Origin: Pirellulales bacterium
Lineage (GTDB): Bacteria; Planctomycetota; Planctomycetia; Pirellulales; Thermoguttaceae
Length of the DNA: 64,000 nucleotides
NCBI GenBank assembly: GCA_016935315.1
Contig: JAFGRD010000005.1
Coordinates: 1-64,000, forward strand
Direction: 5' to 3'
Shown here: positions 1 through 64,000 of the stretch, one piece after another
How the letters are laid out: every line of letters starts with the position of its first letter
Numbering within the stretch: the first letter of the stretch is position 1
The notes under the pieces: model-generated
The model's database searches: none
Told to the model about the DNA's origin: nothing
Seen by the model: only the letters and a program-made list of their open reading frames with translations
Made by a program: the position numbers and the translations under genes

Positions 1-125
1 GCCCTTCTGCCGAGCCGCGCCCTTCTGCCGAGCCGCGCCCTTCTGCCGAGCCGCGCCCGTAAGGAAGCGTCCCCCGAACCCCTGCCGCACCACGCCTCCC
101 ACTCCCTAACGGCCGCGGTTCCCTT
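1..125. repeat. REP-like element copy A with three 18-bp tandem units
   Basis: Positions 1-54 are three tandem copies of GCCCTTCTGCCGAGCCGC, followed by GTAAGGAAGCGT, a spacer, ACCACGCCTCCC and a CTCCCTAACGGCCGCGGTTCC tail. GGAAGCGT and ACGCcTCC form an imperfect inverted repeat. Copy C at 54026-54123 shares the same order of blocks. It lies at the 3' end of the RAYT. Confidence 0.75.
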
Positions 126-658
126 TTTCCCACGGGGGCCTCGGGCTTCTTGGCCCGGAGGTCGACGCCTTGTCCTTCGATCACGTACCGACACGCATCT
201 TCAAGCGATTTCTCGTCCCACAGGTAGCGCGTGCTGCCATGCCGCACCCAAGCCTTCTTTCCCCTTTCGAATGCCCCTGCTTCCACCATCCGCCGCGTGG
301 ACCAGGACTTGAAATCGTTCATGACCTTTTCGGGCTTTGTGTTTGCAGTTACCACAACATGCACGTGGTTCGTGCGAACACTGACCGCGTGAAGCTGCCA
401 GCCCCGATGTTCGGCGACTTCTTGGATAGTCCGCTCGACAACCGCCCGCCGCAGGTCATCCAGTCGTACGGCATCTTGCTTCATCTGCCGCTGAGCGGCT
501 TGTTGTCGTTTGGCGTCGGCAGGCAGCAAGTCCGTTTCGGGGATGTTGTGGTCGCGATCAACGGACCCGCGTTGGTCGCCGTGCAGCCATGTACCGTATG
601 TGTGGAAGGTGAGGAGGTAGGCTTCGACGTCGGTGTAGTCGTGTGACTGATCGAGGGA
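1..658 (-). CDS. REP-associated tyrosine transposase (RAYT), 3' end outside window, no own start codon seen
   Basis: Reverse-strand translation gives the usual RAYT landmarks. These are an N-terminal LLTFHTYGTWLHGD segment, the HUH motif NHVHVVV (second His codon at 359-361), then STRYLWDEKSLEDACRYVIEGQG, where the Tyr of YVIEGQ is the likely nucleophile. RAYTs belong to the IS200/IS605-like Y1 family and are thought to move or maintain REP palindromes. The C-terminus runs into GRGSAEG repeats encoded by the 18-bp units at 1-54 and is still open at base 1. I find no ATG between the repeat array at 729-836 and the conserved N-terminus. The frame is continuous with the restriction gene upstream, so expression may depend on that fusion. 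REP-like sequence flanks it on both sides. Family call is firm; functionality is doubtful. Confidence 0.8.
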
Positions 659-682
659 TTCGGCGGCGCGGCCGGTTCCTTG

Positions 683-859
683 GGGGCCGCTCCCTGACGG
701 TCGCGGTTCCGTTTTGCCCGCACCCTCCGAGCCGCATTCAGTCCCCGAGCCGCATTCAGTCCCCAAGCCGCGTTCAGTCCCCGAGCCGCGTTCAGTCCCC
801 GAGCCGCATTCAGTCCCCGAGCCGCATTCAGTCCCCGAGCCGCGCCCGTAAGGAAGCGG
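683..859. repeat. REP-like element copy B with six 18-bp tandem units
   Basis: The tail block CTCCCTGACGGTCGCGGTTCC (about 690-710) precedes six tandem units of the GAGCCGCATTCAGTCCCC type at 729-836, then GAGCCGCGCCCGTAAGGAAG (837-856). Units differ only at A/G and G/A positions. Because the unit is 18 bp it keeps the reverse reading frame open (GSGTEC/RG repeats). Confidence 0.75.
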
Positions 860-865
860 CAGACT

Positions 866-3556
866 CTCGTCACCGCCTGGCCCAACCAGCCAATCCACAC
901 CCGCCAAAGGAATCCGCGGCAACTCCCGCTTGAGATTCTCGGCGAACCGTTGGCGATAGCCCGGGTGGTGCAACACGCCGTAGACGTAGTAGAAGATGTC
1001 CCACTTGGAGATCTTCTCGTCGCCGTAATGTGCTCGGAAGTGCTTCAACGCCCAGTCCGTCACATTCTCCCGCCGGTTGGTGCCGTCTTCGTTGTAGACG
1101 TAGAAGGGGAAGCACTGTACTTTCTCAAACGCCAAGTCGAGGCTCACAATCGATTTGCTCACTAAGGCTCCGAAGCTCTTGCGGTTTCCCGGCCCCGGAA
1201 CTGCGATGAAGGCGTTCTCTCGCTCACAACACGGTGTTGGAAAGAGCTGCGCGAACAACCGTGTCTCCTCGTTGAGTATTGGGTCATAAAACAGATGCCG
1301 GCGGCAGAACGGCCTGTAGAGCGTGTTGCGCACTTTGCTATCCGAATACTCTGCGTACTTCCCACGCTTCAGATCCTGCTTCAAGTCCCGACTCCACTTG
1401 ATATTGTCGTATCGAACGAAGTCATCGGGCGACTCGCCGCGACCAGCGCGATGGTACCGGTCAACCTCAGCATTGTAATCGTCAACGAATCGCCTTACGC
1501 GCTGCGTGAGCGACTCAACGTGAAAGTCATATACGATGTCGTCGCGCGCGGTCACGACACCCAGTGAATACGTCTTCATTACGACCTGCTCGTCTGCAGA
1601 TGCAGCTTTGCGCTTGGCAGACTTGCTTCCTAACGAAAACAGCCGTTGATACTCAGAAGCGTGCTCTGGCACCAGCCATGTGCCCGCCGCATCGGGAACA
1701 AGCTCAGCCCAATCTGTGTTTGCCAAACTCCCAACACGAGTCAACCAGGAGAGTTTCTTCTCGCGCGGCCAGGTCTTCTCCACGCGATGGAAGTGAACCC
1801 GGCCGTGGGCATGTTGGTGGACGCGTGCCGCGATGGTTATCCCCACGCCAACTTGAATTCCGAACACATTGTATCTTGTGCCAGACAAGCTGGGGTTCTG
1901 TCGCACATTCCCTTCGAGATGCACGTGGTAGATACGGTTGAAGTCCTGGTGAAGGTGTTTTCGCATCCCATCGAACGCAAACTGGTCCACGAAGCTGTTG
2001 TTACTCACAAGGCATACGACACCGTCCTTGCCTCGAAGTCTGTCCGTCGCCCACCGAAAGAACTTGACATACGCGTCGCTCAGCTTGCTCACGCTGGTCG
2101 CGCGCGAATCCTTCGCGTATGTCTGCCTTACCCTGCTGTCAACCACGTCGTACTTCCGGTTCTTGTTGTTGTCGTTCTCGTTGAGTTGGCCCACGTTGTA
2201 TGGAGGATTGCCGATTACGACGGTGATGTCCGTGTCTTTCTGCCGGGTTACACGCTCGGTGTTCTCCTCGCTCATAAACGAAAACTCCGCCTGCCTCGCC
2301 TCCGCCAAGTCCAGCGTATCCACAAAGCACAGTCCCTCGAACGGCTCGTACTCCCCGGTGCGTTCGTAGTAGGCGTGTTCGATGTTCAGCGCGGCGATGT
2401 AGTAGGGCATGAGCATGACTTCGTTGGCGAAGAGCTGCTCGCGGTAGACCCGCCGCAGGTGGCGTTTGGGGATGCGGCGGATGAGGTTGACGATGAAGTT
2501 GCCCGTGCCCGTGCAGGGGTCGAGGATGTTTACGCCCGGCGAGCCGAGGTCCTTGCCGAACTCGGTCTTGAGCACCTCCTCGACGCTGGCGCACATGAAG
2601 TCGACGATCTCCTGGGGCGTGTAGACGATGCCCATCGTGTCGGCCACCTTGACCGAGTAGCCCTGGAAGAACCGCTCGTAGATGGTGTTGATGAAGTGCT
2701 GCTTCTCGGAGAAGTCGGCGATGGTGGCGGCGGCCGCCTCGATGGCCAGGTAGAAGCGGTCCAACGACTTGAGGAAGTCGTGCCGACTGAAGGAACGGCT
2801 CACCAAGGCGTCGACGACCTTCTCGACCTCGGCGGCGATCACGTTGCGGCGGACGAAGTCCTGGCGGTCGAAGATCGTGCGGATCAGCCGCTCCGTTAGG
2901 AGGTGCTACACGAGCATCTCGTCGACCGCCGCCTGGCTGAGGTTCGGGTTGAGCGACACCCGGCAGACCTCGAAAAAGTCGGTGAACGCCCGTTGGAAGT
3001 CCTTGTTCTCGCGGTGGGCCTGCTGGATCTTGGCCACCAGCCCCCGGGCAAGCTCGGGCACCCGCTGCTGAAACTCGCCGATCGCCTTGTCGAAATCCTC
3101 GTGGGCCGGCTCGGTGTAGCCAAAGAAGGCGTTGAGCAGGTCGCAGAGGTGCGTCGGCTGGGTCAGGTCGACCCGCATCGCCAGCTCGCCGCCCTGGTAG
3201 AGGCACGCCCGACGGGTGTCCTCGAAGATCGTGTTGCCCAACGGGTAGCCGGCGGCGATCTTCTTGCGGACCTCGGCCTCGAGGTCGTCGGCCGTGTCCT
3301 TGGCCTCCCAGTAGCCGCGGCGCATCTGGAAGTCGTCGCGGAAGGTCCCGTCGGGCCGGACCTTGCCCTTGCGGCCCTCGACGGAGAGTTCCGGAATCAA
3401 CGTCCAGCCGAACCGCCGGCCCGTCTCCTCCAGCAGGTGCTGAAACGCCGCCCGGACCGCCATCTCGTGCGAGACCCCCTGGGCGGCGAACTCGCCCAAC
3501 GCCTGGTAGTATTGCTTGACGGGCTTGTGGGTTGGCTTGACAGTGGGTGCTTCCAT
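866..3556 (-). pseudogene. Type ISP-like restriction-modification protein, internal amber stop and replaced 3' end
   Basis: Starts at ATG 3556 (MEAPTVKPTHKPVKQYY). Residues 1-216 form an N-terminal domain with a PD-(D/E)XK-like YWEAKD segment. A TAG at 2908-2906 then interrupts the frame in the context EMLV-stop-HLLTERL, where relatives have Gln, so CAG to TAG is the simplest reading. The same frame continues with an N6-adenine methylase: motif I DPCTGTGNF from about residue 346 and motif IV NPPY at about 450-453. The SF2 helicase of LlaGI-type enzymes is not evident. The protein reads up to FAENLKRELPRIP and then enters REP-like sequence (LPYGRGSGTECG repeats), so the usual C-terminus is missing. 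Codons after about 2400 are more AT-rich than the N-terminal half. Readthrough of the amber or restart would be needed for activity. Confidence 0.8.
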
Positions 3557-3854
3557 GGCTGTTTCGCGGAGAGTCCTTGGCTGTTGCCCCGAATGCGTTT
3601 TCGCACGCCGCCGGCTCGCAGCGATTCGGCGCGACGGGCCGTGCTCGGCCGTCCCCGCGGGCCGCGACGCCGACCATTATGCAATACACCCCCATCCGGT
3701 GGCAATACCCGCCCGCACGACCCGAAAAACGCGGCAAACCCCGCAGCGACTCGCCGGGCGGCGAGGGCGCGGTTAGAATGGAAGTGTTACGAATCGAAAA
3801 AGGACCGTCGGCGCGAGTGGGCCCGAAGTGCCCGCCGGATTCGCTTCCTCCTGA

Positions 3855-4835
3855 GTGAAGGTGTTGCTCGTGCGATTGCACATTGGGATCGTTTTGATCG
3901 TCGCTTTGACGAGCGTGCTTGGCTCGACCTCGCCGGGCCGGGCCCAGTTTCGCCAGTCCGAACCGGAGGGCGCGCCCATCGGCGACGCGCGGGTGCAGCG
4001 CCTGAAGGTAGGCATTGTGGTGACCGCGGCCGGGCCGTGTACCGGGATCGCGGGCTACACCAGCGTACCGATCGACTGGCCCGAGCAGCAGGTGAAGATC
4101 CTCGACGAGGAGATCTCGCCGTCGGTCAAGGTGGGCTATCAGCAGGTGGGCACGACCGGCAAGATGATGGTCGTGCAGATTCCCATGCTGGCGGCCGGCC
4201 AGGAGGCCAAGGCGATCGTGACCTTCGAGATCCGCCGCAGCGCGATTCTGCCGCCGGAGGACACAGACGTCTTCGAGCTGCCCAACCCGCGGCGGCTGGA
4301 CCGCCAGACGCGGCTCTATCTGGGGCCCAGCCCGCGGATCGAGAGCCGCGACCGGAAGATCCGCGAGTTGGCCAGGGAGATTGGGGCCGATCAGGCGAAG
4401 GCCTGGGGCCGGGTCGAGGCGATCTACGATTGGGTCCGCGAGAAGGTGGAGTACAAGTTCGACAAGCAGCTTCGCGGGGCGCTGGCGGCGTTGAACACGG
4501 GCGTGGGCGATTGCGAGGAGCTGACGTCGCTGTTTATTGCCATCTGTCGCGCGGCCGACATTCCGGCCCGCACCGTGCACGTGGAGGGGCACTGTTATCC
4601 CGAATTCTATCTGGTCGACGGCGAGGGCGAGGGGCATTGGTTTCCGTGCCAGGCGGCGGGCAGCCGGGCGTTCGGCGAGATGCCCGAGTTCCGGCCGATT
4701 CTCTCCAAGGGCGACAACTTCCGGCCGCCCTACGCGCCCCGCGACCAGCAACGCTACCTGGCCAACCACTTGACCGCCCGAAACGCGGTGGGCAGTCCCC
4801 GCGTCCGGTTCATTCGCGAGTTGGAGAGCGAGTAG
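3855..4835 (+). CDS. Secreted transglutaminase-like cysteine protease-fold protein
   Basis: 326 aa with a GTG start and an N-terminal hydrophobic signal segment (LHIGIVLIVALTSVLG). The core at about residues 195-270 is a transglutaminase-like domain: VEAIYDWVREKVEY, the nucleophile-type GVGDCEELTSLF with Cys, and a downstream HVEGHCYPEFYL His region. The usual third catalytic Asp is not obvious; the segment reads GHWFPCQAAG. The ribosome binding site is weak, so the start is uncertain. It ends 3 bp before the next gene on the same strand, suggesting co-transcription. Substrate unknown; such proteins are common in planctomycetes and may process peptides or proteins in the periplasm. Confidence 0.8.
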   Translation: MKVLLVRLHIGIVLIVALTSVLGSTSPGRAQFRQSEPEGAPIGDARVQRLKVGIVVTAAGPCTGIAGYTSVPIDWPEQQVKILDEEISPSVKVGYQQVGTTGKMMVVQIPMLAAGQEAKAIVTFEIRRSAILPPEDTDVFELPNPRRLDRQTRLYLGPSPRIESRDRKIRELAREIGADQAKAWGRVEAIYDWVREKVEYKFDKQLRGALAALNTGVGDCEELTSLFIAICRAADIPARTVHVEGHCYPEFYLVDGEGEGHWFPCQAAGSRAFGEMPEFRPILSKGDNFRPPYAPRDQQRYLANHLTARNAVGSPRVRFIRELESE

Positions 4836-4838
4836 AGC

Positions 4839-5654
4839 ATGCGAGCATTATGCATCCCGGCCATCCTGTTGTTGACTTGTCTGAGCGCCTATGCGGAGGA
4901 ACCCGTGATTGTCGCACACCGAGGGGCGTCGCGGGACGCGCCGGAAAACACGCTGCCGGCCTTTCGGCTGGCATGGGAGCAGGGCGCCGACGCGATTGAG
5001 GGCGATTTTCGCCTCACGCGGGACGGGCACATCGTGTGCATGCACGACGAAAGCACGAAGCGCGTCGCCGGGGAGGACCTGGCCATCGAGAAGTCGACGC
5101 TGGCGGCGTTGCGCAAGCTGGACGTGGGGGCGCACCACGGCCCGCAGTTTGAAGGAACGCCCATTCCGACCATCGCCGAGGTGTTCGCGACCGTCCCGGA
5201 TCGCGGCAAGAGGGTCTACGTGGAGATCAAGTGCGGCGTCGAGATCATTCCGCCGCTGTTGGCGGAAATCGCCCAAGCGGGTCTCGAGCCGCAGCAGGTG
5301 GTGATCATCTCGTTCCACGAGGAGGTGATCCAGGCGATCAAGGCCCGGGCCCCGCGGTACAAGGCCTTCTGGCTGTGCGGTTTCAAGGAGGAGAAGGAGT
5401 CGGGCAAGGTCGTTCCCTCGCCGCAGAGCGTGCTGGAGACGCTCGAGCGGATCGAGGCCGACGGGCTCAGCTCGGGCAAGGACCTAATCGACGAGTCGCT
5501 GATCCAGCGCGTCAGGGACAAGGGATATGAGTACCACGTCTGGACCGTGGACGATCCGGATACGGCCAGACGTTTCCAGAAATGGGGAGCCCGGTCGATT
5601 ACCACGAACGTGCCGGGCTTGATGAGGAAGCATCTCGTCGGGGCGGGGAGCTGA
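4839..5654 (+). CDS. Secreted glycerophosphodiester phosphodiesterase
   Basis: 271 aa with a short N-terminal signal peptide (ALCIPAILLLTCLSAYA). The GDPD family signature is complete: IVAHRGASRDAPENTL near residue 25, DAIEGDFRLTRDGHIVCMHD with the metal-binding Glu/Asp and second His, then VYVEIK around residue 130 and the C-terminal VWTVDDPDTARRFQKWGARSITTN. The family hydrolyses glycerophosphodiesters to glycerol-3-phosphate and an alcohol. It follows the transglutaminase-like gene after 3 bp. Family is sure; the substrate is not known. Confidence 0.9.
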   Translation: MRALCIPAILLLTCLSAYAEEPVIVAHRGASRDAPENTLPAFRLAWEQGADAIEGDFRLTRDGHIVCMHDESTKRVAGEDLAIEKSTLAALRKLDVGAHHGPQFEGTPIPTIAEVFATVPDRGKRVYVEIKCGVEIIPPLLAEIAQAGLEPQQVVIISFHEEVIQAIKARAPRYKAFWLCGFKEEKESGKVVPSPQSVLETLERIEADGLSSGKDLIDESLIQRVRDKGYEYHVWTVDDPDTARRFQKWGARSITTNVPGLMRKHLVGAGS

Positions 5655-5713
5655 GGACTCGCGGCGGCGATGAATCGACGATTGCGGCGGCCGGGCCGCT
5701 GCCCGTCTTCTCG

Positions 5714-6082
5714 CTACTCCCGCTCGTCCAGCCAGCGGACGACGGCCTCGGCCGTTGCCGGGTTGGTGGCCAGCGGCACGCGATGCACGTCGCAGACGCG
5801 CATCAGGGCCGAGACGTCCGGTTCGTGGGGCTGGGCGGTCAATGGGTCGCGGAAGAAGATGATCGCCTCGACCTGGTTTTGGGCGACGCGGCCGCCGATG
5901 ATCAGGTCGCCCCCTTCGGGGCCGTGGGCGACCCGTTCCACTTCCAGCTCGAGCTGTCGCTGCAGCAGCCCGCCCGTGTTTCCGGTGGCCACCAGGCGAC
6001 GGCTGCGGAAAAAGTCGAGATGCGCCGTGACGAACTCGACCAGGGCCGACTTTTTCTTGTCGTGGGCGATCAGGGCAATCAT
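5714..6082 (-). CDS. mgsA: Methylglyoxal synthase
   Basis: 122 aa. The start chosen is ATG 6082, which has AGGAAGG 8 bases upstream; a GTG at 6091 lies inside that ribosome-binding site. MIALIAHDKKK, the ATGNTGG phosphate-binding loop, and GPEGGDLIIGGRV plus FFRDPL are typical of MgsA, which converts dihydroxyacetone phosphate to methylglyoxal and phosphate in a glycolytic bypass when phosphate is short. It is a single gene on the minus strand, convergent with the GDPD gene. Length matches the family core. Confidence 0.93.
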   Translation of the reverse strand: MIALIAHDKKKSALVEFVTAHLDFFRSRRLVATGNTGGLLQRQLELEVERVAHGPEGGDLIIGGRVAQNQVEAIIFFRDPLTAQPHEPDVSALMRVCDVHRVPLATNPATAEAVVRWLDERE

Positions 6083-6346
6083 GGCTGTCACCTTCCTGCA
6101 AGCCTATGGAGAAGTGGATTCTGGACTCCCACGACGTGGCGCGTCAAGGGCATAATCGAGCCCCGGCGGGCGGTGGCTTGCACGCCGTCGGAGACCGAGG
6201 TAGCATAGACAAACAGCAATCTGCCGGATCCTGCCATGGGCTCCTGCCCCGCCCCACCGCCAAGACCCGCCGAGACGGGAAACCCCTCTCCGAGACCGAG
6301 AAGCCTCCAAGGCGAGAAACTCCCCTTACGAGAAAGGAAAACACCG

Positions 6347-6994
6347 ATGAGCAACTCTTCCCTTGTTTGCCGAGTGCTCTTATGTGCGCTGCCGGTTCTG
6401 TTGGCCTGGTCGTGGCCGGCCGGCGCCGCCGACCCCGATCTGGAACAGTCCCGCGACGAGTTCATCAAGAACTTCCGGCGCATCGGCCTGAACACGACGC
6501 CGGGCGACGCGATGTTTCTGCGGATCATGGTCGAGAGCTCGGGGGCCAAGCGGGGCATCGAGGTCGGCACGGCGACCGGCTACGGCGCGATGTTGATGGG
6601 CAGGGGATTCGAGCGGACCGGCGGCCAGTTGGTCACCGTCGACATCGACTCCAGAATGGTCGAGGCCGCCCGGGAAAACATCCAGAAGATGAAGCTGGAG
6701 AAGACGGTCACCGTGATCGAGGGCGACGCGCTTCAGGTGCTGCCGAAGCTGGAGGGGGAGTACGACTTCCTGTTTCTCGACGCCCTGAAGAGCGATTACC
6801 TGAAGTACTTTCGGGCCGTGGAGGGGAAGCTGAAGCCGGGCGCCGTGATCGTCGCCGACAATGTGATCAAGTCGGCCAACGCCATGCGCGATTTCCTTCA
6901 GGCCGTCGAGCAGGACAAGGACTACCTGACGGTCACGATCATGGCCTCGCAACTGAAGGGCGACGGCATGACCGTGATCTACAAGCTGCGGTAA
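6347..6994 (+). CDS. Exported class I SAM-dependent O-methyltransferase (family 3)
   Basis: 215 aa from ATG 6347, preceded by GAAAGGAAA. Longer in-frame starts exist, but this one begins a clean signal peptide (LVCRVLLCALPVLLAWSWPAGAA). The methyltransferase has motif I EVGTATGYGAMLMG, an acidic VTVDIDSRM, EGDALQVLPKL and DFLFLDALKSDY, then VIVADNV, which resembles the metal-binding region of catechol-type O-methyltransferases. A signal peptide on a SAM-dependent enzyme is unusual; similar exported forms occur in planctomycetes. Substrate unknown. Confidence 0.8.
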   Translation: MSNSSLVCRVLLCALPVLLAWSWPAGAADPDLEQSRDEFIKNFRRIGLNTTPGDAMFLRIMVESSGAKRGIEVGTATGYGAMLMGRGFERTGGQLVTVDIDSRMVEAARENIQKMKLEKTVTVIEGDALQVLPKLEGEYDFLFLDALKSDYLKYFRAVEGKLKPGAVIVADNVIKSANAMRDFLQAVEQDKDYLTVTIMASQLKGDGMTVIYKLR

Positions 6995-7009
6995 CGGCTC
7001 GCAGAAGGG

Positions 7010-8248
7010 TCACGGAGCCCGTCCGGGCGCGACCCCCTCGTTGATCAGCACCCAAGTGCCCGTCTTGCCGGAAACGGCGATATCGGGGCGGCCATCGGCG
7101 TTCAGATCGGCCACGCAGATCTGCATGCCGGTGCCCACGCCGCCGCCGGGAGGGCTGATCGTGTGTCGGGTGAAGGTCGCCGTCGGCTTGTCGAGCGTGT
7201 AGTAGAACAGGCATTCGGGTTGCTTGCCGCCGGGATCGGTGCCGGCGTGGCCGCGGACCCGCTTGCCGGTAATCAGCTCCTTGCCGCCGTCGCCGTCGAG
7301 GTCGGCCAGCACGATACAGTGGGCCTGCGACCACGACTCGTCGATCAGGTGCTCGGTCCAGGTGGTGGTGCCGTCGGGTTTCGGCTCGCCCTGCAGCCAC
7401 AGGTAGAGGCCGAAATCGTGGGCCTTGCCCCAGACGAGATCGTTGCGGCCGTCGTCGTTGACGTCGAAGACCACGAAGGGGCAGCTCGGGTGCGGCAGTG
7501 CCGTCTCGCCGTGGAACTTCCAGGTCGCAGCCAGCACGTCGCCTTCGGGCCGCTCGTACCAGCCGGTTTCGCAGAGGACGTCCTCGCGGCCGTCGCCGTT
7601 CACATCGCCAAAGGCGTAGCCGTGCCCGCCACTCTCCCGCCCCAGCACGATGCGCTCGATCGTCGGCTTCCCGTCGTCCGTCTTGGCGAGCTTCCAGACG
7701 ACCAGCGGGTCTTCCTTGACCCAACAGCTCACGAACAGCTCGGGCACGCCGTCGCCGTCGAAATCGCGCAGCTCGAAGGCCTCGTTCTCCGCCCGCGTGT
7801 CCCTAAGCAGGTTCGCCTGCCACTTGAACCCGCGGGCCAGTCTCGCGGCGCCGGGGTTCTTGTACCAGGAGATCTCCGACTGTTCCCAGCCGCCGGAGAT
7901 CACATCCAACCAGCCGTCGCCGTCGACGTCGTAGAGGTGGTCGCCGTTGTTGGCCAGGAAGTCGCCGGATTCGCGGATCTCCCGCAACGGCCGGGCAACG
8001 AAGTCGGGCCCGGCGTACCAGTGGGTGCCCGCAACGACGTCGAGCTTGCCGTCCCGGTTCACGTCGGCGACCGCGCAACCTTCGTTGGGGCTGACCATCA
8101 GGCAGCGTTTTGAGAATTGCACCGTGCCGGGCGTCTCGGCCGCGGGGGCAACGGTCTCGGCCGCGGGGGCGGAGAGGGCACAAACGGCGGCCAGGGCGGC
8201 GCCGGCCAAGACGGCCGGAACGCGATGGAATCGGAAGCGGATAGCCAT
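7010..8248 (-). CDS. Secreted FG-GAP/VCBS repeat protein
   Basis: 412 aa. The start is placed at ATG 8248, where a signal peptide begins (VPAVLAGAALAAVCALSAPAAE) behind GGAGAAAC; longer frames upstream lack a signal. At least seven Ca-binding-like repeats of the form DVNRDGKLD, DVDGDGWLD, DFDGDGVPE, DVNGDGRED, DVNDDGRND, DLDGDGGKE and DLNADGRPD are spaced 45-60 residues apart, typical of a seven-bladed beta-propeller. Probably extracellular or periplasmic and involved in binding. A 17-bp tandem repeat lies 49 bp upstream of the start. Confidence 0.85.
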   Translation of the reverse strand: MAIRFRFHRVPAVLAGAALAAVCALSAPAAETVAPAAETPGTVQFSKRCLMVSPNEGCAVADVNRDGKLDVVAGTHWYAGPDFVARPLREIRESGDFLANNGDHLYDVDGDGWLDVISGGWEQSEISWYKNPGAARLARGFKWQANLLRDTRAENEAFELRDFDGDGVPELFVSCWVKEDPLVVWKLAKTDDGKPTIERIVLGRESGGHGYAFGDVNGDGREDVLCETGWYERPEGDVLAATWKFHGETALPHPSCPFVVFDVNDDGRNDLVWGKAHDFGLYLWLQGEPKPDGTTTWTEHLIDESWSQAHCIVLADLDGDGGKELITGKRVRGHAGTDPGGKQPECLFYYTLDKPTATFTRHTISPPGGGVGTGMQICVADLNADGRPDIAVSGKTGTWVLINEGVAPGRAP

Positions 8249-8296
8249 GAGAGTTTCTCCTTTACCAGCAGCATCAGGTGAGTAATTCGGAGGCTG

Positions 8297-8330
8297 CGGT
8301 GAATCGTACCATACGGTGAATCGTACCATA
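8297..8330. repeat. Tandem 17-bp direct repeat upstream of the FG-GAP gene
   Basis: CGGTGAATCGTACCATA occurs twice in perfect tandem (8297-8313 and 8314-8330), between the gene ending at 8361 and the start at 8248. Position suggests an operator or a simple duplication in the promoter or leader; no regulator can be assigned. Confidence 0.6.
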
Positions 8331-8360
8331 CTGGGCCCGACCATGCGGTGCAGCGAACGG

Positions 8361-8819
8361 CTACGGCTCGCCCGACCGGTCCAGGTAGTAGCGGACATGG
8401 GCCAGGACCTCGTCGCGGTGGCCGGCCCACGGAAGATAGAGGCCGCGGAACGAGGCCATCGCCGAACGGTCGTCGTGAGGCAGCAGCAGCACGCCCGCCG
8501 CACAGACTTCGTGGCGCCGCACGGCCTGCCAGGGAATGCGGCGCTGCCGGCCGAGCACCATTTCGTCGACGCCGTGGGCGCTCAGATCGAACCGCACCGG
8601 CACGAAGAACCGCCATAGCGCGATCAACAGCGCGGCCAGCGCCACGACGGCCAGCGAGACGCGATGCAAGAGCCAAACGACCAGCAGCGCGGCCGCCAGC
8701 AGCCCGAGAACCACCAGCACGGTCCGCAGCACGTGCTCGCGCGCCGGCCAGCTTCGCCAACTCAGCGGCGGCGGAGGTTGGAAACTCTGCGACGATGGTT
8801 GTTGCGTTTCGGTGGACAT
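8361..8819 (-). CDS. Small membrane protein, two transmembrane segments plus soluble tail
   Basis: 152 aa. A Pro/Gln-rich N-terminus is followed by two hydrophobic segments (about 32-52 VLRTVLVVLGLLAAALLVVW and 55-75), then a soluble part with the pattern VDEMVLGRQRRIPWQAVRRHEV. That part resembles a pleckstrin-like (bacterial PH) stress-protein fold, in which a basic strand precedes IPW. Function unknown. It sits between the FG-GAP gene and rdgB on the same strand with about 110-230 bp gaps, so it is probably transcribed alone. Confidence 0.65.
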   Translation of the reverse strand: MSTETQQPSSQSFQPPPPLSWRSWPAREHVLRTVLVVLGLLAAALLVVWLLHRVSLAVVALAALLIALWRFFVPVRFDLSAHGVDEMVLGRQRRIPWQAVRRHEVCAAGVLLLPHDDRSAMASFRGLYLPWAGHRDEVLAHVRYYLDRSGEP

Positions 8820-9046
8820 GGTGCAGGTCGCAAGCAGGACGCCGGGCGGACGGTCGCCAAACGATGCAAGACAGCGGCGCTGCGTGGCCCTCTTTCCCCC
8901 TGGCGCAGCGCGATGGCTTCACGGTCTCAGACCACTATACATCGCGACTGCCGGGAATGCCACTTCTTGCCCCGCAGCGATCTTGCCTGGCAAGAGAGCG
9001 ATCTCCGCGCCGGCGGCCACCCGGCCCGGCCCATCGAAGAGACTCG

Positions 9047-9670
9047 TCACTGCCACTGGCCCGAATCGATCAGGGCGATCAGTTGGGCAACGAGTTGGCC
9101 GGCGGCCCGGGCCCGATGGCTCAGGGTGGCCTTCACGACCGGCCCCAACTCGCCGAGGCAGCGGTGGTACTCGACCACCTCGAACAGCGGATCGTAGCCG
9201 AACCCGTGGGTTCCCCGCGGCTCGAAGAGGATCCGCCCGCGGCAGCAGGCCTCGCTCTCGGCGCGGATCGTGCCCGACGGATCGGCCAGCGCCATGTGGC
9301 AGACGAATCGGGCGGAGCGTTGCGGCTCGGAAGTCTCGGCAAGCTGTTGCAGCAGCAAGCAGTTGTTCGATTCGTCGGTGGCGTTGAGCCCCGAGAAGCG
9401 CGCCGAGAAGACGCCGGGGGCGCCGTCCAGGGCGTCGACGATCAGCCCGCTGTCCTCGCCCAGCACCCATTGGCGCAGGTGCCGGGCTTGGGCGATGGCT
9501 TTGAGCCGGGCATTGGCGGCGAAGGTTTCCCCGTCTTCGACCACGTCGATGGCCTGGGAAAAATCGGCCAGGCTGCGCAGCTCGATTCCAACCGGAGCCA
9601 GCAGCTTCGCCAGCTCCAGGCCCTTTTTGCGATTACCGGTACCCAAAACCAGCAGCGGTGCGGAGGACAT
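9047..9670 (-). CDS. rdgB: RdgB/HAM1 non-canonical purine NTP pyrophosphatase
   Basis: 207 aa from ATG 9670 (MSSAPLLVLGTGNRKK); an in-frame start 30 bases upstream adds ten residues unlike the family. Motifs are the substrate-binding TGNRKK, GETFAANARLKA with the catalytic region, GEDSGLIVDALDGAPGVFSARF, and THGFGYDPLFEV near the C-terminus. The enzyme removes ITP, dITP and XTP from the nucleotide pool by hydrolysis to the monophosphate. It lies 42 bp downstream of the SPOR-like gene on the same strand. Length is normal. Confidence 0.93.
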   Translation of the reverse strand: MSSAPLLVLGTGNRKKGLELAKLLAPVGIELRSLADFSQAIDVVEDGETFAANARLKAIAQARHLRQWVLGEDSGLIVDALDGAPGVFSARFSGLNATDESNNCLLLQQLAETSEPQRSARFVCHMALADPSGTIRAESEACCRGRILFEPRGTHGFGYDPLFEVVEYHRCLGELGPVVKATLSHRARAAGQLVAQLIALIDSGQWQ

Positions 9671-9712
9671 GGCGTCTTCCTCGACCCTCGGGACTCGCAA
9701 AGGAACAAGCCC

Positions 9713-10837
9713 TCAGTTGCCCGCGCGCGCCATCTCACGGCTGATGGATCGTCGGGGAACGTGGACCGGCCGCGGTTGGACGTCGAACGGGATGCCCACC
9801 AGGGACTTCAGGGTGGTGGCGCCGGGTGCCTGGCCGGGAACGTTGACGGGCTCGGCCCCGAAGGTCCTCATGACATTGTAGATGCCCGGGTGGATCTCGG
9901 TCCGGCCGTCGGCCCGCGGCGTTCCCACGGTCTGGAAACTGCCGACAGTCACGATGCTGGCGTACCGATCGTGGAATTCGTAGGCCTCCCAGCCTTTCAT
10001 GCGGAGGGCCTCGGTGAGCTTGTGGGCCTGGTCGGCCGCCTCGGCCAGTTGGCTATCCAGGGCCTTGCCTTGCTGGATCGCCTGGATCTCACCCTGGTCG
10101 ATCACCGTCTTGCCCTTGAACGTCGCCACCTGGACCGTGTACTTGCCGGTACAATCCAACAGGCTGTGCTCGACCTGCTCGTTCATCTTGACCACCAGCG
10201 GATCGACGCCCGGCATGTTGAAGAACTCCTTCGGCAGCACGGGGTTGGTCGTGATGAAGGCGTGGCCCATGGGCCCCTTCTCCTTCTTGTTGCTGCCGAT
10301 CAGCTCCTGCAGCTCCTTCTGCGCCATCCTCCATCCGGCCAACGTCTGGTTGGTTTGCTGGTTCTTGTCGACTTGCAGGCATCTCGGGCGGGAGTACTTC
10401 AGTTTGTTGAGGACCTTTTGCGCTCGGGGGTCGTCGACGCCGGCATAATCGCCCACCAGCACCGCGACTTCTTCCACATCGTCTCCGCGACGGTACCGCA
10501 TCCGGATCGGACCGCCGTACTGCCCCAGCCCGCGGCCCTGCACATCGTCGAAATCGAACCGCATGCGGTGCATGTAGGCCGGAATTTTGTAGCGACTGCG
10601 CAGCTCCTGGACCAACTCGCGGGCCTGCTGTTCGGCCCCATCGCCGGAGAAACTGCACGCCATGATCATCCAGGGCCCGTTCTCCTCGCCAAGTCGGTAG
10701 TCCTTCTCGGGGTCGGCCTCGACGCGTCGCAGCGTCAGCAGCGAATCGATCGGCGAGGCGCCGGCGGCGGCGGCGGGCCACCAGGAAACCAACGCCAGAC
10801 AGCCCAACACGGACCAGAGAATCCGGTGCCTGCTCAT
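9713..10837 (-). CDS. Secreted protein with two SPOR-like domains
   Basis: 374 aa from ATG 10837, with AAGGAG upstream; an upstream TTG is less likely. A signal peptide (ILWSVLGCLALVSWWPAAAAGA) is followed by two segments of SPOR-like pattern. One is around residues 55-110 (WMIMACSFSG, then ARELVQELRSRYKIPAYMHR). The other is around residues 235-310 (YTVQVATFKG, then AHKLTEALRMKGWEAYEFHD and VTVGSF). SPOR domains bind denuded peptidoglycan glycans at division sites in other bacteria. Residues between them include a Lys/Gln-rich linker. It directly precedes rdgB. The duplicated SPOR assignment is by pattern only. Confidence 0.6.
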   Translation of the reverse strand: MSRHRILWSVLGCLALVSWWPAAAAGASPIDSLLTLRRVEADPEKDYRLGEENGPWMIMACSFSGDGAEQQARELVQELRSRYKIPAYMHRMRFDFDDVQGRGLGQYGGPIRMRYRRGDDVEEVAVLVGDYAGVDDPRAQKVLNKLKYSRPRCLQVDKNQQTNQTLAGWRMAQKELQELIGSNKKEKGPMGHAFITTNPVLPKEFFNMPGVDPLVVKMNEQVEHSLLDCTGKYTVQVATFKGKTVIDQGEIQAIQQGKALDSQLAEAADQAHKLTEALRMKGWEAYEFHDRYASIVTVGSFQTVGTPRADGRTEIHPGIYNVMRTFGAEPVNVPGQAPGATTLKSLVGIPFDVQPRPVHVPRRSISREMARAGN

Positions 10838-11085
10838 TACCAACTCCTTCGAGGGGATCGCCCAGAACAGGGCATCTTGGTCGCGCCGGCGCGACCGGAG
10901 GAAACCGTAGAGAAGCGGGCAGGAGTCTAACAGATGACCGGCGGCAGTGCCAGAGCGGATTGGTGCACCCGATGAGGCGGTTTATGCGAAATGGCGAGGC
11001 AAGGGCACGTCAACCACAACGGCAGTCCACCCGGCGTTCTCACCCATGCGTGCCAGATTGCCCTAAGGCATTGGAAGAAAGACGG

Positions 11086-12432
11086 TTAGGAGCATGCCCC
11101 GGGCTGTTGGACGGAACCGTCGGACACGCGGGTGGAACCGGCAGCCACGTGGGCGGACCCGTCGGCCAGGTGGACGGGGCCGGTTGCCTGGATGCGGCCG
11201 CCCAGAACCGGCCCGGCCGTGGTCGAAACGAGCTGTCCGAGCAACTCTTTTCCGCCAGCCAGCACGACCGGGGCGTAGCGCTCCGAAGTGCCCAAGAGCG
11301 CGCCCGGGCGGTCGTCGCTCATTGCTTCGACCAACACCTGCAGCGGCCGGCCGGCAAGGCCGCGGAAATAGTCCAGCCGCAGCCGGCCGCCGATCTCGGC
11401 CAGTTCGGCCGCGCGGGCCAGCTTGGTACGCTCCGGGATCTGCCCGGGCATGTCGGCGGCGGGCGTGCCCTGTCGGGGGCTGAAGCGGAAGATGTGGATC
11501 TTCGAGAAACCCACCTCTTCGACGACCCGGCACGTGGCCGCGAAGTCCGCGTCGGTCTCGCCCGGAAAGCCGACGATGACGTCGGTGGTCAGTGCCGGCC
11601 GGTCCAGCGACCGGCGGACTTCGTGACACTGCTGGAGGAACCGCCCGACCGGCCAGCGGCGTTGCATCCGCCGCAACACGGCGTCGGAGCCGCTCTGCAT
11701 GGAAAGGTGCAGGTGCGGACAGACCCGCTGATCGTGATCGGCCATCACCGCGAGCAGTTCCGGCGTGACTTCGGCGGCTTCGAGGCTGGAGATCCGCGCG
11801 CGCAACTGGCCGGGCTGCTCCACGATGCGCCGCACCAGAGTGGCCAGGTCGACACGCGGCCCATCGAGATCGACGCCGTAGTGGCCCAAGTGGATACCGG
11901 TGAGCACGATTTCGCGATGCCCGTGGTCGGCCAGCCGGCGAATCTCGTCGAGCACATCGCCGACGGGGCGGCTGACGAGCACGGGCCGCACGGTGGGAAT
12001 AATGCAGTAGCTGCACCGCATGCGGCAACCGTCCTGCACCTTGACGTAGGCCCGATGCCGCCGGCCGAACGTGGAAATGCCGTTGGGCACGTCGAGAAGC
12101 CCGAGCCGGCCGAGCAACTCGGGCAGTTGCCGCTTGTCGGTAACCACCTCGACCACGCCCGGCAGCCCGGTGACCTCTTCGGCGGCCCGCGTGGCGTAGC
12201 AGCCCATCACGATGATTTCCGCCCGAGGGTTGTGCCGGGCAAGATGGCGGATGGCCTTGCGGCTCTTGGCGTCGCTGTGGGCGGTGACGGTGCAGGTGTT
12301 GACGACACACAGATCGGCCGGCTCGCCGTCGGCCGCCTCGCGATATCCCAGCCGAGCCAGACCCTGACGGAACAGTTCGGTCTCGTACTGATTGACCTTG
12401 CAGCCGAGCGTGACGGTCTTGACGGTAGGCAT
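11086..12432 (-). CDS. mtaB: tRNA t6A37 methylthiotransferase MtaB
   Basis: 448 aa. ATG 12432 shares one base with the clpS stop, so the two are translationally coupled. The UPF0004 domain has its three cysteines in LGCKVNQYE, VVNTCTVT and MGCYATR. The radical SAM CxxxCxxC is CRMRCSYC (about residues 145-152), and a C-terminal TRAM-like region begins near 375. The TLGCKVNQYE start and the size fit MtaB, which adds methylthio to N6-threonylcarbamoyladenosine at tRNA position 37, better than MiaB or RimO. The last 30 residues are a low-complexity Gly/Ser tail. Confidence 0.9.
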   Translation of the reverse strand: MPTVKTVTLGCKVNQYETELFRQGLARLGYREAADGEPADLCVVNTCTVTAHSDAKSRKAIRHLARHNPRAEIIVMGCYATRAAEEVTGLPGVVEVVTDKRQLPELLGRLGLLDVPNGISTFGRRHRAYVKVQDGCRMRCSYCIIPTVRPVLVSRPVGDVLDEIRRLADHGHREIVLTGIHLGHYGVDLDGPRVDLATLVRRIVEQPGQLRARISSLEAAEVTPELLAVMADHDQRVCPHLHLSMQSGSDAVLRRMQRRWPVGRFLQQCHEVRRSLDRPALTTDVIVGFPGETDADFAATCRVVEEVGFSKIHIFRFSPRQGTPAADMPGQIPERTKLARAAELAEIGGRLRLDYFRGLAGRPLQVLVEAMSDDRPGALLGTSERYAPVVLAGGKELLGQLVSTTAGPVLGGRIQATGPVHLADGSAHVAAGSTRVSDGSVQQPGACS

Positions 12433-12788
12433 CAGCTCTCCGCCACGGGCTCGACGGTCGACCACATGGCTCCCTGGCAGTCCTTGATCAGGGCGTCCTT
12501 GCCGTAGGCGTGAATCTGATCGCGTTTCAACTCGGCGTGCTCCAGCGTGGTGGTCAGCACGATGACGCGGTCGCTGGTGTCGACCTCCTTGGCCATCTGA
12601 TAGGCTTGCTCGGCCGTGTGGCCGAACAGCTCCATCAGCATCGCGACGACGTAGGCGTAGGTGTGGTCGTCGTCGTTCCAAAGGATCACGTTGTAGCGCG
12701 GTTGCCGCTTCGGTCGCGTGTCGGCGCGCTGGCGACGCTGGGTTTCCACCAGCGGCTCGGCCACCGTACGGGCAAAATCATCGTTCAT
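12432..12788 (-). CDS. clpS: ClpS adaptor for ClpAP/ClpCP protease
   Basis: 118 aa. The core is QPRYNVILWNDDDHTYAYVVAMLMELF, with the N-degron pocket residues NDD and M, followed by AYQMAKEVDTSDRVIVLTTTLEHAELKRDQI. ClpS delivers proteins with destabilising N-terminal residues to the Clp unfoldase. The N-terminal 25 residues are a flexible extension, as in the family. It overlaps mtaB by one base. A TATAAT-like -10 lies about 70 bp upstream. Confidence 0.92.
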   Translation of the reverse strand: MNDDFARTVAEPLVETQRRQRADTRPKRQPRYNVILWNDDDHTYAYVVAMLMELFGHTAEQAYQMAKEVDTSDRVIVLTTTLEHAELKRDQIHAYGKDALIKDCQGAMWSTVEPVAES

Positions 12789-12860
12789 GAGGCACCCGTG
12801 CAGAAGCGAAAAAAACCGGCCGAAATGTCCCTTCTCGAATGGTCGAACGAACCATTTGAC

Positions 12861-12866
12861 ATTATA
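12861..12866 (-). promoter_or_regulatory. Candidate -10 element for clpS-mtaB
   Basis: Read on the minus strand this is TATAAT in an AT-rich patch, about 70 bp before the clpS start. No good -35 is seen 17 bp upstream, so support is limited to the -10 and position. Confidence 0.35.
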
Positions 12867-12991
12867 TTGTAGCCTTGCCGATTTGGCCAGCCCCTTCCCA
12901 AGCGGCGCCGGCTTTCGGGCCCGGGCAGGGCCGCAGTGACCGATCGGCGGAAGGTTTACCGGAATCCCTTTCCCACGAGAGATCCCCTGCC

Positions 12992-14371
12992 ATGGCGAGC
13001 ATCGACCAATACCTGGAAACCCATGCCGAGGCGTTCGAGGAAGAACTATGCCGGTTCCTGCGGATCCCCAGCGTTAGCGCCGATCCGAGCTGCGCCGAGC
13101 ACATCCGCCGGGCGGCCGATTGGGTGGCTGACCAGTTTCGCGGCTTGAGCTTTGCCACGGAGATCATCCCCACGTCCGGACATCCGCTGGTCTACGCCCA
13201 GTCGCCGCCGGTGGCCGGCGCGCCCACCGCCCTGGTCTACGGCCATTACGACGTGCAACCGCCCGATCCGCTGGACCAGTGGGTTTCACCCCCATTCGAG
13301 CCGCAGCAAAGAAACGGCAATCTCTACGCCCGGGGCGCCACCGACGACAAAGGACAACTGCTGACGCACATCAAAGGCGTCCAGGCCTGGATCGAAACCC
13401 AGGGGCGGCTGCCCGTCAACGTGAAGTTCATCATCGAGGGCGAAGAGGAGGTGGGCAGCCAGGGGCTGGAACGGTTCATCACCGATCATGCCGACCGGTT
13501 GGCCTGCGATTGCGTGGTGATCAGCGACGGGGCCCAGTTCGGACCCGGCCAGCCCGCGATCACCTACGGCCTGCGGGGCATCGCCTACTTCGAACTGCGG
13601 CTAACCGGACCGAATCGCGATCTGCACTCCGGCTCGTTCGGCGGCTCGATCACCAATCCGGCCAATGCCTTGGCGCGGATGCTGGCCGGGTTGGTCGACG
13701 ATCAGGGCAAGGTGCAGGTTCCCGGCTTCTACGACGACGTGGTGCCGCTCTCGGATCGGGAAATCAGCGAGCTGGCCGCCTTGCCGTTCGACGAGCAACA
13801 GTACCTTCGGCAAGTAGGGGTCGAAGGCGCGACGGGCGAGCAGGGCTACACCACGCTGCAGCGCCGCTGGGCACGCCCGACCTGCGACGTCAGCGGCCTC
13901 TGGAGCGGCTACCAGGGCGACGGCGCCAAGACGGTTCTGCCGGCCGTCGCGGGCGCCAAGTTCAGCTTCCGACTGGTGCCCAACCAAGATCCCGACAAGA
14001 TCGCCGCCGCGCTGCGGCAAATGCTCGGCCAATTGTGTCCGGTCGGTATCCGCATGGAGCTGATCGACTTCCACGCCTCGCCCGGCGTGCTCGTTTCGCT
14101 GGAGAGCCCTTACATCGAAGCGGCGGCCCGGGCGATCGCGCACGCCTTCGGCCGCCGGCCGGTCTTCACGCGGGAAGGCGGCTCGATCCCCATCGTGACC
14201 GCCTTCCGCGAAGCACTCCGGGTCGACACGCTGCTGCTGGGCTGGGGCCAGGACGACGACAACACCCACAGCCCCAACGAGAAGTTCTGCCTGGCCGACT
14301 TCCACCACGGCATCCGGGCCAGCGCCCGGCTGTGGAAGGAACTGAGCCAGATCCCGCGCAACGGAAGCTGA
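12992..14371 (+). CDS. M20 family metallopeptidase (dipeptidase, ArgE/DapE/CNDP-like)
   Basis: 459 aa from ATG 12992 (MASIDQYLETH); a longer in-frame start reads through the promoter region. The M20 zinc ligands are visible: VYGHYDVQPPDPLDQW, LYARGATDDKGQ, IIEGEEEVGSQG and, at the C-terminus, DDDNTHSPNEKF. A lid/dimerisation domain begins around residue 200 (DLHSGSFGGSITNPAN). The architecture matches cytosolic non-specific dipeptidases such as CNDP2-like and PepV-like proteins. There is no signal peptide. It is divergent from clpS across about 200 bp. Confidence 0.9.
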   Translation: MASIDQYLETHAEAFEEELCRFLRIPSVSADPSCAEHIRRAADWVADQFRGLSFATEIIPTSGHPLVYAQSPPVAGAPTALVYGHYDVQPPDPLDQWVSPPFEPQQRNGNLYARGATDDKGQLLTHIKGVQAWIETQGRLPVNVKFIIEGEEEVGSQGLERFITDHADRLACDCVVISDGAQFGPGQPAITYGLRGIAYFELRLTGPNRDLHSGSFGGSITNPANALARMLAGLVDDQGKVQVPGFYDDVVPLSDREISELAALPFDEQQYLRQVGVEGATGEQGYTTLQRRWARPTCDVSGLWSGYQGDGAKTVLPAVAGAKFSFRLVPNQDPDKIAAALRQMLGQLCPVGIRMELIDFHASPGVLVSLESPYIEAAARAIAHAFGRRPVFTREGGSIPIVTAFREALRVDTLLLGWGQDDDNTHSPNEKFCLADFHHGIRASARLWKELSQIPRNGS

Positions 14372-14411
14372 GCGGAAACTCAGCAGACGCCGAGCGGAAT
14401 CCGACGGCCAG

Positions 14412-14470
14412 CAGCGGGAGCCCGATTCTTCGGGCGTCCTGTGGGCCGGCCTCGATCATTTGCAGTTGCC
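14412..14470 (+). repeat. Degenerate copy of the ~105-bp palindromic repeat (family R)
   Basis: GCGGGAGCCCGATTCTTCGG followed by GGCCGGCCTCGATCATTTGCA matches the inner hairpin and right arm of the copies at 21912 and 27093; the left arm is lost. It lies downstream of the M20 gene. Confidence 0.5.
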
Positions 14471-14635
14471 GACACCGAAGAATGGGTAATCTGCGCGCGT
14501 CACGCAGGCAGCGCAATCTGGGGTCCCGCGGTTCCACTGCTGCCCGGAGTCGACCAGGTTTGGTGTAGCATCGTCTGGCGAGTTTGCTTATGATTCGCCC
14601 ACCTGGGTCGATCCGAAGCCGGGGCGTGGCGATGG

Positions 14636-14911
14636 CTACCAGAGAAGCGCGCCCGCCAGGGTCAGGATCACGGCCAGAATGCCCAGCAGCCCCAGGACGA
14701 TCCACCACGCGGGGCGGCCGGACCAGACGTTGGCCTCGTGCGTGATGTACGTACCGCAGGCCGGGCATTGCACGGCGTCCTCGTACACATCGGCACCGCA
14801 CTGGGGACAAGGGACCGTCTCACTGATTTCGTCGTCGAACTCGTCGTCAGGAAACTCGCTATCGCGAAGCCCGTCGTCCGACGGCTCGAACCACGTATCG
14901 TTCCCAGGCAT
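14636..14911 (-). CDS. Small zinc-ribbon membrane protein
   Basis: 91 aa from ATG 14911, with GGAGGAAAGCC in front. An acidic N-terminal 40 residues (DDEFDDEISETV) is followed by a four-cysteine zinc ribbon (CPQCGADVYEDAVQCPACG) and a single C-terminal transmembrane helix (WWIVLGLLGILAVILTLAGAL). This layout is common in planctomycete proteins of unknown role. It is divergent from the L,D-transpeptidase gene. Confidence 0.8.
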   Translation of the reverse strand: MPGNDTWFEPSDDGLRDSEFPDDEFDDEISETVPCPQCGADVYEDAVQCPACGTYITHEANVWSGRPAWWIVLGLLGILAVILTLAGALLW

Positions 14912-14991
14912 GGCTTTCCTCCGGAGCCGTCGTGAACCAATCGTTTTCAATAGACAATCGCAATTGGAATGATCCGTCAAGGAGGGCGATC

Positions 14992-16266
14992 ATGAACTCC
15001 GCAAAAACGCTACTTATCTGCTTGGTCCTGGCGGCGGTCGCCTATGGCGTCTATGTGTCGATCAGCCGCCGTCCGGAAACGGCCGGACTGACCGACATCG
15101 CGCCGCCCTGGTCGCAGGACTCGCAGGGTCAGCCGCTGGGGGCCGATTCGGCCACGCCCCAGTTTCCCGGCGCCGGCCCCAACGGCGCGGTGGCCGACCC
15201 GGCCGCCTCGGGCTTCGGCGCGGCACCAAGCTATCCGGGCGTCTCGGCGGCCGGTCCCACGGGCGGCACGCCGCCGATGGGTCCGCCGGCCGGTGGCACG
15301 GCGCCGGCGTTCGTCCCGCCCTCCGGTCCGCCGGCGCCCGTCGGAGCGATGGACCCGGCAACCGCGGGGCCCTATCCGTCCGGCAGCATCGCCGGCCCGG
15401 CTTCCGGGCCGCCCCCCTCAGCGTTCGACCAACTCAACAGTCTTCGCGCCCCGGCCGGTGGGCCGGTTGGGGCCGAGGTCCCGGGCAGCAATCCCTTGGC
15501 CGGCCGATCATTGGAGACCACGCCGACGGACGCCTTCTCGGCCTACATGCAGGACGTGCAGGCCAAGCTGGACCAGAACCAGTTGGCCGACGCCTTGCGG
15601 GCGCTGACCTTCCTGTACGGCAACCCGGACATGCCGCCGGATCGGGCTCGACAGGTTGTCGAGCTGCTCGACCAGCTCGCCGGCACGGTAGTCTATTCGC
15701 GCGACCACTGGCTGGAAGCCGCCTGCGTCGTCGGGCCGGGCGACACGAGCGTATCCATCGCTCAGCAGTATGGCGTGCCCTGGCGACTACTGGCCAGGAT
15801 CAACGGCCTCGGCGATGCCGACGAGCCCCAACCGGGGCAGACGCTCAAGGTCGTTCGCGGTCCGTTCCATGCCCTGATCGATCTGAACCGGTACGAGCTG
15901 ACGCTGATGCTCGACGACCTGTATGCGGGGCGCTTCCAGATCGGCGTCGGCCAGGATTATGCACCGCTGGAGGGCAGCTATGTGGTAACCAACATGACGC
16001 GCGATCCTGAATACTACGCACCCAACGGCCCCGAAGCCCTCCACGTCCGCGCGGAAGACCCCGCCAACCCTCTGGGCAACTTCTGGATCGGTCTGGCCAA
16101 GCAGGCAGGGCAGAACAGCCCGATCGGCATCCACGGCACCAACAATCCGTCGAACGTCGGTCACACGGGCGGACACGGCACCATCTGCCTTGGCGACCGG
16201 GACATCGAGGACGTGTTCGGCATCCTATCCATCGGGTCGCGCGTAACGATCTCCGCGCGACGATAA
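14992..16266 (+). CDS. LysM and L,D-transpeptidase (YkuD) protein with shifted active-site motif
   Basis: 424 aa from ATG 14992, behind GGAGGGCG. A single N-terminal transmembrane helix (TLLICLVLAAVAYGVYVSI) is followed by a Pro/Gly/Ala-rich linker to about residue 180. A LysM-like segment follows (CVVGPGDTSVSIAQQYGVPWRLLARINGL), and the YkuD domain runs from about 300 to the end. The His motif SPIGIHGTNNP is normal. The catalytic signature reads GGHGTICLGDRD, where the family has (S/T)HGCxR, so the cysteine is two residues late and the Arg is absent. YkuD enzymes make 3-3 cross-links in peptidoglycan. Activity needs testing. Confidence 0.85.
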   Translation: MNSAKTLLICLVLAAVAYGVYVSISRRPETAGLTDIAPPWSQDSQGQPLGADSATPQFPGAGPNGAVADPAASGFGAAPSYPGVSAAGPTGGTPPMGPPAGGTAPAFVPPSGPPAPVGAMDPATAGPYPSGSIAGPASGPPPSAFDQLNSLRAPAGGPVGAEVPGSNPLAGRSLETTPTDAFSAYMQDVQAKLDQNQLADALRALTFLYGNPDMPPDRARQVVELLDQLAGTVVYSRDHWLEAACVVGPGDTSVSIAQQYGVPWRLLARINGLGDADEPQPGQTLKVVRGPFHALIDLNRYELTLMLDDLYAGRFQIGVGQDYAPLEGSYVVTNMTRDPEYYAPNGPEALHVRAEDPANPLGNFWIGLAKQAGQNSPIGIHGTNNPSNVGHTGGHGTICLGDRDIEDVFGILSIGSRVTISARR

Positions 16267-16984
16267 ACCTGGGGGCTGGCCGAGTAAGGCAAGTTGGGCA
16301 TACTTGATAGTGGAAAGACGTGCGCGGCGGCCTGCGTTTGTCGGCACAGACGTTAAAATGCGACAGCCGGGAAGAGATTGCGGGCTCGCCGGACAGTAAA
16401 GGCGAAAACCTCACTTTTCAGGCTTGCTACAACCGGCTAGAATGGCAACCAAAGCCGGCGAGCGGACGCTGAGGGAATTCGATCGGCCGTTTCTTCGGTC
16501 GCCGAAGCGGGCGTCGCCCAAACCGAGACTTGTCGTGAAGCACTTGTCTGACCGGATCAAATGCCGATGGCGCGCTGGTTTGCGCCTTGGGCGATTTAGG
16601 GCTCATAGAAGAACAGGTTGGGCATCCTCATGGGTGGAGAGGCGGTGCAGCCGCCTCCTCCTGTGTGAGACGTCGATTCTGGGTAGCTGCTGATCGGGAG
16701 AGAACTACGAGGCTCGAAAGCATCTTCAGCCAGCGTGTGATGAAAGAGCAAGGCCGCTGCGCGTCCTTGCACTTTCATGTATGCCCAGAGCCTATTCTAT
16801 TACGAGTCGTTATGTAGAGGCCAGAGTAGCGTAGGTACCGTAGCGTTTTGCGCTACATCGGGGCCGGAAGCGTAGACCGCGAGCGATCGTGGGACTCATG
16901 CTTCTGGCCCCTTTTTTGGATTCATCCGGAGGAAACCCCTTTTTCCTCCGTGCCACCGCCGAAGACCTGGCCGCTGTTGCGGAC
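16267..16984. other. 718-bp intergenic region with hairpins and repeat fragments
   Basis: No convincing gene is seen between the L,D-transpeptidase and the SpoU-type gene. It holds a perfect 7-bp stem GAGGCGG/CCGCCTC (16639-16657), the 40-bp hairpin repeat at 16740-16779, and an inverted fragment of its tail at about 16600-16630. A GGAGGAAA/TTTCCTCC inverted repeat lies near 16928-16950. Confidence 0.5.
16740..16779 (+). repeat. 40-bp hairpin repeat (family H), copy 1
   Basis: ATGAAAGAGCAAGG and CCTTGCACTTTCAT form a 14-bp stem with a single mismatch around a CCGCTGCGCGT loop. Near-identical copies occur at 58823 and 63433, with a degraded one at 34437. Confidence 0.75.
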
Positions 16985-17482
16985 ATGCCAGAGTTCATCC
17001 AGCAACGTCACCAATCGCCCACGGAACTTGCGCGGCCGCGGGAGCTGCTCGTGGCCTGCCCTCCGATGCGCTCCAACGTCAACTTGTCGCGGATTGTGCG
17101 TACGGCCAGTTGCTGTGGCGTGCGGCGGATGATCTGCTGCGGCAATGCCAAAGTGATCGGCAAGATCGCCCGGGAAACCGGCGCCTCGATCCAACTGGAG
17201 ATCCACCGCACGCTGCCACCGGTGTTGCGCCGGCTTGGCGACGAGGGCTACGCGCTGGTCGGTTTGGAACAGACGGCCGGTTCGCAGTCCCTGTTCGATT
17301 TTCGCTTTCCGCGGAAAACGGTCCTGGTGGTGGGAAACGAGCGGCTCGGCGTGCAGGAGGACGTGTTGCGACTGCTGGACCACGCGGTGGAGATTCCCGT
17401 GTACGGATTGCCTTACAGCCACAACGCGGCCACTGCGGCGGCCATGGCACTGTACGAATACTGCCGGCAGCATCGCCAGTAG
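16985..17482 (+). CDS. SpoU/TrmH-family RNA 2'-O-methyltransferase
   Basis: 165 aa from ATG 16985 (MPEFIQQRHQSPTEL); the frame is open 96 bases further upstream, but that part does not look like the family. The SPOUT knot motifs are present: NVNLSRIVRTA, a central VVGNERLGVQEDVL and the C-terminal VYGLPYSHNAATAAAMALYEY. These enzymes methylate ribose 2'-OH in tRNA or rRNA; the target cannot be told. No strong ribosome-binding site is visible, so the start is tentative. Confidence 0.85.
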   Translation: MPEFIQQRHQSPTELARPRELLVACPPMRSNVNLSRIVRTASCCGVRRMICCGNAKVIGKIARETGASIQLEIHRTLPPVLRRLGDEGYALVGLEQTAGSQSLFDFRFPRKTVLVVGNERLGVQEDVLRLLDHAVEIPVYGLPYSHNAATAAAMALYEYCRQHRQ

Positions 17483-17734
17483 ATTCGCGAGAATTCCGCT
17501 GCCCGTCGCTCGGCGAACAGCCGGCCGCCAGGGGCAAAGCTTTCCGCGGGATTGCGTAGGCCGGGCTGCCCCCGCCTCCATCGCGTGGGGGGGTTCGCGA
17601 AACGGCGGTTTTTGTCGCCGTCGCAAACGCGGGCCACGATGTCCGGCGACCTTCCCGAAACGACGGAAAACAGATACGCTGAGGACTTCCACGTTGGAGC
17701 CCCCGATCCCGCTAAAGACCCGCCCGTTCCGCCC

Positions 17735-19009
17735 ATGCTAGACCGCAAGTTCATTGTCGAAAACGCCGAGCTCGTCCAACAGAACTGCGTCCACCGCGGC
17801 GTCGGCGTCGATGTGGCCCGGTTCGTCGAGCTGGAGAGCCGACGCCGCGCCATGCAGGCCGAAATCGAGCAACTCCACCGGCAGGCCAACCTGGTCTCGA
17901 AGTCGATCGGCAAGGCCAAGGACCAGGCCGAGCGCAACGCCCGCAAGGAAGAGGGGCGTCTGCTGCGCGAGCAGACGGCCGAGCTGCGGACGAAGCTGGA
18001 AGAGCTCGCCTCGGAGCTGGACGCGATTCACCGGGCGATTCCCAACGTCACGCACCCCGACGCCCCGATCGGGGCCGACGACAAGGCCAACCTCGAGCTT
18101 GCACGGGGGCAAACGCCCCGGCCGAAGCTCGACTTCCAGCCGCTGGACCACGTCGAGCTGGCCGAGAAGCTCGACCTGGTCGACTTCGAGGCGGGCGCCC
18201 GGGTGGCGGGCCACGGTTTCTACTTTCTGAAGAACGACGCCGTGCTGCTGGAGCTGGCGCTGCAGCACTACGCCCTGCAGGTGCTCGGGGCCGAGGGGTT
18301 CATACCCACGACCACGCCCGACCTGGCGCGAAACGAGATTCTCGAAGGCATCGGCTTCAACCCCCGCGGGCCGGAAACGCAAATCTACAGCATCGAGAAC
18401 ACCGACCTGAGCCTGGTGGCCACGGCCGAGATCACGCTCGGCGGTCTGCTGGCCGCCCAGATCGTCGACGCCGAGGACTTGCCGATTAAACTGTGCGGCG
18501 TCAGCCATTGTTTCCGCACCGAGGCGGGCGCCCACGGCCGGGCAACCCGCGGTCTGTATCGCGTCCACCAGTTCACCAAGATCGAGATGTTCGCCTACAC
18601 CCTGCCCGGCGAAAGCGACGCAATGCTCGACCATTTGCGGGCGTTGGAGTGCAGGCTGTTCGACGGGCTGGGGATTCCCTATCGCGTGGTGGACACGGCC
18701 ACCGGCGACCTGGGCGGCCCGGCCTATCGCAAGTTCGATCTCGAGGCCTGGATGCCCGGCCGGGGCGAATACGGCGAGGTGACCAGCACGTCGAACTGCA
18801 CCGACTACCAGGCCCGGCGGCTGAACATCCGCTACAAGGTCAAGGGCGAGAAGGGCACCGCGTTTCTGCACACGCTCAACGGCACGGCCATCGCCATCAG
18901 CCGGGCCGTGATCGCCATCCTGGAAAACTACCAGCAGGCCGACGGCTCGGTCGTCGTGCCCGAGGTGTTGCGGCCGCTGATGGGCAAAGAGCGGATCGAG
19001 CCGAGGTAA
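17735..19009 (+). CDS. serS: Seryl-tRNA synthetase
   Basis: 424 aa from ATG 17735 (MLDRKFIVENAELVQQN), the usual family start. The N-terminal long coiled-coil arm spans about residues 25-100. Class II motif 2 is VSHCFRTEAGAHGRATRGLYRVHQF and motif 3 is NGTAIAISRAVIAILENYQ, with the serine-binding TAEI. It charges tRNA-Ser, and Sec tRNA where present. It is convergent with glmM, 32 bp apart. Full length and intact. Confidence 0.96.
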   Translation: MLDRKFIVENAELVQQNCVHRGVGVDVARFVELESRRRAMQAEIEQLHRQANLVSKSIGKAKDQAERNARKEEGRLLREQTAELRTKLEELASELDAIHRAIPNVTHPDAPIGADDKANLELARGQTPRPKLDFQPLDHVELAEKLDLVDFEAGARVAGHGFYFLKNDAVLLELALQHYALQVLGAEGFIPTTTPDLARNEILEGIGFNPRGPETQIYSIENTDLSLVATAEITLGGLLAAQIVDAEDLPIKLCGVSHCFRTEAGAHGRATRGLYRVHQFTKIEMFAYTLPGESDAMLDHLRALECRLFDGLGIPYRVVDTATGDLGGPAYRKFDLEAWMPGRGEYGEVTSTSNCTDYQARRLNIRYKVKGEKGTAFLHTLNGTAIAISRAVIAILENYQQADGSVVVPEVLRPLMGKERIEPR

Positions 19010-19041
19010 TGGCCGCCTCTTCTCCGGGGCCAGGTAACACT

Positions 19042-20391
19042 TCAGCCGCCCATCCGCTGCAAGACGGCGGCCGCCTGCTCGCACAGCCCGCCGGCCTCCT
19101 GCCGGGTTGCCGCCTCGGCCACGGCGCGGACGATCGGCTCGGTGTTGCTGGCGCGGACCAGCAGCCAGCGGCCGGGCCAATCCAGCCGCAGGCCGTCCAG
19201 CCGATCCGCTTCGGCGGCGGCGAAGTGTTTTTCCAGGGCGTCCAGCGCGGCGGGCACCTGCTGCGGGGCCAGCGCGATCTTCGTCTTGACGATCTCGTAG
19301 CGCGGCAGCTCGTCGGCCAGTTGGCTGATCTTCATTTCGCGGGCGGCCATGGCGTCGAGCAGTTGGGCCATGCCCACGAAGCTGTCGCGGACCAGACCCA
19401 CGCGGGGATCGATCGGGCCGCCGTTGCCCTCGCCGCCAAAGACCGCGTCGCGCAAGAGCATCTCGTCGACCACGTTGGCCTCGCCCACCGCCGAACGATA
19501 GCAGGCGACCCCGTGCCGCGCGGCCAGGTCTTCGGTCATGCGGCTGCTGCTGCAATTGGTGACCACCGGGCCCTTCTGCCGGCGGAGCACGTGGTCGACG
19601 CACATCGCCAGCGTGTACTCCTCGCCCAGGTAGCGCCCCGACTCGTCGATCACGGCCAGCCGGTCGGCGTCGGGGTCCTGGCAAAAGCCGATCTCGGCGC
19701 CGGCCTGGCCGACGGCCGCCAGCACGCCGCTGAGATTCTCGGCGGTCGGCTCGGGCGGATGGGCAAACTGGCCGTTGGGCGGCTCGCCGAGGACGGTCAC
19801 GCGGCAGCCGAGCTCCTCGAGCAGTTTCCGCCCCAACACGCTGCCGGCCCCATGGTTGGCGTCCAGCAACACGCGGAACTGCCGGCTGCGAATCCGCGGG
19901 AGGTTGACGGTAGCCAATACGGCCTTGAGATGGGCCGAGGTGGAATCGGTACACTCGTAGCCACAGCCAAGCTGGTCGTGCGAAACCCAGGCGATCGGGG
20001 CCGTGCGGTAGTGTTCCAGCACGTCGCGGCCCGGCCCGGCGGGAATCACGCGGCCGTCGTAGGAGAAGAGCTTCAGCCCGTTGTACTGGGCCGGATTGTG
20101 GCTGGCGGAGATCTGGATCCCGCCGGCTGCGCGGACCTCGCGGATCAGCACGCCGGTGGTGGGCGTAGCGGCCACGCCGGCGTCGGCCGTATCGCGCCCG
20201 ACGGCCTGCAAGCCGGCCTCCAGCGCGGCGGCCAGCATTTCGCCCGAGGCCCGGCCGTCGCGGGTGATCAGGAACGTGCCCGACGGGGCAAAGGCCGAAA
20301 AGGCGGCCGCATAGCGAACGGCCACCTCGGGCGTGAGTGTCTCGCCGATGATTCCCCGCAATCCCGAGACGCTGATGATCGGTTCCGCCAT
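19042..20391 (-). CDS. glmM: Phosphoglucosamine mutase
   Basis: 449 aa. Four alpha-D-phosphohexomutase motifs are present: the phospho-serine loop ISASHNPAQYNG, the metal loop CQDPDADRLAVI, the sugar loop GGEGNGG and the phosphate loop RASNTEP. MAEPIISVSGLRGIIG is a typical GlmM start. It converts glucosamine-6-phosphate to glucosamine-1-phosphate for UDP-GlcNAc and cell-wall synthesis. A dual phosphomannomutase role cannot be excluded from sequence alone. It shares its strand with the hypothetical gene upstream, about 100 bp away. Confidence 0.88.
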   Translation of the reverse strand: MAEPIISVSGLRGIIGETLTPEVAVRYAAAFSAFAPSGTFLITRDGRASGEMLAAALEAGLQAVGRDTADAGVAATPTTGVLIREVRAAGGIQISASHNPAQYNGLKLFSYDGRVIPAGPGRDVLEHYRTAPIAWVSHDQLGCGYECTDSTSAHLKAVLATVNLPRIRSRQFRVLLDANHGAGSVLGRKLLEELGCRVTVLGEPPNGQFAHPPEPTAENLSGVLAAVGQAGAEIGFCQDPDADRLAVIDESGRYLGEEYTLAMCVDHVLRRQKGPVVTNCSSSRMTEDLAARHGVACYRSAVGEANVVDEMLLRDAVFGGEGNGGPIDPRVGLVRDSFVGMAQLLDAMAAREMKISQLADELPRYEIVKTKIALAPQQVPAALDALEKHFAAAEADRLDGLRLDWPGRWLLVRASNTEPIVRAVAEAATRQEAGGLCEQAAAVLQRMGG

Positions 20392-20492
20392 GGTGCCGGT
20401 GAGGTCCTTTTCTGCAGGAGAAGACGCCGAAATGCCGCAGTCTGGCAGCGAAGAAGTATAGTACGGGGCGTGGCCGGTCGCAAGCGGCTTCT

Positions 20493-21881
20493 CTACGGGA
20501 GTGCCGGCATATCCTCTTTCTCGGACGTGCGACGCTGGAAGGGAAACACCCAGTCCGGGTCGCCGCTCTCGTCGCCTTCGCCGCCGTTGTCCACGCCGTC
20601 TTTGCCGACGCTGTAGATGATGTATTGACCCTCGCGCACCGCGTAGCGCAGCGGCAGCCCGTCGAAAGGATCGGCGGGGACCTCCGGCAAGTACTCGGGC
20701 ACAAGCTTCGCCAGCGATTCGGGCAGCCGGCCGTGGGCACGGCGGAATCGCTCGACGGCGATCATCACATCGCTGGCGCGCCGGGTGGCCGCGCCGCGGG
20801 CCGCCGCGTTGACGACCGTGCTATGGGCCGGCACGAGCGACGCGGCCATGATGCGGCCGGGGGCCGCCAACGGCGATCTGCCGCCGGTCTCCTGCTGAAG
20901 ATCCTGGCCGATTTGCTCCATCTGTTTTCGGGCTTGGGGCAAGGGCGATTTCGTGGCCGCCACGATCCGCCGCATGTAGCCGAGGTAGTAGGCCAGATTG
21001 TCGTCGACCAGGAAGCGAGGCAACGAGACGGGAAGTTCGGCACCCGCGGACGCCGGGCCTTCGATCGCCTGGATTCCCATCACCCGCTCGCCGATTATCG
21101 CCCGTTGCAGGCCGTCGCTATCGTCGATGGCCCGCAGGCGGGCCTGCAATCGGTCCAGGTCTTCCTCGGAGAATCCGGCGGTCGGCAGTTGGCGATGAAA
21201 CACTTCATGGCCCATACCTTCGAGGGCCAGGCGGATCAGTTGCGAGATCAACAGCGGCTCCTGCTTCAGGGAATCGGCCAGGGCCAGAATGGCTTCGATC
21301 GACAGGGCGGCTCCGTGGGCGTCGCCCCGGTGGGCCCGGACATGGGCCTCCAGCGCCAGCATCCGGGACGCGGCTCGTAGCGCCTGGATGTCATCGAGCC
21401 GCGCGTTGAAGCCCTGCGAGAAATCGATCGGATAGCGGGCGGGCCGGTCGGCCTCAGCCGCTTCGTGAAGCTGCTGCAAGGGCCGGGCGTATTGCCCCAG
21501 GAAATCGTCGGCGGCCTGCAGTTCGGGCCAGGGCTGGCCGGGCGGCGGGATTTCACCTTCGCCATCGCCGACGATGGGGAGATTGCCTGCCGCCGCGGTA
21601 AACGCCTCGCCCCGCAACGGCAAGGCCCCTTGCAGCCACCACTGGGCCATCTCCTGCTCGTCGTCGGTGCGCTCGTAGAAGAGCTCCAGTTCCTCGGCCG
21701 AGGTGGGTTCCCCGGCCTGGCGAGCCAAGGCCAGCTCCGCCTGGGCCCGGCGGGCCGCACCGCGCGACCAGGTGAAAAACACCACGGCAGCTACCAACAC
21801 CAAGATCACGACGGCAACCACCAGGCAGCCCCCACAGCCCAGGCACCCCCACGCAGATTTCGATCGTTCTTTGGCCGACAT
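20493..21881 (-). CDS. Planctomycete membrane-anchored protein, unknown function
   Basis: 462 aa. An N-terminal single transmembrane helix (CLGCGGCLVVAVVILVLVAAVVFF) precedes a mainly helical body. The C-terminal 80 residues have the pseudopilin-like pattern RFRRAHGRLPESLAKLVPEYLPEVPADPFDGLPLRY, then YIIYSVGKDGVDNGG, seen in many planctomycete proteins related to the type II secretion G-like C-terminal motif. No catalytic motif is recognised. It is upstream of glmM on the same strand. Confidence 0.75.
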   Translation of the reverse strand: MSAKERSKSAWGCLGCGGCLVVAVVILVLVAAVVFFTWSRGAARRAQAELALARQAGEPTSAEELELFYERTDDEQEMAQWWLQGALPLRGEAFTAAAGNLPIVGDGEGEIPPPGQPWPELQAADDFLGQYARPLQQLHEAAEADRPARYPIDFSQGFNARLDDIQALRAASRMLALEAHVRAHRGDAHGAALSIEAILALADSLKQEPLLISQLIRLALEGMGHEVFHRQLPTAGFSEEDLDRLQARLRAIDDSDGLQRAIIGERVMGIQAIEGPASAGAELPVSLPRFLVDDNLAYYLGYMRRIVAATKSPLPQARKQMEQIGQDLQQETGGRSPLAAPGRIMAASLVPAHSTVVNAAARGAATRRASDVMIAVERFRRAHGRLPESLAKLVPEYLPEVPADPFDGLPLRYAVREGQYIIYSVGKDGVDNGGEGDESGDPDWVFPFQRRTSEKEDMPALP

Positions 21882-21911
21882 GCGAGAACCTCCGTCTCAG
21901 ATTGGAAACCC

Positions 21912-22017
21912 TATTGACGCTTGCGCGGTCAATGCACGAGGGCGACCAACGGGAGCCCGATTTTTTTTCCGGCCTCCCGTTGATCGGCCTGGATCATCCA
22001 CAATGCAAACATCAATA
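21912..22017 (+). repeat. ~105-bp palindromic repeat (family R), copy 1
   Basis: The ends ATTGACGCTTGC and GCAAACATCAAT are imperfect terminal inverted repeats. Inside, GACCAACGGGAG pairs with CTCCCGTTGATC around a T-rich loop. It sits between the purF-like stop and the next start. Confidence 0.8.
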
Positions 22018-22031
22018 GACTTGACCGGCCG

Positions 22032-23495
22032 CTAACGCGGATGCACGCGCAGGCCTTCCTGTTCCGCGGTTGCGGCGCGACCAGGACAAGTGGCGCAGGC
22101 CTCCGCGCCGTCCCAGCAGTACGTACAAAGTCTCTCCTTCGGCAGGCCGATCGCCGCGACCAGGTCGTCGAGCTTCTGGTACTTCAGCGAGCTGAGGCCC
22201 AAGCGCTGTCGAACCCGCTCGACCATGGCCTGATAGCGGTCCGAGGCGGCGTCGGCGTACTCGTCCAGGTGGTCATCGTCGTCGCCGAGCTCCTTGATCG
22301 CCTTGCGGCAGGCCAGGTCGAGCACCGACTTGGAGCGGGAGAAGTTCAGGAACTTGCAGCCGTGAATCAGCGGGGGACAGGCCGGCCGCATATGGACCGC
22401 CTCGGCGCCGCAGTCGTAGAGCCGCTGGATCGTGTCCTTCAGTTGCGTGCCGCGAACGATCGAGTCTTCGCAAAACAGCAGCCGCCGCCCGCGGATCAAC
22501 TCGGGAATCGGCACCAGCTTCATCCGCGCCACCAGGTCGCGGACCCGCTGGTCTTGCGGCATGAAGCTCCGCGGCCAGGTGGGCGTGTACTTGACGAACG
22601 GGCGGCCGTAAGGGACGCCGGCCTCGTTGGCGTAGCCGATGGCGTGCCCGGTTCCCGAGTCGGGAATGCCGGCGACCATGTCGATAACGACGTCGTCGCC
22701 GGCGGCCAGGGCCGCGCCGCAGCGGTTGCGGACCAGTTCGACGTTGACCCCCTCGTAGTGCGACGCCGGGTAGCCGTAGTAGACCCAAAGGAACGAGCAG
22801 ATCTGCATCTGCTCGCCGGGCGGCAGGAGCGTCTCCACCTCGTCGGCGGTGATCCGCACGACCTCGCCCGGCCCCAGGTGGCGCTCGACCTCGTAGCCGA
22901 GGTTGGGCAAGGCGCAGGTTTCGAGCGTCACCGCGTGGGCGTCGGGCTTGCGGCCGAGGACCAGGGGCGTGCGGCCCAGCCGGTCGCGGGCGGCGTAGAT
23001 GCTGCGGCCGGTCAGCAACAGCATCGAGCACGAACCCTCGATGCGCTCTTGGGCATGCCGAATGCCCTCCTCGAAGGTGCTTTCGCGGTTGATCAGCGTG
23101 GCGACCAGTTCGGTCGGGTTGACGGCGTCGCCGCTCATTTCGGAGAAATGGGCCGTTCGGCTGTAGAAGATCTCGGCGGCCAGGGCGTCGAGGTTTTCGA
23201 TGCGCCCCACGGTCACCAGGGCGTAGGTGCCCAGGTGCGAGCCGATGATCAGCGGCTGATCTTCGTAGTCGCTGATCACGCCGATCCCGATCGAGCCGTG
23301 CAGCTTGCCCAGGTCGTCTTCAAACTTGCTGCGGAACTGGGCGTTGGTGATGTCCTTGATGAACCGCGTCAGGCCGCGTCCGTTCATGACGGCCATGCCG
23401 CCGCGCACGGTGCCCAGATGCGAGTGATAGTCGGTGCCGTAGAAGAGATCGGCGACACAATCCTTTTTGGAAGCGACTCCATAGAGACCGCCCAT
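22032..23495 (-). CDS. PurF-like amidophosphoribosyltransferase paralogue lacking the N-terminal nucleophile
   Basis: 487 aa. The N-terminal half has the Ntn amidotransferase fold pattern (TDYHSHLGTVRGGMAVMNG; RIEGSCSMLLLTGRSIYAARDRLGRTPLVLG). The PRTase half carries VIDMVAGIPDSGTGHAIGYANEAGVPY and the PRPP loop LLFCEDSIVRGTQLKDT. True PurF begins with Met-Cys, the Cys being the glutaminase nucleophile; this protein begins MGGLYGVASKKDC, so that residue is absent. C-terminal cysteines (CTYCWDGAEACATC) could bind metal. It starts 18 bp after the carB stop on the same strand. A paralogue using ammonia, or with another role, is likely; it is unlikely to be the cell's only PurF. Confidence 0.85.
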   Translation of the reverse strand: MGGLYGVASKKDCVADLFYGTDYHSHLGTVRGGMAVMNGRGLTRFIKDITNAQFRSKFEDDLGKLHGSIGIGVISDYEDQPLIIGSHLGTYALVTVGRIENLDALAAEIFYSRTAHFSEMSGDAVNPTELVATLINRESTFEEGIRHAQERIEGSCSMLLLTGRSIYAARDRLGRTPLVLGRKPDAHAVTLETCALPNLGYEVERHLGPGEVVRITADEVETLLPPGEQMQICSFLWVYYGYPASHYEGVNVELVRNRCGAALAAGDDVVIDMVAGIPDSGTGHAIGYANEAGVPYGRPFVKYTPTWPRSFMPQDQRVRDLVARMKLVPIPELIRGRRLLFCEDSIVRGTQLKDTIQRLYDCGAEAVHMRPACPPLIHGCKFLNFSRSKSVLDLACRKAIKELGDDDDHLDEYADAASDRYQAMVERVRQRLGLSSLKYQKLDDLVAAIGLPKERLCTYCWDGAEACATCPGRAATAEQEGLRVHPR

Positions 23496-23513
23496 GTTCG
23501 TTCCTCCTGATGA

Positions 23514-26500
23514 CTACTTGATGTCGGCGTGGTATGCCTGTAGGCTCTTGACGCGTTCGCGGTCCGCGCGATAGGCGGCGATGCCCTTGGCGGCGGCCAC
23601 GGCGGCGGCCAGCGTGGTCACGTAGGGGACCCTGCACTTGATGGCCGTCTGGCGGATATAGGCGTCGTCGGCCTTGCTGGCTTTGCCCCGCGGGGTGTTG
23701 ACCACCAGTTGGATCACGCCGTCGATGATGGCGTCGGCGATGTTGGGGCGCCCCTCGCGCATCTTCACGATCGGCTCCGACGGGATGCCGTTCTCGGCAA
23801 GGAAGGCCTGCGTGCCCTTGGTAGCGAGGATCCGGAAGCCCAGCTCGGCGAAGCGGCGTGCGACTTCCTGGACGGCCGGCTTGTCCCGGTCGGCCACGGT
23901 AATCAGCACGGTTCCCTCCAGCGGCAAGGGCAGCCCGGTGGCTTCCTGGGCCTTGTAGAAGGCCAGGCCAAAGGAATTGGCCATGCCCAGCACCTCGCCG
24001 GTGCTGCGCATTTCCGGCCCCAGCACCGGGTCGACCTCGTGGTACATATTGAAGGGGAAGACGGCCTCCTTGACGCCGAAGTGGGGAAAGGTCTTTCGCC
24101 CCAACCCCAACTCGGAGAGCTTCTTGCCGAGCATCACCTGGGCGGCAATCCGGGCCATGGGGATGTTGCAGACTTTGGAGACCAGCGGCACGGTGCGGCT
24201 GGCACGAGGATTGGCTTCGAGGATATAGACCGTGTCCCGATAGATCGCGTACTGGATATTCATCAGCCCCACCACGTTCAGCTCGATGGCGATCTTGCGG
24301 TTGTATTGAAAGATCGTGTCGATGTGCTTCGGCGAGAGGCTGATGGGCGGAATCACGCAGGCCGAATCGCCCGAATGGACGCCGGCCAGCTCGATGTGCT
24401 CCATGATGGCGGGCACGAAGGCGTCTTCGCCGTCGGCGATGGCGTCGGCTTCCACTTCGATGGCGTTTTCCAGGAACTTGTCGATGAGGATCGGACGCTC
24501 GGGCGAGACGTCGACCGCGGCGGTCACGTAACGCTTGAGCATCCGCTCGTCGTGGACGACTTGCATCGCCCGGCCGCCGAGCACGAACGAGGGTCGCACC
24601 ATCAGCGGGTAGCCGATCTCGTTGGCGATTTGGATGGCTTCCTCGAGGTTGCTGGCCATGCCGGATTCCGGCTGGGGGATGCCCAGCTTCCGCATGATCT
24701 GCCGGAAACGATCGCGGTCTTCGGCCAGCTCGATGGCTTCGTGCGAGGTGCCCAGGATCTTCACACCCGCCTCGGCCAGCTCGGCCGCGATGTTCAGCGG
24801 CGTCTGACCGCCGAACTGCACGATCACGCCTTCGGGCTTCTCCTTCCGGTAGATGCTCAGCACGTCCTCGACGGTCAGCGGCTCGAAATAGAGCTTGTTC
24901 GACGTGTCGTAGTCGGTGGAGACCGTTTCCGGGTTGCAGTTGACCATGATCGACTCGATCCCTTCGTCGCGCAGGGCGAAGGCCGCGTGGACGCAGCAGT
25001 AGTCGAACTCGATCCCCTGCCCGATGCGGTTGGGACCGCCGCCGAGGACCATCACTTTGCGGTGGGGGGAGGTTTCCGTCGCGTCGGGCGCGTTGTAGGT
25101 CGAATAGTAGTAGGCGGCGTTTTCCACGCCGCTGACCGGCACCGCGTGCCAGCCCTCGACGACGCCCAGCTTGGTGCGCCGCTGGCGAATCGCCTTCTCC
25201 GGCACGCCCAGCAGCTTCGCCAGATACCGATCGGCGAAGCCGTCCTTCTTGGCGCGCGCCAACAGCTCGTCGGGCAACGTGCCGCCGCGGTGTTTGAGGA
25301 TTTCTTCTTCCAGCTCGACCAGCTCCTTCATCTGCTGGATGAACCAGGGCTTGATATAGGTCTGCTCATAGAGGGTTTGCACGTCGGCGCCTTTGCGGAG
25401 CGCCTCGTACATGATGAACTGCCGCTCCGAGGAGGGCTCGGACAACAGGCTCATCAGCTCCTCCAGCGGGCGCTGGTGGAAGTCCTTGGCGAATCCCAGA
25501 CCATACCGCCCGATCTCCAGCGAGCGGATCGCCTTCTGGAAGGCCTCCTTGTAGGTCTTGCCGAGGCTCATGGCTTCGCCGACCGCCCGCATCTGCGTCC
25601 CCAGCTTGTCTTCCAGCCCCTCGAACTTCTCGAAGGCCCAGCGGGCGAATTTCACCACCACGTAGTCGCCCGACGGCGTGTACTTCTCCAGCGTGCCGTC
25701 GCGCCAGTAGGGGATTTCGTCCATGGTCAGCCCGCCCGCCAACAGCGACGAGACGTAGGCAATCGGGAAACCGGTCGCCTTCGACGCCAGCGCCGAAGAG
25801 CGCGAGGTCCGCGGGTTGATTTCGATGACGACCACGCGGCCGGTTTCCGGGTCGTGGGCGAACTGGATGTTCGTGCCGCCGATGACTTCAATCGCCTCGA
25901 CGATGTCGTAGGAGTGTTGCTGCAGCCGCTGCTGGAGCTTCTCGTCGATGGTGAGCATCGGGGCGGTGCAGTAGGAGTCGCCGGTGTGGACGCCCATCGC
26001 GTCGACGTTCTCGATGAAGCAGACGGTGATCATCTGGTTCTTGGCGTCGCGGACGACCTCCAGCTCGAGCTCCTCCCAACCAAGCACCGACTCTTCGACG
26101 AGAACCTGTCCGACGAGGCTGGCGGAGAGCCCCCGGGCAGCGACCTTGCGGAACTCCTCCATGTTGTAGACCAGGCCGCCGCCCGTTCCGCCCATGGTGT
26201 AGGCCGGCCGGATCACACAGGGCAGGCCGATCTCTTCGACGACCTCTTCGGCTTCCTCCAGACTGTTGGCAATCTGGCTGCGAGGCATCTCGATGCCGAG
26301 GCGATTCATGGTGTCCTTGAACGCCTGGCGGTCCTCGCCGCGTTTGATGGCGTCGACCTGGACCCCGATGACCCGGACTCCGTGTTTTTCGAGCACCCCC
26401 GAGCGGGCTAATTCCGAGGAGAGGTTCAATCCCGACTGGCCGCCGAGATTCGGCAACAAGGCGTCCGGCTTCTCCTGCTCGACGATCTCCGTCATTGCTC

Positions 26501-26714
26501 GCAGGTTCAGCGGCTCGATGTAAGTCGCGTCGGCCATGCCGGGGTCGGTCATGATCGTGGCCGGGTTGGAATTGGCCAGCACGATCTGGTAGCCCAGACT
26601 CCGCAACGCCTTACACGCTTGGGTACCCGAGTAGTCGAACTCACACGCCTGGCCGATCACGATCGGCCCGGAACCGATGATCATTACTTTCTGAATGTCG
26701 TCACGTTTTGGCAC
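23514..26714 (-). CDS. carB: Carbamoyl-phosphate synthase large subunit
   Basis: 1066 aa from GTG 26714 (PKRDDIQKVMIIGSGPIVIGQ), with GGAG 9-12 bases upstream; the frame stays open further upstream, but that part is not family-like. It has two ATP-grasp halves: the first with PAYTMGGTGGG and EINPRTSRSSALASKATG, the second with RPSFVLGGRAM and EANPRASRTVPLVSK. An oligomerisation domain lies between, and a C-terminal MGS-like allosteric domain starts near residue 940. It makes carbamoyl phosphate for arginine and pyrimidine synthesis. carA is not in the window. A CTGTATACAG palindrome (26728-26737) abuts the ribosome-binding site. Confidence 0.96.
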   Translation of the reverse strand: MPKRDDIQKVMIIGSGPIVIGQACEFDYSGTQACKALRSLGYQIVLANSNPATIMTDPGMADATYIEPLNLRAMTEIVEQEKPDALLPNLGGQSGLNLSSELARSGVLEKHGVRVIGVQVDAIKRGEDRQAFKDTMNRLGIEMPRSQIANSLEEAEEVVEEIGLPCVIRPAYTMGGTGGGLVYNMEEFRKVAARGLSASLVGQVLVEESVLGWEELELEVVRDAKNQMITVCFIENVDAMGVHTGDSYCTAPMLTIDEKLQQRLQQHSYDIVEAIEVIGGTNIQFAHDPETGRVVVIEINPRTSRSSALASKATGFPIAYVSSLLAGGLTMDEIPYWRDGTLEKYTPSGDYVVVKFARWAFEKFEGLEDKLGTQMRAVGEAMSLGKTYKEAFQKAIRSLEIGRYGLGFAKDFHQRPLEELMSLLSEPSSERQFIMYEALRKGADVQTLYEQTYIKPWFIQQMKELVELEEEILKHRGGTLPDELLARAKKDGFADRYLAKLLGVPEKAIRQRRTKLGVVEGWHAVPVSGVENAAYYYSTYNAPDATETSPHRKVMVLGGGPNRIGQGIEFDYCCVHAAFALRDEGIESIMVNCNPETVSTDYDTSNKLYFEPLTVEDVLSIYRKEKPEGVIVQFGGQTPLNIAAELAEAGVKILGTSHEAIELAEDRDRFRQIMRKLGIPQPESGMASNLEEAIQIANEIGYPLMVRPSFVLGGRAMQVVHDERMLKRYVTAAVDVSPERPILIDKFLENAIEVEADAIADGEDAFVPAIMEHIELAGVHSGDSACVIPPISLSPKHIDTIFQYNRKIAIELNVVGLMNIQYAIYRDTVYILEANPRASRTVPLVSKVCNIPMARIAAQVMLGKKLSELGLGRKTFPHFGVKEAVFPFNMYHEVDPVLGPEMRSTGEVLGMANSFGLAFYKAQEATGLPLPLEGTVLITVADRDKPAVQEVARRFAELGFRILATKGTQAFLAENGIPSEPIVKMREGRPNIADAIIDGVIQLVVNTPRGKASKADDAYIRQTAIKCRVPYVTTLAAAVAAAKGIAAYRADRERVKSLQAYHADIK

Positions 26715-27284
26715 GGTCGCAGGGCTCCTGTATACAGTTACGGAGATTCCCACCGTCAGCCGGCGGGAGGATGAAGCTCCAGCAGCAGAATCCGCCGAAC
26801 CGGGCGCCACCGGGAGCAAGCGGCACGCGGAACACCGGCGAAAGGGGGGCGACGGGCCGATGCGCACTCATGCAGTAACTCCCTGATTCCGAAGCAGTTA
26901 CGGCTTCCCGCCGTGGTCGAAGACTCCGGGGTCACTCGCCGCTTGGCCCATCGTCGTGGAAAGACCGATTCACAGTACCAGCAAAGCTAGCAGAACCGGT
27001 GGCGTCTGGGAACCGGTGCCGGGAGCGTTTTTCCCGCTGGTGCGCAGATTCCAGTCGGATTTCGGGTATACAAAGTGCGGTTTGTACGCCTTTTATTGAC
27101 GTTTGCACAGTCAATGCGCGAGGGCGACCAACGGGAGTCCGGTGTTTCCGGCCTCCCGTTGGCCGGCCTTGGTCATTTTCAATGCGAACATCCATCACGG
27201 TCTGCCTCTTTGATGAAGACATCTTGACAGTTCTGAGAGACATCTGATCTCGGGTTCTCTTCGGCTGGGAGTGACGCTGGTTCG
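26715..27284. other. 570-bp intergenic region between divergent carB and the polysaccharide pair
   Basis: It contains the carB leader with the CTGTATACAG palindrome and family R copy 2 (27093-27196). I see no further gene and no clear promoter. Confidence 0.5.
27093..27196 (+). repeat. ~105-bp palindromic repeat (family R), copy 2
   Basis: The left arm TTATTGACGTTTGCACAGTC, inner GACCAACGGGAG/CTCCCGTTGGCC hairpin and right arm AATGCGAACATCCAT match copy 1 in order. It lies upstream of the membrane-fusion-like gene. Confidence 0.8.
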
Positions 27285-29282
27285 ATGACATTCTGGGGCA
27301 TTGCCACGGTGGCTCTGATCGGCGCGGCGAGCGGCTTCGGCTTGTACTGTTTCGCCTGTGCTTTTCACGTCTGGCGGAAACGCAACAGCCCTGTCGCCGA
27401 TGGTGCCCGGCCCCTTGGCGCCGCCGGCCGGCTCGGCCGAGTCGCGTCGATGGTCCTGCTGCTGGGCGGTGTTGTCTGTGCGGCCACGGCCAGCATCGCC
27501 TCGCTGATCTTCGTGCCCGAGGGCCTGCTGCACGGCAAGGATCTGCTGACTGTCCGGACACCGAAGGACCTACACGTGCAATGGACGGTCGCCGACGCTG
27601 CCGTCAAGCCGGGCGATCTGCTCGCCCGCTTTCATTCGCCCGAAAAGGAAGCCCGCGTCGAAGTGCTGCGGCTGACCATCGAAGAACTTCAGACCGAGCG
27701 CGCGGTGGTCGAGAGGCGACCGCTGGAGCCGGACCGGGAAATCACGCGCAGGCTGCTCGACCTGGGAAACGAGCGCAGGCACATCGAGAGTCGTCTGAAC
27801 CAACTCGAGATCGAGTGCGACGAGATCCAGCGCGGGCTGGCGTGCGAGCGACTGACCGCTACCGACCAGATCCGGCAGCTCGAAACGGAGTATGCCCAAC
27901 TCACGCGTGAACTCACGCAGGCCCAGAAGGGGTTGGAGTTCGACCGGGCCCAGGCAGTCCGCAGCGACGAGTTGATGCGCCGCGGGGCGGGCACGCCGCG
28001 CGACCGCGAGCAGTGGCTGCGCGACGTGAAGATCGGCGTCGAGGAAGTCTGCAAGCTCCAGGAGCAAGCCGAAAACGTCCGCACGCAGAAGACCGACCTG
28101 GCAGAGGGTCTGGCCGAACTTCTCTCCACGATGCAGTCTCAGGCGACCGGCCTTCGCCGGCAGATTGCCGTTCTCGGAAAACAGCTTGACGAGGTCGGCG
28201 GCGCGGAAGCAGCGGTTCAAGAACGGCTGAAATCGGACCTTGCCCGGGCCGCCGAGCTGCGGAGCCGGGAGTTGCAGCAGATCGACGCCCGGGTTCGCGA
28301 AACTGAGAAGGAATTGGGCGGGGTCGAGCAGTCATTGCGCGAGGTCGCCGCCGTGGGCGGATTCGTGGTCTATCGCGCGCCGTCTCCCCAGACGGTCGGC
28401 GAGGGGGAACCGCTGCTGGTGGTCGGTCCGCATCAAGGCCTGCGGCTGCAAATGCGATTGCCCAAGTGGCAGCGAAAGTCTCTGCAGCAGGCAGCCGCCC
28501 TGAAGCTGGAACTCGTCTCGCAGATGGATCGCGACGCCGAGGTCGAGCGACATTTCGTCGAACGCCGCTTCGTGGGCAGGCTGGTCCAGTGGCGGGGACT
28601 CCCGAACGATCCGTCGTATGGATTGGCCGAGCTGTCTTGCGAGCCTCCGGCCGAAGCGGTCCGCTACCTGTCCTCGGGCAACGAGATCCTGGTCAAGATG
28701 CACTGGTGGCCGACGCCCCTGGCCAGCCCGCTGTTCCTCGGGGGCGTGCTTTCGGCTCTGCTGGGATTCGCGGGTTGGACGCTGAGCAGCTTCCGTCGGG
28801 CCGAGACGGCAAGCAAGCCGCACGGCTCGGCGGCCGGGCCAACCCAGCAACCCGACCGCCAGGCATCGTGGGCCACGGAATACGGTTCGGAGGGCGCCGT
28901 GCTGCACCTGCTGGGTGTCCAGCTTCGCGAGGGGATCCTGCGTCACAGCGTCGATCGCCATTTGCTGGCCGCCCTCGAATGGGCGTTGGATCGGCACCGC
29001 GCCCGGGCCATCCGCCTGATCGCCACCGGACTGGCGGAAGACGATCAACTGGGCGATCCCTTGCGCCGGTTCGTTTCCGGAAACGGCTCGGCAAACGGCA
29101 GCGGCCGTCACCAGGGCCTTGCCCACGAGGACCGTCGCCGGCTGATCCGCATTGTGCGGACCGTTGCCCCGCGGTTGCTGGCGGCCGGCAGCCCGCGGCC
29201 CGACGAGGCACCGGACGACCGCGCGGGCACAGCGACCGTTCCGCGCAATGTGACCACTGCCACCACCCCGGCGCCTCGCTAG
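27285..29282 (+). CDS. Membrane-fusion-like (HlyD-type) protein of a polysaccharide synthase pair
   Basis: 665 aa. Two N-terminal transmembrane segments (about 5-28 and 52-80) precede a biotinyl-lipoyl-like half (DLHVQWTVADAAVKPGDLLARFHSPEKEA). A long coiled coil spans about residues 125-355, followed by the returning half (GGFVVYRAPSPQTVGEGEPLLVVG). A third transmembrane helix is near residue 485, followed by a cytoplasmic Ser/Pro-rich tail. The topology recalls HlyD proteins and the Alg44 partner of the alginate polymerase, but no PilZ RxxxR/DxSxxG motif is seen. The GT2 gene begins 13 bp after its stop. Confidence 0.7.
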   Translation: MTFWGIATVALIGAASGFGLYCFACAFHVWRKRNSPVADGARPLGAAGRLGRVASMVLLLGGVVCAATASIASLIFVPEGLLHGKDLLTVRTPKDLHVQWTVADAAVKPGDLLARFHSPEKEARVEVLRLTIEELQTERAVVERRPLEPDREITRRLLDLGNERRHIESRLNQLEIECDEIQRGLACERLTATDQIRQLETEYAQLTRELTQAQKGLEFDRAQAVRSDELMRRGAGTPRDREQWLRDVKIGVEEVCKLQEQAENVRTQKTDLAEGLAELLSTMQSQATGLRRQIAVLGKQLDEVGGAEAAVQERLKSDLARAAELRSRELQQIDARVRETEKELGGVEQSLREVAAVGGFVVYRAPSPQTVGEGEPLLVVGPHQGLRLQMRLPKWQRKSLQQAAALKLELVSQMDRDAEVERHFVERRFVGRLVQWRGLPNDPSYGLAELSCEPPAEAVRYLSSGNEILVKMHWWPTPLASPLFLGGVLSALLGFAGWTLSSFRRAETASKPHGSAAGPTQQPDRQASWATEYGSEGAVLHLLGVQLREGILRHSVDRHLLAALEWALDRHRARAIRLIATGLAEDDQLGDPLRRFVSGNGSANGSGRHQGLAHEDRRRLIRIVRTVAPRLLAAGSPRPDEAPDDRAGTATVPRNVTTATTPAPR

Positions 29283-29295
29283 GCTTCCTGCTCCC

Positions 29296-30726
29296 ATGGC
29301 CACGTCTGTTCTGAGATCGGAACCGTGCGGCGCCCGGGCGCCGCGGCGCCTCGTGGAAGAAAGTTCGCTGAGCGTCGAGGTCGTTCTGTTCGCCGGCCTC
29401 TTTCTGGCATCGCTCGGGCTGCTGGGGATTACCGTGTATCGGCTGTTGGCCTGGCCGGACGAGTTGAGCGGGCAGTTCGGCGCCCACGGAGTCGTCACGG
29501 CCACGGCCGTGCTGTTTGCCGTCGTTGCCACGTTCAACTCGCTCCGCTGGTGTCTCTTCGTGGGGCTCTCGTTTGCCGCACGGTGTCGCCGGCGGCGGCG
29601 CGGGCGCCGCGATCTGGTCCATTGCCCCTATGTCTCGATCTTCGTGCCCTGTTTCAACGAGGGCCAGACGATCGAGCCGGCGCTCGATTCCCTGCTGGAG
29701 CTCGACTATCCGAGCTACGAGATCATCGTGGTCGACGACGGTTCGACGGACGATACGTTTGCTAAAGCGAGTCTCTTCGAGGGGCGGCACGGCGGCGTCA
29801 GCGTGCGGGTCTTCCGCAAACCCAACGGGGGCAAATGGAGTGCCCTGAACTACGCCTTTCGACGCTCCATCGGCGAGCTGGTCCTTTGTGTCGACGCGGA
29901 TTCGCGTCTGGGGGCCGATACGTTGTGGCGGTTGATGCTCCATATGGAAGACCCGCGGGTCTCCGCCGTGGCCGGCCAAATACGGGTTCGCAATCGCGAG
30001 AAGCTGCTGACGCGTTTACAGGCGCTCGAGTACCAGATGGGTAACGGGGCGGTACGCACGGGGCAAGGATTCCTGCACACGCTTCTGGTCGTGCCCGGGC
30101 CCGCCGGCCTCTTCCGCCGCTGCGTCCTGGAAGAGGTCTTCCGCCGGTACAGCCGGGAGGTTGCGGCCGACGGGCCCGGCAGCGTCAGCGGGCCGTACGA
30201 AGGCGATACGTTCGCCGAAGACTTCGACCTGTCGCTGACCATCCTGAGCCTGGGGGGAAGAATCGCCTACGAGCCGGAAGGGATCTCCTACACAAAAGCC
30301 CCCGACCGGGCATTCACCCTGATCAGCCAGCGGTACCGATGGATCCGCGGCTCGTTCCAGGTCTTGCGAAAATTCCTCGCGCGATCGCGCCGGGACCCGG
30401 GCTCGGCGTCCGGCCGAGTGCTGGCGTGGCTGGCCATCACCTATCTGATCGATTTCACGATCGCGCCGGTCATCTATCTGCTCGGTCTGGTCTTGTCTCT
30501 GTCGACGTTGGCCGTTGCCGGCGCGCCGCTGCACCTGGCAGGTTGGCTCTTGGCGTTCTTGTTAGTGGAACTCAGCGCGGCTGCCCTGTTCCTGTCGATC
30601 CACAAGGACAGCCAGCGACTCCTGGCCGTGGTGCCGCTGCTGCACTTTTACAACGGGCTTCTGCTCAACAGTGCCTGGGTCATCTCGGTGCTCGACGAGC
30701 TTCGTGGCAGTCGTATGCGCTGGTAG
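29296..30726 (+). CDS. Processive family 2 glycosyltransferase (polysaccharide synthase)
   Basis: 476 aa. Two N-terminal transmembrane helices (about 25-46 and 59-82) lead into a GT-A domain with IIVVDDGSTDD, LCVDADS, EDFDLSLT and the processive-synthase motif QRYRWIRG. Three C-terminal helices follow. This D, DxD, D, QxxRW set is shared by cellulose, hyaluronan and Alg8-type synthases. Together with the preceding HlyD-like gene it probably makes and extrudes an exopolysaccharide; the sugar is unknown. Confidence 0.85.
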   Translation: MATSVLRSEPCGARAPRRLVEESSLSVEVVLFAGLFLASLGLLGITVYRLLAWPDELSGQFGAHGVVTATAVLFAVVATFNSLRWCLFVGLSFAARCRRRRRGRRDLVHCPYVSIFVPCFNEGQTIEPALDSLLELDYPSYEIIVVDDGSTDDTFAKASLFEGRHGGVSVRVFRKPNGGKWSALNYAFRRSIGELVLCVDADSRLGADTLWRLMLHMEDPRVSAVAGQIRVRNREKLLTRLQALEYQMGNGAVRTGQGFLHTLLVVPGPAGLFRRCVLEEVFRRYSREVAADGPGSVSGPYEGDTFAEDFDLSLTILSLGGRIAYEPEGISYTKAPDRAFTLISQRYRWIRGSFQVLRKFLARSRRDPGSASGRVLAWLAITYLIDFTIAPVIYLLGLVLSLSTLAVAGAPLHLAGWLLAFLLVELSAAALFLSIHKDSQRLLAVVPLLHFYNGLLLNSAWVISVLDELRGSRMRW

Positions 30727-30750
30727 CGGACCGCGCCGCCTCTGCACCCA

Positions 30751-30813
30751 ATAAGAATGCCCACTTTGTTCTCTTATTCTGCTGAGGAACCTTCTTTTGC
30801 GAGCCCTCAGCAG
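30751..30813. terminator. Probable bidirectional terminator between convergent genes
   Basis: Two nested inverted repeats are present: AATAAGA/TCTTATT (30751-30779) and CTGCTGAGG/CCTCAGCAG (30779-30787 with 30805-30813). The second overlaps the stop codon of the PEP-CTERM gene. A T-rich loop supports a terminator role. Confidence 0.5.
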
Positions 30814-31754
30814 CGCCGGCGGCGTCGCCACCAGAGCAACACGGCCAGGGCAGTTGCCGAAAGCACCAGCGAGCCCGGCTCGGGAACCGGCTCGTACTCG
30901 AAGGTCAGCAGGGGGCGGAAGTCGAGTTCGAGGGCCGGGTCGTAGTTCTCCCGGCTGCCGAAGCCGCGCTTGCTGGAAAGATTGCCCCCCTCGACCGTCT
31001 CGTCGCCCAGGAGGATCCAGCCGAGGTTCGACGCCGGGTCCCTCAGCCAGGCGTCCAGGGCCGACTCCATCCGCGGCAAGCTGAGCGTGACCCAGAACCC
31101 GCTGGCGCTTTCGACCCAGGCGTCCGGATCGCCGAACAGCGCTTGCGGGTCCAGCGGCTCGCTGCCGAAGTAACCCTGCTGCGGCCAGTAGCCGGGTGCA
31201 GGCTCGCTGGGAAAGGGTTTTGGCTCGCCGGTCGTCTCGTCGTGGCTGGCCGGATCGTACACGGTGTGGTACCAGGTCGCATCGCCGGGCTCGGCCGCGT
31301 CCCCGCTGCCGGCCCCGCTGCCGCTGCCGCCGACGATATTGGCTTCCGAAGCCCCCTCGCCCCATGGCTGGTCGAGGCCGGCCAGCGGCACAAGCCAGAA
31401 AGGCCGCGTGGCAAGGTCTCGCCCCGGTGCGTCGACCACGTAGAGTTCCAGCCGCGCGGTTCCCGGCACGACCCGCTGGCTGCCGGAGATCTGCGAGAGA
31501 TCGAACTGGATCAGCCCCCGCTGCATCTGGTTCTTCCTGGCGGTCCGCCCGGCCGCGAGGTAGTTGCCGCTGCCGTTGCTGTTGAAGGGGTTGTCCGCGT
31601 CGCCGGGAATGTAGGTGTAGAGCGTGTTGTCCTTAACCGGGTTCAGCGACACGGTTTCGGCCCACGCGTCGGGTGCGCCGACCTGCCAGACGAGGCCGAG
31701 CAGCAAGACAAAGGGCAAGCAGGGCAAGGTAGACGACCGTCGAAAACAGTTCAT
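30807..31754 (-). CDS. DNRLRE-type secreted protein with PEP-CTERM anchor
   Basis: 315 aa. A signal peptide (LPFVLLLGLVWQVGAPDAWA) precedes a DNRLRE-like beta-rich body (VKDNTLYTY..., RGLIQFDLSQI, ARLELYVVDAPG, ESALDAWLRDPASNLGWILLG). The C-terminus has VPEPGS, a hydrophobic helix and the basic WWRRRRRC. PEP-CTERM proteins are sorted by exosortase EpsH/XrtA-type enzymes and often accompany exopolysaccharide loci; the GT2 synthase is convergent next door. No exosortase is in the window. Confidence 0.85.
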   Translation of the reverse strand: MNCFRRSSTLPCLPFVLLLGLVWQVGAPDAWAETVSLNPVKDNTLYTYIPGDADNPFNSNGSGNYLAAGRTARKNQMQRGLIQFDLSQISGSQRVVPGTARLELYVVDAPGRDLATRPFWLVPLAGLDQPWGEGASEANIVGGSGSGAGSGDAAEPGDATWYHTVYDPASHDETTGEPKPFPSEPAPGYWPQQGYFGSEPLDPQALFGDPDAWVESASGFWVTLSLPRMESALDAWLRDPASNLGWILLGDETVEGGNLSSKRGFGSRENYDPALELDFRPLLTFEYEPVPEPGSLVLSATALAVLLWWRRRRRC

Positions 31755-31884
31755 GGGGTAACTCCTGTAGGTAGTCGTTGCCCGGCTGCGACCCTCCCGG
31801 TCGCAATCGGAGACTCACGTGGCTGGAAGGTGGAACATGCCGTTGTCCACAAAACGCCGTGGATCACAATTCGCCGGCGGCGGT

Positions 31885-32865
31885 TCAAAGCTCGTCGATC
31901 GACTCCTCTCCGTTGCGGGTGCACAGGGCCCGGAGCGTCTCCGGGGGAAGCGAATCCTTGAGAAAGCGGACCGAGCCGTCGGCAAAAGCGAAGTTGGCCC
32001 CGCCCGGATGGTTGCTGCCGAAAGCACACTTGCGACGGTCCTCGTAGACCTGAAAATCCCGCGATGACGCCAGCGGCGGATTGACCTGCTGGCGGCGGTC
32101 GTAGTCGAAGGGAATCCGGTAGTTGATCGGGCCGAACGCACTCATGGTAACGTCGGCGATGCGCTTCCGCCCACCGATGGCCGGCCATCGTCCCAGGTAC
32201 TTGATCGATTCGGCCCAGTAGTAGACCACGAAGGTCTCCAGGTTGGGGTCTTGGTGGTCGCGTTCGCCGAAGAGGATCGTGTAGCCGGCCCCGTCGCTGA
32301 CCATGGCCATGCTCACCGGTTGCTGGTGCGGCTGCGGGTGGGACGCCGGGCCCGTGGTGTGAAAAATCCCGTCGCAGGTCGCCCGGTCGGAGTCGTAGGA
32401 GCGGGTTCCGCCGTTGCCGCCGTAGCTGGTCATGCCGAAGTAGCGTCCTCCCAGCGACACCGGATTCTCGGCGATGGTATCCGAAGGACAAAGCAGGATG
32501 GGCAGCACGGTGGCCGAGCGCGCCGCGGCGCCGCCCTGGGTGTTCTCCAGCGGCGCGTCGTAGTCCCAGTCGGTCAGCAGGGCCCCCTCTTCGAGATGCG
32601 GCAGCAAATACGTGAACAGCGACGTGCCCCGGAATCGCGGCGATCCGGCAAACTCGGACTGGTGCAGGCCGGGCGGAAAGCTCTCATGGGCGGTGTGGTA
32701 GCCGTGGGCCGCCAAGGCCAATTGCTTCAGATGATTGGCACACTGCACGCGCCGGGCCGACTCCCGCGCCCCCTGGATCGCCGGCAGCACCAGCGCCATC
32801 AGGGCACCCAGGATGCCAATGACCACCAGCAACTCGACCAGCGTAAAACCCCGCAGGCTTCTCAT
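31885..32865 (-). CDS. DUF1559 prepilin-type protein
   Basis: 326 aa. The N-terminal methylation motif is [26 protein letters not shown], cleaved after the Gly, followed by ARRVQCANHLKQLALAAHGYH, the DUF1559 hallmark. The C-terminal SNHPGGANFAFADGSVRFLKD is also diagnostic. DUF1559 pseudopilins are greatly expanded in planctomycetes; their role in type II secretion or surface structures is unproven. It follows the TiaS-like gene by 16 bp. Confidence 0.93.
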   Translation of the reverse strand: MRSLRGFTLVELLVVIGILGALMALVLPAIQGARESARRVQCANHLKQLALAAHGYHTAHESFPPGLHQSEFAGSPRFRGTSLFTYLLPHLEEGALLTDWDYDAPLENTQGGAAARSATVLPILLCPSDTIAENPVSLGGRYFGMTSYGGNGGTRSYDSDRATCDGIFHTTGPASHPQPHQQPVSMAMVSDGAGYTILFGERDHQDPNLETFVVYYWAESIKYLGRWPAIGGRKRIADVTMSAFGPINYRIPFDYDRRQQVNPPLASSRDFQVYEDRRKCAFGSNHPGGANFAFADGSVRFLKDSLPPETLRALCTRNGEESIDEL

Positions 32866-32881
32866 GATCGCCGACTCTCGC

Positions 32882-33616
32882 TCAGGTCAGACGAACCGCG
32901 CGCCAGCGGCCGGAAGCACAACGCTCGGGATCCTCCGGACGGGCAAACAACACGATCCTCTTCGCCCGGTAGTTGGGGCGCAGGTGCTTCCCCACGTCGA
33001 CCCGACCGCCGGGCACCGCGCGGTCCCTCTGAAGACAGCGAACCTCCACGCCGCGCCGGTGCAGCGTTTCGACATCCTGCGGGCCGGCCAGGCTGTCGGG
33101 CCAATCGCCAATCTGCACGACGCGCCCGTCGTCTCCCTCGGCAACCAGTCCCACGGCCGCCAACGCGCCGATCACGCCGTCGTTGGTGCCGCCGCAGCCT
33201 TCCAAATGGACGCCGTATCGGCCAGCCAGACGGCGGGCTTGCTGTTGGGTGACGAGCTCCCGCTGGCAGCTTCGGCCAAACGCCGTGACGGCCTGGGGAA
33301 CCCCGGCCGTGACACAGAATCCGGGATCGCTTCCCTGGACAAATCGCCGTTGCACGAAACGCCGCACGGCGCCGATCAACGAGGCGATGATCTGATCCGT
33401 GATCGCGCTGTCGCGCGCGCCGTCGTGCGGCAGCAGGAGCATCGAAGCCGCGCTGTTGTGCTTGGTGCAAGGAACACGGGGATCCTGCAGCAACTGGTGC
33501 CGCACGATCAGCATGCACCGGTAGTGATCGGATAGCTCGGCAGCCAAGGCCCTGGCAAACTGGTTGGTACCGGGCGCGTCGTACGTGTCGGTGTCGTCGA
33601 TGCCGACGTAGATCAC
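32882..33616 (-). CDS. Short TiaS-like GIDDTD-domain protein
   Basis: 244 aa from GTG 33616, overlapping the stop of the preceding gene by 4 bp (GTGA). IYVGIDDTDTYDAPGTNQFARALA and DPRVPCTKHNSAASM match the N-terminal part of archaeal TiaS, which has GIDDTDS and NPNVPxKTRGNGA. TiaS modifies the tRNA-Ile2 anticodon cytidine with agmatine. That enzyme is about 420 aa with OB and zinc-ribbon domains; here only the N-terminal region plus a GCGGTNDGVIGALAAVGL segment remains, so another nucleotide-related role is likely. It is translationally coupled to the membrane protein. Confidence 0.7.
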   Translation of the reverse strand: MIYVGIDDTDTYDAPGTNQFARALAAELSDHYRCMLIVRHQLLQDPRVPCTKHNSAASMLLLPHDGARDSAITDQIIASLIGAVRRFVQRRFVQGSDPGFCVTAGVPQAVTAFGRSCQRELVTQQQARRLAGRYGVHLEGCGGTNDGVIGALAAVGLVAEGDDGRVVQIGDWPDSLAGPQDVETLHRRGVEVRCLQRDRAVPGGRVDVGKHLRPNYRAKRIVLFARPEDPERCASGRWRAVRLT

Positions 33617-34242
33617 GATCCGGTCTCCGAAGCGGAATTGCCGCGGCGATCGGCGGAAAACTGGAACCAGACCAGCGCGCTGATCAACCCGGCCAGTGCG
33701 CCGCAGATCGCGTAGGTGCCGACGGCCTGAGGCAACCAGTAGGCCAGCGGCTTTCCCACCGCGTGGTCGAAGCCGAAAAACTTGGCACCGGCTCGCGTCG
33801 CCAAGGCGGCCAGGTTGCTCGCCAAACCGGCCAGGACGAAGCCCAGATAGAGCCGCCAACCCCGGCCGGCGCGCCAGAGGGCCACGTCCAGCAGCGGCCC
33901 GGTCAGCACGAGGCTGGTCATGGCGCCGAAGCCGATGACGGCCCACGCGCCCGCGTGGATCACCAGCGCCGTGCCCAGAGCGCCGGCCGCCATGACCATG
34001 CCGCCCATCCGCCGGGGCACCAGGGCCAGACCGAACGCCATGGGGAAGACGGCGCGGACGATGGCGTGTCCGGGGATGCGTAGCCCCATCTCCAGCAGGG
34101 CCGTGGCCAGGGCAGCCGTCGCCCCGGCCCCCAGCAGCAGCAACCAGGCAGCCAGGTCCGATGGGCGGGCCTCGCTGGTGACCAGCGGCAATCGGCTGCT
34201 TTCGGCCAGCCCGGGGTGAACGGAAAACGCTGTGCTGCGCAT
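33613..34242 (-). CDS. Small integral membrane protein, ECF S-component-like
   Basis: 209 aa from ATG 34242, with GAGGAGGAGACC directly upstream; a longer in-frame start has no support. Five or six hydrophobic helices are seen (WLLLLGAGATAALATALLEMGL onward), and the Gly/Ala-rich, compact layout resembles substrate-binding subunits of ECF transporters or CbiM-like proteins. No ATPase neighbour is present. Its GTGA overlap with the TiaS-like gene means the two are made together. Substrate unknown. Confidence 0.65.
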   Translation of the reverse strand: MRSTAFSVHPGLAESSRLPLVTSEARPSDLAAWLLLLGAGATAALATALLEMGLRIPGHAIVRAVFPMAFGLALVPRRMGGMVMAAGALGTALVIHAGAWAVIGFGAMTSLVLTGPLLDVALWRAGRGWRLYLGFVLAGLASNLAALATRAGAKFFGFDHAVGKPLAYWLPQAVGTYAICGALAGLISALVWFQFSADRRGNSASETGS

Positions 34243-34350
34243 GGTCTCCTCCTCAGAACTGGACGGTTGCGGAACGGCGGGTCGGAAACGGCAGAGCAGC
34301 GACGGAATCCGGGCATCCTTCAAGTCGCACCGCTGTGCCACTTGCCCCCG

Positions 34351-34378
34351 ATTCTACCCCTTTTCCGGGGTCTGTCAA
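34351..34378 (-). promoter_or_regulatory. Sigma-70-type promoter with palindrome in the spacer
   Basis: On the minus strand, TTGACA (34378-34373), a 16-bp spacer and TAGAAT (34356-34351). The spacer carries ACCCC-ggaaaa-GGGGT, a likely operator. It lies about 110 bp before the membrane protein/TiaS-like operon. Confidence 0.6.
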
Positions 34379-34436
34379 CAGGCCCTGTTTCATTTAGAGA
34401 GCGCGGCCGGGGGGCTGCACTTTGTGGAAAAACGGC

Positions 34437-34472
34437 ATGAACAAAGCCGCTGCGCGCCTTTCCTCTTTCATA
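34437..34472 (+). repeat. Degenerate copy of hairpin repeat (family H)
   Basis: ATGAACAAAGCCGCTGCGCG followed by CCTTTCCTCTTTCAT aligns with the copy at 16740; the stem has decayed. Confidence 0.5.
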
Positions 34473-34492
34473 TAGGCCTACGTGCCGCTTTT

Positions 34493-34876
34493 TCAGAAAG
34501 TGCACCGGGGGGGGAAGCGCGACGAGAATTCGGTCTCGACGACCTCGAGCATCCGCCGTCGCAAGGCGTCGTAGTCGGCCACCAGCCGCCCGGCCCGTTC
34601 CGTCAGCGAGCTGCGGCTTCGCGTACTCCCGCCGACGCGGCTTTGCACCAGCGGCTCTCCCAAAGCGCGTTCCGCCTCCTTGATTCGGGCCCAGATGTGG
34701 CGGTAGCTCTTGCCGAGTTGCTGGGCGGCCGCTTTGATCGAGCCGGATGCCTCCACGGCCTTGAGGATCTCGCTCATCCCGAAGCCGAACACGTACTGGT
34801 CGTCCATTTCCAGCCAGACCTTGACCCGAGGTTGGATTCGCCCTTGGCTGGCATGTCTGTTTCGAGAAACTGCCAT
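34493..34876 (-). CDS. ModE-like winged-helix regulator, N-terminal domain only
   Basis: 127 aa behind GGAAAGGAGGCTGAGG. MSEILKAVEASGSIKAAAQQLGKSYRHIWARIKEAERALGEPLV is the LysR-like helix-turn-helix of ModE, followed by the usual TERAGRLVADYDALRRRM. The molybdate-binding MOP domains of full ModE are missing, as in many single-domain forms. It may respond to a partner or act constitutively. Targets could include the adjacent membrane protein operon; that is inference. Confidence 0.82.
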   Translation of the reverse strand: MAVSRNRHASQGRIQPRVKVWLEMDDQYVFGFGMSEILKAVEASGSIKAAAQQLGKSYRHIWARIKEAERALGEPLVQSRVGGSTRSRSSLTERAGRLVADYDALRRRMLEVVETEFSSRFPPRCTF

Positions 34877-35026
34877 CCTCAGCCTCCTTTCCCCTGGGGT
34901 CCGCGGGACAACGATGGACTAGCGTAGCGTATCGGGGGTGGAAACGACAGCCCCGCGGTCTCGTGGGGACCGGCGCCGCCGTTCTCCCTGGTATGCCCCT
35001 GGCTTGCCGTCTCGCCGAGGTCCGGT

Positions 35027-36226
35027 TCAGATCCCCAGCGGCGCTTTTCCGGGCGGCGACGCCGCCGCGGGCGTTTGCGGCAGGGCGATATAGGGGCGAA
35101 GCTCCCGAAGCAGCTCGTCGAACACCACCGGCTTCGTAAGATAGGCTGCCGCCCCCAGGCTGAGCATCTGGCGCTTCACGCCCGGATTTGTCACGCCGGT
35201 CAAGACGATTACGGGCACGTCCTTGGTGAGTGCGTGGGACTGGAAACGGCCGAAGAGGTAATCACCCTCGCCCTCCGGCATCCTCAAGTCGATGATGATC
35301 ACGTCCGGCCGGTAGTCCAACCCCATCCAGAAGCCTTGGGTTCCGGAAAACGCGCGGACGACGTCCACACCGTACTGCCGCAGCCGCACGGCAATCGCGC
35401 GCGACACGTCGGGGTCGTCGTCGACGCACAGCACGACCGGCCGCGGATGCTCACCGGGCCGGGGCGTCGCCGCATTGTCTGTGTTGTCCGGCACGGTCAG
35501 CAGGTCTCCGCCGGCGTCGGCGTGGTCGGCGAACACACGCTGCATGGGTCTCGCGCGGACCGCCGCGTCGGAGACACCTTCCGGAAAACGTACGTAGGCC
35601 TGCTCCTCGCCGGAAGCCGGGCCGCGTTGGCTTGCGGCAGGAGTCGTACGCCGTCGGTCGTGATCGCTTCCGCCCGAGGCCGACGGCTCGCCAGCCGGCG
35701 TGCTCTCGCGTGCCGGGCACGCCGCCCTCAGTGCGCTGAGCAATTCGTTCGCGGCGACCGGCGCCTCGAGAAGGCGATAGCCGGGCGGCAAGGCGGTTCG
35801 GCGTGCAAACAGGGCATGCCCCCGCCCGGCCACGATGACCAGGGGAATCTCTCTGGTCAGCGGGTTCTCCTGGAACTGGGCAACGACCGACTCGGCGTCG
35901 CGGTTGTCCCTGGCCATCGCCAGCAGCACGACGTCGGGCGCCTCCGCCACGCACGTCCAGTATCCCAACTGGTCTGAATCGACCGCCAGCACGTCGAAGC
36001 CGCCCTGGGCCAGCTTCGATTCGACCGGTGCCAGCAGAGCCGAGCCGTCGTCGATATAGACGATTCTGCGTCGGCCGCCGTTTGTAGAACGGTTCGGAGC
36101 AACGGCCGGCTGTCTTGCTTCCGGCTCGGCCGAGGCGGCGCGCGTGCTGCGACGGATGGCCCAAAGGACCACCAAGGCCAGGACGAATCCGGCGGCCATC
36201 CACAGCAGAGGTTCGATCGAGGCCAT
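35027..36226 (-). CDS. Membrane-anchored response regulator with degenerate and intact REC domains
   Basis: 399 aa from ATG 36226. An N-terminal transmembrane helix (PLLWMAAGFVLALVVLWAI) is followed by a REC-like domain (RRIVYIDDGSALL...) in which the phospho-acceptor position reads VVLLAMARDN, without Asp. The second REC domain (about 270-385) is intact: VVLCVDDDPDV, phospho-site VIIIDLRMPEG, VIVLTG and YLTKPVVF. No DNA-binding output domain exists, so it may act by protein contact. It begins 19 bp after the histidine kinase stop. Confidence 0.82.
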   Translation of the reverse strand: MASIEPLLWMAAGFVLALVVLWAIRRSTRAASAEPEARQPAVAPNRSTNGGRRRIVYIDDGSALLAPVESKLAQGGFDVLAVDSDQLGYWTCVAEAPDVVLLAMARDNRDAESVVAQFQENPLTREIPLVIVAGRGHALFARRTALPPGYRLLEAPVAANELLSALRAACPARESTPAGEPSASGGSDHDRRRTTPAASQRGPASGEEQAYVRFPEGVSDAAVRARPMQRVFADHADAGGDLLTVPDNTDNAATPRPGEHPRPVVLCVDDDPDVSRAIAVRLRQYGVDVVRAFSGTQGFWMGLDYRPDVIIIDLRMPEGEGDYLFGRFQSHALTKDVPVIVLTGVTNPGVKRQMLSLGAAAYLTKPVVFDELLRELRPYIALPQTPAAASPPGKAPLGI

Positions 36227-36245
36227 GGTTCGTGCGTCCCTGGAT

Positions 36246-37631
36246 TCACGCCGTGCCGTGCAGGCTCGTTGCAGACAGGTGGGGCAGGCCGACCGACTCG
36301 GCCGCGCCGGGAGAGACTGCCGCATGCAGCGGCTGTGGGATCTCCACGGTAAACTGGGCCCATTGGCCCGGCCGGCTGTCCGCCACGACTCGGCCCCCGT
36401 GCAATTGGAGAATCCGCCACACGTTGTGCAGCCCCAGACCCGAGCCCTTCTGCTTGATCAACTCGGGAGTTCGCAGCCGTGAGAACTTGCGGAACAGGCG
36501 CGGTTTCTCGCTTTCGGGAAAACCGGGCCCTTCGTTGAACACGGCCGCCACGAAGGCTTGCCGGGTCCGATGCCAGCGGACGCGAATGCGCCCCTGCTGA
36601 CGGCCGTATTTGGCCGCGTTGCTCAACAGGTTGATCATCACCACCTTCAGCAAGCCCGGATCGCACTCGATCGGCCCGGGCTCCTCCGGCGGACAGCTTT
36701 CCAGCTTCATGCCTTTGGCTTGCCATGGCTCGCCGACCAGCTCGATGGCCGGCGCCAGCACGTCCGACGCGAAATCGACGTTGCTCTCGACCTGCAGCGT
36801 GATCTCGCCCTTTTCGAGCATGGCCAAGTCGAGATAGGCCCCGATCAGATTCAGCAGATACTTGCCCTTTCCGGCGATCCGCTCGATCTCGCGATACTGC
36901 TCCGGTTGCAGTGTCCCCACCAGGCCGTCCAGCAGAAGCTCGGCAACGCTGAGCATGGAAACCACGGGGCTGCGCAACTCGTGGCTGACGAAACCGAGCA
37001 TCTCCTCGTACTCCCGCTTGGCGGCCGTCAAGCGCTCGATGCGATACGTCTTCTCGGCGGCCTGACTCAAACGCTCGCAGGTCAGCTCGTGGATCCTCGC
37101 ATGGTGCTCATCGAAGGCGTGCGGCTGGCGAGAGCTTATAAACATCACTCCCGCGTTCCGCCCATCGACCGAAAGCGGACACGTCATGCTGGAGCGGACC
37201 CCCTCGCGGAGCAGCATCTCGGTCGAACGGCTGTTGGGGTGGTGCCGGGCGTATTCCTGCAGATCGTGGATGATCCGTGGACGGCCTTTCTCGATGACCG
37301 TCAGCAGCGACCCCTCGCCGATGTCTTCCGAGTAGCCCTTGTCCATCAACACCGGCTCGTACGTCGTCAGGGCCCGGTACATGACCAGATGGCGCTCGTC
37401 CTCTTCCAGAAAGGCCAATCCGACCCGATCGGTAATGCTGGTTTCGCGGGTGGCCTCGAAGATAAAGAGCATCAACTCGTCCAGATCCCGGGACGCCCCC
37501 ACCTTGGCGTTAAACCTGTTGAGGACGCTTCGCTCGGCCCCGGACAGCTTGACGTGGGAGAGGTCGTCTGGAAAAGACTCCGTCGGCGCAAAGTACTGGA
37601 GAGTATCCGGCCTGGGTTTCTGAGTAACCAT
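36246..37631 (-). CDS. GAF-domain sensor histidine kinase
   Basis: 461 aa from ATG 37631; an in-frame upstream extension rich in Cys (GACAAGGGCSACGAKGK) is possible but unsupported. A GAF domain spans about residues 30-195 (ITDRVGLAFLEEDERHLVMYR; GVRSSMTCPLSVDGRNAGVMF). The HisKA phospho-acceptor is EEMLGFVSHELRSPVVSML, and the HATPase_c motifs are INLLSNAAKYG, FNEGPGF and KGSGLGLHNV. There are no transmembrane helices, so it is cytoplasmic, probably sensing a small ligand or redox state. It pairs with the response regulator downstream. Confidence 0.88.
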   Translation of the reverse strand: MVTQKPRPDTLQYFAPTESFPDDLSHVKLSGAERSVLNRFNAKVGASRDLDELMLFIFEATRETSITDRVGLAFLEEDERHLVMYRALTTYEPVLMDKGYSEDIGEGSLLTVIEKGRPRIIHDLQEYARHHPNSRSTEMLLREGVRSSMTCPLSVDGRNAGVMFISSRQPHAFDEHHARIHELTCERLSQAAEKTYRIERLTAAKREYEEMLGFVSHELRSPVVSMLSVAELLLDGLVGTLQPEQYREIERIAGKGKYLLNLIGAYLDLAMLEKGEITLQVESNVDFASDVLAPAIELVGEPWQAKGMKLESCPPEEPGPIECDPGLLKVVMINLLSNAAKYGRQQGRIRVRWHRTRQAFVAAVFNEGPGFPESEKPRLFRKFSRLRTPELIKQKGSGLGLHNVWRILQLHGGRVVADSRPGQWAQFTVEIPQPLHAAVSPGAAESVGLPHLSATSLHGTA

Positions 37632-37848
37632 GGCTTTGCCCTTTGCCCCGCACGCGGAACAACCACCGCCGGCCGCGCATGCTCCGATATCGAAACATAG
37701 CATCATCCGCCGGCAACAGCGGCGGCAAAGTCGCGTCGCCCGGCGCAAAGACTACAACCGACACGATTCCCCCTTCGGGCGACGGGTACGAGGGCGCCGG
37801 GGACTCGACGAGATCGTCGGTCGGCGTGCAGATGGTTCTCTGACGAGT

Positions 37849-38613
37849 CTATTCGGCCAATGCCGCGGCGATCGATTCGGCAACGCGCTTGCCCGAAAGG
37901 AGCATTCCGCCGAAAATCGGCCCCATGCGCGGGCCGCCCAGCGCCGCACAGACGCTCATTCCGCAGATCCAGAGCCCGGGGAAGACTTCCCCCGTCTTCT
38001 CCACGACAAAGGCTTCTCCCGCGGCAGCATCCATCGGACCCTCGCCGCCGTCGGCGTTTTCCAGCAGTCGGCGCTTGCGCAGCGACCCAATCAACACGGC
38101 CTCGTGACCGGTCGCCTCGACGACGGCCTTTGCGGAGAGCGTGATGGGATCGACCGGCAGCGTCTCGCCGATCATCGGGCGATTGGCCACCACGCCGGTC
38201 ACCCGTCCGTGGCGCATGCAGAGGTCCTCCGCCATCATCAGATTGAAGATCGCGGCCCCGGCCTGGAGGGCCTGCAGAGAGAGCGCCGAGGCCAGTTCGA
38301 TGGCACTGGCAACGTAGAGGTCTTTGCGGCGAGGTTCGCAGCGGACCCCGACGGTATCGAGCAGCGGCACCGCGTCGTCCTGGACGACGACTTCGCACAT
38401 GCCCATGCCGCCTCCCCAGATGCCTCCACCCGGCGCCAGTCGTTTCTCCAGGAGCGTGACTTTCAAGCCTTGGCGAGCCAGCAGAATTGCCGCCATCATG
38501 CCCGACGGACCGGCCCCAACAATCAGCACGTCACTGAGGATTCGATCCAGCAGTCTCTCCTGATACGCGCACAGGATCGCCTTGGAGATCTCAGTTTCTT
38601 CCAGTCTACCCAT
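37849..38613 (-). CDS. thi4: Thi4-type ADP-thiazole synthase, non-cysteine form
   Basis: 254 aa from ATG 38613; the frame opens at a TTG nine bases upstream. The NAD/FAD-binding VLIVGAGPSGMMAAILLARQG, LAPGGGIWGGGMGM and the C-terminal GLWICGMSVCAALGGPRMGPIFGGMLLSGKR are Thi4 signatures. Thi4 builds the thiazole of thiamine from NAD, glycine and sulfur. Yeast Thi4 donates sulfur from a Cys before M-D-P; archaeal forms have His before V-D-P and use sulfide. Here the segment reads ETLPVDPITL, so Pro occupies the site. It is probably sulfide-dependent, and is last in line after the Mrp gene. Confidence 0.85.
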   Translation of the reverse strand: MGRLEETEISKAILCAYQERLLDRILSDVLIVGAGPSGMMAAILLARQGLKVTLLEKRLAPGGGIWGGGMGMCEVVVQDDAVPLLDTVGVRCEPRRKDLYVASAIELASALSLQALQAGAAIFNLMMAEDLCMRHGRVTGVVANRPMIGETLPVDPITLSAKAVVEATGHEAVLIGSLRKRRLLENADGGEGPMDAAAGEAFVVEKTGEVFPGLWICGMSVCAALGGPRMGPIFGGMLLSGKRVAESIAAALAE

Positions 38614-38618
38614 CGGGA

Positions 38619-38723
38619 TCAACGCTCCGAAATGGTTTCGTTGAGATAGTCACGAACGATTGGTTCCGGTGTCTTGGGAGGAACGTTCGCCACCACGTGA
38701 TCCTCATTCTGACGGCGGTTCAA
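38619..38723 (-). CDS. Possible 34-residue ORF between mrp and thi4
   Basis: A TTG-initiated frame overlapping the mrp stop reads LNRRQNEDHVVANVPPKTPE, then PIVRDYLNETISER and TGA at 38619-38621. The composition looks protein-like and acidic, and its stop lies just before the thi4 ATG. There is no ribosome-binding site and no recognised family, so it may be noncoding. Confidence 0.25.
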   Translation of the reverse strand: MNRRQNEDHVVANVPPKTPEPIVRDYLNETISER

Positions 38724-39601
38724 CGTGGGCCGTTCTTCTCCGAAGGCTCGGAAGGCTCCGAAGGCTTGCCGGCCACGATCAGGCCGACCACGTCGGCAAA
38801 CGCCCTGGCGGCCGGCGTCTGGCCTTCGGGGCCCAGCGGCAGCCTTCCGGCATCTCCGGCGATCACGATGCTCGGATCAAAGGGAATCCGCCCCAGGAAG
38901 GGAACGTGCATCTCTCCGGCCAGTGCTTCGCCGCCGCCGCTTTGGAACAGGTCGGTATGCTCTCCACACGCCGGACAGACGAAACCGCTCATGTTCTCGA
39001 CGATGCCGATCACCGGCAGCGACACGGCATCGCAGAACGCGACACATCGGCGGACGTCCGCGACGGCCAACTGCTGAGGTGTGGTCACGATGACCGCCCC
39101 GGCCTGGGGACCGACGAGTTGGGCAACCGAAAGGGGTTCGTCTCCGGTTCCCGGCGGCGAATCCACCACCAGGTAGTCGAGTTGCCCCCACCGAACGTCC
39201 TTTAGGAACTGGCGAATCAAGCCGTATTTCCGCGGCCCTCGCCAGATGACCGGCTCGCGGCCGTCGGGAAGCAGAAACCCGATCGACATCACGGCCAAGT
39301 GATCGCTCACGGGCACCGCCAGGATCTCTTCGCCGACGAGCCGAACCTGTTGTGCGCCCAGCCCCAACAACTGAGGAATGCTCGGCCCGTGAACGTCGAT
39401 GTCCAGCAACCCGACCCGTTTTCCCGTTTGTGCCAGGGACACGGCCAGATTGGCGGCGACCGTGCTCTTGCCCACGCCACCCTTGCCGGAAAGCACCAGC
39501 AGCTTCCGGCCGATTTCCGACATCCGGTGCTGGAGCATCTGCTCTTCGAGTTCCTGTGGCGACTCGCCGGCGAGGGGTAGGTCCTTGGGAGATGGCTGCA
39601 T
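38720..39601 (-). CDS. Mrp/ApbC-type P-loop ATPase
   Basis: 293 aa. VLSGKGGVGKSTVAANLAVSLA is the deviant Walker A, followed by DIDVHGPSIPQLLGL, VVDSPPGTGDEPL and the CxxC VENMSGFVCPACGEH that bridges an Fe-S cluster in the dimer. The N-terminal DUF59 domain of ApbC is absent. The C-terminus is a low-complexity PSEPSEPSEK tail. Mrp proteins carry and transfer Fe-S clusters; in Desulfovibrio an Mrp belongs to the orange-protein complex. It starts 39 bp after the second MinD-type gene. Confidence 0.9.
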   Translation of the reverse strand: MQPSPKDLPLAGESPQELEEQMLQHRMSEIGRKLLVLSGKGGVGKSTVAANLAVSLAQTGKRVGLLDIDVHGPSIPQLLGLGAQQVRLVGEEILAVPVSDHLAVMSIGFLLPDGREPVIWRGPRKYGLIRQFLKDVRWGQLDYLVVDSPPGTGDEPLSVAQLVGPQAGAVIVTTPQQLAVADVRRCVAFCDAVSLPVIGIVENMSGFVCPACGEHTDLFQSGGGEALAGEMHVPFLGRIPFDPSIVIAGDAGRLPLGPEGQTPAARAFADVVGLIVAGKPSEPSEPSEKNGPR

Positions 39602-39640
39602 TGGGGCGGTTCCTCCTGGGCTGCTCGATGTTACACAACG

Positions 39641-40555
39641 TCAAAGGATCGCAAACGGGCCGAGCTTGCTCAGCCTGTCGGACACCCCCGACCAAACTTC
39701 CTTGACATCGGCCGCCGCACCGGCGTTGGCATACTCGACCAAGGCTTGTCGGTTGATCTGGGCTTCCGTCATTGCCTGATCGTAGCAGATCCTGCCGACC
39801 GTTTCCACGCCGAGTTGGCGAGCACGTCCCTCCACCTCGGCGGCCAACTCCGCATTGAGGTCCCATTTGTTCACGCAAACGAGCGTCTGGATGCCGAAAT
39901 GCTTCGTCAACTCCGCCACGCGGCCCAGGTCGTGCAAGCCGCTGAGCGTCGGTTCCGTAACGACCAGCACCAGGTCCGCGCCGGCGATCGAGGCGATGAC
40001 CGGGCAGCCGATGCCCGGCGACCCGTCGATGATCACCAGATCGAGCTTCCGCGCTTCGGCGACCTTTTTGGCCTCGGCGCGGACAAGGCTGACCAGCTTG
40101 CCGGAATTCTCCTCGGCAATCCCCAGCTTGGCGTGAACCATGGGCCCAAATCGCGTCTCGGAGACGAACCAAACGCCGTTGTCGGCGGGCGCGAATTCGA
40201 TGGCGCCCTCGGCGCAGAACCAGGCACACACCCCGCAGCCCTCGCAGGCAATCGGATCGACGCGGAACGTCTTCGCCACCCGGCCGTTGCCGGGCCCGTC
40301 GTAAAACACGGCGTCGAAACGGCAAACCTCGTCGCACTTGCCGCAGGCGATGCAGTGGCCCGACATGACCCTCGCTCGGGAACCGCCGGAGAACCGACTG
40401 CGCCGGATGATCTTCGGTTCAACCACCAGGTGCAGATCGGCCGCGTCCACGTCGCAGTCGGCCAGCACCGCGTCACCGGCCAGCGCCGCGAATGAAGCAA
40501 CCAGCGACGTCTTTCCCGTCCCGCCTTTGCCGCTGAGGACCACAAGCTCTTTCAC
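39641..40555 (-). CDS. MinD-superfamily ATPase with inserted two-[4Fe-4S] ferredoxin domain (second)
   Basis: 304 aa from GTG 40555, overlapping the previous stop by 4 bp (GTGA). VVLSGKGGTGKTSLVASFA is the Walker A. The ferredoxin insert has CIACGKCDEVCRF and CEGCGVCAWFCAEGAIEF, and DLVIIDGSPGIGCPVIASI follows. This is COG1149, the pair-forming ATPases of ORP clusters. Conserved C-terminal text (GVETVGRICYDQAMTEAQI) matches the partner. It is likely involved in metal-sulfur cofactor assembly, though biochemistry is scarce. Confidence 0.88.
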   Translation of the reverse strand: MKELVVLSGKGGTGKTSLVASFAALAGDAVLADCDVDAADLHLVVEPKIIRRSRFSGGSRARVMSGHCIACGKCDEVCRFDAVFYDGPGNGRVAKTFRVDPIACEGCGVCAWFCAEGAIEFAPADNGVWFVSETRFGPMVHAKLGIAEENSGKLVSLVRAEAKKVAEARKLDLVIIDGSPGIGCPVIASIAGADLVLVVTEPTLSGLHDLGRVAELTKHFGIQTLVCVNKWDLNAELAAEVEGRARQLGVETVGRICYDQAMTEAQINRQALVEYANAGAAADVKEVWSGVSDRLSKLGPFAIL

Positions 40556-41406
40556 TGGACACCGCCTCGTGCTTGTTCCACGGATTTCCACAGTCGGGTA
40601 AACGCCGCTTCGTACTCGGGCAGGGCGACGGCGGCCATCTGGCCCCGGGAATACGCCTCGGCCAGTCTTCGGTCGTCCGGGATCTCCGCGAGGACGGGGA
40701 TCCGCTGCGCCGTGCAGTACGAACGGACGTCGGCCCCGTCGAGCCCCGCCCGGTTGATCACCACACCGAAGGGGAGGTGCAGGATGCGAACCATCTCCAC
40801 GGCGAGCTTCAAGTCGTGAAAGCCGAACGGCGTCGGTTCCGTCACGAGGATCACGAAGTCGGCTCGGGAGACGGCCTCGATCACCGGGCAGGAAGTCCCC
40901 GGCGGGGCGTCGATCACGGTCAGCTCGGACCGCGGGGCCATCGCCTTGACGGCCCGAATCACCGGCGGGCTCATCGGCTGGCCGATATGCAGCACGCCCT
41001 GGGCGAACTCGATGGGCCCGGCGCTGCCGATCTCCAGCACGCCGATTTCCCGGGGCGCCTCGCGGATTGCGTCGGCGGGACAAACCAGCGAGCAACCGCC
41101 GCAGCCATGGCAAAGCTCGGGATAGACCAACACCTTCTTGCCCACGCGGACGATCGCGCTGAACCGGCAGATTTCGCCGCACTTACCGCAGAGCGTACAC
41201 TTTGCGGCGTCCACCTGCGGCACCGGGCTGGCCACGGGCCGCCGATCGGTGATCTGGGGATTCAGGAAGATATGGCCGTTGGGCTCTTCCACGTCGCAAT
41301 CGAGATAGGCAACGTGGTGCCCGCCTCGCGAGGCGACATAGGCAAGGTTCGTGGCAACGGTCGTCTTGCCCGTGCCGCCCTTGCCGCTGGCTATGGCAAT
41401 CTGCAT
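40552..41406 (-). CDS. MinD-superfamily ATPase with inserted ferredoxin domain (first)
   Basis: 284 aa. IAIASGKGGTGKTTVATNLAYVA is the Walker A and YLDCDVEEPNGHIFL the switch-like segment. The insert carries CTLCGKCGEICRF and CHGCGGCSLVCPADAI, eight cysteines for two [4Fe-4S] clusters, followed by VIDAPPGTSCPVIEAV. It overlaps the second MinD gene by 4 bp, so equal amounts are expected, consistent with a heterodimer. It is the paralogue order seen in ORP loci. Confidence 0.9.
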   Translation of the reverse strand: MQIAIASGKGGTGKTTVATNLAYVASRGGHHVAYLDCDVEEPNGHIFLNPQITDRRPVASPVPQVDAAKCTLCGKCGEICRFSAIVRVGKKVLVYPELCHGCGGCSLVCPADAIREAPREIGVLEIGSAGPIEFAQGVLHIGQPMSPPVIRAVKAMAPRSELTVIDAPPGTSCPVIEAVSRADFVILVTEPTPFGFHDLKLAVEMVRILHLPFGVVINRAGLDGADVRSYCTAQRIPVLAEIPDDRRLAEAYSRGQMAAVALPEYEAAFTRLWKSVEQARGGVQ

Positions 41407-41421
41407 GGAATGTCCGCCCCG

Positions 41422-41829
41422 TCAAGCGGCTCCGTCTTCCGTTTCGAGCTGTGCGATCCGCTCGCGGAGTTGTGCCATCTGCTGCTCCATGGCTTGCGCC
41501 TGTTGCTTTAGGACATGGAGCTCTTGCTGGTCGGCGGTCGTCGGCGTCGCGCCGAACCCGGCTTGCACGGGCGGGACGAATTGCCCACCGCCGAAGGCTT
41601 GCGCTGCGGCCGCGGCCCGCTGCCAACCGGTCAAACCGGTAGCGTAGTACCAGTTGCGCCGCCCGCGTCCACCCATTCCGCGTCCACCCATTCCGCGTCC
41701 GCCGAATGCCTGTCCGCCGGGGGCGTTGAGGAACCCGGGAACCGGCGAGCCGGCGCAATAGCCGGCGGCCCGCCCCGTCATCGGCCCCATTCCCATCGGC
41801 CCTGTTCTGTCTCCACCTGGCATGTTCAT
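41422..41829 (-). CDS. DUF5320-type Gly/Met-rich small protein
   Basis: 135 aa from ATG 41829, after GAGAAAGGAGC. The N-terminus MPGGDRTGPMGMGPMTGRAAGYCAG is the DUF5320 hallmark. Gly/Arg repeats (GGRGMGGRGMGGRG) follow, then a C-terminal heptad coiled coil (VLKQQAQAMEQQMAQLRERIAQLE). Such proteins accompany NifX/MinD genes in anaerobes; function unknown. It may bind a cluster or act as a scaffold. Confidence 0.85.
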   Translation of the reverse strand: MNMPGGDRTGPMGMGPMTGRAAGYCAGSPVPGFLNAPGGQAFGGRGMGGRGMGGRGRRNWYYATGLTGWQRAAAAAQAFGGGQFVPPVQAGFGATPTTADQQELHVLKQQAQAMEQQMAQLRERIAQLETEDGAA

Positions 41830-41871
41830 GCTCCTTTCTCGAAAATCTGAAAAAACGTGATCTATTTGGTC

Positions 41872-42066
41872 CTATTTGCGACCTTGACCTTGGCCTTGGC
41901 CGCGACCTTTTCCCTGACCCTGACCGCGGCCCTGTCCCTGGCCGCCGGCTTGGCCACGGCCTCTTCCTTTCCCCTTCCCTTTCCCTCTACCCGCGCCGCA
42001 TGGGCCCACTCCTCTGCCGGTACCTGGGCCTTCACCCTGCGGACCTGTCCCATCTCCACGTGGCAT
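41872..42066 (-). CDS. 64-residue Gly/Gln/Lys repeat protein related to DUF5320
   Basis: It starts at ATG 42066 with AAAAGGAGACTGATC. MPRGDGTGPQGEGPGTGRGV matches the DUF5320 N-terminus, and the rest is tandem GQGQG/GKGRG units encoded by short DNA repeats. The protein is very basic. The stop of the DUF89 gene is 2 bp upstream. The opposite-phase frame (MEMGQVRRVK) over the same DNA is judged a shadow. Confidence 0.75.
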   Translation of the reverse strand: MPRGDGTGPQGEGPGTGRGVGPCGAGRGKGKGKGRGRGQAGGQGQGRGQGQGKGRGQGQGQGRK

Positions 42067-42068
42067 GA

Positions 42069-42941
42069 TCAGTCTCCTTTTGCAGCAAGTTTATGGGAAC
42101 GCTCCAGAACCATGGCGCCCTGTTCGCAGCCGATATGCCGGGCGATCACCGAGCACTTCGCCTTCAGCAAGAAATAGACCTCTCGATCGACCTCACTGAG
42201 GGTCTCATAGTTACCCTGCCCCTTGGCAATCACCAGATCGGCCCTCTCGAAACGATCCCGAAACGGCTCGCTGCAATCGTCCAGGAGCGTTCCGGGAGCG
42301 TCCGAGCCGTTCTCGATGATCTGGGCCACTTCGTGGAGCCCCGCCGCCCGGGCGTCGGCCAAGGTGGCGTCGTTGATGACCGGGGAGCCCCGGACGCCGA
42401 CAGTTACCTTGCCCGCCGGCAGTTGCTCGATCAGTAGTCGGTCGAAGACGATCTCTCCGGCGTTGTCGGCCAGGTAGAGCACCTGGTCGACTTCGGAGCA
42501 CGCGGCGGTGAACTCTTCGAGGTCGCCCTCCAAGGGCTCCGACAACGCGTGCGTGATCGACTGATGAACGTCCGCCTCGCTCAGACGACTGTTCACACCA
42601 AAGTCGATCACGTTGCCGGCAATCGCCAGCCGCACGGCCGTTTCCAGGGGTTTGGCCGAGTCTTCCACCCACGTCCGCAACGTTGGGTACCATGCCAGGG
42701 CGATCCGGTTGGACCAATCCTTGGCCTCGCGATACGGATCGTCTTGACTGGTGAAAAGGCGAATCGCCCGATGGATTCCTTGTGCCATCGCCGGCGGAGT
42801 CTGTCGCAGATCCATTCTGGCGCCGGCCCAGAGTGCTTCGCGAAGCACGCGCTCTTGAACGGCTTCGTCCGGCGTCGCAAAGCGGGCGGAATCCAACGCT
42901 TGACGAATGAAACAGGGAATACAGTCGAAAAAGCTTCTCAT
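42069..42941 (-). CDS. DUF89/ARMT1-like metal-dependent phosphatase
   Basis: 290 aa. Hallmarks are an N-terminal CIPCFIRQALDSAR, the central LAIAGNVIDFGVN and LYLADNAGEIVFDRLLIEQL, and the C-terminal DLVIAKGQGNYETL with a final CSVIARHIG. Members of this family are damage-control phosphatases with a Mn/Ni/Co site and remove phosphate from unwanted sugar or cofactor metabolites. In ORP-like clusters the partner substrate is unknown. It starts 8 bp after the third NifX gene. Confidence 0.88.
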   Translation of the reverse strand: MRSFFDCIPCFIRQALDSARFATPDEAVQERVLREALWAGARMDLRQTPPAMAQGIHRAIRLFTSQDDPYREAKDWSNRIALAWYPTLRTWVEDSAKPLETAVRLAIAGNVIDFGVNSRLSEADVHQSITHALSEPLEGDLEEFTAACSEVDQVLYLADNAGEIVFDRLLIEQLPAGKVTVGVRGSPVINDATLADARAAGLHEVAQIIENGSDAPGTLLDDCSEPFRDRFERADLVIAKGQGNYETLSEVDREVYFLLKAKCSVIARHIGCEQGAMVLERSHKLAAKGD

Positions 42942-42949
42942 CGGCCGCT

Positions 42950-43312
42950 TTACATCCAGTGTCCTTCGACGTTGGCTCGGTCGGCGGGCTGAAGTTGCCC
43001 CGCCTTGAGCTTCTCAACCGCTTCCTGGACCGTCCCGGAAGCTCCCGGATAGATTCTGATGTCGGCGGCCTGCAGCGTGGCAAAGGCCTTGGGGCCGACG
43101 TGGCCGGTAACCACGGCCTCGACGCCGAGGTCGGCCACCGTTCGGCCGGCTTGGATTCCCGCACCCTGCGCCGCGTTGACGTTCTGGGTATTGTCGTGCA
43201 CCGAAAACTCGCCCGTATCGGTGTCCACGACAAGGAAATGGCTCGCCCGGCCAAAGCGAGGATCGACGGGACTGTTCATATCCGGACCCTGCGACGTGAC
43301 GGCGATCTTCAT
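42950..43312 (-). CDS. NifX/NifB-C family metal-cofactor binding protein (third)
   Basis: 120 aa, with CAGGAGGAATCCG upstream. MKIAVTSQGPDMNSPVDPRFGRASHFLVVDTDTGEF and GAGIQAGRTVADLGVEAVVTGHVGPKAFATLQAADIRIY fit the dinitrogenase iron-molybdenum cofactor biosynthesis fold. It ends 8 bp before DUF89. It probably binds a metal-sulfur cofactor. Confidence 0.9.
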   Translation of the reverse strand: MKIAVTSQGPDMNSPVDPRFGRASHFLVVDTDTGEFSVHDNTQNVNAAQGAGIQAGRTVADLGVEAVVTGHVGPKAFATLQAADIRIYPGASGTVQEAVEKLKAGQLQPADRANVEGHWM

Positions 43313-43330
43313 CGGATTCCTCCTGCCTGG

Positions 43331-43702
43331 TTAGTGGTCGCAAAGGTTCTCGCCATGCTGCAGATCTCCGTCGAGGTAGGTCTGCACGATCTTCTCGGGC
43401 TGTTCGGCGGGCGCTCCAACGAGGACCTTGATTCCGTGTTCGGCGAAGATGTCTTGGGCACGCCGGCCCATGCCGCCGGCAATCACCAGGTTGACTCCTC
43501 GATCGTGCAGCCACTGCGGAAGCACGCCCGGCTGGTGCGCCGGCGGTGCCACCTGGCGGGAGTTCAGTATCTCGCGGTTGACCGTGTCCACGTCGAGCAA
43601 GGCAAACTGTTCGCAGTGCCCGAAGTGCATGCATAGTTGGCCACCCGCGATCGGAATCGCGATGACGACTGTACGGGTCTTGTCCTGTTCGGTTGACGAC
43701 AT
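43331..43702 (-). CDS. NifX/ORP-like protein with C-terminal CDH (second)
   Basis: 123 aa from ATG 43702, after CTCAGGAGAACG. IAIPIAGGQLCMHFGHCEQFALLDVD and GVLPQWLHDRGVNLVIAGGMGRRAQDIF are typical of the orange-protein-like branch, and the C-terminus is YLDGDLQHGENLCDH. Desulfovibrio ORP carries a Mo-Cu-sulfide cluster; whether this protein does is not shown by sequence. It starts 18 bp upstream of the third NifX gene. Confidence 0.88.
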   Translation of the reverse strand: MSSTEQDKTRTVVIAIPIAGGQLCMHFGHCEQFALLDVDTVNREILNSRQVAPPAHQPGVLPQWLHDRGVNLVIAGGMGRRAQDIFAEHGIKVLVGAPAEQPEKIVQTYLDGDLQHGENLCDH

Positions 43703-43896
43703 CAATCGTTCTCCTGAGTGTGTCGGTTTGCTGTTGCGGACCGGGCGGCCGCGGGGTCCCACGACCGCACCATCGGCAGTCGCGGGAACCCCAAAGGCCA
43801 CCTAGGCAACCCTCGCCGCTGTCGCGGCCCTACAAAACAATCAGCGACGGGCTGCCGTCGTCGTGGGAGTGCGGCATGTCGTTGCCGCCTCCGGCA

Positions 43897-44397
43897 TCAG
43901 CCGTTCCCCAAACGTCCGGATCCGGCGCCTCCACGTTCGTCTCGACCTCTTCCGCCGTGACGGCCGCCCTGGCCGCCCTGTCCCCCGCGGCGTCCGGCGC
44001 GGTGACCGGGGCCGGCCATCGGGCGGGACACGCCGCCGTCGGCCGGGAACCTTCGGCACCGGCAACGGCCGCCGCCTTGCATCGTGGCCTGAAAGTCCAG
44101 GTCGCCGTCGAGCAGGGCGGTCAAGGCATCCTCGATTTCACCGGTCACCCAACCGTAGACGGTGACGCCCGCGGACTGCAGCGACTCGACCGACCAGCAA
44201 TCGATCCCGCCGCAAACCACTACGGTGACCCCAAGGTCCAGCAGCCGGTTGATTCGCTCGTGCGGGGCCCAACTGGAAGCCACCTGCTGCTCCCGACCTG
44301 AGGGCTCGCCATCGTCGACGGTGATGATCAGCACCGCTTGGGCGCAATCGAACCGGGGCGAGACCCGTGTTCCAAAGGTGGGGATGGCAATTTTCAT
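43897..44397 (-). CDS. NifX-family protein with Gly/Arg-rich tail (first in the array)
   Basis: 166 aa from ATG 44397. The N-terminal 105 residues are a NifX fold (MKIAIPTFGTRVSPRFDCAQAVLII; NRLLDLGVTVVVCGGIDCWSVESLQSAGVTVYGWVTGEIEDAL). They are followed by GGGRCRCRRFP and a Gly/Arg-rich, His-containing tail (HRAGRRGGQGGQGGRHGGRG) that could bind metal. A sigma-54 promoter lies 31-44 bp upstream of the start. Confidence 0.85.
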   Translation of the reverse strand: MKIAIPTFGTRVSPRFDCAQAVLIITVDDGEPSGREQQVASSWAPHERINRLLDLGVTVVVCGGIDCWSVESLQSAGVTVYGWVTGEIEDALTALLDGDLDFQATMQGGGRCRCRRFPADGGVSRPMAGPGHRAGRRGGQGGQGGRHGGRGRDERGGAGSGRLGNG

Positions 44398-44427
44398 GGT
44401 CCTGATCCCTGCTGCAATTCTGCTTTC

Positions 44428-44441
44428 GCACGAATCGTGCC
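44428..44441 (-). promoter_or_regulatory. Sigma-54 -24/-12 promoter for the NifX/MinD array
   Basis: Minus-strand GGCACG-attc-GTGC keeps GG and GC exactly 10 bases apart (GG at 44441-44440, GC at 44429-44428), close to the consensus TGGCACG-N4-TTGC. Start codon is 31 bp downstream. The adjacent gene encodes a sigma-54 activator. Confidence 0.72.
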
Positions 44442-44530
44442 GTTCCGCGGATCCTCCGAAAACAGAACCGCAAACCATTTAACAGCAACATCATAGGGCA
44501 GAGGGCGGCACTCGGGATCGTCGGGGGAAC

Positions 44531-44579
44531 GATTGCACAGAAGCATCGTTACGCAATGCAATATTGCGTTGATGCAATC
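44531..44579. promoter_or_regulatory. Nested palindrome, candidate upstream activating sequence
   Basis: The inner perfect inverted repeat is ACGCAAT-gcaat-ATTGCGT (44551-44569), extended by GCATC/GATGC. An outer pair GATTGCA (44531-44537) and TGCAATC (44573-44579) also matches perfectly. It lies about 90-140 bp upstream of the -24 element, a normal enhancer distance. Confidence 0.65.
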
Positions 44580-44594
44580 AGGCGGCGGCTGCGA

Positions 44595-45968
44595 TCACGG
44601 GAACGTGATGCCGAACCTCTTCATCTTCCGCCAGAGCGTCGTCTTGTCGATGCCCAGTGCGGCGGCCGTCTTGCCCCGGTGGCCGTGGTGCTGGCGAAGC
44701 GTCTGAAGGATGGCGGCCGTCTCCGCTTCCGCCAGCGGATCGCCCGCCGGCAGATCGCCGGCCGATTTCTGCCGGACGCCGCCGGGAGCCAACGCGCCGG
44801 GACCGTGTGCCGCCAGCCGCAACTCGGCCGGCAGGTAGTCGATCTCGATCCGGCTTCCGCGGCAGAGCACAACGGCGTGCTCGATCACGTTCTGCAACTG
44901 TCGCACGTTTCCGGGGAAGTCGCAGGCCAGCAACAGCGCCAAGGCTTCTTCCGAAATCCCTACGATCTGCTTGTTCTGCTGGGCGTTGCACTTGCGGATG
45001 AAATGATCGATCAACAAAGGGATGTCCTCGCGGCGGTCTGCCAAGGAGGGCAGCACGATCTTCAGCACGTTGAGCCGATAGTAGAGGTCTTCGCGAAACG
45101 TGCCCCGCGCCACCAGTTCCGCCAGTGGTCGGTTCGTGGCGGCAATCATTCGCGCATTGGCCTTGACCGTCGCGGTGGCCCCCAGCGGCTCGTATTCCCT
45201 TTCCTGCAGCACCCGCAGCAGCTTCACCTGCAGCGCCGTGGAAACGTCGCCAATCTCGTCCAGAAAGAGCGTGCCTCCCTCGGCCAGCGCGTAACGGCCC
45301 GGCTTGTCGCGCGACGCACCCGTAAACGCCCCCTTCTTGTATCCGAACAACTCGGACTCCAGCAACGTGTCGGGCAGGGCGCCGCAATTGACGGCCAGGT
45401 ACTTCCGTCGCGCTCGCCGGCTGAGGTTGTGGATCGCCTTGGCAAACAGTTCCTTGCCGGAACCGGTGGGACCTTCAATCAGCACGGTGCTTTCGCTGGT
45501 GGCGATGTCCGGGAGGACGTCGAGAATGCGGCGGATCTCGTGGTTCTTGCTGATGATGTCGTGGAACGTGTAGCGCTCGTCGATTTCCTTCCGCAACAGT
45601 TCGACGGCCGACAGATCCCGGAACGTCTCCACGCCCCCGATCACGCGATCGCTTTCATCGCGCAACACGGCCGTGCTCACGCTGACCGGTATCTTCTCCC
45701 CCTGGCAATTGAGGATGTCGATTCGCTGATCCACCCGCTGTCGGCCGCTCTGCATCGTCTGGCGCAGCGTGCAGGCCGTTTGGCAGATATTGGCCTGAAA
45801 GACGTCGAAGCACTTCTGGCCGATGGCCTGGTCGCGCGCAATACCGGTGATCTCTTCGGCAGCCCGGTTGAACGACGTGATGTTCCAGTCGCCGTCGACG
45901 GTAAACACCCCGTCGGCAATCGAGTCGAGCACGACATCGCGGACTTGCTGTTCTGACATATCCCTCAT
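44595..45968 (-). CDS. Sigma-54-dependent activator with PAS sensor
   Basis: 457 aa from ATG 45968 (or ATG 45959). The N-terminal PAS domain (VLDSIADGVFTVDGDWNITSFNRAAE) contains the cysteine set KCFDVFQANICQTACTLR, which suggests redox or metal sensing. The AAA+ domain has Walker A EGPTGSGKE, the sigma-54 contact loop GAFTGA and Walker B GGTLFLDEIGD. A Fis-type helix-turn-helix sits at the C-terminus (RGKTAAALGIDKTTLWRKMKRFGI). There is no REC domain, so the PAS probably senses directly. Its position matches the ORP locus regulator of Desulfovibrio. Confidence 0.9.
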   Translation of the reverse strand: MRDMSEQQVRDVVLDSIADGVFTVDGDWNITSFNRAAEEITGIARDQAIGQKCFDVFQANICQTACTLRQTMQSGRQRVDQRIDILNCQGEKIPVSVSTAVLRDESDRVIGGVETFRDLSAVELLRKEIDERYTFHDIISKNHEIRRILDVLPDIATSESTVLIEGPTGSGKELFAKAIHNLSRRARRKYLAVNCGALPDTLLESELFGYKKGAFTGASRDKPGRYALAEGGTLFLDEIGDVSTALQVKLLRVLQEREYEPLGATATVKANARMIAATNRPLAELVARGTFREDLYYRLNVLKIVLPSLADRREDIPLLIDHFIRKCNAQQNKQIVGISEEALALLLACDFPGNVRQLQNVIEHAVVLCRGSRIEIDYLPAELRLAAHGPGALAPGGVRQKSAGDLPAGDPLAEAETAAILQTLRQHHGHRGKTAAALGIDKTTLWRKMKRFGITFP

Positions 45969-46183
45969 ATTGCACCGATGCATGGTGGCCCTTAGTGTAT
46001 CCTTGCAGAAGTGCATGCCACTGACAACCCGTATGCCGAAACACGCTGAGAAATCAGGCAAGCTAGGACGTCCAAGGTGGGTTCGGAATGATCAGTTCAT
46101 CCGGAATAATCGGGCTATCCGATACAACGAGACGGGGGCGATTAGTTTTCCGTTGAACGACAAGAAGCAGAGGGGTCATCTGA

Positions 46184-47626
46184 ATGAGACATTGCCGTTG
46201 GATTGCACGGCTGATGCTGCCCCTGGCGGTTGTGGCTTGTCGACCGGCCCTCGCCGCGGACATGCGGTTTGGGCGGGAGGCGGTCGGTCCGGAGCAGGCC
46301 ACCGTACCATCGGGTCGGCACTGGATACCTCGACAGATGCAGCCGACGGAGCTGACGTTTCGGCAACCCGAGGCGATCTATGCTGGCGCGACATCACCCG
46401 GCGGTGCGATGCCGCCCGGCGGTGCGATGCCGCCGCCTGCCCAAACACCAATGCCCGCCGGCCTGACCCTGCAAGACTTGCAGGACATTGCCCTCCGCTT
46501 CAACCCCACACTGGTCCAAGCCCGGATGGCAGTGCGGGCTTCCGAAGGGGAATACGTTCAGGCGGGCCTGTATCCCAATCCAACGGCCGGATACATTGGC
46601 GACGAGATCGGCAATGACGGAACGGCCGGGTTGCAGGGCGCATTTCTCAGCCAGGAAATCGTCACGGCCGGCAAGCTGCGGCTGGGACGCGCCGTCGCCG
46701 GCCACGAGATTCAGCAGGCCCGATATGCGTGGCAGACGCAGCAGCGCCGTGTGATGAACGACATCCGGGCCGGCTACTACGAAGTTCTCTTGGCACAGCG
46801 GATGATCGACGTCAACCGTCGACTGGTCGAGATTGGCGAGAAAGACGTCGACGTGACGGAGCGGCTGCTGGCCGCGCAAGAGGTCAGCCGAGCTGAATCG
46901 CTCCAAGTCCGCATCGAGGCCGAGAGAGCCAACCTCAGCTTGGAGGAGGCACAGACTCAGCACCGGGTAGCTTGGCGGCGGCTGGTCGCCATATTGGGGC
47001 AGCCGGACATGGCACCGGCTCCGCTGGCCGGAGACGTCGCGGAAGAATTGCCCGTGCTGGCATGGGATCAGGTCTTGGCCCAGGTGTTGGCCGAGAGCCC
47101 GGAGTTGGCCGAGGCCCGTGCGGGCGTGGAGCGTGCACGCTGCCAGGTGGCGTTGGAGTGTGCGAGGCGCAAGCCGAATTTCGAGATCGGGGCCGCGGTG
47201 AAGTACGACGATGGCAGCCGCTACACGGTGACCGACGTGGAACTCAGCCTGCCGCTGCCGCTCTTCGATCGCAATCAGGGCAACATCATCAAGGCGCAGA
47301 GCGACTTGATCGCCGCCCAACACGAATTGCGGCGGATCGAGTTGGAGCTGCACGATCGGTTTGCCGCGGCTTTCGGACAATACGCCAATGCCCGACGACA
47401 GGTAGAGACGCACCAACGCACGATCCTTCCCAACGCCCAGGCGTCGCTGGAGTTGATTCGGGCCGGGTATCGCGAGGGGGAATTCGGCTACCTCACGCTG
47501 CTGACGGCACAGCGAACGTACTTCAGCGTCAACCTGGAGTATCTGGACAGCCTGAGAGAGTTCTGGGCGAGGACCGTCGAGATCGAGGGAATGCTGCTCC
47601 ACGGGGGATTGCAGCGGGCGGAATAG
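46184..47626 (+). CDS. TolC/CzcC-family outer membrane efflux protein
   Basis: 480 aa, preceded by GAGGGG. A signal peptide (LMLPLAVVACRPALA), a Pro/Gly/Met-rich linker and two outer-membrane-efflux repeats follow (LTLQDLQDIALRFNPTLVQARMAVRASEGEYVQAGLYPNPTAGYIG; AGVERARCQVALECARRKPNFEIGAAVKYDD). Long alpha-hairpin coiled coils separate the beta-strand segments. No RND or fusion-protein gene is adjacent, so the partner pump is elsewhere. It is divergent from the sigma-54 activator. Confidence 0.88.
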   Translation: MRHCRWIARLMLPLAVVACRPALAADMRFGREAVGPEQATVPSGRHWIPRQMQPTELTFRQPEAIYAGATSPGGAMPPGGAMPPPAQTPMPAGLTLQDLQDIALRFNPTLVQARMAVRASEGEYVQAGLYPNPTAGYIGDEIGNDGTAGLQGAFLSQEIVTAGKLRLGRAVAGHEIQQARYAWQTQQRRVMNDIRAGYYEVLLAQRMIDVNRRLVEIGEKDVDVTERLLAAQEVSRAESLQVRIEAERANLSLEEAQTQHRVAWRRLVAILGQPDMAPAPLAGDVAEELPVLAWDQVLAQVLAESPELAEARAGVERARCQVALECARRKPNFEIGAAVKYDDGSRYTVTDVELSLPLPLFDRNQGNIIKAQSDLIAAQHELRRIELELHDRFAAAFGQYANARRQVETHQRTILPNAQASLELIRAGYREGEFGYLTLLTAQRTYFSVNLEYLDSLREFWARTVEIEGMLLHGGLQRAE

Positions 47627-47711
47627 GTGGATTGCCCGACGACAATCGGCTATCCTGTTTGACGGCGCGTTTACCGAGGCAACGTACCGTCGAGCGAGGT
47701 GAAAGCCGAAA

Positions 47712-49763
47712 ATGTCTGCAACTGCCAAAGTCCGATCGTGCTTGTTTGCCGCGATGCTGTTTCTCACGGCGGGAGCCTCGGGGCCGTCTCTGGCCGGGAC
47801 CGCCGATGCATCCTGGCGCGTGGGTCTGGCCCGCGTGCGGATTACGCCCGAGAAGCCCATCCGGATGGCCGGCTACAGCTCGCGCAACAAGCCGTCCGAA
47901 GGCGTCTTGGCCGAGTTGTACGCCAAGGCCATGGCGACCGAGGACGCCGAAGGCAACCGGGCCGTATTGATCACCGCCGATCTGATCGGCTATCGGGCAG
48001 CGGTGGCCGAGATGATCCGCGAGCGCATCAGGAAGGCGACCGGCTTGAAGCGAGCGCAGATCCTCCTGAGCCCTTCGCACACCCACACCGGTCCGATTCT
48101 GGGCATCGAAGGCCGGAGCAGTTACTCGTTGCCGGAGGAGGACCGACGGCGGGTCGGCGAGTATACGCAGAAGGTCGCCGAACAACTGGCGACGTTGACG
48201 GCGGCGGCCCTGGACGACTTGCAGCCGGCGCGGCTGGCGTGGGGAGTCGGCCTGGCCGGCTTCGTGATGAACCGCCGAGAGTTCACCGACACTGGGGTCA
48301 CGCTCGGCTTCAACCCGCGCGGCTACGTCGACCGCAGCGTGCCCGTCTTGCGGGTCGAGGCATCTGACGGGAAGCCGCGGGCGCTGGTATTCGCGTGTGC
48401 GTGTCACAACACGACACTGACCGGCGAGCACTATGTCCTTTCGGGCGACTACGCCGGATTCGCCCAGGCCCACGTCGAGCAGGAGCTGCCGGGCGTGCAG
48501 GCGATGTTCATGATTGGCTGCGGCGGCTCCGCCAATCCCTATCCGCGCGGCAGCATCGAAGACGTCCGCAACCATGGCCGCAGCCTTGGGTCCGAAGTCT
48601 GTCGCGTGGCGGGCAGCGAGTTGAAGCCGATTCGCGGACCGTTGCGAACCGTGCTGGAGGAAGCGGAGCTGCCGCTGGCGCCGGTGCCTTCGCGCGAGCG
48701 TCTGGAGGAGATGGCCCGCGGCCCCTCCTACATCGCCTTCAACGCGAGGCGGATGATCGAGGCACTGGATGCCGGCCGGCCGCTGCCGCGCGTCTGCGCG
48801 GCGCCGATCGCCGTCTGGCAGTTCGGCGACGACCTGACGCTGGTGGGTTTGCCGGGCGAGGTGGTGGGCGAGTACGTGCCGTTGCTGGAGACTGCCCTGG
48901 GTCATCGCAGGCTGTGGATCGCCGGCTACTGCAACGATTGCTTCGGCTACCTGCCCACCGCCAAGGTGCTGGCCGAAGGCGGCTACGAAACCCGCTGCCT
49001 GATCTCCGAGGCGGGTTTCTTCGCGCCGGAAGTCGAGGGCGTCGTGGTCGCCAAGGTTCGCCAACTGGCCCGGCAGGCCGGCCGCGCGCCGGCTGTCGCG
49101 CCCGGATGGAGTGCCGAAGAAGCGGCCGAGGGCTTCGTGCCGATTTTCGACGGCAAATCGCTCGACGGCTGGATCGGCCTCGACGGCAGCACCGATAGCT
49201 ACTACGTTCGCGACGGCGCGCTGATCTGCAAGGCGACCGGCAACGTCCACATTTTCACCCGGAAAGAGTACGCCGATTTCATCCTCCGCATGCAGATCAA
49301 GATGGACCCCGGCGGCAACAACGGCGTGGGCATTCGCACGAAGAGACACGAGTCGCCCCACCTCCATGGCATGGAGATCCAGGTCCTCGACGACGCCTAC
49401 TACGCGGACGGCGACCCCATCGAGCTGAAGGACTACCAGCACCATGGCTCGATCTACGGCGTGGTGCCCGCCAAGACGGGACATCTCAAGCCGGCCGGCC
49501 AGTGGAACGACGAGGAGATTGTCTGCGACGGTCGGCACGTGAAGGTCACGCTTAACGGCGCGGTGATTGTCGAGGCCGACCTGGACCAGGTTCAGCCCCG
49601 CGACCACCAGGAGCATCCCGGTCTGAAGTACCACCAGGGGCATATCAGCCTGCACGCCCACGGCAACTACGGCGCCGAGGTCTTCTTTCGCAACCTGCGG
49701 GTGAAGGAGTTGACGGGCCCGGTTCGGCAACAAGGGACGCCGCGGCCGGCGGCCAGGCGATGA
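47712..49763 (+). CDS. Neutral ceramidase-like N-domain fused to DUF1080
   Basis: 683 aa with signal peptide (LFAAMLFLTAGASGPSLAG). Residues about 30-460 follow the neutral/alkaline ceramidase pattern: RITPEKPIRMAGYSSRNKP, ILLSPSHTHTGP, CACHNTTLTGEHYVLSGDYAGFAQAHVE, MFMIGCGGSANPYPRG. Residues about 480-670 are a DUF1080 (3-keto-disaccharide hydrolase/LamG-like) domain: FVPIFDGKSLDGWIG, NNGVGIRTK, GMEIQVLDD, GNYGAEVFFRNLRVKEL. The His pairs suggest a zinc site. Substrates may be glycolipid-like or polysaccharide-linked; unproven. It overlaps the next gene by 4 bp (ATGA). Confidence 0.85.
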   Translation: MSATAKVRSCLFAAMLFLTAGASGPSLAGTADASWRVGLARVRITPEKPIRMAGYSSRNKPSEGVLAELYAKAMATEDAEGNRAVLITADLIGYRAAVAEMIRERIRKATGLKRAQILLSPSHTHTGPILGIEGRSSYSLPEEDRRRVGEYTQKVAEQLATLTAAALDDLQPARLAWGVGLAGFVMNRREFTDTGVTLGFNPRGYVDRSVPVLRVEASDGKPRALVFACACHNTTLTGEHYVLSGDYAGFAQAHVEQELPGVQAMFMIGCGGSANPYPRGSIEDVRNHGRSLGSEVCRVAGSELKPIRGPLRTVLEEAELPLAPVPSRERLEEMARGPSYIAFNARRMIEALDAGRPLPRVCAAPIAVWQFGDDLTLVGLPGEVVGEYVPLLETALGHRRLWIAGYCNDCFGYLPTAKVLAEGGYETRCLISEAGFFAPEVEGVVVAKVRQLARQAGRAPAVAPGWSAEEAAEGFVPIFDGKSLDGWIGLDGSTDSYYVRDGALICKATGNVHIFTRKEYADFILRMQIKMDPGGNNGVGIRTKRHESPHLHGMEIQVLDDAYYADGDPIELKDYQHHGSIYGVVPAKTGHLKPAGQWNDEEIVCDGRHVKVTLNGAVIVEADLDQVQPRDHQEHPGLKYHQGHISLHAHGNYGAEVFFRNLRVKELTGPVRQQGTPRPAARR

Positions 49764-51028
49764 CGGCACGGCGGTTGTGGAACGCCTTGGGGCCGGGGAT
49801 TCTGCTGGCCGCGACCAGCGTGGGGGCCTCGCACCTGGTGCTCAGTCCCCAGGCAGGCGCCCAGTTCGGCTACGCGCTGCTTTGGCTGGTGGTCGTGGCC
49901 CATCTGGTGAAGTATCCGGCCTTCGAGTTCGGTCCCCGCTATGCCGCCGCCACCGGCCGCAGCCTCCTGGACGGCTACGCCCGGATGCCCGGGCCGAAGC
50001 ACTGGGCCTTGCTGGTGTTTCTCACCGGCACGCTGGCCCAAGGCATCGCGGTGCTGGCCGGCGTGGTCAGCGTTGCCGGCTGCGTGCTCTGGACGTGGAC
50101 CGGGGCGCTGAGCACGGAGTGGTTTTCGGTCGCGCTGGCCGCCGTCATCTTGGCCCTGCTGCTGGTTGGCGGCTTCTCGTGGCTCGACCTTCTCAACAAG
50201 GTCATGATGGCCGTGCTGGCGCTGGCCACGGTGGTCGCGTTCGTACGGATCATCCCCGGACCGGAGGCCCTGGAACGCCTGGTCGTGCCTTCGCTTCCGC
50301 CGGGGTCGATCGTGCTGGCGGCCGCCATCCTCGGCTGGATGCCGACCGGAATCGACGTGTCGGTGTGGCATTCGTTCTGGACGATCGAGAAGCTGCGGAC
50401 GACCGGGCAAGGCGGGGACGCTTCGCGCGCGGCACGGCTGCACCGGCTGCGCACCGCCCTGTGGGACATGCGAGCCGGCTACGGCCTGTCGCTGTGCACC
50501 GGGCTGATGTTCGTGATCATGGGCGCCGTCCACCTTCAAGGTTTCGGGGCAAAGCTCCGGGACGTCGAGTTCGTCGGCGCCCTCTCGACGGCCTACACGG
50601 CCCTTCTCGGCCCGTGGATGTACCACGTATTCATGCTGACCGCCTTCTTCGCGATGTTCTCCACGTCGTATACGGTGGTGGATGGCTTCTCGCGGTCGTT
50701 TTCCGAGTGCTGCGCCGTGCTGCGTCCCGCGATGGCCGCCCCGCCGATCCGCCGCCGGCTCTACCTCGGGTTCGTCGTCGCTTCCACCTTGCTGGCCTGT
50801 GTCATCCTGGTGCGGGTGGGCAATCCGGTCACGCTGGCGACGGCGGGCGCGATGATCAGCCTGGGCGTCGCGCCGCTGTTGTACGTATTCAACCTCTATT
50901 GCGTGGTGCGTCATCTCGACGACCCGGTGTTGCGCCCCTCGAAGCTGAGCGTGGGGATCGCGCTGGTGGGCATTGCCGGCACGCTGGTCGCCTTGGGGGC
51001 CAGTCTCTACGTGAAGCTTCTCGCCTGA
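49760..51028 (+). CDS. Divergent Nramp-like transporter without canonical metal motifs
   Basis: 422 aa with 11 predicted hydrophobic helices. The N-terminus NALGPGILLAATSVGASHLV aligns with Nramp GPG...DPGN, but DPGN is replaced by VGAS. Helix 6 reads ILGWMPTGIDVSVWHSF, where Nramp has MPH. Both canonical transition-metal ligands are therefore changed, so manganese or iron transport should not be assumed. It is translationally coupled to the ceramidase-DUF1080 gene. Confidence 0.8.
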   Translation: MTARRLWNALGPGILLAATSVGASHLVLSPQAGAQFGYALLWLVVVAHLVKYPAFEFGPRYAAATGRSLLDGYARMPGPKHWALLVFLTGTLAQGIAVLAGVVSVAGCVLWTWTGALSTEWFSVALAAVILALLLVGGFSWLDLLNKVMMAVLALATVVAFVRIIPGPEALERLVVPSLPPGSIVLAAAILGWMPTGIDVSVWHSFWTIEKLRTTGQGGDASRAARLHRLRTALWDMRAGYGLSLCTGLMFVIMGAVHLQGFGAKLRDVEFVGALSTAYTALLGPWMYHVFMLTAFFAMFSTSYTVVDGFSRSFSECCAVLRPAMAAPPIRRRLYLGFVVASTLLACVILVRVGNPVTLATAGAMISLGVAPLLYVFNLYCVVRHLDDPVLRPSKLSVGIALVGIAGTLVALGASLYVKLLA

Positions 51029-51123
51029 CGGGGGTCGCACGAACGGCTCGGTGTCCTTCCAGACCTTGTACGCCCGGTTCGATAGGCGTAGACTGGCCGG
51101 TGGTCCAACCAAGGGGGGAAGCG

Positions 51124-52293
51124 ATGGTTCACGCGATCGTCTTGATGGCGGTTTTGGAGGCCGGGCAAGTGGAGTTCAAGCGGCACGACATCGACGCGTA
51201 TCCGGCCGGATACCAGGTGGCGGTGGCTGACGTCAACGGCGACGGCCGGCCCGACGTGCTGGCCCTGTCCACCGAGGCCAATCGCGTCGACTGGTACGAG
51301 GCGCCGAACTGGCGGCGACACCCGGTCGCCCAAACCGCGCGAAACATCGATCTGGCCGTGCACGACATGAACGGCGACGGGCAGGTCGAGTTGGCGCTGG
51401 CCGCCGGGTTCCACTTCGACCGGCCGGATCGCGGCGGAGAGATCTACCTGCTGCGTCAGCCGGCAGGCCGAGACGAGCTCTGGCTGATGCGCCGCCTGGC
51501 CGTCGACCCGGTCGTCCATCGATTGCGATGGGGCGATTTCCGCGGCGACGGGCGGAAGAGTCTCGTCCACGCGTCGATCTTCGGGCCGGGCTCCGACGGC
51601 GTCCGCGCGCCGACCGCGGCCCATCTCTGGGCCATCGACGTCTCGCCCGGGCCCGACGGAGGGAATGCGTCGATCCAGAGAATCGACGAGGAGCTGACGG
51701 TTCTGCACGGGCTGTGCGTCGAGGACCTCGACGGCGACGGCCGTGACGAAATCCTCACGGCTAGCTTCGAGGGGATTTTTCGTTTCGATCGGCAAGGTTC
51801 GGTCGATCGGCCCCGCTGGACGAAGACGCAGATCGCCCCGGGCGCGCCGCCGGCTTCCGAGCGGCCGGGCGCGCCCCGCGGGACCAGCGAGGTGCTGGCC
51901 GGCCGATTCGCCGACGGCCGGATGTTCCTGGCCGCCATCGAGCCATGGCACGGCAACCAGGTGGTCGTTTACACCTGCGGCGAAACGGCGGACACCTGGC
52001 GACGGCGCGTGCTCGACGACACGCTCGAGGCGGGGCACGCCCTGGTCGTCGCCGATCTCGACGGCGACGCCACCGACGAGATCGTGGCCGGCTGGCGAGG
52101 CGGGGAAGGTGGCCTGCGGCTCTACGACGCGAGCGACGACCAATTCTCGCGACACCGGACCGTAGCCGTGGATCGCGGAATCGCCGTGGAAGGCGCCGTG
52201 GCCGCGGATCTCAACCAAAACGGGAGAGTGGATCTCGTGGCGATCGGCGGCCGCACCAACAACCTCGTGTGGTATGAGAATCTCGGCCGCTGA
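51124..52293 (+). CDS. FG-GAP/VCBS repeat protein
   Basis: 389 aa from ATG 51124, behind AAGGGGGGAAGCG. Only a short hydrophobic start (VHAIVLMAVLEAG) precedes repeats of the form DVNGDGRPDVL, DMNGDGQVELAL, DLDGDGRDEILT, DLDGDATDEIV and DLNQNGRVDLVA, consistent with a seven-bladed propeller. Export is likely but the signal is weak. It lies 95 bp after the Nramp-like gene on the same strand. Confidence 0.82.
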   Translation: MVHAIVLMAVLEAGQVEFKRHDIDAYPAGYQVAVADVNGDGRPDVLALSTEANRVDWYEAPNWRRHPVAQTARNIDLAVHDMNGDGQVELALAAGFHFDRPDRGGEIYLLRQPAGRDELWLMRRLAVDPVVHRLRWGDFRGDGRKSLVHASIFGPGSDGVRAPTAAHLWAIDVSPGPDGGNASIQRIDEELTVLHGLCVEDLDGDGRDEILTASFEGIFRFDRQGSVDRPRWTKTQIAPGAPPASERPGAPRGTSEVLAGRFADGRMFLAAIEPWHGNQVVVYTCGETADTWRRRVLDDTLEAGHALVVADLDGDATDEIVAGWRGGEGGLRLYDASDDQFSRHRTVAVDRGIAVEGAVAADLNQNGRVDLVAIGGRTNNLVWYENLGR

Positions 52294-52522
52294 GGGCCGA
52301 GCACTGCGCAGAGCGAGAGGGGCAAAAACCAACGCCAAGGTCCGTCGCGTGAATCGGCCGGGCCGTTGCCCCGGAGCAATCCCTGTCGGAACGAGTCCCA
52401 GAGTGATGGTGCGACATCTCAAGGCATGGTACACTGATGCGCAGAAGACCGGCTTGCTGCCACCGGGCGGACGGCTTCTCGATCACAAATGCAACCCACG
52501 GCCAGCGACGAAGGGGAACAAC

Positions 52523-53812
52523 GTGAAAACGAAGACAGCCATGGTTCGAAGACAATTCCTGAAGACCGCGGCGGCCGCGACGCTCGGCGCGCCCTGGATC
52601 GTGTCCTCGTCCGCGCTGGGCCGCGATGGCGCGGTTGCCCCCAGCGAGAAAATCGTCCTGGGCGCCATCGGTATCGGCCCGCGGGGACGCTACGTGCTCA
52701 GCTGCATGCTCAGCGAGCCGGACGTACGGTTCGTGGCGATCTGCGACGTGCAAGCCAGCCGGCGCCAGGCCGTCAAGGAGATGGCCGACGCCAAGTACGG
52801 CAACCGCGACTGCGTGATGTATCGCGACATGTTCGAGCTGCTCGATCGCGCGGACATCGACGCGGTCCTGATCGCCACCGGCGACCACTGGCACGCGCTG
52901 GCCTCGATCCTGGCGGCGAAGGCCGGCAAGGACGTCTACAGCGAGAAACCCTGCGGCATCACCATCGGCGATTGCCAGGAGCTGGCCGATACGATGCACC
53001 GCTACGGGCGCGTCTTCCAGGCCGGCACCCAGCGGCGGAGCATCAGCAACTTCCAGTTTGCCGTGGACCTGGCCCGCAGCGGCAAGCTGGGCCGGATCCA
53101 CACGCTGCACGCGTCCATTTACGAGCTGCGGGTGCTCTACGGCTGCCTGCCCGCCCAGCCCGAGCCGTCGCCGGACGTGGTCGACTGGGATCGCTGGCTG
53201 GGGCCGGCGCCCTGGCGGCCGTACAACCCGGCCTACGTGCAAGGCGGGTGGCGCGGCTACGACGATTTCGACTCCGGCGCCACGCTGCTGGACTGGGGTG
53301 CGCATACCGTCGATCTTTGCCAATGGGCCAACGACGCCGACGACACGATGCCCGTCAGCTACGAGCCCGACGGCGGCACGATCCACGCGCAGTATGCCAA
53401 CGGCGTGAAGCTCGAGATGCGCCGCGGGGGGTTCAACAACGAGGGCCAATGGCTCGGCCTGGGAACCTGCCCGGTGCGGTTCGAAGGCGACGAGGGCTGG
53501 GTCGAAACGGGCGACAACGGAACGGTCGCCTGCTTTCCCGAATCGCTCCAGGCGGAACGCAACCGCCGGGCCGAACAGGGCACCCACCCGGCACAGCACA
53601 CCCGCAACTTCTTCGATTGCGTGAAGAGCCGCAAACCCACCGCCGCGAATCCGGGCGTGATGCGCCATTCCCATCTGGCCTGCCACGCCGCGGCCCTCGC
53701 CTGGATGCTGGGCCGCAAGCTCGATTTCGATCCGGCCAGCGAGACGTTTGTCGGCGACGAGCAGGCCAACCGGATGCGTGTTCGGGCCAAGCGGGCCCCT
53801 TGGCGGGCCTGA
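52523..53812 (+). CDS. Tat-exported Gfo/Idh/MocA family oxidoreductase
   Basis: 429 aa. GTG 52523 follows AAGGGG at a 6-bp spacing; ATG 52541 is the alternative. The twin-arginine motif RRQFLKTAAAATLGAPWI leads into a Rossmann fold (IVLGAIGIGPRGRYVL, VAICDVQ), then DAVLIATGDHWHALASILAAKAGKDVYSEKP with the family's EKP lysine, and GWRGYDDFDSGATLLDWGAHTVDLCQWA in the C-domain. Periplasmic members of this family are abundant in planctomycetes and probably act on sugars or sugar-derived substrates with bound NAD(P). Confidence 0.9.
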   Translation: MKTKTAMVRRQFLKTAAAATLGAPWIVSSSALGRDGAVAPSEKIVLGAIGIGPRGRYVLSCMLSEPDVRFVAICDVQASRRQAVKEMADAKYGNRDCVMYRDMFELLDRADIDAVLIATGDHWHALASILAAKAGKDVYSEKPCGITIGDCQELADTMHRYGRVFQAGTQRRSISNFQFAVDLARSGKLGRIHTLHASIYELRVLYGCLPAQPEPSPDVVDWDRWLGPAPWRPYNPAYVQGGWRGYDDFDSGATLLDWGAHTVDLCQWANDADDTMPVSYEPDGGTIHAQYANGVKLEMRRGGFNNEGQWLGLGTCPVRFEGDEGWVETGDNGTVACFPESLQAERNRRAEQGTHPAQHTRNFFDCVKSRKPTAANPGVMRHSHLACHAAALAWMLGRKLDFDPASETFVGDEQANRMRVRAKRAPWRA

Positions 53813-53862
53813 AGTGGCCGGGAAGCCCCGGACAGTCCACAAAAAGGGGGCAGGAGTGTGTA

Positions 53863-53885
53863 GCCCAGGTTCTTCGAACCTGGGC
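53863..53885. terminator. Perfect 10-bp inverted repeat, probable terminator
   Basis: GCCCAGGTTC-TTC-GAACCTGGGC, a perfect 10-bp stem with a 3-base loop, 50 bp after the oxidoreductase stop. There is no T-run, so it could also be a dispersed element. Confidence 0.5.
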
Positions 53886-54025
53886 GGCGCAGCCGCAGAA
53901 GGTCGTGCCACTGGGGTCTTGCCCGGCCGATGGCACTTGGCAGGCCGGACGGCCACAATGGCAACATGAAGAACCGTCGGCGGATCGGCGATCTCGCAGA
54001 AGGCGAGCATTGGCACCACCGGCGA

Positions 54026-54123
54026 CGAGCCGCGCCCGTATGCCGAGCCGCGCCCGTAAGGAAGCGTCCCCTGAAGCGGGCCGCACCACGCTTCCGACTC
54101 CCTAACGGTCGTGGCTCCGCTTC
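54026..54123. repeat. REP-like element copy C
   Basis: Two GAGCCGCGCCCGTA units precede AAGGAAGCGTCCCC, a spacer, ACCACGCTTCCGACTCCCTA and ACGGTCGTGGCTCCGCTTC. GGAAGCGT and ACGCTTCC form a perfect 8-bp inverted repeat. Block order equals copy A beside the RAYT, 54 kb away. It lies between convergent genes. Confidence 0.8.
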
Positions 54124-54151
54124 TTCCCCGGATTGCCGCCACCGTAGGGAT

Positions 54152-56931
54152 TCACCGGGCCGAGCGGCCGGCTTGCAGCAGCCGCAAGGGCTCGGCAAAG
54201 CCCGTGGCGATCGCCGGCCAGAGGGCGGCAAGCAGACAAAGACCCAACGTGCCGGCCAGGCCGATCGCCAGCTTCGACCAGGGCACGACCAGCGACGGAT
54301 TCAACCCGCCGAAGAAGCTGACGTACTGCGAGACGCCCATGCCACACCATCCGGCCATGATGCCGAAGCCGAGGCTCAGCAGGCAGGCCACCAATCCGAT
54401 CAGCAACGCCTCGGCCAGGACGAGACGAACCAGCCCAAAACGCGTGTGTCCGGTGGCCCGCAGGACACCCATCTCCCAGCCGCGGGTCCGTATCGATGCC
54501 AGCACCGCATGGACCACGCCCAGCGAAGTGACGATCAGGGTGACCAGCGGCAACCGACACATGCCCCAGATCATCGAGCTTGCGCGGGCGTGGATCCGGC
54601 TGCGCACGTCTTCGGCCGTGGTGACGCGGACCGCCGGGCCGAACATCCGCGCGGCCTGCGTCCAGGTGCCCTGAGCGTTGACTGGCTGCCGCCGGCCCGG
54701 ATGACGTGCCGCGACGGCCTGCAAGGCGGCGCCCATGTCTTCCAGGTTCGCGCCTTTGCGGGTGTCGAGCCAGAGGAAGTTGGTCCTCTCCAGCCCGAAA
54801 TCACGGCGGACGTCCTCTCGCGAGGCCAGTACCATGGCGGCCGTCCGGCCGCTGCGCCGGCGCAGGCCGGAAAACTTCGTCATCCAGTGCCAACCGGGCA
54901 GGGAAACCACGCCGGCGATCGTGTACTCGACGCGTTGCTCCGGCGCGCCGGGAGGCAGCAGTGCGAAGCGGTCGCCGAGGCCCAGCCCGGTCGCTCGGGC
55001 GAAATGGTCGGGCACGAGGCAGCCCCGCCCTTGCTTCAGCCGCTCGACGGCGTCCCGTCGGTTGCCTTCGACGAAGTCCGGCTTCAGCAGCGGATCGGAG
55101 CCGCCAAGCCCCACCTGGGGATCGAGGCCGATGATGATGACGTTGTCCTGCCGGGCGACCGAGGCCCGCTGTCGGCTGCCGGTGATGTCCTCGGCCAGCT
55201 TCGGCTGTTCGACGGCCAGCGGCAGGCACCGTTCGGGGACGACGCCCCGCAGACGCGCGACGCTGTCGATCTCCTGCTCGGGCAGTCCCCCCGACGTGAA
55301 GCAGACGAGAACGTCGGGAGCCCAATCGCCGGGCACGAACGGCCTGAGCATCGAATGGCCCCAGGTCTGCATGGCCGCAAACAGCCCCAGCCCCAGCGAC
55401 AGCGCCACGGTCGTTCCCACAGTCCGCCATAGATTGCTGCTCAGTTGGGTGCTGAGCAGGCGCCTGTCGAGGCGCAGGATGCCGGCCACAAGCGGCCCGA
55501 ACGCTTTTTCCGTGGCCAGAATCGCCGCAGGCGCCAGCAGCATGAACCCCATCGCCATGCTCGTGCATCCCAGCGCGGCGTAGACGCCGTAGCGTGTTTC
55601 GTCGGGCATGGGCATGACAAACACCAACAGCGGATTGACTGCGATCAGCACCAGTCCGACCACGGCGGCCACCGCCGACCAGCGGACCGGCCGGGCCGTC
55701 GGGCGGGAAGCCATTGCTTCCAGCGGGCGGACTCGCGCCACCTGCCAGGCCGGCAGAACGGAGGCCGCCAGCGCCCCGCCGAAGGCACAGACGGCCGAAA
55801 GTACAACCGCCCACACGCCCAGCGACGCGCCGCCGGAGAGGTCGTCGCGCTGCGTCTTGGCCACGATCCAGAGCAAACCCCAGCCGGCGGCCAGACCGCC
55901 GAACCAGCCGACCGTGGCCAGAACCAGGCTTTCCAGGGCAATCATGCACGCCACCTGGAAGCGGGTCAGCGCCACGGCCCGGAGGATCGCGAACTGCCGG
56001 ACACGCTCGTGCACGCCCATGCTCAAGGTGGTAAGGATGATGAACAGGGCCGCCAACAATGAGACACCGGTAGCCGAATATGCCTGGTTTCGCACGCGGG
56101 CGGCAGAGAGGCCCTGTGCCATGTCGTCCTTGACGTCGCCCGGATCGAAGACGGCCGCCGGGAACCCCTCCTGCTTGAGCCGAGCGTTCCATCGGCGGCG
56201 GAACGACTCCGCGTCCACGCCCTCTTGCAGGGCGATGTTGATGCAACTGATCTTGGCCGGCCGGCCGCTGATTTTCTCGGCCAGCGCCACGGGCACGTAC
56301 AAGGCGCTGGTGGCCGGCCCACGCGAAGGCGCCGATCGCCTCGGACCGTCGCCCGGCATGGAGGCCTGGTGGACGATCCCCGCGATGCTCAGCCGGAACT
56401 CGCCGGCCTCCGATTCCACGACCACTTCGTCTCCAACGCCGGCCTCGATCTGCCTGGCGGCCTCGGCACTCAGGACGCCTTCGGCACGCTCGGGCCGGGC
56501 AGGATCGATCCAGGTGCCTTGGACCATCTCGTGAGGAGGTTGCTTGGCGCCCGTTCCGACCAGGGTCGGGCGCGACCGGAAGGACCGACCCGGCGACCCG
56601 ACTCGCGTGACCCGTGTCAGCCGGGATTGCGCCAGCGGGTCCAGCGTCGCAACGGCCGGGTCTTGCTGCAACAGAGGGATCAGTTCGGGGGGAAGCGGTG
56701 GGCCGCTCGGGGCGCCGGGGCCGGTCGGGCGGTTGGGTGCATCGGAGACCAGCACCAGTTGATAGCGGCCGAGGTACTGGTCGGCGAACTGGTCGAACTG
56801 GGCCAACAGCGCGTCGTAGCCGCTGGTGACCCAAATCACCACGCAGGCAGCGGCAATGATGGCAAGCGACGTCAGCGCAAATCGGCCCGGATGTTGTCGA
56901 AGGTTGGCCAGCACGAGCTGCAGGACGATTC

Positions 56932-56935
<4 letters not shown>
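54152..56935 (-). CDS. MacB/LolCE-like ABC transporter permease (FtsX type)
   Basis: 927 aa from ATG 56935, overlapping the ATPase stop by 4 bp (ATGA). An N-terminal transmembrane helix (FALTSLAIIAAACVVIWVTS) precedes a large periplasmic domain. FtsX cores follow, at about 300-420 (LLAALFIILTTLSMGVHERVRQFAILRAVALTRFQVACMIALE) and at the C-terminus (LVTLIVTSLGVVHAVLASIRTRGWEMGVLRATGHTRFGLVRLVLAEALLIG), with a second periplasmic domain between. This duplicated layout is typical of MacB-like mechanotransmission or lipoprotein transporters. Cargo unknown. Confidence 0.85.
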
Positions 56936-57714
<779 letters not shown>

Positions 57715-57740
57715 TTTGTGGGAGTCCTTCTTCCGGACGT

Positions 57741-58763
57741 TCAGTCTTCGATGACGGGTTCGCCGCCCGCTCGGGTCCAGAGAGCGTGCCAGATCGTGCG
57801 TTCAATCGTCTCGGCGACGAACCGCACGCTGCCGTCGCAGAAGCAGGCGTTCACGCCGCCGGGATGACTGCTGCGGGCGGCGGTGATTTTGGCCGATCCA
57901 CCGACGAGATCGGGAAGGGTACTGTTGGGGGTGAAGCGGCCGTTCATGACGGGACCGGTCGGCGAGCAGCCGCGCAGCCAATAGGACAGACGTGTGCCAT
58001 CCCACGCGCTGATGCTCGGCAGCGCCGCGCCCAGCCCACCGCCATCGGCCGCGTCGGCCAGGCTCGCGTTTGCCCGGGCCTTGCCGCGATAGATCTGCAC
58101 GTCGGGCGTCGGGGTCGGGGGCGGAGTATGGCAGGGACCGCGCAGGGATTCCGTGAATGCCAGCGTGTTCTTCGTGCCGTCCTTGACGTCGTCCAGCCGC
58201 ACCGTCGCGCCCACCCAACAGAGGCCGTCGGCTGCCCCGAAGCTCGGATGAAAGACGCCGTCCATCCCGCTCCCCTGGTTCATCGCATAATTGCTCCCGG
58301 CGACCGGGATCACCTTTCCCGAAGGCAGCGTGGCGTCGTGGACCGGCGGCTCGGAGTCGCTGGGGCACAAGAACATCGCCACCGCCGTCGCGGCGGCCGG
58401 TTGCAGTGCGATCGGCAGGTCGTCCCTACCGGGATGCCCCATGTTGATGGTGAAGTCGATCAGGTTTTGAAGACTCGCCTGCTCGCAGTACGGCAGCAAC
58501 CTGGCCAGCGGCGAATAATCGTTCGGGTAGCCCGTCCCCGACCAGCCGGCGTTGGGCAACATCCCGTTGTAGGCGCTCGCGTGGTTGTGCATGGCCAGGC
58601 CCAACTGCTTCAGGTTGTTCGTGCAGGACATCCGTCGGGCCGCGTCGCGCGCTGCCTGAACGGCCGGCAACAGCAGGGCGATCAGAATCCCCACGATGGC
58701 GATCACCACCAACAGCTCGACCAGGGTGAATCCCGCCGGATTCCTCGGCGCGCGCCTCTGCAT
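57741..58763 (-). CDS. DUF1559 prepilin-type protein
   Basis: 340 aa from ATG 58763, after AAGGAGTCCGGAACG; a longer in-frame start reads through the hairpin repeat. The prepilin motif is [34 protein letters not shown], followed by [22 protein letters not shown] and, at the C-terminus, [23 protein letters not shown]. It is placed between the terpene-cyclase-fold gene and the ABC genes, which suggests a shared envelope function. Confidence 0.93.
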
Positions 58764-58822
58764 CGTTCCGGACTCCTTGCTGCGTCGCTGCTTGAGACTC
58801 GCCAGGGTACAAGTTGGACAAC

Positions 58823-58862
58823 CATGAAAGTGCAAGGACGCGCAGTGGCCTTGCTCTTTCAT
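58823..58862 (-). repeat. 40-bp hairpin repeat (family H), copy 3
   Basis: ATGAAAGTGCAAGG and CCTTGCTCTTTCAT flank ACGCGCAGTGG, the reverse orientation of copy 1. It lies between the DUF1559 gene and the upstream gene, and is followed at 58883 by a partial family R arm (GACGCTTGCACACTCA). Confidence 0.75.
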
Positions 58863-58902
58863 CACGCCCCGACGGAAGATGCCTTGATGGACGCTTGCAC
58901 AC

Positions 58903-60084
58903 TCAGTACGAGAGGGCCAGGAGGGCATACGCCGTGACCAGATTGGGGTCGCCCTCGAACCAGACGGTGTTGTCGTTGACCCACGAGCCGTTCGGCTTCT
59001 GGCGTCGTGCCAGCTCCTCGGCCAATTCCTTCCGCCAATCGTGCTTCACTCCGTTGGCGTCCTCGACGCGATCGACCCCCAGGGCGTCCAATGCCTTGGC
59101 AAACGTATGGTAGTAGTAGTAGAGTCCCGCATCGCCCATGCCCGGATTGCTCGTGACGCTGTAATGCTCGCGGATCCATTGCACGGCGGCCTTCAGCCGG
59201 GGGTCGTCCTTGGTCAGCCCGGCATAGATCATGCTCTTCAGACCGGCATAGCTCATCGCCCCGTAGCTGCGCAGGCCGCCGTTGGGGGTCTGGCGGCTCT
59301 CGTCTTGTCGCGAGAGCGCGCACGTGTAGTAGAACCCGCCGTCGTTGACCTTGGCCGAGAAGGGCGTGGTGTTGTGTTCAGTTTCCAGATTCTGGCACCG
59401 CGAGACGAAGACCAGGGCGTTCTGAATGGCTTCGTCCTCTTTGCCCGCGTTGCAGGCCTTCAAAGCGTCGACCAGGAACGCCGTGTTCGACAGGTCGGGT
59501 CGGCTCTGGCCCCCATAGCCCACGCCGCCGTAGCTGAAGTCCGACTTGTCCTTGCCGCCGTCCTCGTCCCATTGAAAGCCTCGCACCCGAGCGTCCGCAC
59601 GCTTGAGGATCGAGTCGTAGCGGCCGTCGCCGTTTGCCTCGCTGAGACAGAGAATGGCCACGCACGTCTCGTAGTTGGCCAGCCGTGTCTGGGGCAGGTG
59701 GATTCCTCCGTCCGCTTGCACGCACTGCTCCAGGTATCGGAGGCTCTTGGCAACCGCGGGGTCCTGGGCCGTGCGCCCGTGGCGCAGCAGCGACGCCGTG
59801 GCCAGCGCGGTCACGCCGCTGCCCGCGAAGCTGCTATACGATCCGTCGGCGGCCTGGCCGTGGACCGCCAGGTAGCCGATTCCGCGGTCGACCATCGACG
59901 CAAACGTCCGCGGGTCGGGCCCCACGGGTTCCTCGGGCGTTGCCCCGGTCGCGGTTGGCAAAGCCGCGGACAACAACGACAGCAGCGCCGCCGCCGACAC
60001 CAGGCCTCGGAAACGCCGGGAGCCTCCGGCAAAATGCCTCTCCAGCGTTGCGTGGATACGGACAACCAGACCGTTTCGCTTCAT
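58903..60084 (-). CDS. Secreted terpene-cyclase/prenyltransferase-fold protein
   Basis: 393 aa, with AGAAGGAGAGCTATC upstream and a signal peptide ([23 protein letters not shown]). The body shows alpha-toroid repeats of the squalene-cyclase/prenyltransferase beta-subunit type ([97 protein letters not shown]). The catalytic DXDD of cyclases is not seen, so an enzymatic role in terpene synthesis is unlikely; complement-like or binding functions are possible. A sigma-54 promoter lies upstream. Confidence 0.8.
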
Positions 60085-60146
60085 GATAGCTCTCCTTCTG
60101 TTCTCTTGCGTGGCGGGCCCATACGGATGGACAGGCGACTATCACT

Positions 60147-60162
60147 TGCATTTCGCGTGCCC
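60147..60162 (-). promoter_or_regulatory. Sigma-54 -24/-12 promoter for the terpene-cyclase-fold gene
   Basis: Minus-strand GGGCACG-cgaa-ATGCA has GG (60161-60160) and GC (60149-60148) exactly 10 bases apart and matches the consensus at nearly every conserved position. It is 63 bp before the ATG. The divergent operon encodes an NtrC-type activator. Confidence 0.75.
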
Positions 60163-60178
60163 ATGGTGGTTCCGCTGA

Positions 60179-60206
60179 TTGACTTTCCGCGAAAGGCGGA
60201 TAATCT
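60179..60206 (+). promoter_or_regulatory. Candidate sigma-70-type promoter for the kinase/NtrC operon
   Basis: TTGACT, 16-bp spacer, TAATCT, on the plus strand. The spacer includes TCCGC-gaaag-GCGGA. It is moderate support by match and position only. Confidence 0.4.
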
Positions 60207-60224
60207 GGGGGTGAGTGGTGTGCG

Positions 60225-60289
60225 TTCGACACGGGCGGGCAAGGCGGTGTGTCGAGTGTTTCGACACGGCAGTCGGTGATTTCGACACG
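60225..60289. promoter_or_regulatory. Three TTCGACACG motifs plus an inverted partner
   Basis: TTCGACACG occurs at 60225-60233, 60260-60268 and 60281-60289. GTGTCGA at 60249-60255 pairs with TCGACAC at 60261-60267 as a perfect 7-bp inverted repeat. The set lies 65-130 bp upstream of the sigma-54 -24 element, a natural enhancer position for the neighbouring NtrC-type regulator. Confidence 0.65.
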
Positions 60290-60368
60290 TCCGATGCCCG
60301 GTCGTTACACCCGATTTCCGGCAAAACGTGGCGAGCACAACACGACGACTCACGGAGAGAGCGAGCCC

Positions 60369-61781
60369 ATGAGGTGGCCGATCCGAATTCAGTTGCTCGT
60401 GCCGATGCTGGCCATCGTCGCCTTGGCAATCACCCTGGCCACGGTGGCCAGCGTCTACCTGACCGTCGCCGGCGCGAGCCGACGGCAGGCCGGACAACTG
60501 CGCCGCGTTGTCGCCGCGACCACCGAAGCCAACTTCCCTCTCACCGAGACCGTTTTGCAGCAGATGCGCGGCCTTTCGGGCGGGCAATTCGTGCTCTTGG
60601 ACGACAACCGGAAGGTGGTTCACGGCACAATACGACTTGACGCCGACGCTCTGGAGTCGCTGCGAGCGGTGGATGCCGACGGGACCTTCGACTCGTTCTC
60701 TTCCGCCAGCGTGGTCCGACTGTCCGGCAACACGTATCTCGCCGACCTCGTGCCGGTCCGGCGCCGGACCGGAGCGGGCGGGACGCAGACCCTGTTGGTG
60801 CTCTACCCGAAGGATCGCTGGTGGTCCATCGCGCGCGAAGTCGCCCATCCGATTCTGTGGTCGGGAGCAATCGCCATGGTCGTGGGCGGGCTGGTTGCCG
60901 CCGTGTTGGCCGGACGATTCGCCCGGCCGATCCGGGTGATCGGCGACCGGGCGATGGCCATTGCCGCCGGGCACTTCAAGCCGGTCGCCCTGCCGGCGCG
61001 AGACGATGAGATCGCCGACCTGGCCGTCTCCATCAACACGATGATGGAGCGGCTCAGCCATTACGAGGAGGAAGTGCGCCGGACGGAGCGCATGCGGACA
61101 CTCGGGCAACTCGGCGCCGGCATGGCGCATCAACTCCGCAATTCCGCCACGGGCGTGCGGATGGCCATCGAGCTGCACCAGCGAGAGTGTCCGGAGGCGG
61201 CCCATTCGGAATCGACGGCCGTTGCCATGCGGGAACTGCGGCTGATGGAATCGTATCTGCGGAGCTTCCTGGATCTCGGTCAGGCGCGGCGGCTCCCGCA
61301 CGAACGCGTCGATCTGGGATCGGTCGTTCAGGGCGTGTTGGAGTTGGTGCGCCCCACCTGCAAACACGCCGGTATCGACCTGGCCTATCACCAGCCGCCG
61401 CAGCCGGTTTTCGTCAAGGCGGACGACGAGTCGCTGCGCCAACTGCTGGTCAACCTGGTGCTCAACGCCACCGAGGCTGTCGCCCGGCACGCGGACGGCG
61501 CCGCCCGCGTCGTCGTGGAGCTGGAGCGGTCCGACGGGAACCGCGCGGTGGTGCGCGTGAACGACTCGGGACCGGGACCTTGCGGCACGCTCGGCGACGA
61601 CCTCTTCGAGCCGTTCGTCACCGGGAAGCCGGACGGCACCGGTCTGGGGCTGTACGTCGCCCGACAGATCGCCGAGGCGCACCACGGATCGATCCGTTGG
61701 CAGCGCCTCGAGAACATGACGTGCTTCACCGTTGAGATCCCGCTGGCCGATGCTCGGACCCATCCCGGGGACACCTGTTGA
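60369..61781 (+). CDS. Membrane sensor histidine kinase (NtrB/ZraS-like)
   Basis: 470 aa from ATG 60369. Transmembrane helices at about 10-32 and 155-180 flank a periplasmic or dCACHE-like sensor. HAMP (GRFARPIRVIGDRAMAIAAGHF) is followed by HisKA with phospho-His in LGAGMAHQLRNSATGV and HATPase_c motifs LVLNATEAV, VNDSGPG and GTGLGLYVARQIAEAHHG. The His box type is usual for kinases paired with sigma-54 response regulators. Its TGA lies inside the left arm of family R copy 3. Confidence 0.9.
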   Translation: MRWPIRIQLLVPMLAIVALAITLATVASVYLTVAGASRRQAGQLRRVVAATTEANFPLTETVLQQMRGLSGGQFVLLDDNRKVVHGTIRLDADALESLRAVDADGTFDSFSSASVVRLSGNTYLADLVPVRRRTGAGGTQTLLVLYPKDRWWSIAREVAHPILWSGAIAMVVGGLVAAVLAGRFARPIRVIGDRAMAIAAGHFKPVALPARDDEIADLAVSINTMMERLSHYEEEVRRTERMRTLGQLGAGMAHQLRNSATGVRMAIELHQRECPEAAHSESTAVAMRELRLMESYLRSFLDLGQARRLPHERVDLGSVVQGVLELVRPTCKHAGIDLAYHQPPQPVFVKADDESLRQLLVNLVLNATEAVARHADGAARVVVELERSDGNRAVVRVNDSGPGPCGTLGDDLFEPFVTGKPDGTGLGLYVARQIAEAHHGSIRWQRLENMTCFTVEIPLADARTHPGDTC

Positions 61782-61878
61782 CGCTTGCACACTCAATGCG
61801 CGAGGGCGACCAACGAGAGCCCGACGTGTCCGGCCTCGCGTCGGTCGGCCTGGATCATGCACAAGGCAAACATCAATC
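61778..61878 (+). repeat. ~105-bp palindromic repeat (family R), copy 3, inside an operon
   Basis: TTGACGCTTGCACACTCAAT at the left and GCAAACATCAA at the right, with the inner GACCAACGAGAG/CTCGCGTCGGTC hairpin carrying mismatches. It fills almost the whole gap between the kinase stop and the NtrC start, and supplies the kinase stop codon. Confidence 0.8.
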
Positions 61879-61891
61879 AAGGGAAACAGCC

Positions 61892-63292
61892 ATGGCCCAA
61901 CTACTGATTGTCGACGACGAACAGAGCATCTGCTGGGGATTGTCGAAGCTGGCCGAAGAGATGGGCCATACCGCCGTCACCGCGGCCTCGGCCGAGCAAG
62001 GGCTCGAGATCGCCAGAGAACGCCGCCCCGATGCGATCGTTCTCGACGTGCGATTGCCGGGTATGAGCGGGCTGGAAGCCATGCAACACTTCCATGAGAT
62101 CCTCGGCCCCACACCGATCATCATCATCACGGCCTATGGCGATCTGACCAGCGCGGTGGAGGCGGTGCGCGGGGGTGCCTCCGACTACGTCACCAAGCCG
62201 TTCGACTTGCGCGTGGCCCAGCGGGCGATCCAGCGGGCCCTGCAACTCTCCCCTTCGCCTTCCCAAGCGGCGCCGACGCAAGTCGACGGGGACGTGATTG
62301 TCGGCAAGTCTTCGGCAATGCAAGAGGTGTTCAAACGGATCGCACTGGTGGCGGCTTCGGAGGCTTGCGTGCATCTGCGCGGCGAAAGCGGCACCGGAAA
62401 GGAGCTTGCCGCCCGGGCGATCCATCGTCACAGTCACCGCGCCGAGGGGCCTTTCGTCGCGGTCAATCTGGCATCGCTCAGTCCGACGCTTGCCGAGAGT
62501 GAGCTGTTCGGTCATGTGCGCGGAGCGTTTACCGGCGCCGACGGCCCCAAGAGAGGATTCCTCGAACACGCCCATGGCGGCACCCTTTTCCTGGATGAAG
62601 TGGCCGACATCCCCTTGTCGATCCAGGTCAAGCTGCTGCGGACACTCGAACACGGTGAAGTGTTGCCCGTGGGCGGTAACTGTCCCGTCCAGGCCGATTT
62701 CCGCCTGATCTCGGCAACCCACCAGAACCTGGCCCAGCGGGTCGCCGACGGGGCGTTTCGCCACGATCTCTACTTCCGGCTGATCACCTTCGACATCGAA
62801 ATCCCGCCACTGCGGCAGCGCCCCGAAGACATCCGGCCACTGGCCGAACATTTTCTGCGGCTGCTGGCCGCCAAGACCGATCGGCCGGTTTCTTCGATGA
62901 CCCGGGAGGCCCTGGAAGAGCTGGAGCGACTGCCATGGTACGGCAACGTACGGGAGCTGCGCAACGCCATCGAGCACGCCACGGTCCTCGCGCGCCACAG
63001 CGCGATTGCCGCGGAGCATCTGCCGCCGCCGACGCCGGCGTCGGTCAGCTCCTTGGCCGTCCAGGAAGACGCGCTCACCGGGCTGATCCGACAATGGACC
63101 GAAGCCGAGCTTCAAAACCCCCGTGCGTCCGGCAACTTGCACGAGTCGTTCTTGAACCTGGTAGAGCCGGCGCTGCTGGAGACCGTGTTTCGCCACTACC
63201 ACGGCCAGTGTGCCACGGCCGCCCGGCGGCTGGGCGTGCACCGAACGACGTTACGGAAGAAGCTGGACCAGTTCGGAATCAGCGAGCACTGA
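61892..63292 (+). CDS. NtrC-family sigma-54 response regulator
   Basis: 466 aa from ATG 61892, preceded by AGGGAAACAGCC. A REC domain (LLIVDDEQSICWGL; phospho-Asp in AIVLDVRLPGMSG; YVTKPFD), an AAA+ domain (RGESGTGKE, GAFTGA, GGTLFLDEVAD, YGNVRELRNAIEHA) and a Fis-type C-terminus (CATAARRLGVHRTTLRKKLDQFGI) are all intact. It is cotranscribed with the kinase and likely activates the divergent sigma-54 promoter at 60147-60162. Confidence 0.93.
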   Translation: MAQLLIVDDEQSICWGLSKLAEEMGHTAVTAASAEQGLEIARERRPDAIVLDVRLPGMSGLEAMQHFHEILGPTPIIIITAYGDLTSAVEAVRGGASDYVTKPFDLRVAQRAIQRALQLSPSPSQAAPTQVDGDVIVGKSSAMQEVFKRIALVAASEACVHLRGESGTGKELAARAIHRHSHRAEGPFVAVNLASLSPTLAESELFGHVRGAFTGADGPKRGFLEHAHGGTLFLDEVADIPLSIQVKLLRTLEHGEVLPVGGNCPVQADFRLISATHQNLAQRVADGAFRHDLYFRLITFDIEIPPLRQRPEDIRPLAEHFLRLLAAKTDRPVSSMTREALEELERLPWYGNVRELRNAIEHATVLARHSAIAAEHLPPPTPASVSSLAVQEDALTGLIRQWTEAELQNPRASGNLHESFLNLVEPALLETVFRHYHGQCATAARRLGVHRTTLRKKLDQFGISEH

Positions 63293-63307
63293 AAGGCAGA
63301 CCCTTCT

Positions 63308-63409
63308 ATTGATGTTGGCAGTGTGAATGACCCAGGCCGACCAACGGGAGGCCGGACAGGTCGGGCTCCCGCTGGTCGCCCTCGCGCATTGAGTGTGCAA
63401 GCGTCAATC
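63308..63409 (-). repeat. ~105-bp palindromic repeat (family R), copy 4
   Basis: Reverse orientation: ATTGATGTTGGCAGTGTGAA, then GACCAACGGGAGGCCGGA / TCGGGCTCCCGCTGGTC, then GCGCATTGAGTGTGCAAGCG and TCAAT. It follows the NtrC gene stop directly. Confidence 0.8.
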
Positions 63410-63432
63410 AGGCCATTTTCCGTCAGGACGTC

Positions 63433-63472
63433 ATGAAAGAGCAAGGCCGCTGCACGTCCTTGCACTCTCATG
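63433..63472 (+). repeat. 40-bp hairpin repeat (family H), copy 4
   Basis: ATGAAAGAGCAAGG and CCTTGCACTCTCAT flank CCGCTGCACGT, then GTATGTCCAACTTGTTCTCT as at copy 3. It lies 23 bp after family R copy 4. Confidence 0.75.
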
Positions 63473-63575
63473 TATGTCCAACTTGTTCTCTTGCGAGTCC
63501 TTAGTCGATCCAGTCACCCAGCTCCCATAGCATGTCCGCGGCAAGCGCAGACGCGGCCCGTGGCCAATGGCGCGA

Positions 63576-64000
63576 TCAGGGATCGCAATTGCTGCGGGTA
63601 ATAAGGAACATGTACAGCGCCGCGTCGATCCCGTTGCCGACTGGATGCACGCTGCCGTCGGCGAACAGGTGGTTGGTCACGCCATCGTGATGGCTGCTGG
63701 GGCCGTATTTCATCGGGCCGGAGGCATGGGCCGACGGCGTGCTCGCGCCGCCGTCGCTGTACGGGGCCGCATCGTAATCCCACTCAAGATACGTCTTGTC
63801 CTTTTCCGGCGGGATCGTGCTCTCGTCCCAGTGCTTGTTCGGCGTGTAGCCAATCAGGGCGTCGTATCCAGCTTCACCGTTGTCGAACTCCACCACCGGC
63901 GGCAGCCCCACCACGGCACATTCGTTGCCGACCGTCCAACGGGCGACGTTCTGCTCGACCGTCTCCACGATCAGAATGGTGCGGGCGGTCCCGTCAGTCT
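63576..64000 (-). CDS. DUF1559 prepilin-type protein, C-terminal part (start outside window)
   Basis: The frame is open to the right edge. TDGTARTILIVETVEQNVARW and SSHHDGVTNHLFADGSVHPVGNGIDAALYMFLITR are the DUF1559 C-terminal pattern (DGTSNTI..., HxGG...FADGSV). The N-terminal prepilin motif is beyond base 64000. Confidence 0.85.
   Translation of the reverse strand, partial: TDGTARTILIVETVEQNVARWTVGNECAVVGLPPVVEFDNGEAGYDALIGYTPNKHWDESTIPPEKDKTYLEWDYDAAPYSDGGASTPSAHASGPMKYGPSSHHDGVTNHLFADGSVHPVGNGIDAALYMFLITRSNCDP

Follow-up and report, generated by a model that had tools for sequence, protein, structure and literature searches.

Inteins are mobile-enzyme segments that lie in frame in conserved proteins. 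REP sequences can also take such a position: intragenic REPs are in-frame inserts in host genes, including those of tRNA synthetases, that are read as peptide and encode 20 to 30 residues, or 43 to 82 in clusters (PMC3733652). Rickettsia palindromic elements, which the same paper mentions, resemble the arrangement described here as in-frame host-gene inserts read as peptide. In tnpAREP subclass 2.4, a REP is inserted in frame into the transposase and leaves the frame undisturbed (PMC6006769). The same work describes TnpAY1 class 3 (REPtron), an enzyme of the HUH/Y1 type known chiefly from Planctomycetes, Acidobacteria and Proteobacteria, with NHVH and Y----Q motifs and flanking hairpins with a CnGA foot; its catalogue leaves out over-long transposases, treating them as fusions or errors of annotation. 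Short REPs in frame are already known; whole RAYTs carried in this way are apparently unreported. Our literature search, limited to open access, found no report of whole RAYTs inside host genes, and PMC2817692, searched by six terms only, contained none of them.

The window analysed here is a stretch of 64,000 nucleotides from a Pirellulales bacterium, and the locus lies at its left end on the minus strand. We are fairly confident that it is a REP-RAYT element of the REPtron (TnpAY1 class 3) kind, in frame in a type ISP gene, and one case of a recurrent Planctomycetota arrangement in which RAYTs are internal translated segments of host proteins. Translation of the fusions is inferred, as there are no RNA or protein data. 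The window RAYT shares the HUH/Y1 enzyme with NHVH and Y----Q with TnpAY1 class 3, but class 3 transposases are described as genes of their own (PMC6006769), whereas this one lies inside a host frame and retains neither a start nor a stop of its own. Unlike the short peptides of intragenic REPs (PMC3733652), the insert includes the complete core of a transposase, about 155 residues long. It is also the converse of subclass 2.4, with a transposase in a host enzyme instead of a REP in a transposase (PMC6006769). ShiLan, a stop-free mobile insert in a phage methylase gene, is similar in that no splicing domain was found; however, the enzyme it encodes, an HNH nuclease, uses a different frame, whereas the RAYT shares the frame of its host (PMC11855218). 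Embedded RAYTs differ from inteins by the absence of a splicing domain and by their REP-peptide flanks.

The preliminary description had claimed one open frame from 2905 to base 1, running from the methylase through an 18-bp array into the RAYT. This is confirmed: 968 codons are free of stops from 2905 to 2, the domains match, and the remaining two minus-strand frames contain 32 and 24 stops. Upstream, positions 2906..3556 encode an N-terminal fragment of a type ISP/IIG restriction enzyme (216 aa; PADLOC REase_MTase_IIG, 5.6e-36, profile 8-212 of 1024), which ends at the amber codon 2908-2906. The methylase and most of the specificity domain, up to ...FAENLKRELPRIPLA, occupy 902..2905 (the same PADLOC profile, 2.2e-168) and are 61% identical to a relative in another genome (G002). 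In Pfam, the ORF 2-2842 matches Type_ISP_C (1.1e-68), N6_Mtase, Eco57I and Y1_Tnp (1.9e-7). Type_ISP_C adjoins the N6 methylase, as required for a type ISP enzyme; a complete single type ISP polypeptide is not present, given the amber at 2908 and the incomplete C-terminus.

Downstream of this host N-terminal part, a REP/array linker, the RAYT and a second REP/array linker follow in the same frame. The left linker contains an inverse REP (835..856, identical to the REP arm of the genome, read as LPYGRGS), an 18-bp tandem array found by TRF (727..843, 6.5 copies, 95% matches) and a forward REP (687..703, a pattern match, read as EPRPSGSG). The array is translated in frame as (GSGTEC)n. The RAYT itself occupies 158..667. 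To its right lie a forward REP (99..115, pattern match, EPRPLGSG), an inverse REP (46..67, exact match, LPYGRGS) and a further 18-bp array, (AEGRGS)n (1..58, 3.2 copies, 100% in TRF), which runs off the contig.

Contig C97 ends at base 1, and the halt of the frame there is therefore a matter of assembly, not of biology. The Type_ISP_C match is confined to profile positions 2-223 of 342, which leaves the window without the C-terminus. Recovering it past base 1 with no change of frame had been named as the deciding test of an in-frame insertion. The whole assembly contains, among the matches listed (40 of 51 candidates scored), only one other contig end that bears the array, that of C52. Here, AEGRGS repeats are followed in the same frame by FYAFADAGRELARLHLDYEQLEPYELKWLETPDVPLSYRVEKMRLSKDKTQLKVND, which aligns to the relative's type ISP C-terminus at 74% over 57 residues. 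The test is thus positive and supports the proposed in-frame REP/RAYT insertion, with the join of C97 and C52 being inferred. The related expectation that the rest of the restriction gene lies beyond base 1 is met for these 57 aligned residues, on the same inferred join, but not for the last part of the C-terminus, which was not found in C52:70000-74490 or in window 1-6000.

Because of the amber codon and this missing last part, the host protein of the window is probably not functional. The stop at 2908 is genuinely present in this assembly, and three relatives (L019, L086 and L014) have Gln there. L086, which also carries its RAYT in a type ISP gene, has a stop in frame a little ahead of the corresponding last part. 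The hosts are thus broken in both type ISP carriers, and their frames could be open through the insert by chance in GC-rich, stop-poor sequence. It is accordingly a real possibility, although one we rate at somewhat less than even, that at this locus the RAYT element landed in an already dead restriction gene, whose frame stays open only because the RAYT is itself a coding sequence and the GC-rich arrays contain few stops. The amber, the unrecovered C-terminal end, the stop in L086 and the extragenic REPs of this genome, which have the same pattern and are likewise stop-free (TTA in 3/3), agree with a pseudogene. However, the methylase part has no further stop, and chance leaves unexplained what is seen in other genomes, namely in-frame RAYTs in sole-copy synthetase genes and the contrast in open flanks described below.

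The window RAYT passes the Pfam cut-off for Y1_Tnp (3e-8). No other Y1_Tnp match occurs in the assembly; by this measure, there is no second RAYT elsewhere in the genome. It contains the HUH motif NHVH (RTNHVHVVV) and the tyrosine motif (YVIEGQ). The W[TA] motif of the published table is not met, as the window reads WVRHGST and its relative L026 WTRHGST, a difference at one consensus position only; the score for REP_Tyr_transpos NF047646, 28.6 bits, is under the curated cut-off of 80 bits. The RAYT fits TnpAY1 class 3 (PMC6006769). Its nearest relative, matching at 70% and free-standing (L067/L026), opens with ATG in L026, where the window has an alanine codon (667-665). The preliminary claim that the RAYT has no start codon stands for this homologous position and for ATG, which is absent in frame between 1050 and 484. 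It does not stand for start codons in general, as GTG 898, TTG 766, TTG 529 and ATG 484 are in frame.

Recurrence in other genomes was beyond what the window sequence alone could reveal. Among the best 80 of 421 RAYT loci, 19 are embedded in frame within host genes: 10 in alanyl-tRNA synthetase (AlaRS), 8 in valyl-tRNA synthetase (ValRS) and 1 in a type ISP gene. At least 50 codons are open on both sides in 17/17 embedded loci with enough sequence; at the 61 non-embedded loci, they are open on the right in 0/61 and on the left in 15/61. In cases with a whole gene, no synthetase other than the one that bears the RAYT passes the family cut-off. For embedded RAYTs, pN is 0.15-0.33 against a pS of 0.60-0.82 (24 closest of 42 pairs, drawn from 7/10 AlaRS and 7/8 ValRS loci); on these values, they are under purifying selection.

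A start codon lies within 20 codons upstream in 4/19 embedded RAYTs and in 57/61 others (Fisher p 1.8e-9). These four, together with GTG 898 and TTG 766 of the window, would allow the RAYT to be translated from an internal start in the host gene, with the host frame as a passenger. We consider this unlikely, since 15/19 embedded RAYTs (against 4/61 others) have no such start and the right flank must stay open anyway for the host enzyme to be produced.

Host domains are conserved on both flanks of the carriers' inserts, and there are several insertion sites per host gene; in L100, the final part of AlaRS is in another frame. Recurrent sites in conserved enzymes resemble those of inteins and introns, and ShiLan (PMC11855218) is a precedent for in-frame-open inserts of another kind. 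Nevertheless, it is improbable that the insert is spliced out as an unrecognised intron or intein, at the RNA or protein level, with the open frame incidental. No Rfam family, intron models included, reached the gathering score in 10 loci, and no splicing domain was found at E 0.001 in the carriers L072, L102, L252, L251 and L086 (NCBIfam and Pfam) or in Pfam and NCBIfam scans of the window frame. The loss of the RAYT's own start, the multiple sites per gene and the existence of domain-free REP-only inserts, such as those in frame inside MnmA and a PLP enzyme of genome G467, also speak against removal.

The named carriers are metagenome assemblies, and the array of the window sits at a contig end, as an assembly chimera would have it. 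Such an artefact is very hard to credit and is largely refuted already for the class: the arrangement is found in two single-contig genomes, within ValRS in G467 and within BREX-2 PglX in G391 (1574 bits around the insert), and in many separate assemblies, with conserved host domains on both sides.

For RAYTs as internal segments of host proteins, we propose the following course. By inference from the HUH/Y1 family, the transposase would cut and rejoin single-stranded DNA at REP hairpins, making REPs and RAYT mobile. Sense-strand REP sequence is predicted to be stop-free in most frames, and translation could pass across an insertion at a tolerant linker. Of the insertions into essential single-copy genes, only those in frame would survive. 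As the host gene would provide transcription and translation, the RAYT's own start may decay. The anatomy itself is observed: the RAYT lies between two REP/array linkers without its own ATG start or stop, and the C-terminal part of the host resumes beyond the right linker, all in one frame (in the window, on the inferred contig join). In the window, the host is a dispensable restriction gene that also bears an amber and has lost its end. Whether class 3 RAYTs have a lifestyle of this kind is, in our judgement, evenly balanced: the transposase would be produced solely within an essential enzyme (AlaRS, ValRS) or a defence methylase (type ISP, BREX-2 PglX), as one of its internal domains, translated with its host through stop-free REP linkers and retained since only exact removal is harmless, an intein-like niche without splicing. 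Production of the fusions is again inferred. To our knowledge, the persistence of REP/RAYT transposases in genomes is an open question, and riding in genes that cannot be lost would explain it without frequent jumping. The tRNA synthetases with embedded RAYTs would be natural examples of tolerated large in-frame insertions, and discarding over-long transposases can drop a real biological arrangement from a catalogue.

Predicted structures give no support either way and carry no weight. For the window, the model is poor (mean pLDDT 45.5, 6 rows); that of the AlaRS-RAYT fusion L091 is moderate (61.9, 8 rows). In the latter, the RAYT core blocks (residues 361 to 460) average 58-89, whereas values under 50 apply to residues 321-360, to the linkers and to most of the AlaRS catalytic part. 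Foldseek matches of this model in the PDB (best 50 of 834) are mostly AlaRS or AlaX folds with a few of replication/RecJ type, and no RAYT entry is among them.

The RAYT tree, from which L145 was excluded, is poorly resolved. Co-descent of RAYT and host is not settled, neither for AlaRS site A (r 0.51, p 0.036, 8 loci) nor for ValRS (r 0.19, p 0.29, 8 loci). L118 was counted with the 61 non-embedded loci; its RAYT follows in frame after the end of another gene, presumably one for a CMP-sugar synthetase, and keeps its own stop. L214 (G470) stands at the position of L092 on a contig of equal length and was not counted twice. L092, whose flanking repeats differ, and L075 both lack all four REP peptides that were sought.

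A selected absence of stops in the window REPs was considered and dropped, as TTA also stands in the remaining forward REPs of this pattern in the genome (3/3). In hairpin folding, the two GTTA-type copies are no better than shuffles and the others are weak. The inverse REP arm matches the window 3 times, where 0.01 matches would be expected. The foot is CGGA in the left forward REP, CCGA or CGGA in four other copies of the genome, and GGGA in the right copy.

On the minus strand, the window reads as a single open frame of 968 codons from 2905 to 2. Pfam profile matches place the type ISP methylase/specificity region first and the Y1 transposase (RAYT, 158–667) after it, with Type_ISP_C matched over positions 2–223 of 342. 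Tandem repeat detection located 18-bp arrays at 727–843 and 1–58, both within this frame, and any whole number of units keeps the frame as the units are 18 bp long. The open frame from the methylase through the array into the RAYT, and its preservation by the repeat units, are therefore as the preliminary description had proposed.

That description had also named recovery of the missing type ISP C-terminus beyond base 1 as a check; base 1 is a contig end in an assembly of 172 contigs. Searching the assembly's DNA with the stretch yielded seven matches (40 of 51 candidates scored): the window itself, REP copies on C42 (two), C48, and C97:54026, and two overlapping matches at the end of contig C52, which are the array (the last 58 query bases). 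The last matched base is 7 short of the C52 end. Read inward, C52 continues the 18-bp units in the same frame (AEGRGS), followed by DLFYAFADAGRELARLHLDYEQLEPYELKWLETPDVPLSYRVEKMRLSKDKTQLKVNDP and a stop. Over 57 residues, what this encodes aligns at 74% to the C-terminus of a relative in G002, and the aligned part comes after the window's last host residues, FAENLKRELPRIPLA. Part of the C-terminus was thus recovered in frame, subject to the join being inferred: there is an exact overlap of 29 or 47 bases between the contig ends, which is expected from the repeat anyway, and the array length is not fixed.

The host protein of the window is probably inactive because of an amber codon at 2908–2906, where three relatives (L019, L086, and L014) carry Gln, and because C-terminal residues lack a counterpart. 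For the 82 residues following KVND in the G002 relative, no convincing counterpart was found in C52:70000–74490 or window 1–6000. Where the shortened type ISP frame stops on C52, a TspO/MBR-family frame starts (L005, the contig end, 897–1388), which suggests a deletion junction. Upstream of the amber, a 216-aa N-terminal fragment still matches type IIG enzymes. L086, the other type ISP carrier, has an in-frame stop about where nuclease meets methylase. Both carriers (the window at 2906–3556 and 2–2842, minus strand) therefore have a stop between the N-terminal and methylase parts, at nearby, not identical positions. The N-terminal parts share a GYWEAKD motif, which we take to be nuclease-like, and the stop could leave an orphan methylase. 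The insertion points differ, at Type_ISP_C position 223 in the window and after position 185 in L086, whose contig ends within the RAYT or just after it, as does that of L080. As both type ISP hosts are broken, a frame left open through the insert by chance stays a fair rival at the window locus.

By pattern match, forward REPs at 687–703 and 99–115 and inverse REPs at 835–856 and 46–67 flank the RAYT. REPs are rare in this assembly (its 7.1 Mb contain 5 matches to the forward pattern and, when up to 3 mismatches are allowed, 7 to the inverse pattern), and the RAYT is its sole Y1_Tnp match. L026/L067, the closest relative (70%), is a free-standing gene that starts with ATG and ends at a TAA within a forward REP. 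The window has an alanine codon at this start position and the sense codons TCA and TTA at both REP positions matching the stop. The stop loss is no evidence of selection at this locus, as other forward REPs of the pattern in the assembly also read TTA; the loss is a trait of the REP family. Judged from sequence, the RAYT fits TnpAY1 class 3, sharing the NHVH and Y----Q motifs and taxonomic setting described in PMC6006769. A further REP pair of the same family lies at 54026–54128, directly past the end of a coding frame.

We scanned a RAYT alignment against contigs of 84,980 species (the tool's own description) and kept the best 80 of 421 relatives, which are those closest to the window RAYT and no random sample. 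In 19 of these 80 loci, the RAYT lies within a host gene in the same strand and frame: AlaRS (L068 with two RAYTs, L071, L072, L075, L076, L078, L080, L084, L091, and L100), ValRS (L092, L093, L095, L099, L101, L102, L103, and L107), and type ISP (L086). All 17 embedded loci readable on both sides are open for 50 codons either way, versus 0/61 (right) and 15/61 (left) of the others. Within the 20 codons upstream, 4/19 embedded and 57/61 other loci have a start codon (Fisher p 1.8e-9); for ATG alone, the counts are 1/19 and 44/61. At least one of four REP peptides occurs in 17/19 embedded frames: SRDRx(G/E)A in 12, PLP(H/Y/D)GRGS in 15, EPRPSGS-like in 5, and AATVRER-like in 4. None was found in L075 (diverged forms) or L092 (other repeats). 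L100 counts against the embedded arrangement: its AlaRS carries a RAYT plus REP-only inserts (G093:C77:151666–151929), and the end of the gene, beyond a REP array, is in a different frame. Within our searches of the open-access literature, we found no report of RAYTs inside host genes.

A survey of 392 Planctomycetota genomes (up to 9 candidates scored per genome) gave 61 matches in 31 genomes at E 1e-25. Five lie in open frames above 900 aa (window, 968; G391, 1614; G470, a repeat of L092, 1271; G467, 1345; G298, 1283); the sixth-longest is 365 aa. In G391 (single contig, 7.74 Mb), the RAYT is inside BREX-2 PglX (NF033451, 1574 bits in two stretches). Among the candidates scored, the window's assembly, G391, G467, and G298 have no match at this threshold other than the embedded RAYT.

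Both AlaRS and ValRS are essential enzymes. In 9/10 genomes with a RAYT in AlaRS, the RAYT-bearing AlaRS is the only one to pass the cut-off; the remaining gene (G090) is truncated by its contig end. Among the matches listed, the RAYT-bearing ValRS is the sole one over cut-off in 7/8 genomes, the gene in G098 being cut by the contig, and G467 and G298 likewise have one each. Hence, the fused genes must yield active enzyme, an activity inferred from sole copies of essential genes, unless the assemblies lack a copy; G467, relevant here, is a single contig.

On the alaS profile (TIGR00344), inserts lie near 253–268 in 8/10 loci, near 373–380 in L100 and the first copy of L068, and near 714–722 in the second copy of L068, where two different RAYTs occupy two sites of one synthetase. 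ValRS inserts lie near 365–385 of the valS profile (TIGR00422). On solved structures, the L091 insert falls between residues ~281 and 284 of 5knn and the G467 insert between 363 and 377 of 1gax; structure models were uninformative for the window and L091. An open frame of 1647 aa at G084:C27:56414–60835 encodes a class I synthetase that falls short of the valS cut-off; it is perhaps an IleRS, possibly with several inserts.

Among embedded RAYTs, the transposase sequence is conserved and synonymous sites are close to saturation (pS 0.60–0.82, pN 0.15–0.33; 24 closest of 42 computed pairs). HxH is present in 19/19, an NHVH-like motif in 18/19 (THLH in L101; L103 has RHLH), and Y----Q in 17/19, being absent from L099 and cut off in L086. 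A correlation of RAYT with host distances is seen for AlaRS site A (r 0.51, p 0.036) and not for ValRS. A quick RAYT tree placed most AlaRS insertions together, and likewise most ValRS insertions, with poor support; it needs 5 embedded/other changes, of which well-supported branches by themselves force only 1. The spread over four host genes and several sites demonstrates repeated insertion better than the tree does.

Our data establish the in-frame architecture, own-start loss, conservation, and sole copies; without expression data, they do not establish fusion translation, fused transposase activity, or current mobility. We infer that HUH/Y1 cutting at REP hairpins would move the element, that REP sequence may serve as stop-free linkers in most sense frames, and that selection would remove out-of-frame insertions from essential genes. 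Expression of the RAYT would then be supplied by the host gene.

In-frame REP peptides also occur outside synthetases. G467 has 24 REPs (up to 3 mismatches) in 13 clusters across 0.8 Mb of chromosome, and ten REP-spanning ORFs were scanned with Pfam. Clusters lie in frame at two sites of MnmA and at one site of a PLP-dependent enzyme (L259 1262–2782 and L281 5541–6854), which is consistent with PMC3733652. Seven of the ten matched no Pfam family, and in the FlgK frame the cluster lies upstream of the likely start. In L118 (2101–3495), a RAYT with its own stop follows in frame on the C-terminus of what is presumably a CMP-sugar synthetase, a possible C-terminal type of fusion.
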